From Cordylochernes scorpioides (lineage: Eukaryota; Arthropoda; Arachnida; Pseudoscorpiones; Chernetidae): 64,000 nt of DNA. A program made the position numbers and the translations under genes. Positions 1 through 64,000 of the stretch are shown piece by piece (position 1 is the first letter of the stretch; each line of letters starts with the position of its first letter). The notes beneath the pieces are model-generated. The model had not been told where the DNA came from and searched no databases. It was given only the letters and a program-made list of their open reading frames with translations. Location: assembly GCA_030710605.1 (NCBI GenBank), contig CP092870.1:94680941-94744940 (forward strand). Direction: 5' to 3'.

Positions 1-718
1 TTATTAAAAGGTATCGTTAAAAATGTTTATAATTCTCAAATATATACATGTCGAATCCTGTCGTTGTGTGTGGAATCCAGTCAACTTAAGGGTGTGAGAT
101 CCTGTCAACTCTCGCTATACTGTGTTAACCGAGAGGAATGTGGAGAGTTTTACAGTACCTCTCTGCACCTTGGAAGACCTTTAACAGTTCTCACAGAGTA
201 CAGGCAGTCGTGGTCGAGGCAGAGTGGAAAGCTTGGGAATGTCCATCACAAAAAACGAAGAGACACAATTGTATTAGGTTTCGACAGGATTCGACATACA
301 TATATGCTAAATATTTTCTGATATATGCGAGTGAAGATCAAGACTGAAGGCCGGCCATCCCTTTATACAACGGTGAGACCTACGGAAGAAGCATTTGCAC
401 ATTCCACAGACGAGATTTACGACGCGACTGTGTTGTGTTCGGCTGCTGCGTACTTGGGCGATACGTTCGTCTGCTCCATCCTCAGATTCTTTGGTTCACT
501 CACACACAGCCTTCACACTATAAGTCTCTGCTTGAAACTAAAAAGAAATCGGGGAATAAAAACCTAAATTGTGAAATTCAAGTCTTCGCCCGTCAATTAG
601 TTGGGCCAGGGTTACAATATTTTTGTCGTACACTTGAGAGACATATAGAAATATAATAGAATAACTGTGAATCTAAATTAGCTATCTTGAAGATAGAGGC
701 TGCCTGGTCGGCATTCAG
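1..718. other. No supported gene; unclassified AT-rich sequence
   Basis: Several short open frames of 60-85 codons occur here, but they overlap in different frames and show no domain, signal peptide or codon bias. The last 40 bases carry GATAGAGGCTGCCTGGTCGG, which recurs almost exactly near 45482 directly before a second copy of the foldback element that follows here, so this edge belongs to that repeat family. I see nothing else I can name. Confidence 0.5.
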
Positions 719-892
719 AATTCTTAAAATTAAGAAACACTTCGGTCAGAAGAGGTTTTTATTTTCTCAACGTTTCGACAAAGTCAGGTGCATTTAAAAA
801 GGCAAATGCTTTAATTTTTATTTATCGAACCTTAGAGAAAATAAAAACTTCTTGTGGCCGAGAGGTTTCTTAATTTTTAAGATCTAAACTAG
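719..892. repeat. Foldback MITE, family F1 (diverged copy)
   Basis: The two ends are imperfect inverted repeats: the left arm reads ttcttaaaattaagaaac and the right arm, reversed, reads atcttaaaaattaagaaac, followed in both by a cggcca/cggtca block and a tttttattttct block. The same organisation is found at 45509-45731, and half of it at 58540-58680. On the minus strand the left arm keeps CTGAC, TTTGTC and GAAACGTTGAG, the remains of the hammerhead-like motif that is intact in the other two copies; here most of stem II is deleted. No coding capacity is seen. Confidence 0.7.
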
Positions 893-1258
893 TTATTATC
901 ACATAATATACATTGCTTTTCTCTTCTTTGATCGGCCAAGAAAATTCTGCAGATTTTTAGACTCGGATACCTCCCCATTAGCTAGGCAATTTTGTTTGAC
1001 TTTCATAGAGTGAGAACACTTTATTCCGAAACAGTACTATCAACTTAGGCGGGTATGCAAGTTTTCAGGTCTAACTTAGAAAATAAGTTTCGGTATCGGA
1101 TTAATTTGCATATTCGAAGAGTCAAAACTGACACCTTCCAGACCTATCTCACCTAATACCTACTTCACCCAGTCATGATGGTTGTCTAACAGACACCATA
1201 AAGGGTCACAACTTGATATCCTAATATGATTGAGTGGAAATAAGAAAGAAGAAGAAGA

Positions 1259-1520
1259 GACCTATCTCTATATCGTGACAAGGCCATCCTGGCGTCTGCC
1301 AAGACACACATCTATAGGTACTTCCTCGACGCGGAACTGAGGAGTGTACAAGAAGACCTTGTCTGGAGGAGAACTCTCTCAAGGTGGGGAAGCCTTCCTT
1401 GCTGAAGACATTAGTATATATATTCCCCTACACTTTATATGCCCTTTTACTCTTTTATTTTTCCACCTTTGTAAAATTTGATTTAAAGAATCAATAAAAT
1501 TGTTTAAATTGTAATTGTAT
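1259..1520 (+). pseudogene. 5'-truncated Tx1-like LINE, ORF2 C-terminus and 3' UTR
   Basis: An open segment of 48 codons ends at TGA 1403-1405. Its protein contains ILASAK, IYRYF, ED, a tryptophan, RTL and RWG in the same order and spacing as the last 45 residues of ORF2 of the intact LINE at 10100-10240 (ILASAK, IYRYF, ED, W, RTL, RRG). It is clearly diverged from that copy, so it represents a different LINE lineage. About 115 bases of AT-rich 3' UTR follow, with AATAAA near 1493 and a tail built from AATTGT-like units, resembling the tail of the intact element. The rest of the LINE is missing, as expected from 5' truncation during target-primed reverse transcription. Confidence 0.75.
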
Positions 1521-1995
1521 ATCGTGACTAGAGTTTTATCCAGTTAGGTCAAATATATTCTGGAAATGTCTGCTCTGAACAAACAAACCCATCAACAGTT
1601 TTATTTACATATATATCAGCGGAGGGGTCAAGAGATGAGACCAGAGTTAGATTTCACGTTTGGAAAGCCATCTGCGTCAAATTACACAGACTGCAAACAC
1701 TGACTCATCTAATTCCTCTTCACAAACATCTGATTTACATACATGAGGCCTAAATCTATTTACATATTACAATATTTTCTTAATTTTTCCATATAGATCT
1801 AAGAACGCCCCCCTTGTATTATTCTACGATTTAACGGATCGACAATTTACTCAGGCTCTTTACTTAATTACATATAAGGAATTAGAGCGTCATATGTATA
1901 TGTTAAATGATACCATTTAGCGCACAAAAATATTATATACTATTTTATTACAAATAAAACAACGTTCTCTACTGTCCTTCCTGCTATGAAAAACT
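1521..1995. other. No supported gene
   Basis: AT-rich sequence without a credible reading frame or clear repeat structure. I see nothing I can name. Confidence 0.5.
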
Positions 1996-2024
1996 TTTGG
2001 GAGGGCCTGGCTCATCAATGTTCG
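1996..2024 (-). repeat. Fragment of foldback family F2
   Basis: The string gggagggcctggctcatca matches the inner arm of the foldback family that is complete at 51457-51742. Only this core is recognisable. Confidence 0.5.
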
Positions 2025-2027
2025 TCC

Positions 2028-2195
2028 ACTATTCCTTCCTGATTCCACTACTGAGTGCAAGTAGCCAAATGGGGCTCTGGCACACTTGTAAGTATAAAGG
2101 TCGAACTGCTTGCCACGGGTGTAGGCAGGCGGTGTGCACTTAGAGTAAAAGCAGTCGCCAATGATTATCATGGCTTGTACCACGTGGGCTAAGTA
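2028..2195 (+). repeat. SINE-2 copy, body only (head lost)
   Basis: This is the reverse complement of the body seen at 16318-16590, 24141-24360 and 37262-37560. Shared blocks are the ggctctggcacacttgtaag segment, gtgcacttagagtaaaagc, the near-palindrome around gattatcatggc and the terminal tgtaccacgtg. The tRNA-like head is absent. It is the only copy in the window in plus orientation. Confidence 0.65.
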
Positions 2196-2234
2196 CCTCC
2201 ATCAATTGAGAGTTTCCACTCGGAAGTTGTGTTG

Positions 2235-2620
2235 AACTTGGCCTATGTGTTGCGCTTGTGTTTGCCTGTTATTCTTTTGCGTTATGTTTTGTATGCTATA
2301 CTTGTCCGTTGTGTTGTGCTTGTATGATGTTCTTGTGCGCTGCGTTGTGTATGTATGTTGTTTTTGTGCGTTGTGTTGTCCATATATGATGTTTTTGTGC
2401 GTTGTGTTGTCCATATATGTTGTTTTTGTGCGTTGGGTTTGTATAATGTTTTTGTGCGTTATGTTTTAATGATATACTGGTGCGCTGCGTTGTGCTTGTA
2501 TGATGAATTCTTGTGCGTTGCGTTGTATATGCATGTTGTTTTTATGCGTTGTGTGGTGTTTGTATGATATTCTTGTGCGTTGTGTTTGTATGTTGTTTTT
2601 GTGCGTTGTGTTTGTGTTTG
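2235..2620. repeat. GT-rich degenerate minisatellite, left part
   Basis: Irregular tandem units built from gtgcgttgtgttgt, a tatgatgtt or tatgttgtt block and ttttgtgcg, of roughly 30 bases. Several overlapping frames stay open only because the repeat lacks stops. The array ends exactly where a pogo-like terminus begins (2623), and similar GT-rich sequence resumes after the matching terminus near 11682. Confidence 0.8.
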
Positions 2621-2833
2621 TACAGTCGAACCTCTTTAATTCAACACTCCAAGGGATCTCTCTCTCTCTCTCTCTCTCTCTCAGAGCTTTCGGTTGAATT
2701 AAAGAAAGTGTTGAATTGAAGTTAGATAATTAGCTAATCAAACAAATCGCTAAAATAATATGTATTTTTAAATAGCTTTGTGTAATTAAAAATTACTAAT
2801 ATTATTGAAAACTATTGTACTTTTTATATTTAT

Positions 2834-3595
2834 ACTAGCGGATGTGCCCGGCTTCGCCCGGGTTTTACCCGAGTGAATGTTTGTCTAACGAACATTTGTT
2901 AAAACAATTCTCTATAAACTTATAAAACGTACTCGGCTTCGCCCGGGGTTTTACCCGATTAAAGGTTTGTCTAGCGAACATTTGTTAAAACAATTCTCTA
3001 AAAACTTATAAAAAAAAAAAGATATATTTTGATAATTTGAAACTCGTAAATTTGAATCTCTCGATAAAGTGAACATTTTTTCCCGGTCCCTGTGTGCCGT
3101 GTCATCCTGAATTTTGTCTTTCCTAATTTTCTACATTAGAAAATCATAGTTTTATCTAGTGAACATTTTTTCCTGGTCCCTTGAAAAATACTCGATAAGT
3201 TGAATAAAATCAATATTAATTGGTTCCCTCGGTAATTGGAAGTTAAAGGAATAGTATCTTCGCCTTGGAATTGTATCATTATTCTTGTCTCAAATAAATT
3301 GCCGTGTCATCCTGAGATAATCTTACTTTTGATAAATAATATTTAAGATAACAAACTTAGTGATAAGAAAACTTGTTATCATCGTCACAATGGGGGCGCT
3401 GCTTGCGAGTTAAATCTACAAATCTGCAAATAACTCTAAGGATATTCAAGATATTCATGAAATTATTATTCAAAAACCTTCCCGGTGATATACCTAATAA
3501 TATCCCAAAATTTCACGGCGATTGGATGTATGGTTTTTGAATCTAAAGAGTACAGACAGACAGACATTCAATTTTATATATATAGATTTACTCTT
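2834..3595 (+). repeat. CTAGCGGA-type repeat, copy A
   Basis: Begins with ctagcggatgtgcccggctt, an arthropod-typical repeat head, and runs through cccggtccc blocks to a conserved 3' part (gcgctgcttgcgagttaaa, then cggcgattggatgtatgg) that ends in a cagacagacattcaatttta and tatata tail. A segment of about 80 bases at the head is duplicated (2845-2925 and 2930-3010). The second copy (3970-10385) has the same head and tail. I infer an RTE-like non-LTR or non-autonomous derivative; no reverse transcriptase frame is present, so the class is uncertain. Confidence 0.65.
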
Positions 3596-3968
3596 CATTG
3601 TTGGCTTTTTATCTTACATTCATTCTTCATTGTTGGCTTTTTATATTACATTTACTATTCATTGTTGGCTTTTTATCTTACATTCACTCTTCATTGTTGG
3701 CTTTTCATCTTACATTCATTCTTCATTGTTGGCTTTTTATATTACATTCACTCTTCATTGTTGGCATTTTATCTTACATTCATTCTTCATTGTTGGCTTT
3801 TTATATTACATTTACTCTTCATTGTTGGCTTTTTATCTTACATTCACTCTTCATTGTTGGCTTTTTATATTATATTTACTCTTCATTGTTGGCTTTTTAT
3901 CTTACATTTATTCTTCATTGTTGGCTTTTTATCTTACATTCACTCTTCATTGTTGGCTTTTTATATTA
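3596..3968. repeat. 32-bp minisatellite, left block
   Basis: About twelve units of ttcattgttggctttttatc plus ttacattcactc, 32 bases each. Because 32 is not a multiple of three, the same peptide repeat appears in all three forward frames, so the open frames of 150-200 codons here are repeat artefacts. The same array resumes at 10386, after the second CTAGCGGA copy. Confidence 0.95.
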
Positions 3969-5264
3969 TACTAGCGGACGTACCCGGCTTCGCCCGAGGT
4001 TTTACCCGAGTAAAGGTTTGTCTAACGAACATTTGCCCGTGTTTTACCCGAGTAAAGGTTTGTCTAACGAATCTCTCGATAAAGTGAACATTTTTTCCCG
4101 GTCCCTTGAAAAATACTCGATAAGTTGAATAAATTCAATATTAATCAGTACCCGAGTAAAGGTCTGTCTAACGAACATTTGTTAAAACAATTCTCTATAG
4201 ACTTATAAAAAGAAATAGATATATTTTGATAATTTGAAACTGATAAAGTGATCATTTTTTCCCGGTCCCTGTGTGCCGTGTCATTCTGAATTTTGTCTTT
4301 CCTAATTTTCTACATTACAAAATCATCGTTTTATCTAGTGAACATTTTTTCCCGGTCCCTTGAAAAATACTCGATAAGGTTGAATAAATTCATGGTCGTT
4401 TATGGAAGATGGACGAAGTTCCCGGAGGTCATCTTGGGCAAGCTCCCGCGAGGCTTTTTTTCTTGTCTACTTGGCATAGCTGTGTCACCAACTCTGCCCT
4501 GATTGGTCGGTGGGTACTTTGACTGTCGGCCGGCGGGCGGGCGAATCCATTCTCGCACGGGGTCTGCCCCACTCCAAACTTTTGGCAAAGCACTTTCTAA
4601 TTAAAGATTATTGTTTTAAATAATCTTTAAAAACAAAAAGTATAATAATTGAACGATAGGAAATTATAGTAAATAATTATACTAAACTAAATGATGTAAA
4701 AATAATTATACATGAAATTTGAAATAAGTTTTAGAAAAGTTATCGTTAAGTCCACGGGAAAAGATGTAGCCAAAACAAATAGGTTTTTAACAGTGACACG
4801 TGAGCACCCGCCTCGAGACGCGCTCCTCTCTCCTAACATTACTCCCCCTCTTGAAAAAGCCTATCTCCGTCTCAATGGTGGCGCTGCTTGCGAGTTAAAG
4901 CTACAAATCTGCAAATAACTCTAAGGATATTAAAGATATTCAAGATATTATTTTTCGTAAACCTTTCCGGAGATACACCTAATAATATCCCAATATTTCA
5001 CGGCGATTGGATGTATGGTTTTCGAATCCATAGAGGACACACAGACACACACACACACTCGAGTGTGCGGCCACGCTTTTGCGGGCTCCGCCATTTTCGC
5101 CTCTGGAGTGTGTGTAAAAGGCGCTTACCATCACGAGTTTGGTACCAGAAGAACCCTCTCGATCCGCTGAACAAGTGCCTGAAAGGCCCAGCACTGGATC
5201 TCAACCAGGCGAGGAGTTATCGCCGAAAAAAGGAATCATAGAGAATTCTTCTCTAGAATTTTCC

Positions 5265-6776
5265 ATGGAATATCGAACACATGCAAGCCCGCCGGCGCGC
5301 GAGGTGCTTGGAACGCTGGCTGCCGCGCGGGGTGACGTCACGGCGCCGCCGACTGCTGCTTCTTCCAGCGAGAATTTAGCCGACCCGGCCTCGCTCAACT
5401 GGGCCGACAGCGAGATGGCGGAGGTCGACGCCAACGACGACTACACCGTTGTGAAGAGCAAGAAAAGGCGCCTCTCTTCAACACCTGAGCACGCCGCAAA
5501 GCAGGCAAGCAGGCCTGCTGAGAAACGCGGCCCCCAGCAGCAGAAGCGGACAACAGGGCCGAGGTCAATGCCGCCCCAGGAAATCAAGGCGACGCGCGCC
5601 AACATCGCCGACGCCAGGGCGAGGCAGGCCTCTACCAACCATGAGAATTACGTCTTCGTGGAGCTGTGCCCAGACATCCCGGACTACTCCTACCTCAAGG
5701 CCATGAGCACGCTACTCGGGGGGCCAAAGAGCATCACGCAGTTCCATCGAATGAACGGCCACTTCATCGTGGGTCTTGCGGACAAGGAACTTGCGAACCG
5801 TCTGGTCGCGGACGGCCTGGAAATCGAGGGTACGTCCCTCAGGGTCTTCCCCTTCCGCAAAAGGGCGGAGCGCATAATCGTGGCCAACCTGCCCGGCTTT
5901 GTTGAGGACAGCACCATCGCGACTGCCCTGGGCCAATTTGGGAACGTCACCTCCATCGCCCCATCCTGGTCAAAATGGGCGAGTTCACTTTCACCGACGG
6001 CCGCCGGGAGGCGTTCATCCTGCTCCGCGAGGGCGTAAGGCTGGAGACGCTGCCCACCCGTCTGACCATCCACTCCAAGGGAGACACCCTGTCGGCCTTC
6101 CTCTCCTTTGGAATTAAGTGTTCCAAATGCGGTAAACAGGGCCACCGCAGAGTCAACTGCCCAGCGCTCGCCAGGCAAGGGAACGGCAGCCCCAGGCAAG
6201 CAGCGTCTCCCACCGACACAAGGCCCCCCCCTCCCTCCTCCTCAGCGACCAAGGAAGCCGGCACCTGCGCCCGCAACACCGGCGTCCCCTGTCCAACCGG
6301 CGAAGACTTCGGCCGAGGCTCAGGCGATCCCCTCGGCACACCAGCCTGCCGAACAGATGGATCTCACCCACCCCGCCCCTGCTGCCCACCCTGCTCCCCT
6401 GGCTGCCCTGCGGCCCCCCGAGCCTCGCATCCCTCCGCTCGACCAGGAGATGTCGGTGGAGAAGCTGTCCTCACCTCCCGCCACACCTGCCCGGGGAAAG
6501 GCCGCACTCGAACAGCTGCTGGAGCACCTCGAGAAGTCCCCCAACCCCTCCATCGACTGGGACAAGCTGCCCGACCTGAACTGCGAGGAGGCTCAGAAGC
6601 TCCTCACCTCTGAGACCACCATGAAGAAGCGAGCGCCCACGCTGACCGTGGCACAGGTCGCCGCCCTCAACAATTTGCACGATACCATCAAGGCCTTGTG
6701 CCCAGACTCCAACTCCACAATCCGCAAAACCCTCCAGAAGACCAGGAAGGTGCTGCGTGAAGGACGGCCCCAATGA
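5265..6776 (+). pseudogene. LINE ORF1: RRM-like, zinc-knuckle nucleic-acid-binding protein (two frame disruptions)
   Basis: ORF1 proteins of Tx1 and L1 elements bind the element RNA in a ribonucleoprotein particle. The first in-frame ATG is at 5265; the longer frame upstream lacks one. The N-terminus is acidic then basic (KSKKRR, KRGPQQQKR), suggesting a nuclear signal. Residues of about 125-230 look like one or two RRM-type folds (NYVFVELC, GHFIVGL, RIIVANLPGF). A CCHC knuckle, CSKCGKQGHRRVNC, is encoded near 6119-6160, followed by a proline-rich stretch and a basic C-terminus. The frame changes near 5960 (cgccccatcc) and again near 6225-6235 in a C run, then returns to the first frame until TGA 6774-6776. 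The shifts could be decay or sequencing error in homopolymers. Confidence 0.8.
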
Positions 6777-9700
6777 GTTACCGCGTCGCCACCATCAACG
6801 CGCGAGGGCTCGCCACTCGGGGGAGGAGCCTTGCCCTTTGTCATCTCCTCAGGCAACATCACGTGGACATCGCGTTTGTCCAGGAGACAAACGCATTTCA
6901 TCTGGGCAGCGGCCAAGACCTCTGCCTCGGCTACGGCGCTGTTGTGTTGGCCCATCCCGTAGCCATCTCGGGATCCGGACTCGCCTGCGTCTTCGGACCA
7001 GGCGTAGCCGTGCTACAACAGCGTATCCTGTGGCCGGGCCACATCGCCTTGGCAACAATAAATGTCCACGGCGAGGAAATGACGGCCATCGCCGTTCATC
7101 TGGCGCATGAACCCCGGGAGAAAAACCAACAACTGGAGCTCCTGGCGGCGACAGCGGCACAGGAAGAGGAGGGGGCCTGCTGGATCATCGGCGACTTTAA
7201 TATCAGGGATCGGGGCCCCTCATCATCATCATCATCGGATGCCCTCGCCGCTCTTCTGGACCTAGCCGCGCTGGTCGACGTGGCCACCCAGTTCGACGCC
7301 GCCCACCTGCCCACCAGAGTCTCCATGCACGGCGACCAAGTCGAATCCAACCGCCTGGACCGGATCCTCGTCCCTGCTGGAGTCCTGGATCGCGTGTCCA
7401 TCTACGCGACCAGCCACTACCACCTCTCGGACCACCGCCTCGTGCTGCTCCAGGTGGGCCCGCCCACCACCGCCGTCTCCCCCCCCCCACCCAGCCCCGC
7501 TTGGCCGCGATGCTCCGCTCGGGCCTCGTTCTCGAACATCTGGCTGGTTACATCCGGGAGCTCGAGGAAGACACGGCGCACGATGACGACGACGGGACCT
7601 TCTGGGATAGGTGGACCTCCATCAAGGCGGGGCTGCTGGCGGAGGCCAGATCCCTGCACGACCCACGCAACGCTGCCAACGACAGCTACGTCTACAGGGC
7701 GAGACGTTACATCGCGGCGCAGCTCGAGGCCTCCTCCATCCGGGCCGACTACCCATCGCTGCCGGACCTAGCACGCGCCATCCGCCTCCGACGCCCGGTC
7801 AGCGTCATCAGGGACGAGCAGGATAACATCATCGAGGGCCCCGAGCTTCGGCGGAGGGCATTCGCGACCTTCCAGCCCCGCTTCGCCCGTCCCACCAGCG
7901 ATCCAGCTGCGGGAGCTGCCTTCATCGCCAGCAGCGCGCCCACCACCACCCGCGAGCTGAGTGAGGAGGACCCGCTTCACCGGCCGGACATCAGCCCCAG
8001 CGAGATCGCCAACGCTATCGAGCACCTCCCTCGCGGAAAGGCCCCCGGCTGGGATGGCTTGCCGTGCGAGCTCCTCGTCGCCTTCAGCGAGGACTTCTTC
8101 GCGGAAGCTCTGGCCCGGGTGTTCGCAGCATCACGGCTCCGCGGTGCCCTGCCTCCGTCGACGCGGCGCAGCTCCATCTGCCTCGTGCCCAAGGCCCGCG
8201 GAGGTCGCGACCTTGATGGCTACAGGCCCGTCGCGCTGCCCTCGGCCGACTACAGGGTCCTGGCCGCCATCCTTCACCGGCGCCTCAAGCCCCACCTGCG
8301 GACCCTTGTGCCGGAATGCCAGACCTACGCCGTCCCCGGGAGGTCCCCGTCATGGAACAGCGCCATGGTGACGGACGCCATCGAGGAGGCCACCGCCCTG
8401 TGCTCGCCGCTGGCCGTCATGGGCGTCGACCTAGAGTCCGCCTTTGACTCATTGGACCGCGGCTTCCTGGAGTCCCTGCTAACATCCCTCCGCCTCCCGC
8501 CGGCCTTCATGGCCTGGATTAACATCCTCTACGCCGGGGCGGACGCCACCATCCGGGTCGGAGGCTTTCATACAACAGCCTTCCCCCTTCTCAACGGCCT
8601 CAGGCAGGGTTGCGCCGTAAGCGCCGCACTCTTCAGCATCGCCACGGGGCCGCTGCTACGTCGCCTGGAGTTGACCCTCGGCGTGGGCAATGTCATCGCC
8701 TACGCCGACGACATCGTCCTCCTATTCCATCGCGACGGAGACTTCGAGCGGGTGGCGACCGTTTTCGAAGATTACAGGCAGGCCTCCGGAATCGGCGTGA
8801 ACCTCCGGAAGAGCGCTGGCCTCTGGTGCGGCGCCTGGCGCAACCGCGGCGACTCCCCTCTCGGCGCCTCCTGGTCGACCACCTCCATCAGGGTCCTCGG
8901 GCTCGACATCGCCCCCAGGAGCACCGTCATCCAACGGGAGCAGCATCTCCTGGCCCTCCTGGAGACTGCATGCCGCAAATGGACGCCCTTCACCCGCGGC
9001 CTCTCCCTCGTCGGGCGAGCAAGAGCGGCGAACACGCTGGTGGGGTCTGTCATCCAGCACCACCTGCATGGATACCTTCCATCACCCCCGACCATCGCCA
9101 AGCTGCAGGCCCGACTGGCGAGGTTCGTCTGGGGACAAGACCACACGGCGTGGCTTCCCGCCAATGTCATGGCGAGGCCAGTTGCCATCGGAGGCCTCGG
9201 CCTCCTCGACCTCGCGACCCAACTCCAGCTCGCCTGCCTCAAGGGGGTGCAGGTCGCGCTCCGCGGGGGCAGAAATGCCTTCAGCTGGCTGGTCGGCGGC
9301 AACAGCGGGGAAGCCTGGATCCACCCTCCACCGGACGGCACCCGTCTCCAGCCCCGCCGTCTACGGCTGCTGAAGCTGTGGGAGGAGGCCTCCAACATCC
9401 TGGGCCTCAACCACCGGGCGGTCCCCACTGCTCAGCTGCTGGACCTCCCCATCATCGGCGGCTGCCGGTTCCTCCGCCCTCCCGACCTCCTGGTCCCTGC
9501 CCGCTGGCGCGGAGCCCGAGTCCGGGATCTCATCGTGGAGGAAAATCTCATCGCCCGCCCAACGCGCTCGGCCCTGGCTGACGCCGCGACCCTGGGCGCC
9601 TTCTGCCGGAGGCTGACCTCCGAGAACACCGTGGGCTTCGGGGCGGAGTCTACGCCCTCATCTAGCTCCTTAGCTACGGCCGTGGTGCTGCGGGGGACGG

Positions 9701-10242
9701 CTACGCCGTTCCTCAACGGCCTCACGACCCGCTCAGCCCGACGGGCCCTGGATCGCCCGCGCCTCGCCGCCACGCCCATCTCCAGATTCCTGGCGAGATG
9801 GACGCCCACCATCAATCCACCATCCAGGATCGACTGGGCCTCACTGCGGCGTTGCGCCTACTCGGGCCACGAGGCTGACGCGGCCCTCAAGTTGGCCCTC
9901 CACGCCCTGCCCCATCCGGCCCATCCTGCCTCGGTCGGCCCCTCCTGTCCTGCCTGCGGGTCCATCGACCGCTCCCTCGGCCACCGTTACTGGTGCTGCC
10001 GTTCCATCAGGCCTCTCATCAGAGAGGCCTTCAACATCATAGGGCGGCCCCCTGACCTGCAGGCTTGGATCTTCGGTGGGTCCAGCCTTGAGGACGACGT
10101 CCTTTCCATCCTGGCGTCGGCAAAGTTGCGAATTTATCGTTACTTTGTCCAGGTTGGGCTCGGAGAAGCGGTGGAGGACCCGCTCATCGCCTGGTCCAGG
10201 ACCCTCCAGCGCCGAGGTCTCCTACCTTTGTCCCTCTTGTAA
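6773..10242 (+). pseudogene. LINE ORF2: apurinic-type endonuclease and reverse transcriptase (one frame disruption)
   Basis: ORF2 carries out target-primed reverse transcription. It starts at ATG 6773, overlapping the ORF1 stop. The endonuclease shows INARG, FVQET, GDFN, NRLDRI and SDHR (about residues 7-220). A run of ten C at 7479-7488 shifts the frame; the remaining 900 or so codons follow in another frame. There the RT has GKAPGWDG, GYRPVALPSADYR, DLESAFDSLD, LRQGC and the catalytic YADD (AYADDIVLL near 8698-8725). The C-terminal region has a zinc-finger-like CPACG with downstream GH and CC near 9946-9999. QTYAVPGR and the KSAGLWCGAW segment support the Tx1 group over R1. One base change in the C run would restore a frame of about 1150 residues, so the copy is recent or mis-sequenced. 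Confidence 0.88.
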
Positions 10243-10385
10243 ATTTGTTTCATTTATGTATATATTTAATCTCATGTGAGATGTAACATTGTCCAAGATG
10301 ACAATAAATAATTTTTAATTGTCAAAAAATTGTCACACACACACAGACACACACACAGACATTCAATTTTATATATATATAGATT

Positions 10386-10640
10386 TACTCTTCATTGTTG
10401 GCTTTTTATCTTACATTCACTCTTCATTGTTGGCTTTTTATCTTACATTCATTTTTCATTGTTGGCTTTTTATATTACATTCACTCTTTATTGTTGGCTT
10501 TTTATCTTACATTCATTCTTCATTGTTGGCTTTTTATATTGCATTTACTCTTCATTGTTGGCTTTTTATATTGCATTTACTCTTCATTGTTGGCTTTTTA
10601 TCTTACATTCACTCTTCATTGTTAGCTTTTTATATTATAT
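10386..10640. repeat. 32-bp minisatellite, right block
   Basis: Eight or so units of the same 32-base sequence as at 3596-3968, again open in all frames. It follows the tail of CTAGCGGA copy B with the same junction, agatttactcttcattgttg, that joins copy A to the left block. Confidence 0.93.
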
Positions 10641-11683
10641 TTTTAGATTGAGATTATTAGCTAGTATGTAAAAAAATTAACTCTGTTGAAATTTAATTTT
10701 GTATTTATATATAAATAAAATTAACTCTGTTGATTTTTTTTGTATTTAATCGATAACAGCGAAGTTACGCATGTTAATGTTAGGAAATATATTTGATGTT
10801 AAGCAAAACCTGCTCCATCTCGTTTTACATAAATGTTGAAAATTTGGTTGAAATTGATGCATTGCAACGAAAGTTTTTAGCGAACACCACTTATGAAATT
10901 TCCATTTTATTAATATAGATATATTTTAATGACTAACTTTTAGTGTCAGAAACAAAATGGCATTAACACATATTTTTTAGAGAGAAACATAAATACCTAC
11001 AAATACAATTTTAATCTAATTAAATAATAACAGTTTAAGAGTAAATAAATATGGAAAATAAAAGAAAGTTTTAAAAATATTATTTAAAAAGAAATCATAA
11101 AGATCTTTTAAAGAAGGATTTTATGAATGTCGTGTTTTTGCACTGAAATCCTATTCAGGCTGCATTCCAAATGATCTATTTCCACATTTCCATATTTCCA
11201 CATAAGTATGCTGGCCACGTTTCCGATCTTTTTTTTTTTTTTGTAGAACCTGACATATACTTTCCACGCTCATTTATTTAAACTAACGCAGAAATATGGA
11301 ATATTGAAATATTCCCATAACCATTGTGGCTTCATTATAAAGTAAAATATTTATAAATTAAAAAATAACAAAAATAATTCTGAAAATTAAAACGAAAATA
11401 ATATTGTTTATTTGGAAGCGCACGATGCCTAAATAGCGTGTAAAAAGACGGTAAAACTCGCGACGTTTCGCAACGGCACACTGCAAAGTGAAACTTAAAC
11501 TAACCAGAACCTAAAAGTGCGCGCGCAGGCGCAATCCTAAAGTTGGCTTTTCGGCGGTCGCCGCCCGTTTCTGTAATATCTTTTTATCGGTAAAATTGTA
11601 TGTAAACAACAACAATCAACAGCCGAAAATTGAATTTTAAGAGGGTCGAATTATCGTGTGTCGAATTAACGAGGTTATATTGC

Positions 11684-11960
11684 TTGTTGTTTTTGTGCTT
11701 GTATGATGTGTTTGTGCTTGTCCGTTGTGTTGTTTGTGATGTACGAGTGAGTTGTGTATGTATGTTGATTTTGTGAGTTGTATTTGTATGATGTGATCTT
11801 GTGTTTGTGCTTTGTATTATGTTTGTATGTTGTGCGTGTCCGTTATGTTTGTATGATATGGCTGTGTTTGTGCATTGTGTCTGTAATGTTTGTGTTGTGT
11901 TTATGTTGACCTTTTACTCGCACTTGTGTATTGTGCTTGTATATTGTTCACGTATCGTGT
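11684..11960. repeat. GT-rich degenerate minisatellite, right part
   Basis: Irregular units of gtttttgtgcttgtatgatg and tgtccgttgtg type, like those at 2235-2620 but more diverged. It begins immediately after the right pogo-like terminus. Confidence 0.7.
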
Positions 11961-12090
11961 TTTGTGACCCGCGACAGTAGGTTTTTTTTTAAGTCCTACT
12001 ACATCACAAGATAAAAAAAAAAACAATGAAATACCAATATGTTGAAACTTTATTTTGAGAAAAAGTAGAATTTAAGACTAATTAAATCAT

Positions 12091-12274
12091 AAAAACAATA
12101 AGTCGGTGGACGAGTGGGTAACCCCCTCGATTCCCGACAGTCATGAACCGGGATTGAATCCCGCGTTTAAATTTTGTTTAATATGTGAATAACCTTCACA
12201 TATTATTCATTGTTCAATTATCATGAACTAGGTTGCTCTTGCTGAGCGGTACCTATTTATGTGATTTGAACCAG
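12091..12274 (+). repeat. SINE-1, tRNA-derived, complete copy 1
   Basis: The head contains an A-box-like TGGACGAGTGG (12107-12117) and a B-box-like GATTGAATC (12152-12160) at tRNA-like spacing, with a CGGG/CCCG T-stem. The body carries ttcaattatcatgaactagg and ttgctcttgctgagcggtac and ends in gatttgaaccag. It is flanked by the perfect 11-base direct repeat aattaaatcat at 12080-12090 and 12275-12285, a target-site duplication. A second copy of nearly equal length, with its own duplication, is at 38221-38402. The head looks like a tRNA of the long-variable-arm class, but I cannot name it. It is a SINE, not a functional tRNA gene. Confidence 0.92.
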
Positions 12275-12285
12275 AATTAAATCAT

Positions 12286-13535
12286 TGAATAGGTTCCATT
12301 ATCAAACACGAACATGTCAATCAATATATATTGTGTTTATATATACCTATATGCAATTATTTTAAGAATCTTTAACGAATAAAAATGTCATTTTTTTTCC
12401 TAGAATAAAATCCTACAGCGATCATACAAATGTACAAGAGAGAGAGGGATTGTTAAAAACATATTTGGTAATATATAAAATACATATTTACGTATATGTA
12501 AATATGACTTGAAAAAAAAAGCTAAGAGACAAGTTTTTAGACCCCTTGAGTTGTTTGGGTGTACCCAAGCTGACCATCTATCTCAAGCACTTTGCTCCAA
12601 AATAGCTGTGGCACACATTTTGGACAACTGCCACGAGGGTTTTTTCTGGCGCTGCGGTCGTGGCGCCATCTATAGAACGACGTCTTTCGTCTGCTCCACT
12701 AGGATTCCTCTGTTCAGGTGAGTTGGGAATCTTCTCTCTAATTCTTCACTTTAGGTTTAACCCTCTCTCTTATCAAGAAAATTTTAATACTTTTTTTTTT
12801 TAAATAGAGAAAAGACAACAGGTTTACTCTCTGTTTAAAACATTTTAAGACTTTTGTTTGAAATACATTTTTTTTTTTTATGATGACAAAGATGGATGGA
12901 CTCGTCAATCTTTTTTTTTTTTTTTTCTTTGAGTTTATAAAATTCTTGAGTAGGGGTTTGTATATCATTCTAATTTATAATAAAAACTTTTGAGAGCTAC
13001 GTTGAATTATTTTTTGTGTGTGAAATTGAATATTAACTAAAATTTTTTATTATTATTACTTTACTCATTACTTTTCGCTTTTAATATAAGTCTTGTAATA
13101 TAAATAGAAAAAGGAAAAAGATTACAAAAATATGTATTTTGGATTTTAATATAAAAATTTTAAATATGATAACTATACTAACGAAGTGTATGTACAGAAA
13201 TTGTACTAATGTGCGGCAAAAATTGCCATATGTATATATAATCATTTAATACTGGGAATGTCTCCCTGAGGCTTACATATGACACTCTTACATATTGGCA
13301 AGTTAATAATTTATTTAATAAATGGTTCTGGTAATTTACTTGTACGCCGACATTTCGAATATCCTCTATATATGCAAATTTTTACCATGTTTAAGTTGCA
13401 TATTGCTGACTGTGTATATGTTCCGTTCTTAGAGAAATAGATCCGAGTCAGAAATTATCCTGCTTTAAAATTTCTATTAGTATAGATTGCTTAGTATAAA
13501 TTTCAAGAATAATATCAATGTACTCTTGTATTTAT
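12286..13535. other. No supported gene; AT-rich with one AGATGGCGC motif
   Basis: Poly-A and poly-T runs and short open frames only. GCGCCATCT occurs at 12663-12671 in the segment ggcgctgcggtcgtggcgcc. No other feature is supported. Confidence 0.5.
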
Positions 13536-14231
13536 TGTCACGAAGAAAATTAAGAAACTTGAGATAGCACTTCCAATTTATTTATGGAAAGAACAAAAAT
13601 AAAATTAATAAAATACCACAGAGAGTAGCAATGAAGTTTACAGAGTAGCAAAATATAAATCTCAAAATCAATAATCTGTTTATAAAATAATAAATATTTC
13701 GCTACATAGCTCCTTCCTTATGGGAGCTATGACTCACAGCTTGCAAATATCGTTGCTACTGTTATTGATCTGACGTATTTCTACCAAGGATTCCCTCGGA
13801 GTCTTGGAACTTTTCCCCTAGTACTTTAACATTCTTTTTATTTCGGCGTGGAGAGCGGCTTTGTCGTCGTATCGTCTATAGGAACATCGTCATCTTGAAG
13901 GGAAGTCTTGGCTTTGACACGGCGGTGGAATCCTGGAGCCAGTACCTGATGTATGTAGAAGTATGATGAATGTAGATCACAGCACCCATTGCTTCAAGGT
14001 CTTCTTGGCGATTTTCAGTTTGTCTTTCCTAATATACCCAGAATTTCCACCAAAATGCCACGTAGAGAATTAGAACAGATAAATTTCAGGTTGACATGGC
14101 AATTTATTTTTATGGAAAAAAAAAACAAAACAAATTAAAATGTATAAAATACCAGAGAAGCGCAATATGGAAATTTTACAAAGTAGCAAAATATAAACAT
14201 CAAAAATTAACAATAGAAATATTTATTTGCA
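13536..14231 (-). mobile_element. Decayed LTR retrotransposon, mostly deleted
   Basis: Two similar segments of about 171 and 176 bases (13536-13706 and 14056-14231) share the blocks ttgctactttgtaaa, ggtattttat and ccataaa on the minus strand; both begin with TG and end with CA, the left as cgtgaca and the right as cgtggca. On the minus strand the downstream one is preceded by a purine-rich tract, ataaggaaggagct, as expected for a 3' LTR. Only about 350 bases remain between them, with a short frame ending PLSTPK then stop that may be the end of pol. The cgtggca terminus is shared with the Gypsy element at 52020. The LTRs differ at many positions, so this copy is old. Confidence 0.55.
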
Positions 14232-15542
14232 TAGTTTGAGTTTTTACAAAAAAAAAAAAACATATTTATATATTTCAATCTCCGTCATGCTCTTTTTCCA
14301 ACTATTCCGATTCCGATTAGTTGGCGATATATGTACGCATCAGGAACTCCTGGTTTATATAACCAAATAAAAAATAACCATTAAATATACAACTACTTTA
14401 ATTATTAGAAATGACTGGAATGGCCTTGGCAACGTTTCAATTAATGCACGATCAAATTTCCTTCAGCTTTTTGAAGATCCAATTTATGCAACTTTATTCA
14501 TTCGCTCAAAAGGTTTAGCTCAGTTTCGTATATCAATCTTAAATACTGATTTACTGATTTAAATACCAAGCCAGATATCTCTAGAAAAAATCCGGTTTAT
14601 TAAGATAAATGGTCAAAATTAATTAATTTACTCAAAACCCCGTAAATTCATATTTTCATTTAAAACCTTATAAAAGTTTTGGTATCCCACTTAAGATGAT
14701 AAAAACTTGGTGATTTGGCGCAATACTTGGCCAATAAGCCAGCTCGTCTCACAAACGGTAGTTGAGGGAGGATAAATGAACGGCGTCATCTAGAGAGCAC
14801 TAGGAAGCAGAAAAGGGCCAATCAGAGGGAGAATAACCCGTATCCTATATACATATAGCTACCTCTATGAACCATTAAGTTGTATATTATAGTAGATAAA
14901 ATAAACTTTATTATATGTGATATCCGTTTTTTTTTAATAAAAAAAAATATATATATATAAAAACGATCAAATTTGATATCTATTCAGATATAAAAAACAC
15001 ACAAGGTCTTTACATAAGTTAAGAAAAAGGCATCTTTTTTTCTTAATTTATGCAATTTATCCCAGTACAATATCACATTTGTACTATTTTTTCACTTTAC
15101 ATAAGGGTTTTCCGAATTTGATCAAATTAATTTTCGTTTTCGATAGATTTGAAAAATGACGATTGTAGAAGTGCTTTCTATATAACTCGCGTAGTCTTTA
15201 TTGTATCTACTTAGATCGAACAGATTGTGTTAGATCTGTTTTGTGGTATTCACATAAAGACTGCTGGTCTTAGAGCCCATAACTACTATCTGTTTGTCGG
15301 AATTTAGTTGTTGCGCCAGACGATTTCCTGGTCCATGACGTCATCCTGAATTACTTCATCCAATTGGAGAGGGATAAAAGTTTGTTTAAAGAGCTTCAAT
15401 GCACACTCTATAGAATTGCTCTATATGATATCTAGGCAAAGTATTACATTTTATTTACCATATCGGACTTTATGAAAAAAAAAAAAAAAAGCTTAAGATG
15501 CCGCGCACGCGCAACTCGTTTTATTTACTTGATTAGATGAAG
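14232..15542. other. No supported gene
   Basis: AT-rich sequence with long A and T runs. Segments such as gcgtcatctagagagc resemble the motif dispersed by foldback elements, but no complete element or reading frame is seen. Confidence 0.4.
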
Positions 15543-15572
15543 CTTTTGAGCACAAGCCCTTCATCAGCTAAC
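15543..15572 (-). other. Degenerate hammerhead-like motif
   Basis: On the minus strand CTGATGA is followed by A, then GGGC, a TTGT loop, GCTC and AAAAGC. The layout matches the CTGANGA, stem II, GAAA order of a hammerhead ribozyme, with a four-pair stem II including one G-T pair, but GAAA is replaced by AAAA. It is therefore probably inactive. A related remnant lies at 28097-28118. Confidence 0.4.
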
Positions 15573-16310
15573 TATAAAACGTATAAACAAGGTAATGGAG
15601 AGAGATTTACATACCATATTTGCATCTCTGGTTGAACTTGAGACGACAGCGCCATCTGTCCAGACTGTGGGATGTTTTCTCCAGCTGTACGCCAAATAAA
15701 ATAAACAGACGCAAACACCGTTAATTTGCCTACAAAGACTGGGTCATTTTGTAGAATGGATTTCTCACTTTGTTTTATAACATACGCACAGAGTCTTTAT
15801 TAAGACTATTCGCGTATATGGATTCACCTGATAGGTCCAAAGATACACTAAATAAATGGATAAAAACAAAAAAGTTATATTTCCATCGAGTAAAACAATA
15901 GATTTATATATAGTGAGGACAAGAGACCTCCATATGTAATATTTTTTCCCTTCTCTTTTCAATTTCGTATTTATTTTTGTAGAACAGTCCTGTATTTAAT
16001 TGATAATATGTAAATATAAAGGATTTTATAGGACAATAGGAAGTTTTCAGTAATTCTATAGATTGCTGTGTTGGTAGATATGAGAATTTATAATTTTCTC
16101 CTTTTAACAAGGTGGACAGTAAAAACAATATGAACCAACACATGTCCTAGATTTCATTTCAACTCAAATCACAGATTAAGCTATAATTCTCTTACCACAT
16201 ATTGGCGGCTTTCGGGGGAGAAAAAGCCGAATTGTTCTCTTCTTTACAAAAAGTCTTTTGATTGGACGTTTTTTTTAATTATTATTATTATATTATCCAT
16301 ATAGTACACA
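15573..16310. other. No supported gene; scattered repeat fragments
   Basis: GCGCCATCT occurs at 15649-15657. On the minus strand 15783-15830 resembles the AATAAA-hairpin family H described at 16670, with a decayed hairpin. Open frames here are short and featureless. Confidence 0.4.
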
Positions 16311-16317
16311 CACATAC

Positions 16318-16590
16318 ACACGTGGTACAGGCCATGATAATCATGGCGGGTAGTAATTGGCGATTGCTTTTACTCTAAGAAAGCCACATGTCTATACAGG
16401 TAGAAAGCGCAGTTCGACTTTTGGATTTACAAGTGTGTCAGAGAGCCCCGTTTGTTTACTTGCCCTCACTGGTAGGTTTGGAGAACATTTTTTATTCAGG
16501 AAAAAAAAAGCCTAATGCGGGATTCGATTCAGGGTGATGGCTGTTTGAAATCGACGGTTTATTTTAATTAGAAGTGGAAGGCTAGAGAAT
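16318..16590 (-). repeat. SINE-2, tRNA-derived, near-complete copy
   Basis: Read on the minus strand, the tRNA-like head comes first (around 16575 to 16505, with gaatcgaatcccgc as its B-box region), followed by the SINE-2 body with ctctgacacacttg, gtagacatgtggctt, aaaagcaatcgcc and the palindrome ccatgattatcatgg, and a tail ccacgtgtgtatgtgtgtgt. The same order is seen at 24141-24360 and 37262-37560. I could not define a target duplication here. Confidence 0.75.
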
Positions 16591-16669
16591 ATTGTTCTGT
16601 TCTCTACTCAACATGTTCAACATACATTACTATAATTACTATATATTTCCGCACTATTCATTCAATACA

Positions 16670-16812
16670 TGATAGTTGCCATTGGACATGTGTCGGACAT
16701 GGAGGCTGTTGTTGGGTGCTGCGCTGCCTGGAGTATAGGAGCTCCATCTATGATTCCTTTCTTCCTGTGGCGAATCTATATAAGACTGGTGGTCTTAATA
16801 AAACTTTGTGTG
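16670..16812 (+). repeat. Retroelement 3' end with AATAAA hairpin, family H
   Basis: This 140-base block recurs in reverse complement at 50827-50960. It ends in a perfect hairpin, AAGAC tggtg GTCTT (16782-16796), then aataaaactttgtgtgtgt. Shorter relatives keep the gaatct, hairpin, AATAAA order at 33541-33590, 46501-46560 and 56793-56825. The layout suggests the 3' end of a retroposed element whose hairpin and GT tail are recognised by a reverse transcriptase. Open frames across it are not coding. Confidence 0.65.
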
Positions 16813-18270
16813 TGTATATATATGATAGTCAGACTCTTGAACGAAGAAGACCTACCCATCCTTCATTTTACATGTTTCTCCATCTTCTATATTTTTAAAC
16901 ATTATCTCTTGTTTATTGCAAAGATAATTTTCCCAAGTTATCGCGTTTATTCTCTGTGGAGCCAGTATCTGGGCTGTTCATATTAACCTAGTTCATCATT
17001 ACTTTTACCACTATGTGCTCAGTCCACTTCTATTTCCTTTTACATTCTTTTATTACTCTTTACATTTATTCTTTTATCCTCCATTTTCAAACACTTTCCT
17101 TTTACACGTCCAAGCTGCTACATAACTAAAACATCGCTACATATGATCATTTTGTTGGAAGATTTAAGGTCTCTTGTCCTTTTCTTTTAACCTGAAAATA
17201 TGTTTGAGTCAAAAGGTCATTCATTGAATTGTAATACCCGAAAGATTTAGATGAATATACAATAAAGCAAGAAACCTACCATCAGTAGCTTTTTTTACTT
17301 ATTATTTATACATATTTACATCTTGTAAATATATCTATATATGCTCATTTACTTCTTGCTTTTTAATTTATGCTTTTATGCAAATAAAATATAACAATGG
17401 TGATGTTTAAATTTGCAAAGTCCACCACTTTATTTACTAAATTGTCGAATTGTCTCTATATATAGCTAAAACCTAAATATTAAAAAATATATATTTACAT
17501 AACTAGTTAAAATTTTCTCTGTTAACGAGACAAAGCAGTACTGCGAGATGTCAAATCTTTGCCAGAAATTCTGAAACAATCGAACAAAACAACAGCTGAG
17601 GTCTTACGCAATACAAAATGCAGTAACACAGCTTGGAGATTTATCTTCTTGGAATTCCAAAATTTGCGATGGAAATATATTGGAATGATACAATGGGAAA
17701 AAAAGCTTTTAGAACGCTACATTAGTGTTGATTATTATTTCAGTTATTTTGTACTTTAGCCAATGATTTGATTATATTTGGGTGGTCTTTTTTTTCCAAG
17801 AGAGAGATACCTTTATAAGGTCTCTGATCAATATGTTTGAAAGTTGAGCTAATTTAGATTTCATTTTTCTTGATTATTTAGAATCTCTCTCTCTTTTTTT
17901 AAAGAAAGGAGGGGGGTGGGGTGGATTCTTTGCCAAATTATGTACACGTTTTGAGAAGAGGTTGTCTTTGCCGCCAGCTTGAATTTCCCAAAGGATATTT
18001 CGATATTGTAATGAAATTTTGTTTACGTATCGATTAATATGGATTGCTCGTGGAAGACGTTGCTATTGGGCAAGAGAAACAGCAGGTGAACATGGTGGAG
18101 CAGGTGGCTATCCACCTCAAGGTCGAAGGGCAGGGCAACTTCAAATCAATGATTCCACGCCCAACATCTCGCTCAGCCGTTGGTACATTGTGGATGTGCA
18201 TACCAAAATGTAGTATAGTAGAGTAAGTCCGAATCGGAATAACTATGTATATATATGTAGGTAGGTGTAA
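16813..18270. other. No supported gene
   Basis: AT-rich sequence with open frames up to 66 codons and no recognisable domain. A GA/G-rich patch at about 17905-17930 is the only compositional oddity. Confidence 0.45.
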
Positions 18271-18420
18271 GAATAAAGGTCGCCTCTACCGACAAAATAG
18301 ATGATAAAACTAACGCCATCTATTGATCGTCTCCGCAAACTAGCTGACTCAGATAGGTCACAAAGCCACAACACCAGCTTTGGCAAACGGAGAAGCGTCC
18401 ACCTAGAGACCATGGTTTCG
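18271..18420. repeat. Partial foldback element, family F3
   Basis: The blocks aaaactaacgccatctattg, gtctccgcaaactagc, caccagctttggcaaac and agaagcgtccacctagagac match the complete foldback copy at 44284-44499 in the same order. Only one arm plus the centre is preserved here. Confidence 0.65.
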
Positions 18421-18703
18421 ATTAATGGCCCTCGTCAGTCTAGGGAGGACTTTATTTCATGAGATCCACAAAGGATCTAATGGAATCTTCACAATATGCA
18501 AAAGAGGTGTTTAGCTAGCTAAGTGGCTGGGCCAAATCTATAGCCAAAATATATAGATGGAAATTTTGCCGGAAATTATTGTAGTAAGGGCAGTAGAAAA
18601 AATATTTAAAAGAATAACATACACGTCTCTCTCATAAATAGTTAAAATTTCAAATATATATATATATATTCTACTGTTTTGAAAAACAAATATTTGAGTT
18701 ATA

Positions 18704-18895
18704 CACTCATGGACAAAAATTTTGGAAGTTGTACCTTTTAGCATGTAAATCGGTATTCAGAAAATTACCCTGAAAGATATTTGATACACAGTGACCTTTA
18801 TTGAAGACACACGAGATAAACAAGTGTGAATAAAATTGCCTCTAGACAGAGGCAAAAGGAGACCCTTAAAAAACAGACGACCGGCGACATGAAAG
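18704..18895. repeat. Tc1/mariner-like MITE, family M1 (3' end lost)
   Basis: Starts TA then CACTCATGGACAAAA, followed by the M1 interior (gttgtaccttttagcatg, acagtgacctttattgaaga, cacgagataa, cagacgaccggcgac). The distal terminal repeat is missing. M1 occurs at least thirteen times in this window, always with a CACTCATGGACAAAA-type end next to TA. Confidence 0.8.
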
Positions 18896-19786
18896 ACGCT
18901 AGGGATCTCTAACACACGATGATATCTCTCTCTAGCCTTATTCTGTAATGGTAAAGTTTAACGGCGTAAAAAAAGAGATTGATTCATCGAAACATTTTCA
19001 AGTTCATTTGTTCTTAAGAGAGATTTCCGTCGTATGATTTTGCTGTTCTTTGTAGGTCAGAAATAACGAAACCGGCATAAATATACTTTTTGTTCTTGTC
19101 TTAAAATGATATATTGTCCTTTCTTTTCGCTCGTTAAACACGAAAAAACGCTTTCAAATTAGAAAAGCGTATTTATTATTATTTTAATTTGAGATACTTG
19201 TTTTCGGACGTTTTTGGAGTATAGCGGCTAAAAAAGTAAGGATACAAAAACGATTAATATGACTCCTATGGTGTGTTTGTTCTGCGGTACAACTACTACA
19301 AAAAAAAAATAGGAAGAATACAGAAATTATCAACATATTATCAACACACTCCTCTTGTTCGCAGTACAACTACACGATACGTACTGAACAATACGAAGAA
19401 GATACGCAAACACAAAAAAAAAACATAATGGTCAACCACCACCCAAACAAAGAATACAGACAAAATTGTGTAATCGTTGCTCAAGGACGAAAAAGAAAAA
19501 CTTGATGCCTTTCCTGAAATTATCTGATATGTCACGTGTGTATTTTCCTGCTTGTCTATTGGCCGGCTTTTCTCTCCTCTAGCTATAAATATCTCTCTCT
19601 CTCTTGGAACCTGGCTCCAACCTCTACATCGCCGTCCTTGGCCAGTTCTGTCCTCCACGTGCGCAACCCAAAACTTTGTGTGCGCAGAAACCAAGCCATA
19701 TATAAAAATGGCAATACACATTACTGTAAAAGATATACATACATATTTGAGCAATATTATATCGTTATAACACTTATAATATGATG
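18896..19786. other. No supported gene
   Basis: A 167-codon minus-strand frame (19341-19844) runs into an M1 MITE and has no recognisable domain. Nothing else can be supported. Confidence 0.5.
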
Positions 19787-20591
19787 TACTCATAGATAAA
19801 ATGAAGTTGGACCTTTTAGCATGTATATCGGGATTTTCAGACAATAACTCTGAGAGATATTACAGTGACCTTTATTGAAGATACGAGATAACCAAGTTTG
19901 AACAAAAAATTGTCTCTGTCTCCTTAAGAAAAAAAAAAAAAAAAACAGACGACCGACGATATCAAAGACTTTCCATTTCCTTAAGTTTCTTCCATGAGTG
20001 TATATTCAATGGGTATACACTGATTTAGCGTTATAACACTGTTGAAATAACGTCATCTTTTTAGAAATCATCAGAGACAATAGGGAACCAATGAGGATAA
20101 AGCTGACTCCATTAAGGCTGAGTAGGTACTAGCAAAAGAGCGCCATCTCTATTCAATAATGTGAACTAATATAGCGCGAATGTTCACAAACAAACCATTT
20201 CCTACTGTCCCCTTATATAAGCAGAACTATATTATAGCGGTATATGGGACAATAAACTGACGATACCGTTGAGAGGATTAACCACTGATGATCCAGGCCT
20301 TCCCAAGTCAGTACGAGATGATTTGTTTGAAAAGAAAAAGAAATCGCGCTAAATCAGTATATACCCATTGAGTATAAACTCATGGATGAAACTTAGGGAA
20401 ATGGAAAGTCTTTGATATCGCCGGTCGTCTGTTTATTTTTTTTTTTTTAAGGAGACAGAGGCAATTTTGTTCACACTTGGTTATCTCGTGTATTCAATAA
20501 AGGCCACTGTAATATCTTTCAGAGTTATTGTCTGAAAATCCCGATATACATGCTAGAAGGTACAACTTCCTCGAGTTTTGTCTATGAGTGT
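19787..20591. mobile_element. Composite inverted repeat built from two M1 MITEs
   Basis: M1 copies at 19787-20001 and 20376-20591 face each other. The inverted homology continues past their inner ends into caatgggtata and actgatttagcg, giving arms of about 240 bases around a centre of about 330 bases. The centre (20080-20340) is a foldback F2 fragment with gataccgttgagaggatt and accactgatga, and GCGCCATCT at 20140-20148. No transposase frame is present. The whole could move as one unit if a matching Tc1/mariner transposase acts on its outer ends. Confidence 0.75.
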
Positions 20592-21390
20592 ATTAGAGTA
20601 AATTTCTTCCCCCATTCAATTCTCATATCATCATACCTTTGATAGAAGACGTTTCTTTGGGATAGCCAAAATTAGATTCTTAGGAATTTGGGATATTTAA
20701 GAGAAGACCCATAATATACAATAGACAAAAAATAGCTTAAATTTAAGTAGTGTATTAGATTATAATTGAAGAGAAGAAGACCATCAACGAGCTGACTGGA
20801 AGGGGTCAAGGAAGCGCCAAGAAAGGTCACTAGATGAACTGCGAGTGATGCTCACAAACAGATCAAATTGTCTCCAATGTAGTCGGCGCTATTCCGACTT
20901 GATGGCGAGTCTAGCAACAAGTAGACAATATGCAAAAACAGTACATTAAAACTATGAAACTATCTTTTTTTATGTAAACCGCTTAAATTAAAAGGGAATT
21001 TTTAGGTATGTGTGAAATTTATTCCAATTAAAATACGATTTGAACTGAGAAAAAAAAAAGACGATTAAAGTTGAATAGGTGCTTGTGTGGTACTTAAAGG
21101 AAGTAGTTAAGTATCCAAGGGTGTACTTCAAGGCTGTACTACCATTTGGAAACTAGGGCTATGGAACGGTGGAGCTTGAATGAGGAGGTACAAACCAGTC
21201 TCAGAATTGATTCACTTGAGGGGAAGATTCTAAAACGTAATAAAATAACATTAAAACTTCTATTTGAATTAGGTAGAGGAAGGAAGACAATCTTCTATTT
21301 AACGAAAATTCTTTATTCTTTAAAAGGGTTAAAGATCTGATAAAAAGTATTCAACATAAGCATCAACACAGTACAACCCATTGTCAAAAC
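20592..21390. other. No supported gene
   Basis: AT-rich, open frames up to 64 codons without features. Confidence 0.45.
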
Positions 21391-21580
21391 TTGTGGATGT
21401 GGAAAGTCTTTGATATCACCGGTCGTCTGTTTTTTTAAAGGAGACAAGAGCAATTTTGTTCACACTTGGTTATCTCGTGTGTCTTCAATAAAGGCCACTT
21501 TGTATCAAATATCTTTCAGAGTCTGAATTCCGATATACACGTTAAAAGGTACAACTTCCTTAAGTTTTGTCCATGAGTGT
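21391..21580. repeat. M1 MITE, reverse orientation relative to 19787
   Basis: Interior blocks ggtcgtctg, aggagaca, ttcacacttggttatctcgt and cttcaataaaggccac lead to aagttttgtccatgagtg at the right end. The left terminal repeat is eroded (cattgtcaaaacttgtgg). Confidence 0.75.
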
Positions 21581-22960
21581 ATATATGCTAAAAGGTTAAA
21601 AAATTATTGCTGACAGCTCACACAAAACTTTACACGATCTTTTGATTACCTTACAATAAATAGTTTCCATATATACATATATCCAGATATGCAAATTAAC
21701 AACCCGCATAACAATCAATGCTCAAGAAACAAATAATTCGCTTAATCGTCAAAGCAATATTCCGTAATTCTTTACTTTTCAACAACGTCTTTATAACACC
21801 AAGCTATTCTGGGATCTTTACCAAAAGTTGCGTTATAAAATCGTTATATACGGGAAATCAATGAAAAAAGGGAAAATTGGGACTATGGGATCACGAGGAG
21901 ATAATCTTTATAAGAGGGGACGTTTTAATTGTTGGAATATTACACAGAGTAACAATGGCTATAGATGAGCTCGTGTTTGGAAAGGAACTTGTATATAATA
22001 ATTATTGTTTTTGTTGTTTTCACGTATAAATATATACCAAGATTTGTTTTGTATAATTGCTATTAATAATAAATAATATGCAAAGTTGGTTACGTCCTTC
22101 TTACTTACTTTAATTCCAATAATAAAGTGGCGAGGACTGGAGAATCTCAGCCACTCGGAGACATCCCGTGACCCTGAAGTAAAAAACAGCTTACATCATC
22201 GACTGACACACGCAGACGAAAAAGATTAACATTAGCCTTGAAGTAGGAGAGAATCGTTTTTAAAGCATCTCTCTGTTTTTGTTGCTGCAAGGACTTTGTG
22301 AAACGTTTTTAAAAAACTTTTTTTTTAATAAAAGGAGAGGTTTCTCTTTTTCACACATTGAATAGCATCAACATTCTGTAAAACTACAATGTAATATGAC
22401 CTCAAATCGGACCAACCATTGCATCAACTAAAATACACCTTTTAGAAAGATTCCATTTTCATGATCATCAAGTTTGCCGGTTTTGACAATTGCAGAAAGG
22501 CGAGTAGCAGCAAAAAATTTTAAATGGCGTTTAGTTTTCACGTCTATTTGATGGGGGGGGAGAGGTGTCCTTTATTTTTTATAGATCATTATCTTCCTGG
22601 CAAAACTTTCATCTATAAACTTTTTTTATATATGCAATAACGCGCCATCTATATACATAAAAAAATGAGCACTAAAGCATGAATGTTTATTTTTTACATA
22701 GAAAATATATTTTCACTTTCTTTATTGCGACGAAAAAAAATTATTGGGATTATTTAATTTAATATTATTCAATGAAAATATATTCAACAGATTATAAAAA
22801 TATATATTAATCTGTTTTTGTGAAATCATCTTAAAATATTTCTTTGCTTACTTGCTTAAGATTCTCTAGCTGTAAATAGTTTTTGGGCTGACTTGTTAAT
22901 AATTGTCGACTCGTCGCTGTGACGTCATCAATAAATACTTTTACATCTTAGGATATTTCA
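21581..22960. other. No supported gene; possible LTR remnants upstream of gag
   Basis: Two places resemble LTR ends: a tgttggaatattacacag start near 21934, followed by TATA and AATAAA boxes and aagtggcgaggac near 22127, and a tgacgtcatcaataaatac segment shortly before the gag frame. I could not pair either with a second LTR. GCGCCATCT occurs at 22642-22650. Confidence 0.3.
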
Positions 22961-23057
22961 AGGCTTGATTTCTACGCTACAACTGGTGAAGAAGCTGGAT
23001 CGATACCCATTCAGAAAAAAACGGAAAATTGACTCGGTTGAGCAAGAAGAAAAAACC

Positions 23058-23636
23058 ATGAACATCAAGAAAGAAGCAACTACTCAGGTAGGTTCATTTT
23101 TTGTCCAACATCTACCTAGAAACCCCTCAATGTTCTCTGGTGAGGGTGTTGAAGATCCCCGTAGCTGGTTAAAAGGGTATGAACGTGTGGCGAAGCACAA
23201 CCAATGGGATGAAACCCTTTGTCTCGCTAACGTTTATTTCTATCTAACTGGCACTGCTCTCAAATGGTATGAAAACAACGAGGAAAGCATCCAGACATGG
23301 ACGGAGTTCATGTCAAAATTAGAAAATGTATTTGGAAAAAATGAAAGCTCAAGACTGCGAGCTGAGAAAATACTCAAATCTCGCGCACAATTAAAAGGAG
23401 AAAGCACCGAATATTACATCCAAGACGTCCTGCGCCTTTGCAAAGAGGTAGATCCACAAATGAATGAGGAAGATAAAATATCCCATCTGATGAAAGGGAT
23501 AGCTGAGGAGCTCTACCAGGCACTTCTCCCAAGGGATGTGCATAACACTGAGCAATTCGTCACCGAATGTCGCCGCATTGAAAGCCTACACTGTAAGCGA
23601 GTGACCCCTACCAAATACAATAGTAGAGCGGTCTAG
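23058..23636 (+). pseudogene. Retrotransposon gag fragment (Gypsy type), truncated
   Basis: Gag packages LTR-retrotransposon RNA. The first in-frame ATG is at 23058 in a good context (aaaccatga); upstream codons lack an ATG. About 190 residues show the Retrotrans_gag layout: MFSGEGVEDPRSWL, then YFYLTGTALKWYEN, a W..F...L block and a helical C-terminal half (KGESTEYYIQDVLRLC). The frame runs out at TAG where foldback F2 sequence begins (aatacaatagtagagcggtc, about 23618), so the rest of gag and all of pol are missing. It is not closely related to the gag of the element at 52368. Confidence 0.8.
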
Positions 23637-24140
23637 AGATTAATTTGGCGAAACCGCTGAGAGGGTTCACTACTGATGAGCCAAGCCCTCTCATTCATTA
23701 AATCATATCATTGCAGTAAGGTCTGTAGAGATTTAAAAAAGAAACGCATTGCCAGTAAATTTATTTGTGTAAAATATTAACGATAGAGGGCAATAAAATT
23801 TAATTTACTAATATATAATGGTTATGAAAACATGTTTTGCGCGGAAGAGCTTTGCTCGATGCAATACCTTGAAATTTATATGTATGTACCTCTACAGACC
23901 TATAAGCTTATGTCCATAGTTCACTAAACACCATTTAGCTGCCTTCCATAGAAAATGCAGGGTATATAACAAAACCAGTCCAATACAATAGTAGAGCGGT
24001 CTAGAGATTAATTTGGCGAAACCGCTGAGAGGGTTCACTACTGATGAGCCAAGCCCTCTCATTCATTAAATCATATCATTGCAGTAAGGTCTGTAGAGAT
24101 TTAAAAAAGAAACGCATTGCCAGTAAATTTATTTGTGTAA
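23618..24140 (+). repeat. Foldback F2 elements, two direct copies
   Basis: A 140-base block beginning caatagtagagcggtctaga and ending cagtaaatttatttgtgtaa occurs at about 23620-23770 and again at 23983-24141, nearly identical. Between them lies the longer F2 interior (agcttatgtccatagttcac). Each block has TTGGCGAAACC and CACTGATGAGCCAAG. The first copy ends gag; the second joins directly to the SINE-2 copy. Confidence 0.8.
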
Positions 24141-24360
24141 AAAATGTCTATACATGTGGAAAGCAGTTTGACTTTTACACTTATAAGTGTGCCAGAGCCG
24201 TTTGGTTACTTGCACTCACTGGTGGGGTTTGGACTTTTGCCAAAATCGGGGGCCATTGACACAATTTTTTATTCAGGAGTGTCCAATACGGGGTTCGATC
24301 CCGAAGTGATGGCTGTCTAAAATCGACTGTCTATTCCACTCCTTCACTAACCTTCTTGCA
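24141..24360 (-). repeat. SINE-2, tRNA-derived, best head
   Basis: On the minus strand an A-box TAGTGAAGGAG (24349-24339) and a B-box GATCGAACC (24300-24292) match the Pol III consensus fully and are 39 bases apart, as in tRNA genes. The body follows (accccaccagtgagtgcaag, ctctggcacacttataagtg, aaactgctttccacatg) and is cut off at 24141 by the F2 element. The head aligns with the SINE-1 head, so both families probably derive from the same tRNA class. Confidence 0.85.
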
Positions 24361-24487
24361 AAAAAAGAATAACATCCTGAACAACGTGATTTGGCGAATT
24401 CGGCCAGGTTTGTAGATTCTGAAGAGTATTGAGAGAGAGAGAGAGTAAGTGAAGTGTAGTGAGCTTTAGCCTATATATATATACATA

Positions 24488-25420
24488 GTGTGATCAATAA
24501 TTTCCAGGAATGTTAAATATTTAAAGAAATACAAAAGTATAATAAAGTTTTATTTAAAATTTCTCAAAATAATCACCCTCACTATCTATACACTTGTTCC
24601 ATATTTTTTCCGGATATTAAAACACCTTTGAAAATCCTCATATTTCAGGCTTTTCAAAATATTCTTCGTATTCTCCTTTATTTCAGGTATTGAGTCAAAT
24701 CAACGTCCTCTTTTAAGACTTTTTTAATTTAAGGGTTAAGGAAAAAGTCGTTTGGAGCAAGTTCAGGAGAATAGGGTGGCTGGGGTAATAAAGCAATTCC
24801 GTTTTTAGCCAAATAGAGTTGTACAGTGACGGCCGTATGTGGCCGGGCGTTGTCATGATGCAAGAGCCAATTTTTCCGATGCCATTTTCGGGTCGTTTCT
24901 GACGCATAGCCTCCCGTAAACGTCACAATACATCAAGATAGTAATGTTGATTAATGGTCTGACCCTCGGGCGCGAATTCATAGTGTACCAATCCCTTTAC
25001 ATCAAAGAAAGTGATAAGAAGACAAGACACTTAATCTTCGATTTGATCATCCTTGCTTTCTCTCGCTTGTTCGACCATCTTTAAATCGTGCAAACCATTC
25101 AAATGTCCTCGATTGTGATAGAGCATCTTCTTTAAAAGCCTGTTTCAACATTTGAAATGATTCGGAAGCTGTTTTCCTTAATTTAAAGCAAAACTCTATG
25201 CAGACTCGCTGTTTTTCAATACAGTCCATACTGAAGTTAGAAAATGTTCTGATATACTCGAGCTTATAAATTCGAAAAAACGTGAACGCGTGCGTCTGTG
25301 TAATCAATTATTTTTCTACGTGTTGATAGATGTTTTATCTATAAGGTCCTTATAAAATTATTTCATTATTTTGAATATTTTACGTGATCCAGTCTCATTC
25401 CTGGAAATTATTGATCACAC
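24488..25420 (-). mobile_element. Mariner transposon, internally deleted
   Basis: The two ends carry a perfect inverted repeat of about 25 bases beginning GTGTGATCAATAATTTCC. About 930 bases lie between, shorter than the usual 1.3 kb. Transposase coding remains on the minus strand. The left end is preceded by TA; the base pairs outside the right end do not show a clean TA. Confidence 0.9.
24713..25229 (-). pseudogene. Mariner transposase, deleted and frameshifted
   Basis: Mariner transposases cut and paste at TA using a DD34D triad. The start ATG is at 25229-25227. The N-terminal helix-turn-helix is present (MDCIEKQRVCIEF, QAFKEDALS, FEWFARFKDG). The middle, with the first catalytic aspartate, is lost after about 60 residues; the frame resumes with VKGLVHYEFAPEGQTIN, then HHDNARPHTA and PYSPELAPNDFF near 24840-24740, in more than one frame. 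It cannot make an active enzyme, though the ends could still be mobilised in trans. Confidence 0.88.
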
Positions 25421-25630
25421 GTTGTATATAGACATTTTCTTTCACCTTATCTAAAGCAAAACTTATTGTTGGAAGGATACGCTGATAGTTTTGTTACGTT
25501 TCAATTTTGACATGGCGACCAATCACCGTGATCCTCTTTATTCCGTCCACTTCAACAAAATGATAGAAGATGACTCTATTTTTCCAATACTGTGTATTGC
25601 GTTTTGTATCCATTTTTTAGATTTTATATA
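25421..25630. other. No supported gene
   Basis: Short intervening AT-rich sequence between the mariner and an M1 MITE. Confidence 0.4.
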
Positions 25631-25861
25631 CACTCATGGATACACACACAACTCTTAAGGAAGTTTCATAATTTGATGTCGCCAGTCGACTGTTTTTTTT
25701 TTTTTTTTAAGGAGACAGAGGTAATTTTGTTCACACTTTGGTTATCTCGTGTGTCTTCAATAAAGGGGTCACCGTGTATGAAATATCTTTCAGAGCTATT
25801 GTCTGAATCCTGATATACATACTAAAAGATACAACTTACTTAAGTTTTGTCCATGAGAGTG
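25631..25861. repeat. M1 MITE, full-length
   Basis: Starts TATA then cactcatgga and ends taagttttgtccatgagag. The poly-T, aggagacag, ttcacactttggttatctcg and tcagagctattgtctgaatc blocks follow the family order. Confidence 0.85.
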
Positions 25862-26310
25862 CGTATATATTATATAAATTTTTAGATGTTAATATATATC
25901 TTGTTTATGCGTGTTTAAAAAAAAAGGAAAAAGAGAGAGAGAGAGATTTCTGAGATGTAGGAAACACAATGCTCTTGCAACCTCACGTTTCCTCGGCCCA
26001 ACGATGGCAAAACAAGGTCGAACTGGCTTTGTACTTTCTCTACAAGACCTTGGCCGTTCTGCCATTCCTGGACATCGTGAGCAGGACCAATCAGGCTGCA
26101 CGCATGAATCCGTAACGCTATTTAAACTACCTTCCTCACACACACACACTTAGCGGTTGTTTAGCGCTCACCTTTTGTTGCTACCACTCTAGGTGACGAG
26201 TTGTGTCGTGAACCAACTTGTTTGAGAAAAGGTGTCTTTAAACAATCTTCCATTGAGATTTCAACCATTTAAAAAATGGTGTTCAACAAAAATTTGAAAG
26301 AAACGGTATA
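25862..26310. other. No supported gene
   Basis: A GC-richer island around 25970-26130 is open on both strands for about 80 codons, but neither product shows a domain or signal. Confidence 0.4.
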
Positions 26311-26757
26311 CACTTACGAACAAAACTTAAAGAAATGGAAATTCTTTGATATCGGCAGTCGTTTATTATTATTTTTTAAAGTAAACAGAGACAATTTTGT
26401 TCACACTTGGTTTTCTCGTGTATCTTCAATAAAGGTCACTGTAATATTTTTCAGAGTTATTGTCTGTATCCCGATATACATGCTAAAAGGTACAACTTCT
26501 TCAAGTTTTGTCCATGAGTGTAGACTTGGTTATATCGTGTGTCTTCAATAAAGGTCACTGTAATATCTTTCAGAGTTATTGTCTGAACCCCGATATACAT
26601 ACTAAAAGGTATAACTTCTTCAAGTTTTGTCCATGAGTGTAGACTTGTTTATCTCGTGTGCCTTCAATAGAGGTCACTGTAATATCTTTCAGAGTTGTCT
26701 GAACCTCGATATACATGCTGAAAGGTACAACTTCCAAAAGTTTTATCCATAAGTTTA
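26311..26757. repeat. M1 MITE with its 3' half tandemly triplicated
   Basis: A full M1 copy occupies 26311-26521. Its last 120 bases, from acttggtt to gtccatgagtgt, are then repeated at 26522-26640 and 26641-26757 with few differences, giving a three-unit array in which each unit ends in the M1 terminus. Confidence 0.88.
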
Positions 26758-26825
26758 TAGCGCTATTTTGTATTTTCAAATAAAATAACTTCCACTCTAT
26801 ACATTGGCCTTAGTCTGCAGGGAGA

Positions 26826-26905
26826 CTAATATTGGGAAAGGCGTGGCTTAATATTGACGAACTCTCCCTGCTGTTTGTCCACTGATGAGACAAGCCCCTC
26901 CCAAA
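26826..26905. repeat. Foldback F2 fragment
   Basis: Contains gtttgtccactgatgagaca and agcccctccca, matching the F2 core; the rest is missing. Confidence 0.5.
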
Positions 26906-27190
26906 CTTTTGTTTCTTATTTCAATATGGACACAAAGAAAATGTTTTACTTATAAGATAAATTAAAAGAATAGTGCAAAAATGTCTCTAGATAGATAGCG
27001 TTGTAATGCGGTCTCCGACTAGGTACTAATCATGTCCAAAGCATCAAAACTTTACAAATATGAACTGAATGTATAATCAAAGAAAGTTTTCCATATCACC
27101 TCTTACTGTACATTGAAACACCCGAGACATCCTTCCAACCTCTGTACTTAGCAGAATAGAAAATGAAATATCTTCATGATGTTCCATTAT

Positions 27191-27330
27191 ACTCATGGTC
27201 AAAACTTAAGGAAGTTGTACCTTTTAGCATGAATATATCGGGATTCGGACAATAACTCCGAAAGATACTTTATACACGGTTTATTGAAGACACGAGATAA
27301 CCAAGTGTGAACAAAATTGCCTGTTTCATT
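27191..27330. repeat. M1 MITE, half copy
   Basis: Starts ta then actcatggtcaaaacttaag and carries the gttgtaccttttagcatg, cgagataaccaagtgtgaac and attgcctgttt blocks before ending in poly-A. Confidence 0.75.
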
Positions 27331-30300
27331 AAAAAAAAACACCTTTTTATAGTAAAATAATAAAAAAAATTATTGACACTGATACAACTTATAGTTATAA
27401 ATATTCATTATATTTCTATTTCAAAATTTATATTTTAATAACTAAAAATATTTTGGAATCTCCCTTTTTAAATGATAGGATTCCCTAACAGTTTTTTTTC
27501 TCTAATTCCTTAAAGAAAAAAAATGAACACAAAACGAAAAGTTGAATATATTTCAATATATTAATATGTTATAATACCATGATAAAAAGGTTGGCGTTTA
27601 GCCAACTGAAATATTGGTAAAATAAATGATATTTTGATCCAATATATATGCCTTTTTATTTAAAGATTTCAGGTTAGAAATAATCGTTATTTCTCCTTAA
27701 AAATAAATTTCGATTTTTCGTTTAAAAGAAACACATGCGGGATAATTTTCAAATGTCGTTTTACAATCATAAGCCGCATTTTTCAACATATATAGATTAA
27801 TTAGTATTCTCTCCTTATTCTGTGCCTTTTAGGTAACTTTCCCTTTAAAAAAAAACACACACACAAAAGTTTTTATTTGACCAACATAGCCCAGATATAG
27901 TGAAAAATAAGATCAATGTATGTGTCACAACACCAGCTTTGTCAAATACAGAAAGCTAACAACTTGTATGATTTGGGCTATGGCTTTCATTACTATAGGA
28001 ACGGTAATTATGTATTAACAAAGGAGTAAACGGTAACACCCCCTGAAACTCTTTTATTATTTTCTTATTATTATTAAAAGTAATTTTTACAGAAAATTTC
28101 GTACAAGCCCTTCATCAGCTCGAGTTAAATTGTAGTAAATAAATAAATAAATGTTTTGTGTGTGTGTTGTTGAATAATAATATTTTGAATTTTTCGCGAA
28201 TTGCAGTATTGGTAAACATTGTTTCAAGTTCTTTAGTTCATTTTGAGATTTCAGAAGTGATTGTAAATAATCCAGGTCTTTATTGTTATATTCTTGAAGG
28301 CCATTCTTTATTTCGACTTAGAGCGCTATGTGTCCCCCTAGGGACACTTGCACTTTAAACATAAACAAAATTTTTGAAAGAAAAGAAAGAAAGATATTTT
28401 AAATAAGTACAGAATTAGTATGCAAGTTAGTTAGATGAAAAGATAAAAATATATACTCGTATATATGAACACAATTGATATATGTACAAAAGGTTGGTAT
28501 GCAAATTTAGTTGAATGCCATTCGAAAGCAATATAAACGGAAACACAACGAGATCTCTGTGTGTGTTGTGATACGGTTATTAATATTACTATAATGTGTT
28601 TATCAAAGTGTGATGAAGGTCTTTTCTGAAAGTTTTTATATTCCTTTTTGATTTCGGAATTCCTTTTACTTTTTTTTTGGAATTGCTAAATCCTACAAGC
28701 TTCTTGTGTTCATGAGTAATTATTTTCTTTATAGTTTCCTACTTATCTCTACTGAAATGTCGAATTATATGGCTGTTAGAAAAAGAAATGGCTGTCGTTC
28801 AGTGAATAAAAATTCACAGAAGCCGTTACAGAAATAGAACAAGGCGCGCTCTAGCATACACACACACCAAAAAAAAAAAAAGTCAAGGGTATCGTAAAAA
28901 AAACACAAGGACGATGAATTTCACTTTTAATGATTGAAGGTTTTGTTTTGTGAAGGTTTTTTTTTTTAATATGCACACATTTCATTCTGTTTCTTCACAT
29001 CCTGAATTGGGGTCTTATGCAAATTCGTTCAAAGGATAGCTATTGTGACGCCATATAAATTTATTATAATAGCATTCTCTTTTTGTTCTATGGCATTTAT
29101 TAGTAAATTCCTTTGGCTTCCTCTCTATGAAACCTTAGGAATATTCATGGCTGAGGAGGAATCTGCTTCTTGAAATACAATTCCCCACGTGTGAAAAAAG
29201 AATAAGAATAAAATGGCTCATAACTAATTAATTCGAAAACTCTTTGAAATATCAAATAGTGCGAACCCTAATGGTTCGTGTTAGCCATGGTTCATTATAT
29301 TAAAAAAAAAAAAACTAAAAATGGGGATTATTTTGGGTTCGTTATAAAAGATAATTCGCTATATCCCCGGCTCGTTTTAGCGAGGTTTTACTGTTTAACT
29401 TCTTAAAGTATTCAAATTGTAAAATATAAAAGATATGGTTTGGAGAATTGAATTTGAACCTTCAATGCGTTGTATTTTACAATCTTGCTGCAACTATCGA
29501 ATTACATCAATTGGGGCCCTATTAGGGCATGGCTTGAACTTCGAATTTTGAATAATTGAGTTAAGAGAGAGGTGAGATATTGTCATCAACAAAACAAATA
29601 TGATATTTCCCAATAACTTTTATTATTTGAAACGGAAACAAGGGTTATTACACACCAATGGTATATATATATATATGGCAAACAGTGTAAGAGTTACTGG
29701 TGTAAGAGTCCTTGTGTCTGAAGGATGTAAAATTATAAAAAAAGGACAATGTATCAGTTACCACACATCAATAGTACTTATGAGGAACAATCCTGCACAT
29801 ATACGGCAATTTTATTCAAATTCAACTTATATGTAATTATTCATATATGTGTATATATACATATTCAGAATCAATTTTTGAATTTATATTTTATTTTTTG
29901 CGTCTGTAATTTTATTATTTTATTCGGTTTTATTTTGGTTCTTGATTTTATCAGTTTTTTAATCTTATTTCTGGCCTGAATTTGTTGTTAATGTCTTGAA
30001 CTTTCTCGTTTTGTGGAAGATAATGGTAATGGATTGAACTTGGAGAAAGAAGACTTGTTGTTCGTATAGCTCAGAGATAGATCAAATGCTGTATTACTGG
30101 TTCGATTCTTGTATTGGTTTACTTGTATTGAGTTTTATTTTTGATGGGGTTATATTCTTTATAGTAAACGGATTGAAATAAAGGTTTATTCTCAATATAT
30201 GAGAATAAAATGACAAATTGAGATAGTTTGAAACATTCATTTAAGAGGCAACGATACATAAGTAGCTAAATTCAATATTGTAGTGTGGAGTGTGTTACAA

Positions 30301-31440
30301 GCTGCTGTAGAGGAAAGTTCAAGATGGAGTTCCACGACTACAAACAAATCTCCGAGTGAAATGATGTTGATAATGATGACGGATTTCTCGTTTTTTTGGA
30401 AAGGAAATAGGAAAGGTTGTTTGTATCGCGTAATAAACAGGATTGTTTAGAGACCCTGAGTGGTCCGACAGGGAAATATCATTAAAAAATCCTTCGCACA
30501 GAGATGGTGAAAGGTTCGTGATAATCGTCTATTGTGGTGGGTTGTGTAATGTTTATAAGTATGTGCGAATTTCTCGGAGAGTTGGATATGAGAAAAAGGA
30601 AGGACGTGTTGTGCTGGTGTGTTAAACACGACTGTCTCGCTTTAGTTGTGTATGACACAGCAAATCCTCGCCATTCCACAGAAATGACGAAATGTTTACA
30701 ATAGTCAATTCTCGAGGAAGGTTGAGTAATGTTTATAGGTATGTAAGAAGATTTATCAGATGTCTATTTACCGTGATATAGGAAAAAGGATGTGTTACTA
30801 ATATCCCAGGATACTGTCACATGTTCAAAGTTGCGATACATCTAGAGATTTTTGGATGAAATCCTATGTTACCTTAAACCACGAAATATACAGTATATAT
30901 ATTGCTGTTTCTTCTTGTGCTGCCTTGGGGTGGTGTGCAACTCGGGGTTTGTATTGTTTCCTTTCCTCGCAACGTAGACTATCGGTGTAGCTGGTGAGTT
31001 CAGCCATTTTCTGTCCATCCGTGTATTCTTCCAGGTCTTCTATTTCCCTTATAATATTATAGCTGGTATTTGTTGATGGTTATTACCAAATGACCCAACT
31101 ATTGACATTTTCTATAGTTCTGATAAGTTCACATTCTGTTTTCGTTGTAAGACCTCGGTGTTGGCAATTCTATCGTCTAAGATATTTTAAACATCCTTAT
31201 TCTATAAAGCTACATCTAGAATGTGGCTTAATTTTTCTTAGGGGTTGGCGATCAGTGAACCCAATTCTCTCACAGGGCTGTGGCCAGAGTTGATCTGTGA
31301 AATAATCAAGATGGCCGCTGGGTTTCACCGCGTTACTTGCCAAAATACCAGTTAAGGAGTACAATTGGCCTATTAAAGAATACTTGGAAGTTTTCCAAAT
31401 GGAATTTCAAGTACCTTGGGTAACATCACTATTTATTATG
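27331..31440. other. No supported gene; AT-rich with degenerate repeats
   Basis: Open frames stay below 80 codons. A hammerhead-like remnant lies at 28097-28118 (minus strand CTGATGA, AGGGCTTGTA, CGAAA). A pogo-like end (cgttttagcgaggttttact) ends near 29392 with no partner found. Two diverged direct repeats share taatgtttata, ggtatgt and a gaaaaagga-type block at about 30547-30605 and 30728-30795. Nothing in this stretch can be called a host exon with confidence. Confidence 0.45.
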
Positions 31441-31444
31441 TCTG

Positions 31445-31700
31445 AGTATTTATACGTAGGTGTTTGATGTGCTTCCTCTTGCAATTGGCAAAATGTCATC
31501 CCAGTGTCTAGAATCCACATATGTAGAGGCGTTTGATGTTTTCTCTTGGAATCGTAGTGTCTATCTATCTTCACTTATAGACCTTTGATGTTTGTTCTTT
31601 AATTTGGCAATATGTCTTCGAATTGACTCTTTTATCTACACCTTTAGACCTTTGGTGTTTTTTCTTGCATTGGCCATTATGTCATCGAACTGTCTGCATA
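31445..31700. repeat. Degenerate tandem repeat, about 75-bp unit
   Basis: About four diverged units each contain a gtttgatg or ctttgatgtt block, tcttgcaattggc or ttaatttggc, and aatgtcatc or atatgtcttc. Unit spacing is irregular. Confidence 0.6.
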
Positions 31701-32560
31701 TGAAGAATCCTGTTATATATCGTCTTGAAAGGTTTTTTTCATCACTGCATCACAAGGAAAATATTCGAATAGATATCAAATAAAGATATAGAGCTCTCCA
31801 AAAACTTGATCGAAACTCTTTTTTAATAAAAGACTTCTTAGATCACAAACATATGTTTGGTACTAGTAGCCCTTTTATTAGTCTCTATGTAAGTCACACA
31901 TCAGGAAGATGCTGGCTGCACTACATACCGTGACACGATACATATGTAAAATTATATGTATATACATATATACGTAGAGAGTAATATGTAGCGTTTATCA
32001 CTATCAATCTTGAAACGTTTTTTCCTAGGTCTCTCTCTATTCGATGAATTTGAAAATTCCTTGGTTGATGGTCGTTTGAGATCTTTTGATATTGGAAGGC
32101 TTGGCGGTGGGAAAAATAGAAATGGTCTACAATTTCATCTTTATCTTAGGGAGCAATGGGGTAAAATGGAGTCCTTGAAGAAGCTTGAGATGTTTGCTAA
32201 AAGACAAGAAGTACAACGTCCCCGTGAGGAAGATGTCGCCACACTTCCTAATGACAAGAGGCCAGTAATTAGACTTATTAGATGTCAAGGCGACAATTAA
32301 TCTCAATGACAATAGACAGAGGACATCTCTGAAGGATCGTGGGAGACTGGTAGCTCATCGCCAATGAGATTTGACCCCGTATGCTCAATTTTGCCAGAAC
32401 ATTGTCTGTCACACGTGTTTGCCTGAAGATTGTGTTTGATTGCGCACATTTATAGCTGCTCTTTTTTTTATCCACTCAAGAAAAATGTTTTGATATTTAA
32501 GATGAACAACAGCTAGATTCGGGAACTAATATGGGAATTAATAATAAATATTTTAATATA
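31701..32560. other. Possible small ORF at 32010-32300, otherwise nothing
   Basis: A 96-codon ATG frame at 32010 encodes a charged peptide with the pieces LFDEFENS and MESLKKLEMFAKRQE. It has no recognisable domain, signal or membrane segment, and I cannot tell it from chance. The rest of the stretch shows nothing. Confidence 0.2.
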
Positions 32561-32562
32561 TG

Positions 32563-32778
32563 CACTCATTGACAAAACTTAAGGAAGTGGAAAGTTTTTG
32601 ATACTGCCGGTCGACTGTTTTTTTTTTTTTTTTTGAGAAGGAGACAGAGGCAATTTTTCTCACACCTGGTTATCTCGTATGTCTTCAATGAAGGTCACTG
32701 TAATATCCTTCAGAGTTATTGTCTGAATCCCGATATACATGATAAAAGGTATAATTTCTTAAGTTTCGTCCATGAGTG
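32563..32778. repeat. M1 MITE, full-length
   Basis: Ends are cactcattgacaaaacttaa and ttaagtttcgtccatgagtg, flanked by TA on the right. Interior order matches the family. Confidence 0.88.
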
Positions 32779-34234
32779 TATATATATGGCATCTTTTAAT
32801 TTTCTTTATGAATAAAATTGTTTTAAAAAAAAAAGACACTTGGTTTCAGATTGCATTAAATAGCTGTATCAATTTAACTTTAAGACCAGCGTCGATTTTT
32901 GCTTAGAAACTTTTTAGCAAGTTCGGTTAACAGCTGGCTAGTGAATTCTCGCATACGTTACGTACGCGCGTGCGTAGAGCCGCACAAACTGAAGATAAAT
33001 GAGAAACGCATGCGTCATCTATAAAGGTCGTTAGGAAACAGGAAGTAGCCAAATGAACTGCAGAATAAAATGGATCCTATACAAATTTGCATACATATAA
33101 ACATTGCGCCTTAGATTATAGTAGGTCCATTCCAGAACGAAACAAAGCCTATAAAAATCAATACTCAAGATAAAAAACGCAAAGTAAAAATAAATATAAA
33201 AAAAGAAGTCAAAACTAGAAAATTTGAAATACTTTAATATCTTTATTTTATCCGTATATATTTTATCGATAAATGTCTTATCACGTATATTTAGTTCGAG
33301 GATTGCGTTCCTGAAAGTTCTCAGAGTTATTAACGAAGAAAATTATTGTCTTGTCGGGACATGTACCTAATTTTGGATGATATTCATGTATCAAAAGTTG
33401 CACTTCTCCTTTTTAAAATGCATTAAAACAATGCATTTAGGTTTTATCACTCCAGTAGAAAACGTAATGATGATGATAAAGAAGGAGCCAAAACACCAGT
33501 TTTGGCAAATTCAGACAAAAAAGCCAACAACCTGCATACCACACACACACAAAAGCCTTTATTAGGGACTTGCCCCATACAGATTCTCCCAATTGGGTAA
33601 GGTAATAATCATCTTGTGTTATTTACATAGGTAGTGAAATATAAATTGAACTGGCTTTACTCTTCATCTCAAAGTCATTCACTTGTTGACTGGTCGAAAC
33701 TGTGTACCATGGCTTTGTCTCTCATCAGTAGAGTATATTTAATGTGTTTATTCTTTTTGATTTAATACTCTCTTCCTCCAGGATGGGAGAATAGAAAATC
33801 GTTGGACTCGTACAGTGGCTGGAAACAAGGGGTATTTTCGTAATTTGTTATCTATTTTACATATATCTAGTTTTTTCTTCTTGGTTTAATGCTATATTTG
33901 GTATATTTACGGAATTAAATGGTGAAAATGTAGCACAGAGTCGACGTCGATAAGGAGGCGAGCTGCTAAGCTTTTTAAAGAACTGTCGTGGGTTGTCTAT
34001 TTTTGGCTCGGAGAGCTTCCGTAGCAGCAGACGGGCCTCACAATGGTACGCATTTTAAGTCTCGTTTGGCAACCAGCTCTCTTTTGTGAGTAGAGAGAAC
34101 GACAAATAGGTTTGCTACGCACGATTGCCATCAGCAGATAAAAATTCTTAAAATTTTAATTGTTCCCACCATATCGGGAGTTACTGCGTATAGCCAGAAT
34201 AACTACTTCAACATTGTCACACAGATTTGAAATA
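32779..34234. other. No supported gene; one family H fragment
   Basis: A minus-strand copy of the AATAAA-hairpin family H lies at 33541-33590 (hairpin 33564-33576). A fragment of foldback F3 (aacaccagttttggcaaatt) lies near 33492. No coding feature is supported. Confidence 0.45.
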
Positions 34235-34327
34235 TGAAAGGTCACTGTAATATCTTTCAGAGTTATTGTCTGAACCCCGATATACATGCTATAAGGTACA
34301 ACTTCCTTATGTTTTGTCCATAAGTGT
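34235..34327. repeat. M1 MITE, 3' fragment
   Basis: Starts at aaggtcactgtaatatcttt and ends at the M1 terminus, ttgtccataagtg. Confidence 0.75.
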
Positions 34328-34900
34328 AAATAATGAATTCGTTTAATTTCTATTGTGCTGGAACAAAGAGTAATAATAATTATTATTTGTGATGAATCAG
34401 TTCTCAGGTATATTTCCTCAATCAAACTCCTCCAAGATCCATAGCCATAGTTTGCCATAGTCTGATGGTAAGACGTCTTGGCTGTTTCTCTCCTCAGTTA
34501 GTCCACCAATATAGTACGACCGCTCTGGTGACTTCAATTCTTACTATGATGTCTTGACACATCTATCCAGTTGGCGTAGTAAACAATTTGTCTACAATAG
34601 ATTGAGCAAACATTCACTCGGGTCGAACCCTAGCGAAATCAAATCCATTCCCCTTAATACATTACAATCTGCATCAAAATATAGATCATTTCTGATTACC
34701 CGATAGTTAAAAAAAACTTCTTTCCTAGTAGACTTTCCCAACGAATATTTCTTTAACCTAAAATATGTGGATAAAGAGCAGAGCAAGTAAGGCAAAGTAA
34801 ACAGTCGAAGTTAATCTAGTAAAACTTTTTATAGAGGAGGGATTTTTTACATAGTGATAAGTATGCTCCATATTCTATGGATATATGTATATAAAGACCA
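34328..34900. other. Intergenic sequence upstream of the secreted-protein gene
   Basis: No reading frame with features and no repeat that I can place. Confidence 0.4.
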
Positions 34901-34911
34901 TAGTAAGTGCA

Positions 34912-34918
34912 TATAAAA
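34912..34918 (+). promoter_or_regulatory. Candidate TATA box
   Basis: TATAAAA lies 53-59 bases upstream of ATG 34971, which would put initiation near 34940-34945 and give a 5' UTR of about 30 bases. A second tatataaag lies near 34888. If tttacag at about 34958-34964 is instead a splice acceptor, the true promoter is further upstream. Confidence 0.4.
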
Positions 34919-34970
34919 GTCTTGGTATGCATATCTAAAGAATCTAACCGTGGGTGTTTACAGATCCGTC

Positions 34971-35396
34971 ATGAACCGTCTGCTGTTCCTCGCTGTGGTG
35001 ATGGTGGCCATAGTCGCCATTGTAGAATGCCACGATGACTGCAGCAAAAAGATGAAAAAGGGCATTGAGAAGTGCGCGGAGCACACAGAGAAATACATGA
35101 AGAAGGCCACCCATCACAAAGAGGAGGGTAAAATCATCTGCTGCATCTTCAACTGGACGGCAGACTGTATGTCAGAAGCCATACAGAAGAGCTGCCCCGA
35201 GCTGGATACCCGAGGTCTCAAGCAGATGTTGCAAGCCGCTACCGGCGCGGTGGCAATCGAAACCCACAATTGCGGCAGGTCGGATAAAGAATCCTGCAAG
35301 CCTCTGCTGAAGAAAGTTGGAGCTGGTGCTCCCACCATTGCTGTACCCACCATTATGGCCTCTTTCTTAGCTCTCACCGTCCTCTTCTTAAAGTAA
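34971..35396 (+). CDS. Small secreted cysteine-rich protein, probable GPI anchor
   Basis: A 141-residue protein. The ATG at 34971 is chosen because it begins a typical signal peptide (MNRLLFLAVVMVAIVAIVEC); the frame stays open upstream but without an ATG. The mature part is rich in lysine and histidine, with cysteines at residues 24, 35, 57, 58, 66, 75, 101 and 109, enough for four disulfides, plus one at residue 20 near the cleavage site. There is an N-glycosylation site, NWT, at 61-63. Residues 117-126 form a small-residue spacer and 127-141 a hydrophobic tail ending in LK, as in GPI-anchored proteins. I do not recognise the family and claim no function. It is the only frame here with coherent targeting signals at both ends and no transposon similarity. 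It could be a single-exon gene or a last exon. Confidence 0.75.
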   Translation: MNRLLFLAVVMVAIVAIVECHDDCSKKMKKGIEKCAEHTEKYMKKATHHKEEGKIICCIFNWTADCMSEAIQKSCPELDTRGLKQMLQAATGAVAIETHNCGRSDKESCKPLLKKVGAGAPTIAVPTIMASFLALTVLFLK

Positions 35397-36892
35397 TAAC
35401 TTTATTTACTTCTTTGTTTCTGTAATATATTTCTCTCTGTTTTGTTTTTTTCCCCCTCTCTTCTCTATATAATTCAAATATGTTATTGTTTTACTTCTCT
35501 ATAATTTGAATCTATGTTCTCCCCATAGAGAAAGAGAGTTTATAGATATTTCTCTCGGCGCTTATATAATGAAATATAGAAATATATCGATATATATTTA
35601 GAAAAAAAAGTGCTCTAATAATAATAATGATACTAAAAGCTTTTGTGATGTGTGATGAATTTTGTATCGCGTGATATTCCTGCCTACATTAATGCCTAAA
35701 TATGTTACCAGTATAGGTCCAGTTAATACATCAATCAAAGATATATTTATCTAGGTAATTTTTATATATTTTTTAGAAAGAAATAACATTTTAAGTTCTT
35801 CTTAAATGAAGGTGTTAACTTCTATGAAATTTTAATATTGTTTTTTTTTTTTAAGTTTTATTATATGAGAAAGGCTATTTTTGAAATACAAAAAAATATA
35901 TATATGAAGAAATATATTATCATTAAAAATAGTCCTATATTTAAAATTTAATTATTATATTGTTATTTCTTTAAGAGTATTTTATTGTTAATTTTTTTTA
36001 GTCTAGTATTATCTTTAAAACAATAATTTGCAAAGACTTTTCACACTTTATTAAGGAAGGAATAAATCTTAAAAATATTGTGAAAATTCCTTTACATAAC
36101 GCCGCATTATTGTTAAAACATTATTTTTAAAAATACATTTTTACAAGTATTCAAATTTGTTATTGCATTATATACCTGTGGTATCATTTCTACGGTGAAA
36201 TTACCGTCCATGTATTCCACACACCATTATATTTTAAAATTTCTATAACACTATATACATATATAACCTTTTGATATCTATCTGTCATTTTCAATTTTAC
36301 ATATTTACCTGCTTCTATTTTCTAACTGGGTTACCATTTTTTTTCGAAATCCATTTGATATTTGTATTGAAAAGAAAAATGTGTACTTGTGAAAACACAA
36401 AATAAAATAATGATTTAAAAAAAAACATTAAAGCTATTATAGAATGCAAAAAAGTGGTTTTATTTGTTTCTTCTCTTATTCACACACACACATTTTTCCC
36501 CACGTTATGGAAATAAAAAAAAAACTAATGTTACACAACACAAAAGGTAATAAAATCTAAATAAATAAATATTAATTTATTATATAATATATAAACACAC
36601 TATTTATTTGGATTTGGTCTTATTACCTTGTGTTTCTAATATATAATCCAAATTGTACCTTATCAAAAACGTATGTTTAATTCTATTGATAGGTATCAAT
36701 TTTAAAACCCCATTAACCAGATAAGGAGAATGTTCCGGAAATTTCTTCTCAGTTGTCCAACTGGGATGATAGGAACATTGGGGTGGGTGTTTACATTTCT
36801 CTTGAAATTTGTCTCGGAAAAAGATTAAATATAAATTTTAAGAGTTTTCCCTCATTAAATGGTTAAGCTTAAAAACTTGTTATGCTTATATA
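35397..36892. other. AT-rich 3' flank, no supported gene
   Basis: Very AT-rich, with pyrimidine-rich sequence just after the stop codon that may be 3' UTR. The first canonical AATAAA is far away (near 36060), so the polyadenylation site of the gene is not clear. No other feature is seen. Confidence 0.4.
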
Positions 36893-37128
36893 CACTTATA
36901 GAGACAAAATTAAAGAAAATTTCATATTTTGATGTCGCCGGTCGTCTGTTTTTTTTTTTTTTTTTTTTTTTTTTAGGAAACAAAGAAGGCAATTTTGTTC
37001 ACACTTGGTTATCTCGTGTGTCTTCAATAAAGGTCACTACGTATTAAATATCTTTCAGAGTTACTGTTTGAATCCCGATATACATACTAAAAGGTACATC
37101 TTCCTTACGTTTTGTCTCTCCATGAGTG
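36893..37128. repeat. M1 MITE, full-length
   Basis: Starts TA then cacttatagagacaaaatta and ends ttgtctctccatgagtg. It holds a poly-T run of about 24 at the usual internal site. Confidence 0.85.
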
Positions 37129-37261
37129 TATATATGAAATATACAAAGGAAGTTTTCTGGAAAGAAATTGAACAGAACGAATAAATGTTTCGCCTTAAAG
37201 AAAGTCTTATGCTTTTGTGCAAAATTGACATGATACATTTTTAAAAATTTATCTCAGTTAC

Positions 37262-37560
37262 ACACGTGGCGGTAAAGGCCATGATAATCATGGTATGTTT
37301 AGTGATTGCCTTCTACTATAAGTTCCACCTTTTTTACCGACACAATCCGACTTTGGGATTTACAAGAGGTACGAGCACTGTTTAGTTACTTGTACTCATT
37401 GGTGGGGTTAGAATTTTGCAAGAATCGAGTTGGCTATTAAAGCAAAATAAAAAAGAAATGTAACCATAAAAAAGCGACACATTCAGGATTCGATTCCTGA
37501 TCGTTGCTATGGAAAAATCTAAAGTTTATACCACTTCTTTACCAACCCAACCTGTAATTT
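37262..37560 (-). repeat. SINE-2, full-length but decayed
   Basis: The minus strand starts with gttggtaaagaagtgg (A-box region) and gaatcgaatcctgaat (B-box region), continues through ctccaccaatgagtacaag and ggcaatcacta, and ends in ccatgattatcatggc and ccacgtgtgt. The head is recognisable but mutated. Confidence 0.7.
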
Positions 37561-38050
37561 GATGTTGAAAAGTTACTTGTGTTTCTTCACCATTTCAGAT
37601 ACTGGAGGTGTTGGGAATCTCTATGGTTCAGACAATGAAACAACAAATAACAAGTTTACTTACAGCTGAAGTGGTTTTTAAAGAATTAGGCAATTTTACC
37701 TTTTAAGAAAGTATTTTAAATTTATTATTTTCAAAGAGAGAGAGAAAAGAACATTTAACAATTTACATTACAATTACTAATTTTGTAAAACAAAACACTC
37801 CTTTGTACTCGTTTTTATATTACAGTGTTGTCAGTCTAAAAGTATTTCAAGATCATTGATTTACTATTCTTCTTTTTTTCCAACAGGAGGTTCCTTCATT
37901 GTCCATCAGGTTCTATGTGATCGAGATTTCATACAAACTAATCGTGGCCTACCACCTTATTTTGGCCGAGAAAGAGAATAGCAACTTAGCGACCTCTATC
38001 GCTCAAAATTATCATTTTTAACGCTATATAGTTAGAAGATATTTCTACAC
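37561..38050. other. No supported gene
   Basis: 37620-38000 contains sequence repeated in inverted orientation at about 42960-43215 (for example tgtttcattgtctgaacc on the minus strand, and gtattttaaatttattattt), so this is a dispersed repeat of unknown class. Confidence 0.5.
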
Positions 38051-38059
38051 ACAGAGAGA

Positions 38060-38540
38060 GAGCACTTATACTGCAATGAATAAAAAGGGAGGGAGGACAT
38101 GGCTCATTTATATATACATTTCTACAGTTCAAGAAGCTTATGTCCATAGTTCTTTCAAAACATAAATTTACTGTATTCCATAACCAATGCTGGGGGCATA
38201 TATGAAAAATCAGTTTAATATACGGCATAGTCGGTGGACGAATGGGTAACACCCTCGATTCCCGACAGTCATGAACCGGGATTTAATCCCGCGTATAACC
38301 TTTGTTCAATATGTGAATAACTCGCATATTATTCATTGTTTCAATTATCATAAACTAGGTTGCTCTTGTTGAGCGATACCTAATAAAGTGATTTTGGAAC
38401 CCATCAGTTTAATACAATAGTAGGGCTGTCTTGAGATTAAACTGACGATACCGCTGGGAGGGTTCACCACTGATGAGCCAAGCCCTTCCTCTTTCAATTT
38501 TAATTCATTATAGTAAACACGGGCTGTAGAGAAAAATGGA
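38060..38540 (+). repeat. Foldback F2 element split by SINE-1
   Basis: The F2 interior (agcttatgtccatagttctt) lies left of the SINE at 38221-38402, and the F2 core (taccgctgggagggttcacc, actgatgagccaagccc) lies right of it. The duplicated target atcagtttaata is F2 sequence. The core reads GATA where intact copies have GAAA. Confidence 0.8.
38221..38402 (+). repeat. SINE-1, tRNA-derived, complete copy 2
   Basis: Head ggtggacgaatgggtaacac, then cgattcccgacagtcatg and gggatttaatcccgcg, and the same body as copy 1 ending gattttggaaccc. It is flanked by a perfect 12-base target duplication, atcagtttaata, at 38209-38220 and 38403-38414. Length and both ends agree with copy 1, which defines the family at about 183 bases. 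Confidence 0.93.
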
Positions 38541-39033
38541 TTTTAATTATATATATTTAAAAGGGAAAAGTAGAGAGAGAGAGAGTTTAAACTATTTATA
38601 ATTTTCGGAGTGAAAATAACGTTTTTGTTTATTTAAAATTGTCACACAAGATTGATAGCAGTGTGAAAATAGAAATTGCTACACCCAGAAATAGTTGAAG
38701 AAAAAACATGGAATTTAGACCAAACAAGCTTCTTGGGGCCTGTAACGAATGTTCATATTTTGGATGCAAAACGTCTAAAAATAGCTAAATGCGGTCACAT
38801 TTGCATTTTTTTAAACCCGTGGTCTGTAAAATTGCATGTATTCCTTCAGGTTTCATGATATTTAAAGTCCCTAATGAGTATATAACACTTTCTATTTCAA
38901 CTAGTGTATTTGAAACTTTCATTTTAAGTATGACTTTATTAAACATGATTTAAAACTGGCTGAGCAAACAATCTTTACACCAAACATGAAGTACATAGGA
39001 TGTGAAAGTCTTAATAATATTGATAAATATATA
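38541..39033. other. No supported gene
   Basis: A 60-codon frame at 38676 has no features. The remainder is AT-rich. Confidence 0.4.
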
Positions 39034-39273
39034 TAAAATTTTACACAAATAAATTTACTGGCAATGCGTTTCTTTTAAATATCATCAAATATTATCTCTA
39101 CAGACCTTACTGCAATGATATGAGTTATTGAATGAGAGGGCTTGGCTCATCACTACTGATGAGCCAAGCCCTCTCATTCAATAACTCATATCATTGCAGT
39201 AAGGTCTGTAGAGATAATATTTGATGATATTTAAAAGAAACGCATTGCCAGTAAATTTATTTGTGTAAAATTT
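39034..39273. repeat. Foldback F2, nearly perfect 240-bp palindrome
   Basis: Arms of about 119 bases mirror each other around 39153, from ttttacacaaataaatttac through ctacagaccttactgcaatg to cttggctcatcactactgat at the centre. Past the right arm, aacgatagatggcaataaaa matches the flank at 23780-23810, so that side is the element's conserved end. The GAAA part of the F2 core is missing; the two CTGATGAGCC halves face each other. Confidence 0.92.
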
Positions 39274-41555
39274 TAACGATAGATGGCAATAAAATTTAAT
39301 TTATAGAAATATATGTCATATATCGCGTTATTTTTTTTTTGTCTGGGTTTCGCTATAAAAGAAGATTTACTGTCCAATTTTAACATTTTATACATAATGG
39401 CTTCTTTCAAAACATATCTGTCAAAAATGGGTAAGTATTATAATTGATTTTAACCCATAAATATAGGCTAGTTTTACGAAATTGGGTAGACTATATTAGT
39501 TTATATTATTTTTAAAAATCTCATTTATGTTTGTGTATTTCGTCTGCAGCTTTTGGGATTTAAGATAAAAGAGTTTTTTTATTATATCAAAAGTTTATGG
39601 CAAACATCATTATATTTTGATATTATATTTCAAATAAAAATAATGAATATATATTAATAAATCCTTATACCATATATATATTATTCAATCCAATATATGC
39701 CTTTTTATTATCTAATATATATATATCGTTTTGAAAATAGAACAATCCATATTTAATTCATTAGATAATAAAAAGGCATATATTGGATTTAATAAATAAA
39801 ATTAAATCCAATATATGCCTTTTTATTATATAATATATAAATATATCGCACACAAAAAATATTTATATATATAAAATATTATATCAAAAGAAAAATATGG
39901 ATTCTGGAAATGAAGGTATCAGATGAGAAAAATATTTTTTTTAAACCTTTTATAGATATTTAAAAATATATTTAGAAAATACCATTAATATATTTTCATA
40001 AAAAATATAAGGGCGTGCTATAATATTCTTTATCGAGTATATCTCAACCATAAATATACAAAATATATTATGCCAAAAGAATTGGGACGAATTCTATATT
40101 CGTGACTGTGAATGTAATATTTGCGTGATAATAAAGAAATAATTATTTTTATGGGGCACGGAAGTTATATATTTCCTTAAAGTTTTCGATAAAAAATGTG
40201 CATAAAGGTATTTAATAAATAATTCTTATAATTGTATTTATTTTTTATTTTCTATATAAGTTATATATTTAATAAATATATTTTTAAAAAGTTAACGATT
40301 TATCCATATTTATAGAATGTTGTGATAGTATTAAAATGTTTTTTTTTTCTTACCTGTAAAGGTACCTTCGTTAAAGTTGGGGTGGAATGAAATATAAATT
40401 ATTTTAGATCAATTAGTTTAATATAACCAGACTAGTGATTAAAATATTCAACAATTTACCAATTTGAATATAGAATTTGTGAAAATGTAATTCTATTTTT
40501 TAATATTAAAAATAGAGTGCAATTATTTTCAAAAGACATTTTTAACAATACGAATTAATTAAATATGGCGTCTCTCCCTAAAATATATGGTCAAAATTCT
40601 CAATAAATAAAAATATATAAAATAATAATCATAGGTTTTATTTCCAATTTTTGCACTTGGAACTTAAACTTTTATTTTAAAATTATTTTTAATATGTAAA
40701 ATAATAATAAGTAATCTATTCTTTCTCTTAACTATCTTTTTGTTTGATTTCATATTAACATAGTTCTGTCTATAGTTTTTTTTATATACTCTAGAGATTT
40801 TTTTATATCCCTATCTATGGTGCGTAACTGCCTAAGTTTTTTCATTTTAAAAATATTACAAAGATGGTTTAAATATATATATATATTAATTGTTGAAAAA
40901 TATATTTATTTATTTATTTTTGGAAATATAATCTATAGTTCAGTCTGAGTAATTTACTTTTTATGCGCTCTAGAAAACTGGTTAAAATGATTTATGTCTT
41001 GATTGAAACAGGTTAGAAAATGATAGATAATTTGAATACGAAAATGATAATTTATTGCATCATTAAGAGCAAAAAAATATATATCAATACCATTATAACT
41101 ATCAAAAGTACTAAATCTGTTAATAAATACATATATTTTTGAAGCAATATCTACTAGAAATATACACTCATTACTGAAATTATTTAAATACTTATATCAA
41201 AATAATCACACAAAATATAAACATTTAACTTACGCAACAAGAGGCAAATTCTCTTCATCAATTTTATTTAACTCCTAGGTGCAACATTTTATATTTTCCA
41301 ATAATGTATTCGCATATTGAGTTTTATAAAATTTGAGAATGCTATATATGGCCTGAGTTAGAAATGTACTGAGGTCACAGGACATGTTTCTCTATCTAAA
41401 TGAATGATTTACAACGGCTAGCCACCTGGTAGATAGGTACAGGAAGAATAATGATTTTTCCGAGGATTTATTACATCTGGAAGCGTAGGGATTTCTTGGA
41501 GACAATCGATAACAACTTTTGGAGGTCGTCGGTTAGTTATCACATCTTGATTCTA
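39274..41555. other. Very AT-rich, no supported gene
   Basis: Long stretch with no frame above 60 codons. It has copies of a catatattggat / atccaatatatgccttttta motif in both orientations (39690-39840), also seen near 27630 and in tandem at 63925-64000. Confidence 0.55.
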
Positions 41556-42060
41556 GACGTCTTGAGCAAGGTTTGAAGTAAGACTTGTGGATAGTCAAGT
41601 TCACAGATTCTCAGACTTAAGATTCCTTGAGCAAGGTTTGAAGGTATACTTGTAGATAGTCCGTTTTAAAGGTCCCGTAAACTATAAATTTCATTTAAAA
41701 TACTAGAAAGGTAATTTGTGGATAGTGGGCCTATATTTCCTCGTATACCTGAATTTCCTTGAACAAGTTTAGATTGACTTGTAGAGATAAGAGAATAATT
41801 AGGGAAAATATTCTAAGGCAAATAGCAAGGAATAGAAAGGAGTATCGGCCGAGCACATTTACGAACTAAAAAAAAGCTCATATTGTTAAGTCCTTGTTAT
41901 TGGTCTTAGATAATTGTGGATAGTGAAGCTCACACATATATCCTCGTAGACCTGAACTTCCTTGAGTAAGGTTTGAAGGTAGACTTGTAGACCTGAACTT
42001 TCTTGAATGAGGTTAAAGGCTAGACTTGATAATAGTCAGTCCACGTTTTCCCGTAGACCT
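41556..42060. repeat. Degenerate tandem repeat, about 80-bp unit
   Basis: Blocks of ttccttgagcaaggtttgaa, gacttgtagatagt, and cctcgtagacctgaa recur five or six times with variable spacing. The unit boundaries are unclear. Confidence 0.6.
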
Positions 42061-42496
42061 GAAATGAGGGATAACTCCTGGCTCTCTGGTGAATATTTCT
42101 TAACTTAAAAATTGCATTTTGAGAATTCGAAGTCCAGAGACCCCTAGAATTCCTGATTACTCTTTTGGCCTTCAATTCGATGATGAATTGAATCAGAAAA
42201 ATGAAGTTAATGTTTGTGTTGCGAAGAATAGCCACCCAGAGTTGATAAAAAAAAGGCAGGTCATCTATCACAATCAATAAGAAATATGCACAAGTACCAA
42301 AATAATTTAAATAGACCAAAATTGAAAGCTCCATCAAATCACCAATGGTACAGGCCATTGAAACAAATAGAAGAAGCACAAAACTCAGTAGGAACCAGCA
42401 AACAGCTTTAACAATATTAAGAAATGGACATATTAGAAGTTTAAAATTCGAAAATGGACAAATATTTATAAAATTCCGCACAAATTGCAATGTCAT
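42020..42496 (-). CDS. Possible membrane-protein exon, low confidence
   Basis: An ATG frame of 158 codons with two or three strongly hydrophobic segments (about residues 20-52 and 60-78), for example WFLLSFVLLLFVSM and CAYFLLIVIDD, then a basic, soluble tail (KAKRVIRNSRG). An in-frame stop lies 15 bases upstream. The pattern could fit a chemoreceptor-like or other multi-pass protein exon. AT-rich DNA gives hydrophobic chance frames readily, and the 3' part overlaps the degenerate tandem repeat, so this may be spurious. Confidence 0.2.
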   Translation of the reverse strand: MTLQFVRNFINICPFSNFKLLICPFLNIVKAVCWFLLSFVLLLFVSMACTIGDLMELSILVYLNYFGTCAYFLLIVIDDLPFFYQLWVAILRNTNINFIFLIQFIIELKAKRVIRNSRGLWTSNSQNAIFKLRNIHQRARSYPSFQVYGKTWTDYYQV

Positions 42497-43244
42497 AGAA
42501 GCCTCCCCAGATCATATTATGTCATAATTAACCACAGAGGACCATAAATACCATATCAAAGTTAGGGAAGGTGGAGACATGGTCCAAGGATATAAGCACC
42601 ACCACTGCCATAAACACCCGGTATTTCTTAAACTAAGGACAATAGGCTGTTGGGAGAAGTATATATTTCATTTTTAGAAAAGTTAAAAATTTCGAGCATA
42701 CAAAGACGGTCTTCAACAGGTCATAGAGAACTCTACCGCCTGTAGATAGGTTTCACGCTCGAAATATTTCGCCACTTCCAACAATAAAAGCTATGCTCCC
42801 AACAACTTATTGACTTTAATGTTTATTCTGAATACACTCGACCTTTGATTAATCTTCATTGTAAAGTGTATTAAATATTTTATTAATATAGGTTTCAAGT
42901 TTTAACACTTGACCTTCGATGTATATTGATTGTTTTATTATTGTTACTATCCCGTATATGTTGGAAAAAAAAGAAGAATAGTAAATCAATGATCTTGACA
43001 TACTTTTAGACTGACAACACTGTAATATAAAAACGAGAACAAAGGAGTGTTGGTTTTGTTTACAAAATTAGTAATTGTAATGTAAATTGTTAAATGTTCT
43101 TTTCTCTCTCTCTTTGAAAATAATAAATTTAAAATACTTTCTTAAAAGGTAAAATTGCCTAATTCTTTAAAACCACTTCAGCTGTAGGTAAACTTGTTAT
43201 TTGTTGTTTCATTATCTGAACCATAAGAGATTTCCAACAGTATA

Positions 43245-43445
43245 TATGGTATAGACCATGATAAGCATGGTGAGTAGTAGTTGGCGACTACATTTACTGT
43301 AAGTGCACCACATGTCTACGTATGTAGACAGGCTCAATGCCAGCATGGAGATTTCTGGTTGACTGGTTCAGTTCTACAACTCATCGTGACTAGAACTGCT
43401 GAGGATAGTTGGCGTTTGACACTCCAGGAACCCGGGTTATATCGA
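43245..43445 (-). repeat. SINE-2 related copy, rearranged
   Basis: Contains tagaccatgataagcatggt, ttggcgac, actgtaagtgcaccacatgt and ctacg as in SINE-2, then diverges. Its right end (gttggc, ctccaggaacccgggtt) resembles 61595-61632. Confidence 0.6.
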
Positions 43446-44036
43446 TTTCTCTCTATATATATGTTATATAAAAATAATGAGATTTCTGTTGTATTTTGGA
43501 ATTAGATTGATATATAGAATTATTATTTTTTGCTTGATTTTGGTATTCATGAGTATGTTATGATATTGTTTTGCAGTCGTGGGTATAATAAAATAGTTTT
43601 GATCAGAGGTTTCTTTATTTGAGCTAAATAATATATATGAAAAAAAAAACATAATTTGGTAAAAGTACTGCCTGGCTTAAGGCGTGAGAATAAAAAAAAA
43701 TGAAAATCTTATTTACATAATGTACAAAAGTGTTTTAATGTCCATCCATACATCGAGCAAAACAACAACTGACTCACCCGTGCAGGCAAGGTCACGCTCC
43801 GCTGCGTCACGTGGGAAAACATACGTAGATGTTTTCTTACATGTTCTCAGCACAAAAAGATTTGAGCCGGCCAACGGGAAACAACAAAAATAAGGTTTTA
43901 TAGGGGAAGCGTGACCTCTGGCGGTAGATATAAACAGAATATTTGAATCTATGAAATATATTTTTAAATGAAATAATATTTTTATATAACAATATATATA
44001 TATATGTCATATCTTAATAAAATAATCCCTTGTGTC
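43446..44036. other. No supported gene
   Basis: AT-rich; a GC-richer patch around 43770-43920 has a 69-codon frame without features. Confidence 0.4.
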
Positions 44037-44230
44037 AATATTAAGGTAAAAATATCAGTTTTCCAGGGAGAAGTTTCTTTTCAAAATCTTTAATCTCTAG
44101 CTTTCGCGGGCACAAACGCCCTTCTACTGGATCATGTTTTCTACTGTAGAAGGACGTTCGTGCCCGAAAGCTAGAGATTAAAGATTTTAAAAAGAAACTT
44201 CTCCTTGGAAGCCTGATATTTTTACTTAAT
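44037..44230. repeat. Foldback MITE, family F4
   Basis: Arms of about 85 bases: the left begins atattaaggtaaaaatatca and the right, reversed, begins atattaagtaaaaatatcag; both continue through ggagaagtttctttt and aaaatctttaatctctagct. The right arm contains CTGTAGA, AGGACGTTCGTGCCC and GAAAGC (44144-44170), a decayed form of the CTGANGA, stem II, GAAA motif. Confidence 0.88.
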
Positions 44231-44283
44231 ATATGTCATATAATATATATATAGATGGAAAATTTGCCGGGAGGAAATTGATC

Positions 44284-44499
44284 CATAGAAGCATAGGGTG
44301 CCTCTCCCGTCAAAATAAACGTCAAAAACTGACGCCTTCTATTGACCGTCGCCGCAACTAGCGGCCTCGGGTCAGTGACAAAGCCTCTCTAGGTGGACGC
44401 TTCTCAGTTTGCCAAAGCTGGTGTTGCGGCGACGGTCAATAGATGGCGTCAGTTTTTGACGTTTATTTTGACGGGAAAGGCGCCCCCTATGCTTCTATG
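44284..44499. repeat. Foldback MITE, family F3, complete
   Basis: Arms of about 68 bases, starting catagaagcatagggtgcc on the left and catagaagcatagggggc on the right, both with cccgtcaaaataaacgtcaa and aaaactgacgcc. The centre holds tctaggtggacgcttctcag and gccaaagctggtgttgcgg. A partial copy is at 18271-18420. ATAGATGGCGTC in the right arm is one base off the recurrent AGATGGCGC motif. Confidence 0.9.
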
Positions 44500-45480
44500 A
44501 TATATATATATATTATTATTATCCCATGGGTAAGATTACACCAGGTCATGAAGGTTGAAAGCAATAATTTTTTTCTATTATAGTTTTGGGGTTCTTGTAT
44601 AGGTCTTAGCTCCAATACAGTCCAGGATATGTGCTGGAGTGGAGTTATATATACATTATATATAATAAATACATTCTACTTATGCAAATTACTACATGTA
44701 TATGTAATAATAGGTTGGGATTTCCACGCACACACAACGAAGCGACACAGTTGTCGAAGGAAAATTCTTTGAATAGATAAAAAGTCGAGTCAAAAGCAAA
44801 GATGGAGATCGAGAAAGTTTCTTACTGTTTTACATGGTCGATGAGTTGGTGACAACCGGCGACACGCGGATGGGGAACTCACTGGAACTGCGCTGACTGC
44901 TGTTGCTACGGGCCTTTTTTATACTACGAGAATTGGGTCATGCACGTGTCACACGTGTCGATGGACACCGGACACTGGCGACGGTCTGTCGGCTTCCAAT
45001 CTATCTTTAGAAGTTACTTTGTAATTCTCTCAATCTTGCTTTTAACTCAGCTTTTAATCTATTATATAGTTTTATTTATTCATCCTCAGTACATTACATA
45101 TGGTTATGCAAGGAGACATGTCAATTATGCGTATAATTATTTATAGATTTGCAATTAGTTCTATATACAACATGACAATCTTGTTATACGTATTACATAA
45201 TATAGGGTTATTGGTTTAAATTATCATATATATATATATATATCGTTTCTTTCTCCTATAGTTTCTTGTATTTATATTACAGATTGTTGAAGGACATTAT
45301 TGTCTGAAAGATTGCCAAGCTTTCTTTAATAAAGAAATTTGTCGTTGTTAGATGTTATCTGTTCTTAGCAATGGTATCCTGCTATTCCTTCTATTGTAAT
45401 TCATATATAATATGTGTATTAATTTGCATAGATAGTCTCATATGTAGTGTGTTTAATAGTACAAATAATAACCATCGTAA
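44500..45480. other. No supported gene
   Basis: Contains a GC-richer part (44740-45000) with no long frame. 45210-45245 is a TA microsatellite. Confidence 0.45.
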
Positions 45481-45508
45481 AGATAGAGACTGCCTGGCCG
45501 GCATTCAT

Positions 45509-45731
45509 ATTTCTATGAAAAATAGACAGTTAGACTTCGGCCAGTTAGAGTTTTTTATTTTTCTCAACGTTTCGACAAAAATCTTTTTGGCGTTGAAAAT
45601 TTTTAACGCCTTGCCAAATGCTTTATTTTTATTTACTTCTCCTGACGAAGACAAAAGATTTTTGTCGAAACGTTGAGAAAAATATAAAAAAAACTCTTAC
45701 TGGCCGAAGTGTGTCTATTTTTCATAGAAAT
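45509..45731. repeat. Foldback MITE, family F1, complete
   Basis: Left arm ttctatgaaaaatagacagt to ctcaacgtttcgacaaaaat; the right arm mirrors it. Arms are about 90 bases. The right arm carries a hammerhead-like motif (45637-45679). It is preceded by agatagagactgcctggccg, as at the diverged copy at 719-892. Confidence 0.9.
45637..45679 (+). ncRNA. Hammerhead-ribozyme-like motif in F1
   Basis: Hammerheads self-cleave using conserved CUGANGA and GAAA strands joined by three helices. Here CTGACGA (45642-45648) is followed by one extra A, stem II GACAAAA/TTTTGTC (seven pairs, loop GAT), GAAA (45667-45670), a minimal palindromic helix III (ACGT) and TT, with cleavage expected before G 45675. Helix I is TTCTC/GAGAA, five pairs. 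The extra A before stem II is not in the standard core, so activity is uncertain. Confidence 0.5.
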
Positions 45732-46044
45732 AAGTAATAACCAACTAGCGTGATTATCACGTATTTTATGACATAAATATTACTATATTTCAGCACAAGT
45801 AAAAAAAAAAAAAGATAAATGATTGTGGAGAAGTAAGCTGTTATCACCGCGCGAACTTGTGGCTGTCTTTGGTGACAATTAGTGTAATTCACTGTCGTGT
45901 CATATTTTATTCCTACATTTGTCCATAAGCACAAAACCATTTGAGAATTGCTTTTTCCCAGCATGCTTTGTATTCCACCATCCATACACGTTATTTTGCG
46001 GAAGAGCAATTACTCGAAAGTTATTATATTTATTTATAATTATA
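45732..46044. other. No supported gene
   Basis: AT-rich; open frames of under 100 codons without features. Confidence 0.4.
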
Positions 46045-46275
46045 TGTATTTCTACTGTCCTCAAACTTTATGTCCATAGTTCATTTAAAAATACCACTTC
46101 CAAGAGGTCAAGATTCAGTATCGGTATAAATGAAAACAACAAAATATAATATTACAGCGGTATGGTAGATTAAACTGGGGAAATCGCTGATAGGGTTCAC
46201 CACTGATGAGCCAGGCTCTCCCATTTATTTATCATTGCGGTAAGGGCAGTAGATAATTGTTTAATTAAAAAAATA
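46045..46275 (+). repeat. Foldback F2, long-interior copy
   Basis: Starts ctactgtcctcaaactttat, carries the tgtccatagtt interior, then cagcggtatggtagattaaa, GGGGAAATC and CACTGATGAGCCAGG, and ends taagggcagtagataattgt. The left arm is shortened. Confidence 0.8.
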
Positions 46276-46439
46276 TTCATACGTGTCTTAATTAATTTGA
46301 ATTTCTTATATACACGTTATTTTTACCTTAAATTTAGTATATTGACGCATAATATTATTTATTTTGTGTTATTGTGTTATAATAATTTGTTTTTGAAGAT
46401 TTTTTAAATCACTTTAATATATTTCCTTATTATATATTT

Positions 46440-47225
46440 ACTAGCCGAATGACCCGGGCAACGCCCGTGTTTTACCCGATTGAATGTTTTAATTCAAATT
46501 CAACAACAACAACAAAAAAGCCTTTATTTAGGGTCACTGACCCTATACAGGATTCACCAGAGGTATGCATAAGAACAAAGCAGTGAGACAACGGAAATAG
46601 CGATATATACAGAGTAAACAGAGAAAAAAAAAAAACAAGAAAAGGAAAAAAAAATAATAATAATAAGAAAGAGGGATAGTTTGCTAGTCAAATACAAATA
46701 AACAACAATCTTTCCACTTGACTGATAAGCTTAAACTACTTATGTTTGTCAAATAAATTTGACACATAAATTGTCCTTGATAAGAATTTTTGGGTTAACT
46801 TCGTACCAGAAGTGTATATTTGAGAGCGTGTTTTTTTTTTTTTTTTATGATTACAGCTTTTTAGAATTATCAGGTTGTTTAATTCAAATTCTATTTGTTA
46901 CAATTATAAATTGGCGCCTTAAATAAATGCATATATTAGTTAATAACTATAGCCTATGTGCTTTATCTGTCTATGTACTGTTGGCTTCCGTAGGCGTCTC
47001 TTACTGGGAAAAAGAAAGAGAGGATTCCATTTGGTTATTAACTAATATATGCATTTATTTAAGGAGCGACCCGCTCCAACACAATAGTTACAGAAATGGG
47101 GGGGCATGATGGGGGGGGGGGGGGGGGGGCAAAGGTGGCGTGATCGTAGCCGACCAATAGGAGGGCGCCATTCCAAAAAAAAAAAAGCAAACCGTGACAG
47201 AGGCCACGCATGACGCTCGTAACTG
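46440..47225 (+). repeat. CTAGCCGA-type repeat with hairpin and G19 run
   Basis: Head ctagccgaatgacccgggca, then cgcccgtgttttacccgatt. A family H fragment interrupts it near 46501-46560. It contains an inverted repeat of about 28 bases (ttaaataaatgcatatatta at 46919 and its mirror ending 47062), then cgacccgctccaacacaata, a run of 19 G at 47111-47129 and the block caaaggtggcgtg, tagccgaccaataggagg. The same order, without the family H insertion, recurs at 61645-62130. Confidence 0.75.
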
Positions 47226-47232
47226 TATATAG

Positions 47233-47400
47233 AACTAGACGAATAACCCGGGCAACGCCCGTGTTTTACCCGATTGAATGTTTTTATTCCAATACTATTT
47301 GTTACAATTATAAATTGGAGCCGTGGATGTCACTCTTGTGAAACGTCCCGCTCCAAACTTTACATGTACATTAGGTCAGCTGGTATTACCCCTCATTTTC
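47233..47400 (+). repeat. CTAGCCGA-type repeat, head fragment
   Basis: Head ctagacgaataacccgggca and cgcccgtgttttacccgatt, then actatttgttacaattataa and cgtcccgctcca. The hairpin is absent. Confidence 0.65.
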
Positions 47401-47459
47401 ACCGCTAGAGGCGCGAGCGAATTGACTTTTTGTAAATATACATAATTATAAAGATAGAA

Positions 47460-48150
47460 GCTTCTATAGAAGATAATAATCATAATGATGATGTGCGCGC
47501 ATCCGTGACATGAGGAATTGAGGAAAGACGGTCGTGACTATATATGTTGATAATAATAATAATAATATAATAATAATTATTATTATTATTATCATTAGAT
47601 AATGATCATAATGATGATGCGCGCGCATCCGTGACATGAGGAATTGAGGAGGAAAGACGGTCGTGACTATACAGTGGACCCTCGGTTTGCGAGCATAATC
47701 CGTTCCAGAGCCATGCTCGTACTCCAAAACGCTCGTAGTGCGAAACTAATTTCTTATTTTTAATAATTGAAACTCGGGCAATTCTTCTTGCTACGAACAA
47801 TTGCACAGTTTCCCACATTTTACATATTTCCCGAATCTGATCTGAAGGGAGGGATCCCAGTGAATTTTCATCCATCACGATTACGGGCAACCATCACGAG
47901 TTGCTCGTAATGCGAAATTTCACTCGTAATCCGAGGTAAAATTTTTCAAAAAATTTTGCTCGTACTGCGAAAAGCTCGTACTCCAAGGTGCTCGTAAACC
48001 GAGGGTCCACTGTATATGTTGATAATAAAATAATAATAATAATATAATAATAATAATTATTATTATTATCATTAGATAATGATAATGATCATAATGATGA
48101 TGCGCGCGCATCCGTGACAGCGATGAGGAAAGACGGTCGTGACTATATAT
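47460..48150. repeat. Triplicated GATAAT/CGCGCATCC block
   Basis: The segment gatcataatgatgatgcgcg, catccgtgacatgagg, aagacggtcgtgactata and a palindromic run of TAA and TTA triplets occurs three times (about 47465-47560, 47590-47670 and 48070-48150). A Tigger-like element (47672-48012) lies between the second and third. Confidence 0.8.
47672..48012 (-). mobile_element. Tigger/pogo-like element with transposase remnant
   Basis: Ends are CAGTGGACCCTCGGTTTGCG and its inverse ending cgagggtccactg, flanked by TA on both sides. 341 bases long. On the minus strand a short frame contains SDQIREICKMWETVQLFV, resembling the region near the C-terminus of Tigger-type transposases. The catalytic domain is gone. 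Internal subrepeats of ctcgtactcc and ctcgtaatgcg type are typical of these termini. Confidence 0.8.
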
Positions 48151-48249
48151 GTTGATATTTACTCTACACCCCCACACGTTAGAGGCAATGGTAATCTATT
48201 GTGAAATGGTATTTGTCATGGCTTGTGTTTGTTGCTCTTAAAAATGTGT

Positions 48250-48590
48250 GTTCTAGAATTGTTCCCAGGAACGAAGAGAGATGCTCCAGAACAGTATCAG
48301 ATATTGAAATATATCCGAACAGTTTCAGTAATGGAGAGAGGTGTTCCAGAACATCCATGTATTGAAATCAATATTCCATAACTTACCCATGTATGTATAG
48401 AAATCTTTTAGAACTGCTCCAGAAGTGGAGAGGGATTTTTCCATAACTTCCAGGGATATAAATAAATGTCCAGACAAAGAGAGATTAAGATTGAAACTAC
48501 TTTATTTAAAAGTCCATATAAGATTATATAAGGTTAAATACAGAATAACTATAAATTTGAATAAATGAGATTATATTATGATAAATATAT
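48250..48590. repeat. Degenerate 38-bp minisatellite, left part
   Basis: Diverged units of gaacagtttccagggatata, gagagaaatgttcc type from 48258 to about 48490. The same repeat resumes at 49000 after a foldback F2 copy. Confidence 0.7.
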
Positions 48591-48610
48591 GAATAAATAG
48601 ATATGAATAT

Positions 48611-48984
48611 GATGCACTAGCGCGCCATCTGTTATCAAAATTCGAAACTATTTTAAAGGCGTAAGATTCTTTATGAAATTAAACAATTTCTACTGCCCTT
48701 ACTGCAATGTAAAAATTAATGGGATGGCCTGACTACTGTCCTCAAAGCTTATGTCCATAGTTCTTCTAAAATACCCATTCCAAGAGTCTATCAACAGTAT
48801 CACTATAAAAGGAAGTTCCAAAAATGCAATATAACAGCGGTATGGTAGATTAAACTGGCGAAACCGCTGGGAGGGTTCGCCACTGATGAGCCAGGCTCTC
48901 CCATTAATTTTTCCATTGCAGTTAGGGCAGTAGAAATTGTTTAATTTCAAAAAGAATAATACTCCTTTAAAATAGTTTCGAATT
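48611..48984 (-). repeat. Foldback F2, full-length, 13-base target duplication
   Basis: Flanked by tagatatgaatat at 48598-48610 and 48985-48997. On the plus strand it starts gatgcactagcgcgccatct, with arms from aattcgaaactattttaaag to aacaatttctactgccctta, and an interior with agcttatgtccatagttctt, ctggcgaaaccgctgggagg and cgccactgatgagccaggc. GCGCCATCT is at 48622-48630. The left end is the same as in the 51457 copy while the other end differs. Confidence 0.88.
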
Positions 48985-48999
48985 TAGATATGAATATAT

Positions 49000-49195
49000 T
49001 AAATAATTGATAAATAGAGGGAGAGATGCCTTAGAGATTGGAATAAATGTCCTGAACTGCCCCAGAAATATAGAGAAATGTTACAGAACTTCCAGGGATT
49101 GAAATCAATGTTACAGAACTATTCCACGTATATAGATAAAGGATTCAGAACAGTTCCAGGGATAGGGAGAAATATTCCCGAACAGTTCCAAAGAG
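49000..49195. repeat. Degenerate 38-bp minisatellite, right part
   Basis: Units such as agaacttccagggattgaaa and gaacagttccagggataggg continue the array of 48250-48590. Confidence 0.7.
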
Positions 49196-49335
49196 CGTTT
49201 TAGTTTCCTCCATTCCAGAATTGATTAGAAGCGGCGCCTTTCTGGCTCCGAGAAAATGGGGTCAAACCGGGTGGAGCCACTCTCTCTAGCCGACTTGTTG
49301 GAGTCTATACGGTCTTTAATCGGGATTCTCGTCCG

Positions 49336-50470
49336 TTTGTAGCTTTTATAATCTATCGATTGACTTGGTAGGAGACATTTATAGCCTTTCTCATCTATTG
49401 ATTGACTTGGTGGAAGACATTTGTAGCCTTTCTCCTCTATGTATTGACTTGGTGGAAAACATTTGTAGCCTTTCTCATCTATAGATTGACTTGGTGGAAG
49501 ACATTTGTAGCCTTTCTCATTTATGTATTGACTTGGTGGAAGACATTTGTAGCCTTTCTCATCTATCGATTGACTTGGTGGAAGACATTTGTAGCCTTTC
49601 TCATCTATGTATTGACTTGGTGGAAGACATTTGTAGCCTTTCTCATCTATCGATTGACTTGGTGGAAGACATTTGTAGCCTTTCTCATCTATGGATTGAC
49701 TTGGTGGAAGACATTTGTAGCCTTTCTTATCTATAGATTGACTTGGTGGAAGACATCTGTAGCCTTTCTCATCTATCGATTGACTTGGTGGAAGACATTT
49801 GTAGCCTTTCTCATCTATCGATTGACTCGGAGTATATTTGTAGCCTTTCTCATCTATCGATTGACTTGGTGGAAGACATTTGTAGCCTTTCTCATCTATA
49901 GATTGACTTGGTGGAAGACATTTGTAGCCTTTCTTATCTATCGATTGACTTGGTGGAAGACATTTGTAGCCTATCTCATCTATCGATTGACTTGGTGGAA
50001 GACATTTGTAGCCTTTCTCATCTATGTATTGACTTGGTGGAAGACATTTGTAGCCTTTCTCATCTATCGATTGACTTGGTGGAAGACATTTGTAGCCTTT
50101 CTCATCTATCGATTGACTTGGTTGAAGACATTTGTAGCCTTTCTTATCTATCGATTGACTTGGTAGGAGACATCTGTAGCCTTTCTCATCTATCGATTGA
50201 CTTGGTGGAAGACATTTGTAGCCTTTCTTATCTATCGATTGACTCGGAATATATTTGTAGCCTTTCTTATCTATCGATTGACTCGGAATATATTTGTAGC
50301 CTTTCTCATCTATCGATTGACTCGGAGTATATTTGTAGCCTTTCTCATCTATCGATTGACTTGGTGGAAGACATTTGTAGCCTTTCTCATCTATAGATTG
50401 ACTTGGTGGAAGACATTTGTAGCCTTTCTTATCTATCGATTGACTTGAAATATATTTGTAGCCTTTCTAA
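49336..50470. repeat. 42-bp minisatellite, about 26 units
   Basis: Unit ttgacttggtggaagacatt, tgtagcctttctcatctatc, ga. Several units are 39 bases (ttgactcggagtatatttgt). Both lengths are multiples of three, so two forward frames stay open for over 160 codons, encoding 14-residue repeats (YRLTWWKTFVAFLI in one frame). There is no non-repeat coding sequence on either side, and variants such as Y/C and I/V swaps follow simple unit shuffling, so I treat it as non-coding. Confidence 0.93.
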
Positions 50471-51456
50471 TCAATGATGGTCGGTGTGGCGGTAGAGATG
50501 GAATGGACACGAGGACTGTCGACGGACTGTGACCTGGACTGGCGTGGATCGATACACCAAGGACTTGACCGACGTCCACCACGCCCTGACAATGGTCGAC
50601 ACTAGCTACTCCTGTAGATGTTAGATTCAATGTTACAAGTAAATCTACAAATCTCAAAGATCCTGGATATTCAAAATGGCTTTATTCAACTCGGTATACA
50701 GGACAAATATCTACAATTAGTGAACTGATGACGAGAGAATTTTGAAGGCTTAGTTAAGCAGTGGTTCTCAGCGATTCATCATTTTAATCCACCAAAGAAT
50801 TTTTACAATTAGCATATAAATTCACACACACAAAGCTTTATTAAGACCACCGGTCTTATACAGATTCACCACAGGAAGAAATAATAGATGGAGCTCCTAT
50901 ACTCCAGGCAGCGCAGCACCCAACAACAGCCTCCTGGTCCGATGCATGTCCAATGGCCACACGTTCCTTCGTGTATACGTCATGGGTAACGAATCACTGA
51001 ACAGGCTTAGTGTGGAATCAGCCACGTTCTAGTCTTCGCTTTCATCATCCAAATGGACCAGGACATTCGGCGATTCAATTAATCTCCTCCGAATGGTGTG
51101 ACTGCGGCCTTGTAGAATTTATATAAACCAAAAAGAAGAATTAGAATATATACCTATATGTTTGTACTTGAAGGTTTATTCTCGGTGTAGCTGTTTAATG
51201 GACTAGGGAAAGATGATTCTGTAACTGTAGAAATTCAAAAAATAGTTTTGCTTCGAGCATAGTTCTTCCTCTTAAAGGACAATACAATAAGAAGGTCTGT
51301 TCAAGCAAAATTGACTGGCTGTTAGTGACCCGGACTTCTGGAGCCACTTCATAAGTCGCCAATGGTCAGGGTTGGTCTTCAGACGTATTGTCTCGTTGTT
51401 GGCATCTAGCTGATCAGATGTCGCCAGACCGATTTGTTTTTAAAAGATTCCTTAAT
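50471..51456. other. Unclassified sequence with a family H copy
   Basis: 50827-50960 is a minus-strand copy of the AATAAA-hairpin family H (hairpin 50843-50857). The rest has frames under 80 codons and nothing I can name. Confidence 0.5.
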
Positions 51457-51742
51457 ATGATGCACTAGCGCGCCATCTGTTATCAAAATTCGAAACTATT
51501 TTAAAGGCGTAAGATTCTTTTTGATATTAAACAATTTCTACTGCCCTTACTGCAATGGAAAAATTAATGGGAGGGCCTGGCTCATCAGTGGTGAACCCTC
51601 CCTACCATGTATAGTAGATTAAACTGGCGAAACCGCTGGGAGGGTTCACCACTGATGAGCCAGGCCCTCCCATTAATTTTTCCATTGCAGTAAGGGCAGT
51701 AGAAATTGTTTAATATCAAAAAGAATCTTACGCCTTTAAAAT
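51457..51742 (-). repeat. Foldback F2, compact copy, 12-base target duplication
   Basis: Flanked by agattccttaat at 51445-51456 and 51743-51754. Arms 51497-51602 and 51638-51744 are near-perfect inverted repeats of about 106 bases around a 35-base loop that holds ctggcgaaaccgct. GCGCCATCT is at 51470-51478. The left end (atgatgcactagcgcgccat) is that of the 48611 copy; the right end stops within the arm. Confidence 0.92.
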
Positions 51743-51754
51743 AGATTCCTTAAT

Positions 51755-52019
51755 GTCTTTCCATTCCATATGTTGACACCGAGGATGGTTACAGTCTGGA
51801 ATATCTGGAGATGGGGACATCTGAAGGTGGTCGACAATTTGGCTTTCTTCTTGACAGAGCGAGCAGTGAAATTCGCTGTTGGAAATTCTTGCAACATCCG
51901 CTTGCACAAAGCCATGTGCAATGTGGATGTGGTGTTGCATAATTTGATTTTTGTAAGCATGGAATTTAGAATTCTGTGAGATGCTGCCAATCTTGTGGAG
52001 TGATCTGTTGTATATATAT
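51755..52019 (-). other. Possible remnant of a reverse-transcriptase C-terminus
   Basis: The minus strand stays open for about 100 codons with FHCSLCQEESQIVDHLQ, a CXXC and downstream H pattern like the zinc segment at the end of Jockey/R1-type reverse transcriptases. No other conserved block is present, so this is weak. Confidence 0.25.
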
Positions 52020-52333
52020 TGAGACGTTACAGAAACAATTTTCAATTGTACATAATTTCCTTTAAAATGTTATTTTAATTTTTCATGTGTTTATTTTCAT
52101 TTTTATTTTCCATTCATTAAAAGTCAATGATGTACATACTAAATTAGTAAAAACTCAATAAAAACGATATGTAAAAATATACATAAACAAATGGCTTGTA
52201 AAAGAAAGCAGCAATAAATGAGTTTAGGCAAAATGTCCATTTCATTAACAAACATTTCACTTTTAAAATAATAAACTTTAAAAATAAAGTTTTACTAAAC
52301 TAAAATTAGCGTTTTAAAAATAAAAACGTGGCA
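52020..52333 (+). repeat. 5' LTR of the Gypsy element
   Basis: Very AT-rich; contains several AATAAA-type signals (for example ctcaataaaaacg and gcaataaatgag). Identical to the 3' LTR except C at 52238 where the other has T at 56242. Confidence 0.97.
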
Positions 52334-52335
52334 TT

Positions 52336-52346
52336 TGGCGCAGTCG
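52336..52346 (+). promoter_or_regulatory. Primer-binding site, tRNA-Ser type
   Basis: TGGCGCAGTCG lies two bases after the LTR. It is complementary to the 3' end of serine tRNAs of the kind used by 17.6 and 297 of Drosophila. The match stops after 11 bases (then aaaagg). Confidence 0.75.
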
Positions 52347-52367
52347 AAAAGGATACGGAAAAAGAAA

Positions 52368-55300
52368 ATGGCGGAAAATCCAAACAACCGGTTGCAAAAA
52401 TTCAACGGCTCGAAGTCGGCAATTAGGCCTGAGTCATGGATCAAATTATATGATTTTGAAAATAATTCTTTAAAAGAAGATGAAAAAATCAAAAATCTTA
52501 TGTACTACTTGACAGATTCAGCACTTGAATGGTACGCAGACGAGATTATTTCAAATCCTGCAATAAAAAGATGGGAAGTTGTAAAGGAAAAGTTGATTCA
52601 AAGATTTGGTTCATACAACGCAAATCCAATTGTCTCAGCATCACATCGAAGATTAAAACGAGAAGAATCAATAGAAAATTATTTTCAAGATAAAATTCGC
52701 CTGTTAAATCAAACCCATCTAACGAAGGAGGAAAAAATTCATTTATTAACAGACGGACTTCCAAATGATTGGAAAGATTTAATTGTGGCTGCACAGCCAA
52801 CTGACACCACGAAATGGTTCCATATCGCAGCTTCAATTGAACAAAATAGGGCTTCAATTCAGTTTAAGCCTAAAAACAAAATACATCTCGCGACAAAAAA
52901 TAATGATAATAGAAAAAATGTTTGCCCATTCTGGTGTCCAATATGTTCGAAAAAGGGAATAAAAATTAAACATTGGGTCACAGATTGTGAGGATTATGAT
53001 CCTAATTATAAAAAGGATAGGCCTAATCAAAACACTTCAGTGAAACAAGTATGCGGAGCCCCGGAATTGTTGAATGTAAGTACTTTGACAAATACCCCTA
53101 CACAAGGAGCTTTCAAGCTTATCAACATAAGTGTTGAAGTAAATGGAATTCCTGCGCAAGCATTTGTGGATACTGGAGCAACAGTATCAATAATCAATTG
53201 GCGATTGTTCAAGCGAACCCGTCTTCAACTTCAACCAAATTCAGACATTCACATCAGCCAAGCGGATGGTGTTACCAGGACATGTGGAAGCCTTCAGACC
53301 AAGGTAAGAATAGATAAACTAATTAAACCTGTAACTCTCCATGTAATGAAGAACTTTAAATATCCACTCTTGATCGGATTAGATGTTGCATATCTTTTTA
53401 ATCTTTTAATAGATGTCAAAGACAAAACAATTTACACCAAATTTGATGGATTACAAAATCCAATTCTTGTAAATCATCTAGAAGAGATAAGAGAACATGA
53501 ATTAAAAAAATTACTTGAACACAATAGGAATGTATTTTGTCAGCATGCTATTGATTTGGGAAAAGTAGCTATACAGCATAAGATCATCACGAAAAGTGAA
53601 CAACCAATTTCTCTTAGACCCTATCGTCGTCCTCTAAAAGAATATGAAGAGATAGCTGAACAAGTTAAAGAACTTCTCGAACACAAGTTAATAAGAATTT
53701 CAGATTCTCCTTGGGCATTTCCTGTTGTTATGGTTCCCAGGAAGGATGGAAATAAAAGGATGTGCATTGATTACAGACGTCTTAATGAGATCACACTGGA
53801 TGACAGGCAACCCCTACCTCACATACAGGACATGTTTGATCGATTGCATGGATCCAGATTCTTCTCTACCCTTGATGTTGCATGGGGTTATTGGCAGATC
53901 GAAATGGACCCGCAATCTATTCAAAAAACTGCATTCGTCACAAACGATGGTCATTATGAGTTTTTAGTGATGCCCTTTGGTTTAAAAAATGCTGCTTCAA
54001 CGTTTCAAAGGATAATCCAACATATTCTAGGTGAATTGTTATGGAAAGGAACTTGCTCTTTCCAAGATGACATATTGGTGTACACGAAAACATGGCAAGA
54101 GCACATAGAGCTTCTTAGTAAAGTTTTTGACAAATTAAGACAGTACAACATGAAATTAAAATTGTCGAAATGTATTTTTGGAAGAACTGAAGTAAAATAC
54201 CTCGGACATATCATCAGTCACAATCAATTAAAACCTGATCCAGGAAAAGTAAAATCTATTCAAGACTTTCCAAGACCTGATACTGTAAAGAAAGTTCGTC
54301 AGTTCATGGGATTGGCAAATTATTACAGAAAATTTGTGAAGGACTTTTCTAAAATTTCATTCCCCTTGGTTCGACTCACTCGGAAGAATCAGCCCTTCAT
54401 CTGGAATGAGGAAGTAGAGGAGTCATTCGCTAAACTTAAAATGGCACTATCTCCAAAACCTGTCCTTGCTATTTACAACCCGGACTACCCCTCTAAAGTT
54501 TATACAGATGCCTCCAAATATGGAATTGGAGCAATCCTAACACAAATTGGTCCAGACAATGAGGAACATGTAATTGCTTATTACTCCAAAACACTGCAAC
54601 CACACCAAGAGAATTATTCTGCTTATGAGATGGAATGCCTAGCCGTAATACAAGCAACTGATCACTTTCATGTATACATAGAAAACCAACCATTTGAAAT
54701 CATCACTGATCATGCGGCGCTCCAATGGCTTTTCACCATGAAGAAACCGAAACCTAAGTATTTTAGATGGATTCTTAGTTTATCCTCGAAATCATGTAAC
54801 ATCGTTCATCGTTCTGGAAAGCAACAAACTCATGTTGACGCCTTATCAAGACTCCCAGTTGTTAACATTGCAACTCAAGAACTTCAAGAACACCAACAAA
54901 ATTCAGATTTGAGTTTCTTGAAAAATTCCCACACTCACGACGGTGTGGTAATGATCAAACAAAAAGGAGTTTTTAAAGCAGTTGTCCCAAACTCGCTTAC
55001 CAAAAAAATATTGGAAGAATATCACGATTCATTGAGTCACCCATCAATAACCAAAACATGCAAACTTATAACTCAATGTTATTGGTGGAAAGGAATAACA
55101 ACTGATATCAAGAATTATGTTCGATCTTGTAAATCTTGTCAACTAGTGAAGGTCAGACATGAACCAACTTTAGGAGAAATGATCACTCCAACGTCAAATA
55201 TCCAACCATTACAAATGATCGGTTGTGACACTATTGTACTGGGAACAGCGGCAGCTAACACAAAGCATAAATTCATTCAAGTTTTTGTTGATCACGCAAC

Positions 55301-56003
55301 TCGTTATCTATGGGCATATCCCACAATAACAAACACTGCTCAAGCTGTCACTCAATGTCTTGATAAGATAATCAAATCTGTTAATTCGATCAATACTATC
55401 TTAACAGATAATGGCAAAAATTTTATATCAAAAGAGTTCAACAAATTTCTTTCTTTACAAGGAATTAAACACACATATACTTCGCCTTATCATCCTCAGT
55501 GCAATGGCATTTGTGAGAAATTAAATGATACGATAATGACAAAACTGAGAATAGCTGTTCTAGAGAAACCTAGATGTAAATGGAGCTCATTGTTACCGCA
55601 AGTTGTCAAAAATTATAATTCCACACCACATGACGTGACTGGTTTTTCACCGCTTTTCTTAATGTATGGAATCGGTAATGTACCCGAATTTGCCGACCAA
55701 ACTCCAATTACAATTGAAGAAGCCAGGAAGAAAGCTAGCCTGCGGACAGAACAATTTAGAAGTAAGTGGAAGATTAAACACGATAGCCATCACCCCAAGT
55801 ATGTCTTTAAAGAAGGAGACTTAGTCATAAGAAAAATTGCCTTCAACGACCCTCGTCTCATCAAGACATCACCAAAATATGAAGGACCATTTGTCATTCA
55901 AAAAAAGATATCTGATGTAACCTACGATATCTCTCTGAAAGACCAAAAGCAAGCAAGACGCGTTCACATATCTCAACTTCGACCATTTATTACCCGAGAA
56001 TAA
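52368..56003 (+). CDS. Gypsy gag-pol polyprotein
   Basis: A 1211-residue polyprotein. ATG 52368 is the first in frame. Gag covers about residues 1-190, with WIKLYDFEN, ALEWYADE and a C-terminal zinc-like CPICSKKGIKIKHWVTDC whose C-H spacing (eight) is longer than the usual four. The aspartic protease has DTGA at 268. RT: LGYWQ-type AWGYWQIEM, and FQDD (catalytic aspartates 567-568) in place of the common Y-x-DD. RNase H: YTDAS (714) and TDHAAL. Integrase: HHCC zinc with CKSC, then D954, D1014 and E1050, the last pair in D35E spacing. It ends RVHISQLRPF, without a chromodomain. Gag and pol share one frame, so no frameshift separates them. It is copied via RNA and inserted into the nuclear genome. 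Confidence 0.97.
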   Translation: MAENPNNRLQKFNGSKSAIRPESWIKLYDFENNSLKEDEKIKNLMYYLTDSALEWYADEIISNPAIKRWEVVKEKLIQRFGSYNANPIVSASHRRLKREESIENYFQDKIRLLNQTHLTKEEKIHLLTDGLPNDWKDLIVAAQPTDTTKWFHIAASIEQNRASIQFKPKNKIHLATKNNDNRKNVCPFWCPICSKKGIKIKHWVTDCEDYDPNYKKDRPNQNTSVKQVCGAPELLNVSTLTNTPTQGAFKLINISVEVNGIPAQAFVDTGATVSIINWRLFKRTRLQLQPNSDIHISQADGVTRTCGSLQTKVRIDKLIKPVTLHVMKNFKYPLLIGLDVAYLFNLLIDVKDKTIYTKFDGLQNPILVNHLEEIREHELKKLLEHNRNVFCQHAIDLGKVAIQHKIITKSEQPISLRPYRRPLKEYEEIAEQVKELLEHKLIRISDSPWAFPVVMVPRKDGNKRMCIDYRRLNEITLDDRQPLPHIQDMFDRLHGSRFFSTLDVAWGYWQIEMDPQSIQKTAFVTNDGHYEFLVMPFGLKNAASTFQRIIQHILGELLWKGTCSFQDDILVYTKTWQEHIELLSKVFDKLRQYNMKLKLSKCIFGRTEVKYLGHIISHNQLKPDPGKVKSIQDFPRPDTVKKVRQFMGLANYYRKFVKDFSKISFPLVRLTRKNQPFIWNEEVEESFAKLKMALSPKPVLAIYNPDYPSKVYTDASKYGIGAILTQIGPDNEEHVIAYYSKTLQPHQENYSAYEMECLAVIQATDHFHVYIENQPFEIITDHAALQWLFTMKKPKPKYFRWILSLSSKSCNIVHRSGKQQTHVDALSRLPVVNIATQELQEHQQNSDLSFLKNSHTHDGVVMIKQKGVFKAVVPNSLTKKILEEYHDSLSHPSITKTCKLITQCYWWKGITTDIKNYVRSCKSCQLVKVRHEPTLGEMITPTSNIQPLQMIGCDTIVLGTAAANTKHKFIQVFVDHATRYLWAYPTITNTAQAVTQCLDKIIKSVNSINTILTDNGKNFISKEFNKFLSLQGIKHTYTSPYHPQCNGICEKLNDTIMTKLRIAVLEKPRCKWSSLLPQVVKNYNSTPHDVTGFSPLFLMYGIGNVPEFADQTPITIEEARKKASLRTEQFRSKWKIKHDSHHPKYVFKEGDLVIRKIAFNDPRLIKTSPKYEGPFVIQKKISDVTYDISLKDQKQARRVHISQLRPFITRE

Positions 56004-56023
56004 ATGCTTCAAGAAGGGGAATA

Positions 56024-56337
56024 TGAGACGTTACAGAAACAATTTTCAATTGTACATAATTTCCTTTAAAATGTTATTTTAATTTTTCATGTGTTTATTT
56101 TCATTTTTATTTTCCATTCATTAAAAGTCAATGATGTACATACTAAATTAGTAAAAACTCAATAAAAACGATATGTAAAAATATACATAAACAAATGGCT
56201 TGTAAAAGAAAGCAGCAATAAATGAGTTTAGGCAAAATGTCTATTTCATTAACAAACATTTCACTTTTAAAATAATAAACTTTAAAAATAAAGTTTTACT
56301 AAACTAAAATTAGCGTTTTAAAAATAAAAACGTGGCA
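56024..56337 (+). repeat. 3' LTR of the Gypsy element
   Basis: Same length and ends as the 5' LTR, one mismatch. It is preceded by the purine tract. Confidence 0.97.
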
Positions 56338-56504
56338 ATATATTTCAATTTAATCGTTTTGTGTAAATATTTTTGTTTTGATACTATTTTTGTGATTTTT
56401 TTACCCATTTTTTTTACTTGACTGTTGACTGGGGTCAATAAAAACCTTTTTTTTTTAATTGTCAATCTGTCTCTCTTTTTTTACAATACGAAGACAATTA
56501 ATAA

Positions 56505-56580
56505 AAATAAAAATGGCATATCCTGACCAGGAGCACATGTGCTTTACAGAAGGTAGAGCGCCATCTGGTGGAACAGAAAT
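56505..56580. repeat. Half of foldback family F5, with CTCF-like site
   Basis: gcatatcctgacca, gagcacatgtgcttt and agagcgccatctggtgg match one arm and the centre of the element at 62195-62344. On the minus strand CCACCAGATGGCGC (positions 56571-56558) fits the CTCF core consensus. Confidence 0.65.
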
Positions 56581-56654
56581 CAACTAAACATTGATTTAGC
56601 CTATTCCCTGTTATTTGGCTAACCCAATTTCTTGATAAATCAAGAAAAGCCATT

Positions 56655-56692
56655 CACGAACGCGTTTCGCGCTTTTGGCGCTCGTCAGCGTG
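56655..56692 (-). ncRNA. Hammerhead ribozyme, type I, compact
   Basis: Minus strand, 5' to 3': helix I strand CACG (56692-56689), CTGACGA (56688-56682), stem II GCGC with loop CAAAA and GCGC (56681-56669), GAAA (56668-56665), minimal helix III ACGCGT, T (H17), then CGTG (56658-56655), which pairs with CACG. All conserved core positions fit CUGANGA/GAAA, the G10.1-C11.1 pair is present, and cleavage would fall between 56659 and 56658. Helix III is the palindrome ACGCGT, as in hammerheads thought to act as dimers in Penelope-like elements and satellites. No Penelope coding sequence is nearby. Confidence 0.7.
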
Positions 56693-57100
56693 GAGTAGGC
56701 TGTACCACAATTATATAACACGGGTATACCTTTATTTATTCTAATTTTTCTTTCTTCCTCTATATTTTCTTCAGCCATTGCTGTATTTCCCGGGAGAATC
56801 TATAAGAGTAGAGGTCTTAATCAAGGTATTGATGGATTGATTTTAACGTGTGAAAGAAGGGGTTTCAGAGCCGACCCTCCTACCTGTAGAACTGAGGAGC
56901 CTTGGACCTTGTTTGCCACCAAGACATCCAATGGACCGTACATCCCCAGGATCCATGGTGAGTCAGTCATTCTGTAGTCGTACATACTATAGAGCCAGTG
57001 GGAACTGACTCAAGTCGATGTGTCATTGAAATATGGAGATGACCTTGCCTTCCCATGTAGAGTGGTCGTCTCTTTCCAACATCTGTGAAATCTCTTTATT
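56693..57100. other. No supported gene; family H fragment
   Basis: 56793-56825 resembles family H with a four-pair hairpin (56804-56818). 56860-57060 is GC-richer with no long frame. Confidence 0.4.
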
Positions 57101-57935
57101 TATCGCTTGTATTGCTTTCTCCTTACAACTACATGTGGGAAACTTATTTATTTACCCGTGTGTAGTTTAGTTTTCTCCTTCCATCTCTGTCTGGCTTTTT
57201 ATCTTTACAACTACATATGTGTAACTTCTTTATTTACTTCTTGTACCTTAGTTTTCTCCTTCCATCTCTCTCTGGCTTTTTTCTTTATAACTACATATGT
57301 AGAACTTCTTTATTTACTTCTTGTACCTTAGTTTTCTCCTTCCATCTCTCTCTGGCTTTTTATCTTTATAACTACATATGTAGAACTTCTTTATTTACTT
57401 CTTGTACCTTAGTTTTCTCCTTCCATCTCTCTCTGGCTTTTATCTTTATAACTACATATGTAGAACTTCTTTATTTACCTCTTGTACCTTAGTTTTCTCC
57501 TTCCATCTCTCTCTGGCTTTTTTTTATATAACTAGATATGTAGAACTTCTTTATTTACTTCTTGTACCTTAGTTTTCTCCTTCCATCTCTCTCTGGCTTT
57601 TATCTTTACAACTACATATGTAGAACTTCTTTATTTACCTCTTGTACCTTAGTTTTCTCCTTCCATCTCTCTCTGGCTTTTTTTTATATAACTAGATATG
57701 TAGAACTTCTTTATTTACTTCTTGTACCTTAGTTTTCTCCTTCCATCTCTCTCTGGCTTTTATCTTTACAACTACATATGTAGAACTTCTTTATTTACTT
57801 CTTGTACCTTAGTTTTCTCCTTCCATCTCTCTCTAGCTTTTTTTCTTTACAACTACATATGTAGAACTTCTTTATTTACTCCGTGTAGTTTAGTTTTCTC
57901 CTTCCATCTCTCTCTACATGTTTATTCTTTACCTT
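57101..57935. repeat. About 80-bp minisatellite, ten to eleven units
   Basis: Unit actacatatgtagaacttct, ttatttacttcttgtacctt, agttttctccttccatctct, ctctggctttttatctttat. Frames open through it (74-92 codons) only because the repeat lacks stops in them. Diverged units trail to about 58060. Confidence 0.93.
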
Positions 57936-58277
57936 TCCATTGTAGGCTGGATTTTCTTTCAATTACATATGTAGACCTTCATCTACCCCGTTTAGTTTAG
58001 TTTTCTTCTTCCAACTACATCCTCTCCGTCTACCCCAATGTAGTTGGAATCTCCTTTACTTCATATGTATAGCTTCGTCGTAGTTTCCTGGTAGTTCCAG
58101 GAGAACCCGCGTTATCTCTTTTTTCGCCCATTGTTGTTCCTTTTGTATAATAATTGTCATCTGTAATATAAATTGCATCATATAGATCTGACTATATATT
58201 CAACCCACTTGAATTCAAGTAAATTCCTATTTATAGATGAAAATAGAAACCAAGAATAAGCCTTCCTATGCAGACGA
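57936..58277. other. Degenerate tail of the 80-bp array, then unclassified
   Basis: Fragments such as acatatgtagaccttc and tttagtttagttttcttctt decay over about 120 bases. Nothing else is seen. Confidence 0.5.
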
Positions 58278-58482
58278 CACTCATGGGGACAAAACTTAAG
58301 GCATTTTCATATTTTGCTAGCGCCGGTCCTCTATTTTTTTTAGGAGACAGATGCAATTTTGTTCATACTTGGTTATCTCGTGTGTCTTCAATAAAGGTCA
58401 CTGTAATATCTTTCAGAGTTATTGTCTGTATACCGATATACATGCTAAAAGGTACAACTTCATTAAGTTTTGTCCATGAGTG
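58278..58482. repeat. M1 MITE, full-length
   Basis: Ends cactcatggggacaaaactt and ttaagttttgtccatgagtg, with the family interior between. Confidence 0.9.
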
Positions 58483-58539
58483 TATATAAACAGAATGGTG
58501 AACATGCAGTAATTATAGCGACCTACTAGATTGATTTTT

Positions 58540-58680
58540 CTTCAAATAAAAGACACTTCGGCCAGTAAATCTTTTTATTTTCTCGACGTTTCAACAAAAA
58601 TCTTTTGTCCTCGTCAGGAGCGAACAAAAATTAAAACATTAGGCAAAGCGTTATAAATTATTCTAAGGCTGCAAGGGCGT
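58540..58680 (-). repeat. Foldback F1, half copy
   Basis: Contains gacacttcggccagtaaatc, the hammerhead-like motif and ttaggcaaagcgtt, matching one arm and the centre of 45509-45731. Confidence 0.75.
58582..58620 (-). ncRNA. Hammerhead-like motif in F1, second copy
   Basis: Minus strand: CTC, CTGACGA, one extra G, GACAAAA, loop GAT, TTTTGTT, GAAA, CGTC then GAG. Stem II keeps seven pairs, with a G-U where the 45637 copy has G-C; helix I is CTC/GAG. The cleavage triplet is GTC, the most favourable type. The extra base before stem II is shared with the other copy. Confidence 0.45.
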
Positions 58681-58790
58681 TCTCACGCGATAGTAGATTG
58701 AATTGACGAAATCTCCGGGAAGGTTCTCCACTGATGAGCCAAGCCTTCCCAACTAATTTCATCTGCAGTCCATTTCTTTTAGAAAAATTC
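58680..58790 (+). repeat. Foldback F2 core fragment
   Basis: ttgacgaaatctccgggaag and ttctccactgatgagccaag, ending aactaatttcatctgcagtc. It resembles the F2 core with the GCCAA form of stem II. Confidence 0.7.
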
Positions 58791-59231
58791 GTACTTTATA
58801 GTTAAAACAAAATAGCGATGAATACTTCCATTTTCGACCTATAGAGGAGGCTATATTTATTGTTTACTTAATTGCATATTTACATACACGTTTATCTAGC
58901 TAGAGAGTAACATCTATTGATATTTATTTTCTGGGTTTCAAAGAAGGCCCACAGAATGTGGGAAGTGTGCGACTATCTGCTGCACACATGGGTGAAAAAA
59001 AAAAAAAAGAATATCGTCTGCCAAAAATAGCTGTCGTCTGGCAAGAAAATATTGTGCGCCCTCTTTCGTCGATGGTGGCCTGACGTCATATCCGGGGCGT
59101 TTTCTTGTTCCTATTTGGATATTTTAAAAAAGACTCAAGGTGACCGTTATCGGAATGTTTAAAAAAACGTCTCATTACAGACGAAATTTGGAAATAGTTA
59201 ACTTGTTTACTTATATCCTAAGTATACATAG
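58791..59231. other. No supported gene
   Basis: AT-rich with a GC-richer part near 59010-59110; no frame with features. Confidence 0.4.
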
Positions 59232-59300
59232 CACATACCATGATAATCATGATGGGTAGTTAACGATTATCTTTCAATATAAGTGCACCACATGGTAAAA
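59232..59300 (-). repeat. SINE-2 3' fragment
   Basis: accatgataatcatgatggg and aagtgcaccacatg match the SINE-2 body; the head is absent. Confidence 0.55.
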
Positions 59301-59514
59301 CAACTATGATTGAACACTTCATATGTTTCAGAATGAGGTATCACGTGATAGGGTAGCAGTTTTAATAATCAGGTGAGGCGGGCGGTAAAAGCGTTATTGC
59401 GAAACTTTAGGTAACCTTTATAATATATGTAATAAATATTGATACTCTTTAAAATATATAACTAGATGCAAAGAGAGAGAGAGTATATGTAAATAAGTTT
59501 AATATGTAATTTAA

Positions 59515-59900
59515 ATATGCAATAATGGAGTATATGCAACGATGTTAGGATATGCAAAATAGATGTTGTAGTATGATAATAAATGACGGAATATGCAACT
59601 ACATGTTTAAGTGTATGATAAAAACAAAATTGGCGTAATATGCAGAGTATGCAACTCGCTTAGATGTTGGAGTATAAAATTCTGTAGTGTGCATAGACAA
59701 CTAGATCTTGTAGTGTGATACACTACATATTAAATATTGGAATATGTAACTAAAATATTGAAATAGGTAACACTAAATACTAGAATATGCAACTCGATGT
59801 TCTAGTATGCAATTAATTGTTAGAATATGCAAATTCAGCTTTTGGAATATACTTATATATACACTCGATGTTGAAGTTTGCAACTGCCCACTCTTCTTCA
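59515..59900. repeat. Degenerate tandem repeat, about 22-bp unit
   Basis: Variants of atatgcaactcgatgttgga recur more than ten times with irregular spacing. A further pair lies at 60213-60245. Confidence 0.65.
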
Positions 59901-60775
59901 CCGCTAGACAACAGACAATAAATAATGTTGTAGATCTATATCAATTTGTAAATAGCAGAGAGAATTATCACAGGTTTAACTTTTTTTTGTAGATATATTT
60001 ATGATTATCTTTCAAACCTGAAAGGTTCAGGTTCCTAATATATATTATTGTTTCTCCTTTTATTTTTGATTACTTTTTTCTTGTATAATATGTTTGTAAC
60101 TGTTTCTGTTTAAAAAAAATGTAAATCAACGCAATTATCCCTAGCCGGGATACCGCGTTTTGTATGTTAAAATAAAATAAAACTGAATATGTTGGGGAGT
60201 ATCTAACGCATTGTTGGGATATGCAACTCGATGTTGGAGTATGTAACCAGGCAGGAGACAATTCGCATGGAGAAATCAACCAGGAAGAAGTACATCCGAA
60301 GACACAAGCGGATTTCCGACAGGCTTCTGAGAATTTCAACCAGTCGAGACTTCGTTATCAGGATCCACAGCGATATCAGAGACGTCATGTTCGTGGAATG
60401 ATTTTGGTTTCAATGTCTTACAGAGTCTGGATTTCATTTGGCAGCTCAACACCAAAAAGCTTGTTTCAAATAAAGGTTCTATATATAATAAGCTCATGCA
60501 TTGCCTTCTTTTGTGACTAGGGAAAATCACAGTGAGAATCCCAACTACATCACCTCATGAAATTACAAGCTCCTTCCGTAGGATGTTACAGACTCGAAGT
60601 CTTCCCTGTACTGATGAAGGCCATAGCATGAAACCATGGTATACAATTTTTTTGTTTTGTTATTGTTGCATACTAACTGAATCTGTACGTTCAAGGCAGA
60701 AATGAACATGATTCGTTATTTTGATGCATTTTTATCTTAGATAGGTGTCCCTCTTTTTTTTTGCACATAAATATA
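59901..60775. other. No supported gene
   Basis: Frames up to 99 codons on both strands overlap and have no domain. Nothing else supported. Confidence 0.45.
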
Positions 60776-60860
60776 AACTGGCAAAACCGCTGGGAAGGTT
60801 CACCACTGATGAGCCAGGCCCTCCCATTATTTTATCATTACAGTAAGGGTAGTAAGAAAT
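60776..60860 (+). repeat. Foldback F2 core fragment
   Basis: aaactggcaaaaccgctggg, aaggttcaccactgatgagc and caggccctcccatta, ending agtaagggtagtaag. GAAA has become AAAA. Confidence 0.75.
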
Positions 60861-61006
60861 TGTTTCCTTTTAAAAAAACACAAACGCGCCAAAAAAAGTT
60901 TATATAAAATATAATAAATAGATGTCGTGCTAATGACTCTCATAAATATATGCATTTCCCTCTTTAATAATAATATTAGTATTGTTATTATTATTCCTAG
61001 TAAGGT

Positions 61007-61470
61007 GGTGTAGGCCATGATAATCATGGGGAGTAGAATTTAACGACTGCTTTTACTGTATTTTTTAAATTATTATTTTGCTAATTGTAATCAAACAATT
61101 ATGTCGCTGATTATCCAAGTTTTTCATGGCCATTTCCATTGATTCTCAGGCGATGGGGTAGCCAAGGGTTGCCAAGGTTGATATTTCAAAAATGTATTTG
61201 CTAATAAAAGCTCATTTTCAGCCTGCATAAGTAATTCTTCAACCTGTCCAGATTTAAATTTATCCTCCAAATTTTGAATATTCCTTTCAGTTCTCACAAC
61301 ACATCCAGTCTTTCTTTTATAATTTGTTCAGTTGACAAACGATAAGTATAATTTTGAGGCATTTGCGATTTACTGTAAGTGCATCACATGTCTACATATA
61401 TGGAGATCAGTTTGATCTTTTACATTAAAAGGGTGTCAGAGATTCCAGCCATACTCCTATACACACACAC
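61007..61470 (-). repeat. SINE-2 copy split by a retrocopied gene
   Basis: The left part, 61007-61060, has taggccatgataatcatggg and gactgcttttactgta; the right part, 61369-61470, resumes with tactgtaagtgcatcacatg and gatcagtttgatcttttaca. The insertion at 61061-61368 carries a 9-base duplication of SINE sequence, tttactgta. Confidence 0.8.
61061..61368 (-). pseudogene. NDUFA5: Processed pseudogene of NADH dehydrogenase subunit NDUFA5 (complex I B13)
   Basis: NDUFA5 is an accessory subunit of mitochondrial complex I. The minus strand encodes YRLSTEQIIKERLDVL, then after a small frameshift RTERNIQNLEDKFKSGQVEE, LLMQAENELLLANTF, QPWQPLA and a terminal ENQWKWP before TGA (61126-61124). The blocks STEQI, LED, GQ-EE, QAE-EL-LA, W-PL and the QWKWP end are family hallmarks. 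About 60 bases of 3' UTR end in a short A run, and the insertion is bounded by a 9-base target duplication (61052-61060 and 61369-61377). It lacks the N-terminal third and cannot be functional. No intron is seen within the retained part. Confidence 0.88.
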
Positions 61471-61644
61471 AAAAAGAGGACACTTCTTCCCTTAAAACAT
61501 ATAGGCTAATACATTTTATTAATGTAATCTTTGTGCATAAAATGTTCATAATCAAATCACATATGTTGGGTTCAACTCCATTTTTCCGGGTAGTTGGCAA
61601 TCTATGGATACGCTTCAGGAGCCCGGGTGTTACCTATATATAGT
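61471..61644. other. Unclassified repeat-like sequence
   Basis: The ending gcttcaggagcccgggtgtt resembles 43418-43438. No gene. Confidence 0.4.
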
Positions 61645-62130
61645 ACTAGCCGAATGACCCGGGCAACGCCCGTGTTTTACCCGATTGAATGTTTTGATTC
61701 AAATACTATTTGTTACAATTATAAATTGGCGCCTTAAATAAATGCATATGTTAGTTAATAACTGTAGCCTATGTGCTTTATCTGTCTATGTACTGTTGGC
61801 TTCCGTAGGCGTCTCTTACAGGGAAAAAGAAAGAGAGGATTCCATTTGGTTATTAACTAATATATGCATTTATTTAAGGAGCGACCCGCTCCAACACAAT
61901 AATTACATAAACGAAAAGGCAAGTGGGAGGGGGGGGGCAAAGGTGGCGTGTTTGTAGCCAACCAATAGGAGAGCACCATTCCAAAAAAAGGGCGAGTGGG
62001 GGGGGGCAAAGGTGGCGTGACCGTAGCCAACCAATAGGAGGGCGCCATTTAAAAAAAAAGCAAACGGTGACAGAGATGAAAACTGACGACTGATGACTGA
62101 TTAGGAGATGAAGAATGACGCTCGTAACTG
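61645..62130 (+). repeat. CTAGCCGA-type repeat, with hairpin
   Basis: ctagccgaatgacccgggca head, then the inverted repeat 61733-61879 (ttaaataaatgcatatgtta and its mirror), then cgacccgctccaacacaata. The block ggggggggcaaaggtggcgt with ccaataggag and gcaccattcc occurs twice in tandem (about 61928-61990 and 61995-62056). Confidence 0.75.
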
Positions 62131-62194
62131 TATATAGAATATATATATATGAAAAACATTAGAAAAAAATAAAAAATAAGTGGGTCAGGTGTTC

Positions 62195-62344
62195 ATATTA
62201 AAAATAAAGAGAGCATATCCTGACCACAAGCACATGTGTTTTTTAGATGGCAACGTTAGTTTATTTTTCTCCACTAGATGGCGCTCTGCCATCTAAAAAG
62301 CACATGTGCTTGTGGTCAGGATATGCTCTCTTTATTTTTAACAT
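62195..62344. repeat. Foldback MITE, family F5, with CTCF-like site
   Basis: Arms of 56 bases (62195-62250 and 62289-62344): ttaaaaataaagagagcata, tcctgaccacaagcacatgt, ttttagatggca. The loop contains CCACTAGATGGCGC (62270-62283), which fits the CTCF core consensus at every position. A half copy is at 56505-56580. Confidence 0.92.
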
Positions 62345-62640
62345 ATATATATATATGTTGTTATTGTTTTTACTCCCGTGTTCGGATTAAGGCTTTCATT
62401 ATGCCAGAAGAGGCTATGGCCAGGACATGACACACTACATGAGGAGTTATGAAATCGATGGGTCTACATAATCAAAAAGATGTTTCATCTGATGGTATCG
62501 ACGTTTTTACTCATAAAATATGGTAATTTTGTAGTTGTCTGGCATTCATATCTTAAAAAAAAAAAAGCACTTCCGAATAAATAATAGTATGAACAAGTTG
62601 ATTTTAAGTGCCTTCAAATGATATTAATTTTTTTATAATT
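62345..62640. other. No supported gene
   Basis: AT-rich; nothing to report. Confidence 0.4.
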
Positions 62641-62679
62641 ATTTTTGGTCATGTGTTTCTTATATTGTCAAATATTTTC

Positions 62680-63120
62680 TCTACAGACCCCTTACCGCAA
62701 GGATTAAAAATTATTGATGAGAGGGCTTGTGGAGAGGTTAGATTGACCAAATCTAGCTAAGCTCGCCTTGCGGCGCCACCGCCGGTGAGAAGTGGTGCGC
62801 CTCCGTAGTTGGTGACGAAGAATCAGAGGTGGTGCGCATGCGCGGCGGAAAAAAGAATATGTCATAAATCTCCAGAAAAGAGGAAAGTGGAAATCAGCCA
62901 AACCAAATGTAAAAATTGGAGATTTAGTCTTTGTTTAGTTCTCTTTCTGGAGATTTATAACATATTATTTTTTTCCAAAACGCAAAAAATTATTCAGCTT
63001 GGCTCATCAGTGATGAATCCTTTTAATGATTTCGCCAAATTAATCTCCGGACCGCTCTACACTATTGCATTTACTATAGAAGACAGCTTTATCGATGGAT
63101 GGCAATTGAATTTATAATAT
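62680..63120 (-). repeat. Foldback F2 copy split by another hairpin element
   Basis: One F2 arm (tctacagaccccttaccgca, gatgagagggcttg) is at 62680-62730; the rest (ggctcatcagtgatgaatcc, gatttcgccaaattaatctc) is at 63000-63065. Between them, 62845-62885 and 62940-62980 form inverted repeats sharing ataaatctccagaaa, so a second foldback element has probably inserted. Confidence 0.65.
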
Positions 63121-63920
63121 CAATTTAAAATTATAAATAATATCATCATAAAATATTTTTAAAATATTATATTCATTTATCATTTTTCATACCTTTTCTA
63201 ATCGTTTTTAAAGCTGTTGGTAGGTGAGCAATTCGCAACCAAATAACAATGCAACTCCTCAAATATTAAATTTAAGATTTTTTCCACAATTTATATTCTC
63301 AAAATTTCATCAAAATAGTTCTCAATATGGAAGTAATTAAATTATAAAATAATCTAAAATCAAGCTTTCGAATTTATCTTTTCACAAGGAAAATTTATTT
63401 GGATTTCTTTAAAGGTAATTTTGTCTATACTAGAAAAAAAAATTGATAATGATTTGATTTGACATGAAAAAAATGTTGCAATTTGACTGTCAAATTGAAA
63501 ATCTTAGGTCTTAATATGAAAGGAAGCTCTTCATTGAAACATTTGCTCGTATTTTACCATAGAGGCAAATTTTCGCATCAGGTTGTTAGGTTCATGTCTA
63601 GAATTCAAGAACATATTTGCCCTGAGGAAGAATGTAGTGAGGCATCAAAAGGTCGAAAAATAAAGAAATTAATGTTCGAATAAAATAGCTTGGACATAAA
63701 AAAAAAACCATTATAAATGTAAAAAAATCATTCCAGGAAATATATACATCATTCATTCAAACCTAATCTACAGTTTAAGAAAAATCTCAATACAATTTAT
63801 CTCACAAAATAGAAAACAGTCAAAACCTGAATAATATACAAAATTGATCTTTATATATCTTGTTTACAGAATAGTTAATATAAAAACATATTGAAAATAG
63901 AGCAATCCATAAATACATCC
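63121..63920. other. AT-rich, no supported gene
   Basis: A 66-codon frame at 63483 shows no domain. Nothing else supported. Confidence 0.45.
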
Positions 63921-63924
63921 TTAA

Positions 63925-64000
63925 TCAAAAAGTCATATATTGGATCAAATTAATTAAAAAGGCATATATTGGATCAAATTAATTAAAAAGGCATATATTG
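63925..64000. repeat. 29-bp satellite at the window edge
   Basis: Units catatattggatcaaattaa, ttaaaaagg repeat two and a half times and run off the window. The same motif occurs singly near 27630 and in inverted form near 39690-39840. Confidence 0.8.

Follow-up and report, generated by a model that had tools for sequence, protein, structure and literature searches.

A short sequence on the minus strand of a Cordylochernes scorpioides contig, at 56692-56655 of the window (the whole 64,000-nt stretch of DNA analysed), carries the segments of a hammerhead ribozyme, and raises the question of whether it is a potentially active ribozyme and what kind of element carries it. The reading favoured here, with a probability of about 0.72, is that the hammerhead is potentially active and sits on a small mobile unit of its own, be that unit of retrozyme or of Penelope pseudo-LTR (pLTR) origin, a reading that overlaps with one of the alternatives weighed below. 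On this reading, a mobile element with a hammerhead is present in a pseudoscorpion, a combination of terms (hammerhead ribozyme and pseudoscorpion) that was not found in a full-text search limited to one library of open-licence papers.

The hammerhead core and its extended helix I

Read on the minus strand from 56692 to 56655, the core consists, in this order, of the segments CACG, CTGACGA, GCGC, CAAAA, GCGC, GAAA, CGCG, T, T and CGTG, which provide the inner strands of helix I (CACG/CGTG), the CUGACGA segment, helix II (GCGC/GCGC) with its loop CAAAA, the GAAA segment, and U at position H17. The conserved CUGANGA...GAAA...UH thus follows the type I arrangement, in which helix I is open, and all core positions are filled. 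The inner part of helix I and helix II comprise 4 bp each without a mismatch, and the G10.1-C11.1 pair is seen; segments, order, perfect helices and this pair had all been listed in a preliminary description of the locus, and all were confirmed by reading the sequence. Three helices surround the core, of which helix III is merely the single pair A15.1-U16.1, capped by the palindromic tetraloop CGCG. Because ACGCGU is self-complementary, two copies of the motif would be able to form a 6-bp helix III. The predicted cut site is expected between 56659 (H17 = U) and 56658 (C1.1); hammerheads with U at H17 are cleaved more slowly than those with C.

The fold extends beyond the core (56648-56701, minus strand), where AGCC (56701-56698) can pair with GGCT (56651-56648) to form an outer helix of helix I that the preliminary description had missed. 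Outer and inner helices are separated by an internal loop, UACUC (56697-56693) and AAU (56654-56652), facing the helix II loop CAAAA, and the motif possesses both loop 1 (UACUC/AAU) and loop 2 (CAAAA) of the type I fold, with position L2.4 of the latter differing in two copies. The earlier term 'compact' therefore holds for the minimal helix III, but not for helix I, which keeps the canonical type I internal loop and outer helix.

Within the 64-kb window there are two occurrences of the bare pattern CTGANGA-13N-GAAA, against 0.15 expected, and the other one (56774-56751) was returned by neither of two scans that apply pairing rules. In the first of these scans, the only site in the window was 56692-56655 (listed twice, with two helix II lengths), and the control gave five sites in 200 Markov-1 windows, or one under stricter limits. 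With a tighter motif definition, the window again contained one site, and 1500 random windows, searched on both strands, contained two matches. Since both chance matches also passed a lax test for the outer helix, that helix is weak evidence when taken alone.

Comparison with Rfam, proposed in the preliminary description as a check, gave an ambiguous answer. No hammerhead family matched at gathering thresholds, and the sole hammerhead match was Hammerhead_HH9 (RF02275), which has the same helix order and core and was aligned over its whole model (56704-56639), but scored 27.3 bits where gathering requires 52. Its E-value was 6.3e-5 when 301 bp were searched, and 0.013 in a search of the whole window with all 4227 families. 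At E <= 0.5, the whole-window search returned 15 matches, involving HH9, 13 microRNA models and one bacterial sRNA model. The 14 non-hammerhead matches are all below gathering level, yet several of them, lying on palindromic repeats, reach far lower E-values, and the Rfam E-value alone is therefore not decisive.

Folding energies were calculated with a nearest-neighbour model that ignores tertiary contacts. The active monomer fold has an energy of -13.3 kcal/mol without helix III and -7.2 kcal/mol with the lone A-U pair forced, compared with -16.1 kcal/mol for the best fold. For the active dimer fold the energy is -33.9 kcal/mol; the most stable dimer fold reaches -42.1 kcal/mol, and two best monomers together -32.2 kcal/mol. 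The active form is thus not favoured by the model, as the best monomer and dimer folds are lower in energy. For the 111 nt around the motif, the fold z-score is -1.65, with 14 of 200 shuffles folding as well.

The 206-bp unit and its copies

The preliminary description had located the ribozyme at the margin of a retroelement that it left unclassified. That view was not borne out, as the neighbour is a recognisable Ty3/gypsy LTR retrotransposon with near-identical LTRs on the other strand (52020-56337, plus strand; protease, reverse transcriptase, RNase H and integrase by Pfam), and the ribozyme lies in a 206-bp repeat of its own, 163 bp beyond the gypsy LTR. Over 318 columns, the two LTRs (52020-52333 and 56024-56337) share 99.4% identity, and ATAT(AT) flanks the element at either end. 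The best protein matches of the element are from C. scorpioides at 97-99% identity, in a search that scored 7992 candidates and gave 118 proteins at E <= 0.001. As a carrier of the ribozyme, the gypsy element is ruled out by its own LTR ends, the flanking ATAT(AT) and the opposite coding strand.

The 206-bp element (56501-56706, minus strand) is small, apparently non-coding and of 43.2% GC, and carries the hammerhead at its 5' end, starting 2-5 bases inside the unit. It is delimited by 7-bp direct repeats of TAATTGT, a putative target-site duplication (TSD) with its 5' copy at 56707-56713 and its 3' copy at 56494-56500 (both given for the minus strand). In a control slid at the same spacing, the probability of at least 7 matching bases was 0.021 over 42305 placements, tandem repeats included, for a repeat that was first picked by eye, with the control made afterwards, and with ends that are each free by 4 bases. 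The 3' boundary lies at most 2 bases from the point where homology to a second copy stops. This second copy (62256-62340, plus strand; blastn, and nhmmer E 5.9e-12) is 5'-truncated and lacks the ribozyme, with 72 of 86 aligned columns identical to the element's 3' 86 bp, and is accompanied by an inverted 58-bp arm (62195-62252, minus strand; 97% complementary, nhmmer E 4.8e-5), such that the 3' part of the element is arranged head-to-head at 62195-62344. Both nhmmer values are from a single-sequence query. The RNA of the 206-nt unit, 62% of whose bases are paired, has a fold z-score of -2.6 as a circle (1 of 200 dinucleotide shuffles as good) and -2.4 in linear form (4 of 200).

Only one hammerhead was returned from the 64-kb window by both pairing-rule scans, with no tandem hammerhead units, and no tRNA genes, which would point to a SINE-type promoter, were found in the window by ARAGORN. 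DNA patterns for the repeat and for the ribozyme gave 0 and 0 matches in viral contigs. Inside the element, CCACCAGATGGCGC occurs at 56558-56571 on the minus strand, where the second copy carries CCACTAGATGGCGC; we take CCACCAGATGGCGC to be close to the CTCF binding consensus. A minisatellite of approximately 80-bp units (57117-58016) lies just upstream of the element in the element's sense.

Traces of further copies come from proteins. Six-frame translation of the element gave four protein matches at E <= 10 among 1025 candidates, all four from C. scorpioides: P0120 (E 7.5e-27), P0121 (4.4e-13), P0122 (1.3e-4) and the weak P0123 (8.6; locally 3e-8 and 4e-5), encoded on four contigs, of 208, 86, 173 and 104 Mb. 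These are read here as gene models run over repeats, and copies deduced in this way hide synonymous changes and may have their homology cut at exon ends. The only Pfam domain precomputed for the four is PF07727 (in P0123), which we take to be a copia-type reverse transcriptase family and not one of Penelope-like elements (PLEs). P0120 is aligned across the entire ribozyme with 55 of 62 residues identical, and its back-translation is compatible with the motif at 38 of 38 positions, at 21 of which the genetic code allows no base other than the one seen here. Among the positions covered by the others, 27 of 28 are compatible in P0121, 8 of 8 in P0122, 30 of 31 in one piece of P0123 and 9 of 9 in a second, opposite-strand piece. 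The sole departures from the motif, in P0121 and P0123, concern the loop base L2.4, and for every base of the catalytic core, including U16.1 and H17 = U, one or more of the other copies must carry the same base (for U4, the weak P0123 alone). The earlier suggestion that this is a type I hammerhead, with the tiny and palindromic helix III of those that act as dimers, is supported, and these protein-level traces are compatible with it.

Affinities, proposed mechanism and alternatives

Metazoan retrozymes, whose hosts include axolotl, mussel and coral, have units of about 170-400 nt that carry type I hammerheads, have a GC content below 50% and occur in tandem copies; their TSDs, when present, exceed 4 bp (Cervera and de la Pena 2020, PMC7229834). 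A tick retrozyme, from Argas monolakensis, is drawn in PMC4918200. The present unit resembles these non-LTR elements in its full helix I, its size and GC content within those ranges, its non-coding nature and its direct repeat longer than 4 bp. In the axolotl ribozyme HHR_Amex1, helix III likewise consists of one pair and a palindromic tetraloop, a weak helix shared by the motif at 56692-56655, and cleavage is efficient only in the dimer (PMC7229834). Palindromic stem-loop III sequences permitting dimers also appear in PMC3088659, and dimer cleavage is described for newt and viroid motifs (PMC6155905). By contrast with metazoan retrozymes, the element here is single, without a tandem hammerhead at the locus, and has its ribozyme at the extreme 5' end; tandem units, which define retrozymes, were sought in the 64-kb window and not found. 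Its 62% of paired bases also differs from the 'above 70%' given for putative retrozymes (PMC4918200).

PLEs carry minimal hammerheads, without helix III or loop-loop contacts (PMC7761336), and one Penelope hammerhead cleaved only upon addition of its protein (PMC11167929). In a rotifer, the pLTRs of PLEs measure 181-218 bp, several insertions have TSDs of 8-10 bp while others have none, and inverted pLTRs are common (PMC3846280). With PLEs and Terminons the present element shares a tiny helix III, a unit of about 200 bp, a short direct repeat and, apparently, inverted copies, but its helix I is non-minimal, and no reverse transcriptase or GIY-YIG frame accompanies it among the frames scanned. 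These were 9 of the 17 ORFs of at least 150 aa and four short frames, in none of which the telomerase-like reverse transcriptase/GIY-YIG frame of a PLE was seen.

Judged by its sequence, the unit would be a hammerhead-bearing small retroelement of known kind, combining the ribozyme plan of retrozymes with the size, putative TSD and apparently inverted arrangement of pLTRs. It is assigned here to neither retrozymes nor PLEs, because there is no tandem at the locus and no Penelope frame in the 13 frames scanned. A Penelope link of the ribozyme element is plausible. In the proposed mechanism, a transcript in the minus-strand sense would cut itself between U17 (56659) and C1.1 (56658). The active form would probably be a dimer of two copies, joined via ACGCGU/ACGCGU, since helix III comprises one base pair and a palindromic CGCG loop. 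The cut RNA, with a cyclic 2',3'-phosphate and a 5'-OH at its ends, might be ligated into a circle or used directly, and another retroelement, probably a Penelope-like one, would supply the machinery for its reverse transcription, with insertion leaving short TSDs.

An account that departs from this in part takes the 206-bp unit for a solo pLTR of an autonomous PLE of the host, and not for a separate non-autonomous retrozyme, a possibility to which we give well below even odds. Its 206 bp and 7-bp repeats fit the lengths, TSDs and inverted copies of rotifer pLTRs (PMC3846280), as do the head-to-head copy at 62195-62344 and the opposite-strand pieces in the gene model P0123, and one lizard PLE hammerhead is located at the pLTR-ORF junction (PMC11167929). 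On the other hand, the minimal ribozymes of PLEs (PMC7761336) contrast with the internal loop and outer helix found here, none of the 13 scanned frames contains a GIY-YIG domain, and PF07727 is all that the precomputed Pfam domains of P0120-P0123 offer. A chance or decayed, inactive hammerhead carried in a dead repeat is somewhat less probable still. The missing gathering-level match in Rfam, the more stable non-ribozyme folds, the weak fold z-score around the motif, the U at H17 and the lone hammerhead at the locus all speak for such a relic, against which stand the intact core, the rarity of the tighter motif in random windows (2 matches in 1500), and copies that are compatible throughout the motif, with their sole departure in a loop.

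That the host has domesticated the ribozyme, in a manner akin to the intronic HH9 and HH10 motifs of amniotes, is highly improbable, even with HH9 as the best Rfam match and an exon-like open frame (56775-56957) adjoining the motif. This frame, for which no homologue was found, is on the opposite strand, and the ribozyme is therefore outside its pre-mRNA. The only host gene recognised on the ribozyme's own strand, NDUFA5, is 4.4 kb off, and the motif is dispersed together with its repeat.

The favoured reading, a potentially active hammerhead on a small mobile unit, may be taken one step further, into a speculative proposal that we regard as unlikely: the family would form a bridge from retrozymes to PLEs, in that its hammerhead is canonical and bears loops while the unit around it is pLTR-like in size, TSD and inverted arrangement. 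If this were true, animal retrozymes would be liberated pLTRs of PLEs and would be moved by them. 

Both ends of this single unit are apparently defined, and it can therefore serve to test by what machinery animal retrozymes are moved; full copies sharing their ends with a PLE of the same host, if they exist, would directly support the proposed partnership.

Other features of the window

The NDUFA5 (complex I B13 subunit) sequence consists of a C-terminal exon on the minus strand (61324-61124), recognised by solved-structure matches with E 3e-16 and with a Pfam score of 13, under the cut-off of 27. The exon-like frame at 56775-56957 on the plus strand is flanked, by eye, by splice-like AG and GT; it matches no Pfam family and no protein at E <= 10, and a single solved structure at E 0.64.

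Palindromic fold-back repeats of one family, which contain GAAA...CTGATGA and a 5-bp complementary segment, are found at 51479-51761, 48606-48990, 58690-58751, 60763-60902 and 62997-63046. At 48842-48903 and 51611-51672, GAAA and CTGATGA occur together with a possible helix II, in the order of a type II hammerhead. A type II hammerhead was rejected for them by eye, as the intervening 19 nt leave no room for helices I and III, and Rfam gave no hammerhead match at E <= 1 in the one copy searched, at 51440-51770. The microRNA matches on these two repeats are read here as long-hairpin artefacts.

Frames resembling a non-LTR retrotransposon, with endonuclease and reverse transcriptase domains, lie at 6773-10242, where nhmmer detected no similarity to the ribozyme element. 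A Gag frame (22965-23636) has weak similarity, below cut-off, to the Arc capsid domain. A tandem repeat at 49202-50517 comprises 42-bp units, roughly thirty by span, with a 254-aa frame open through 49402-50166 and with spacings of 42, 39 and 159 that are all multiples of three.
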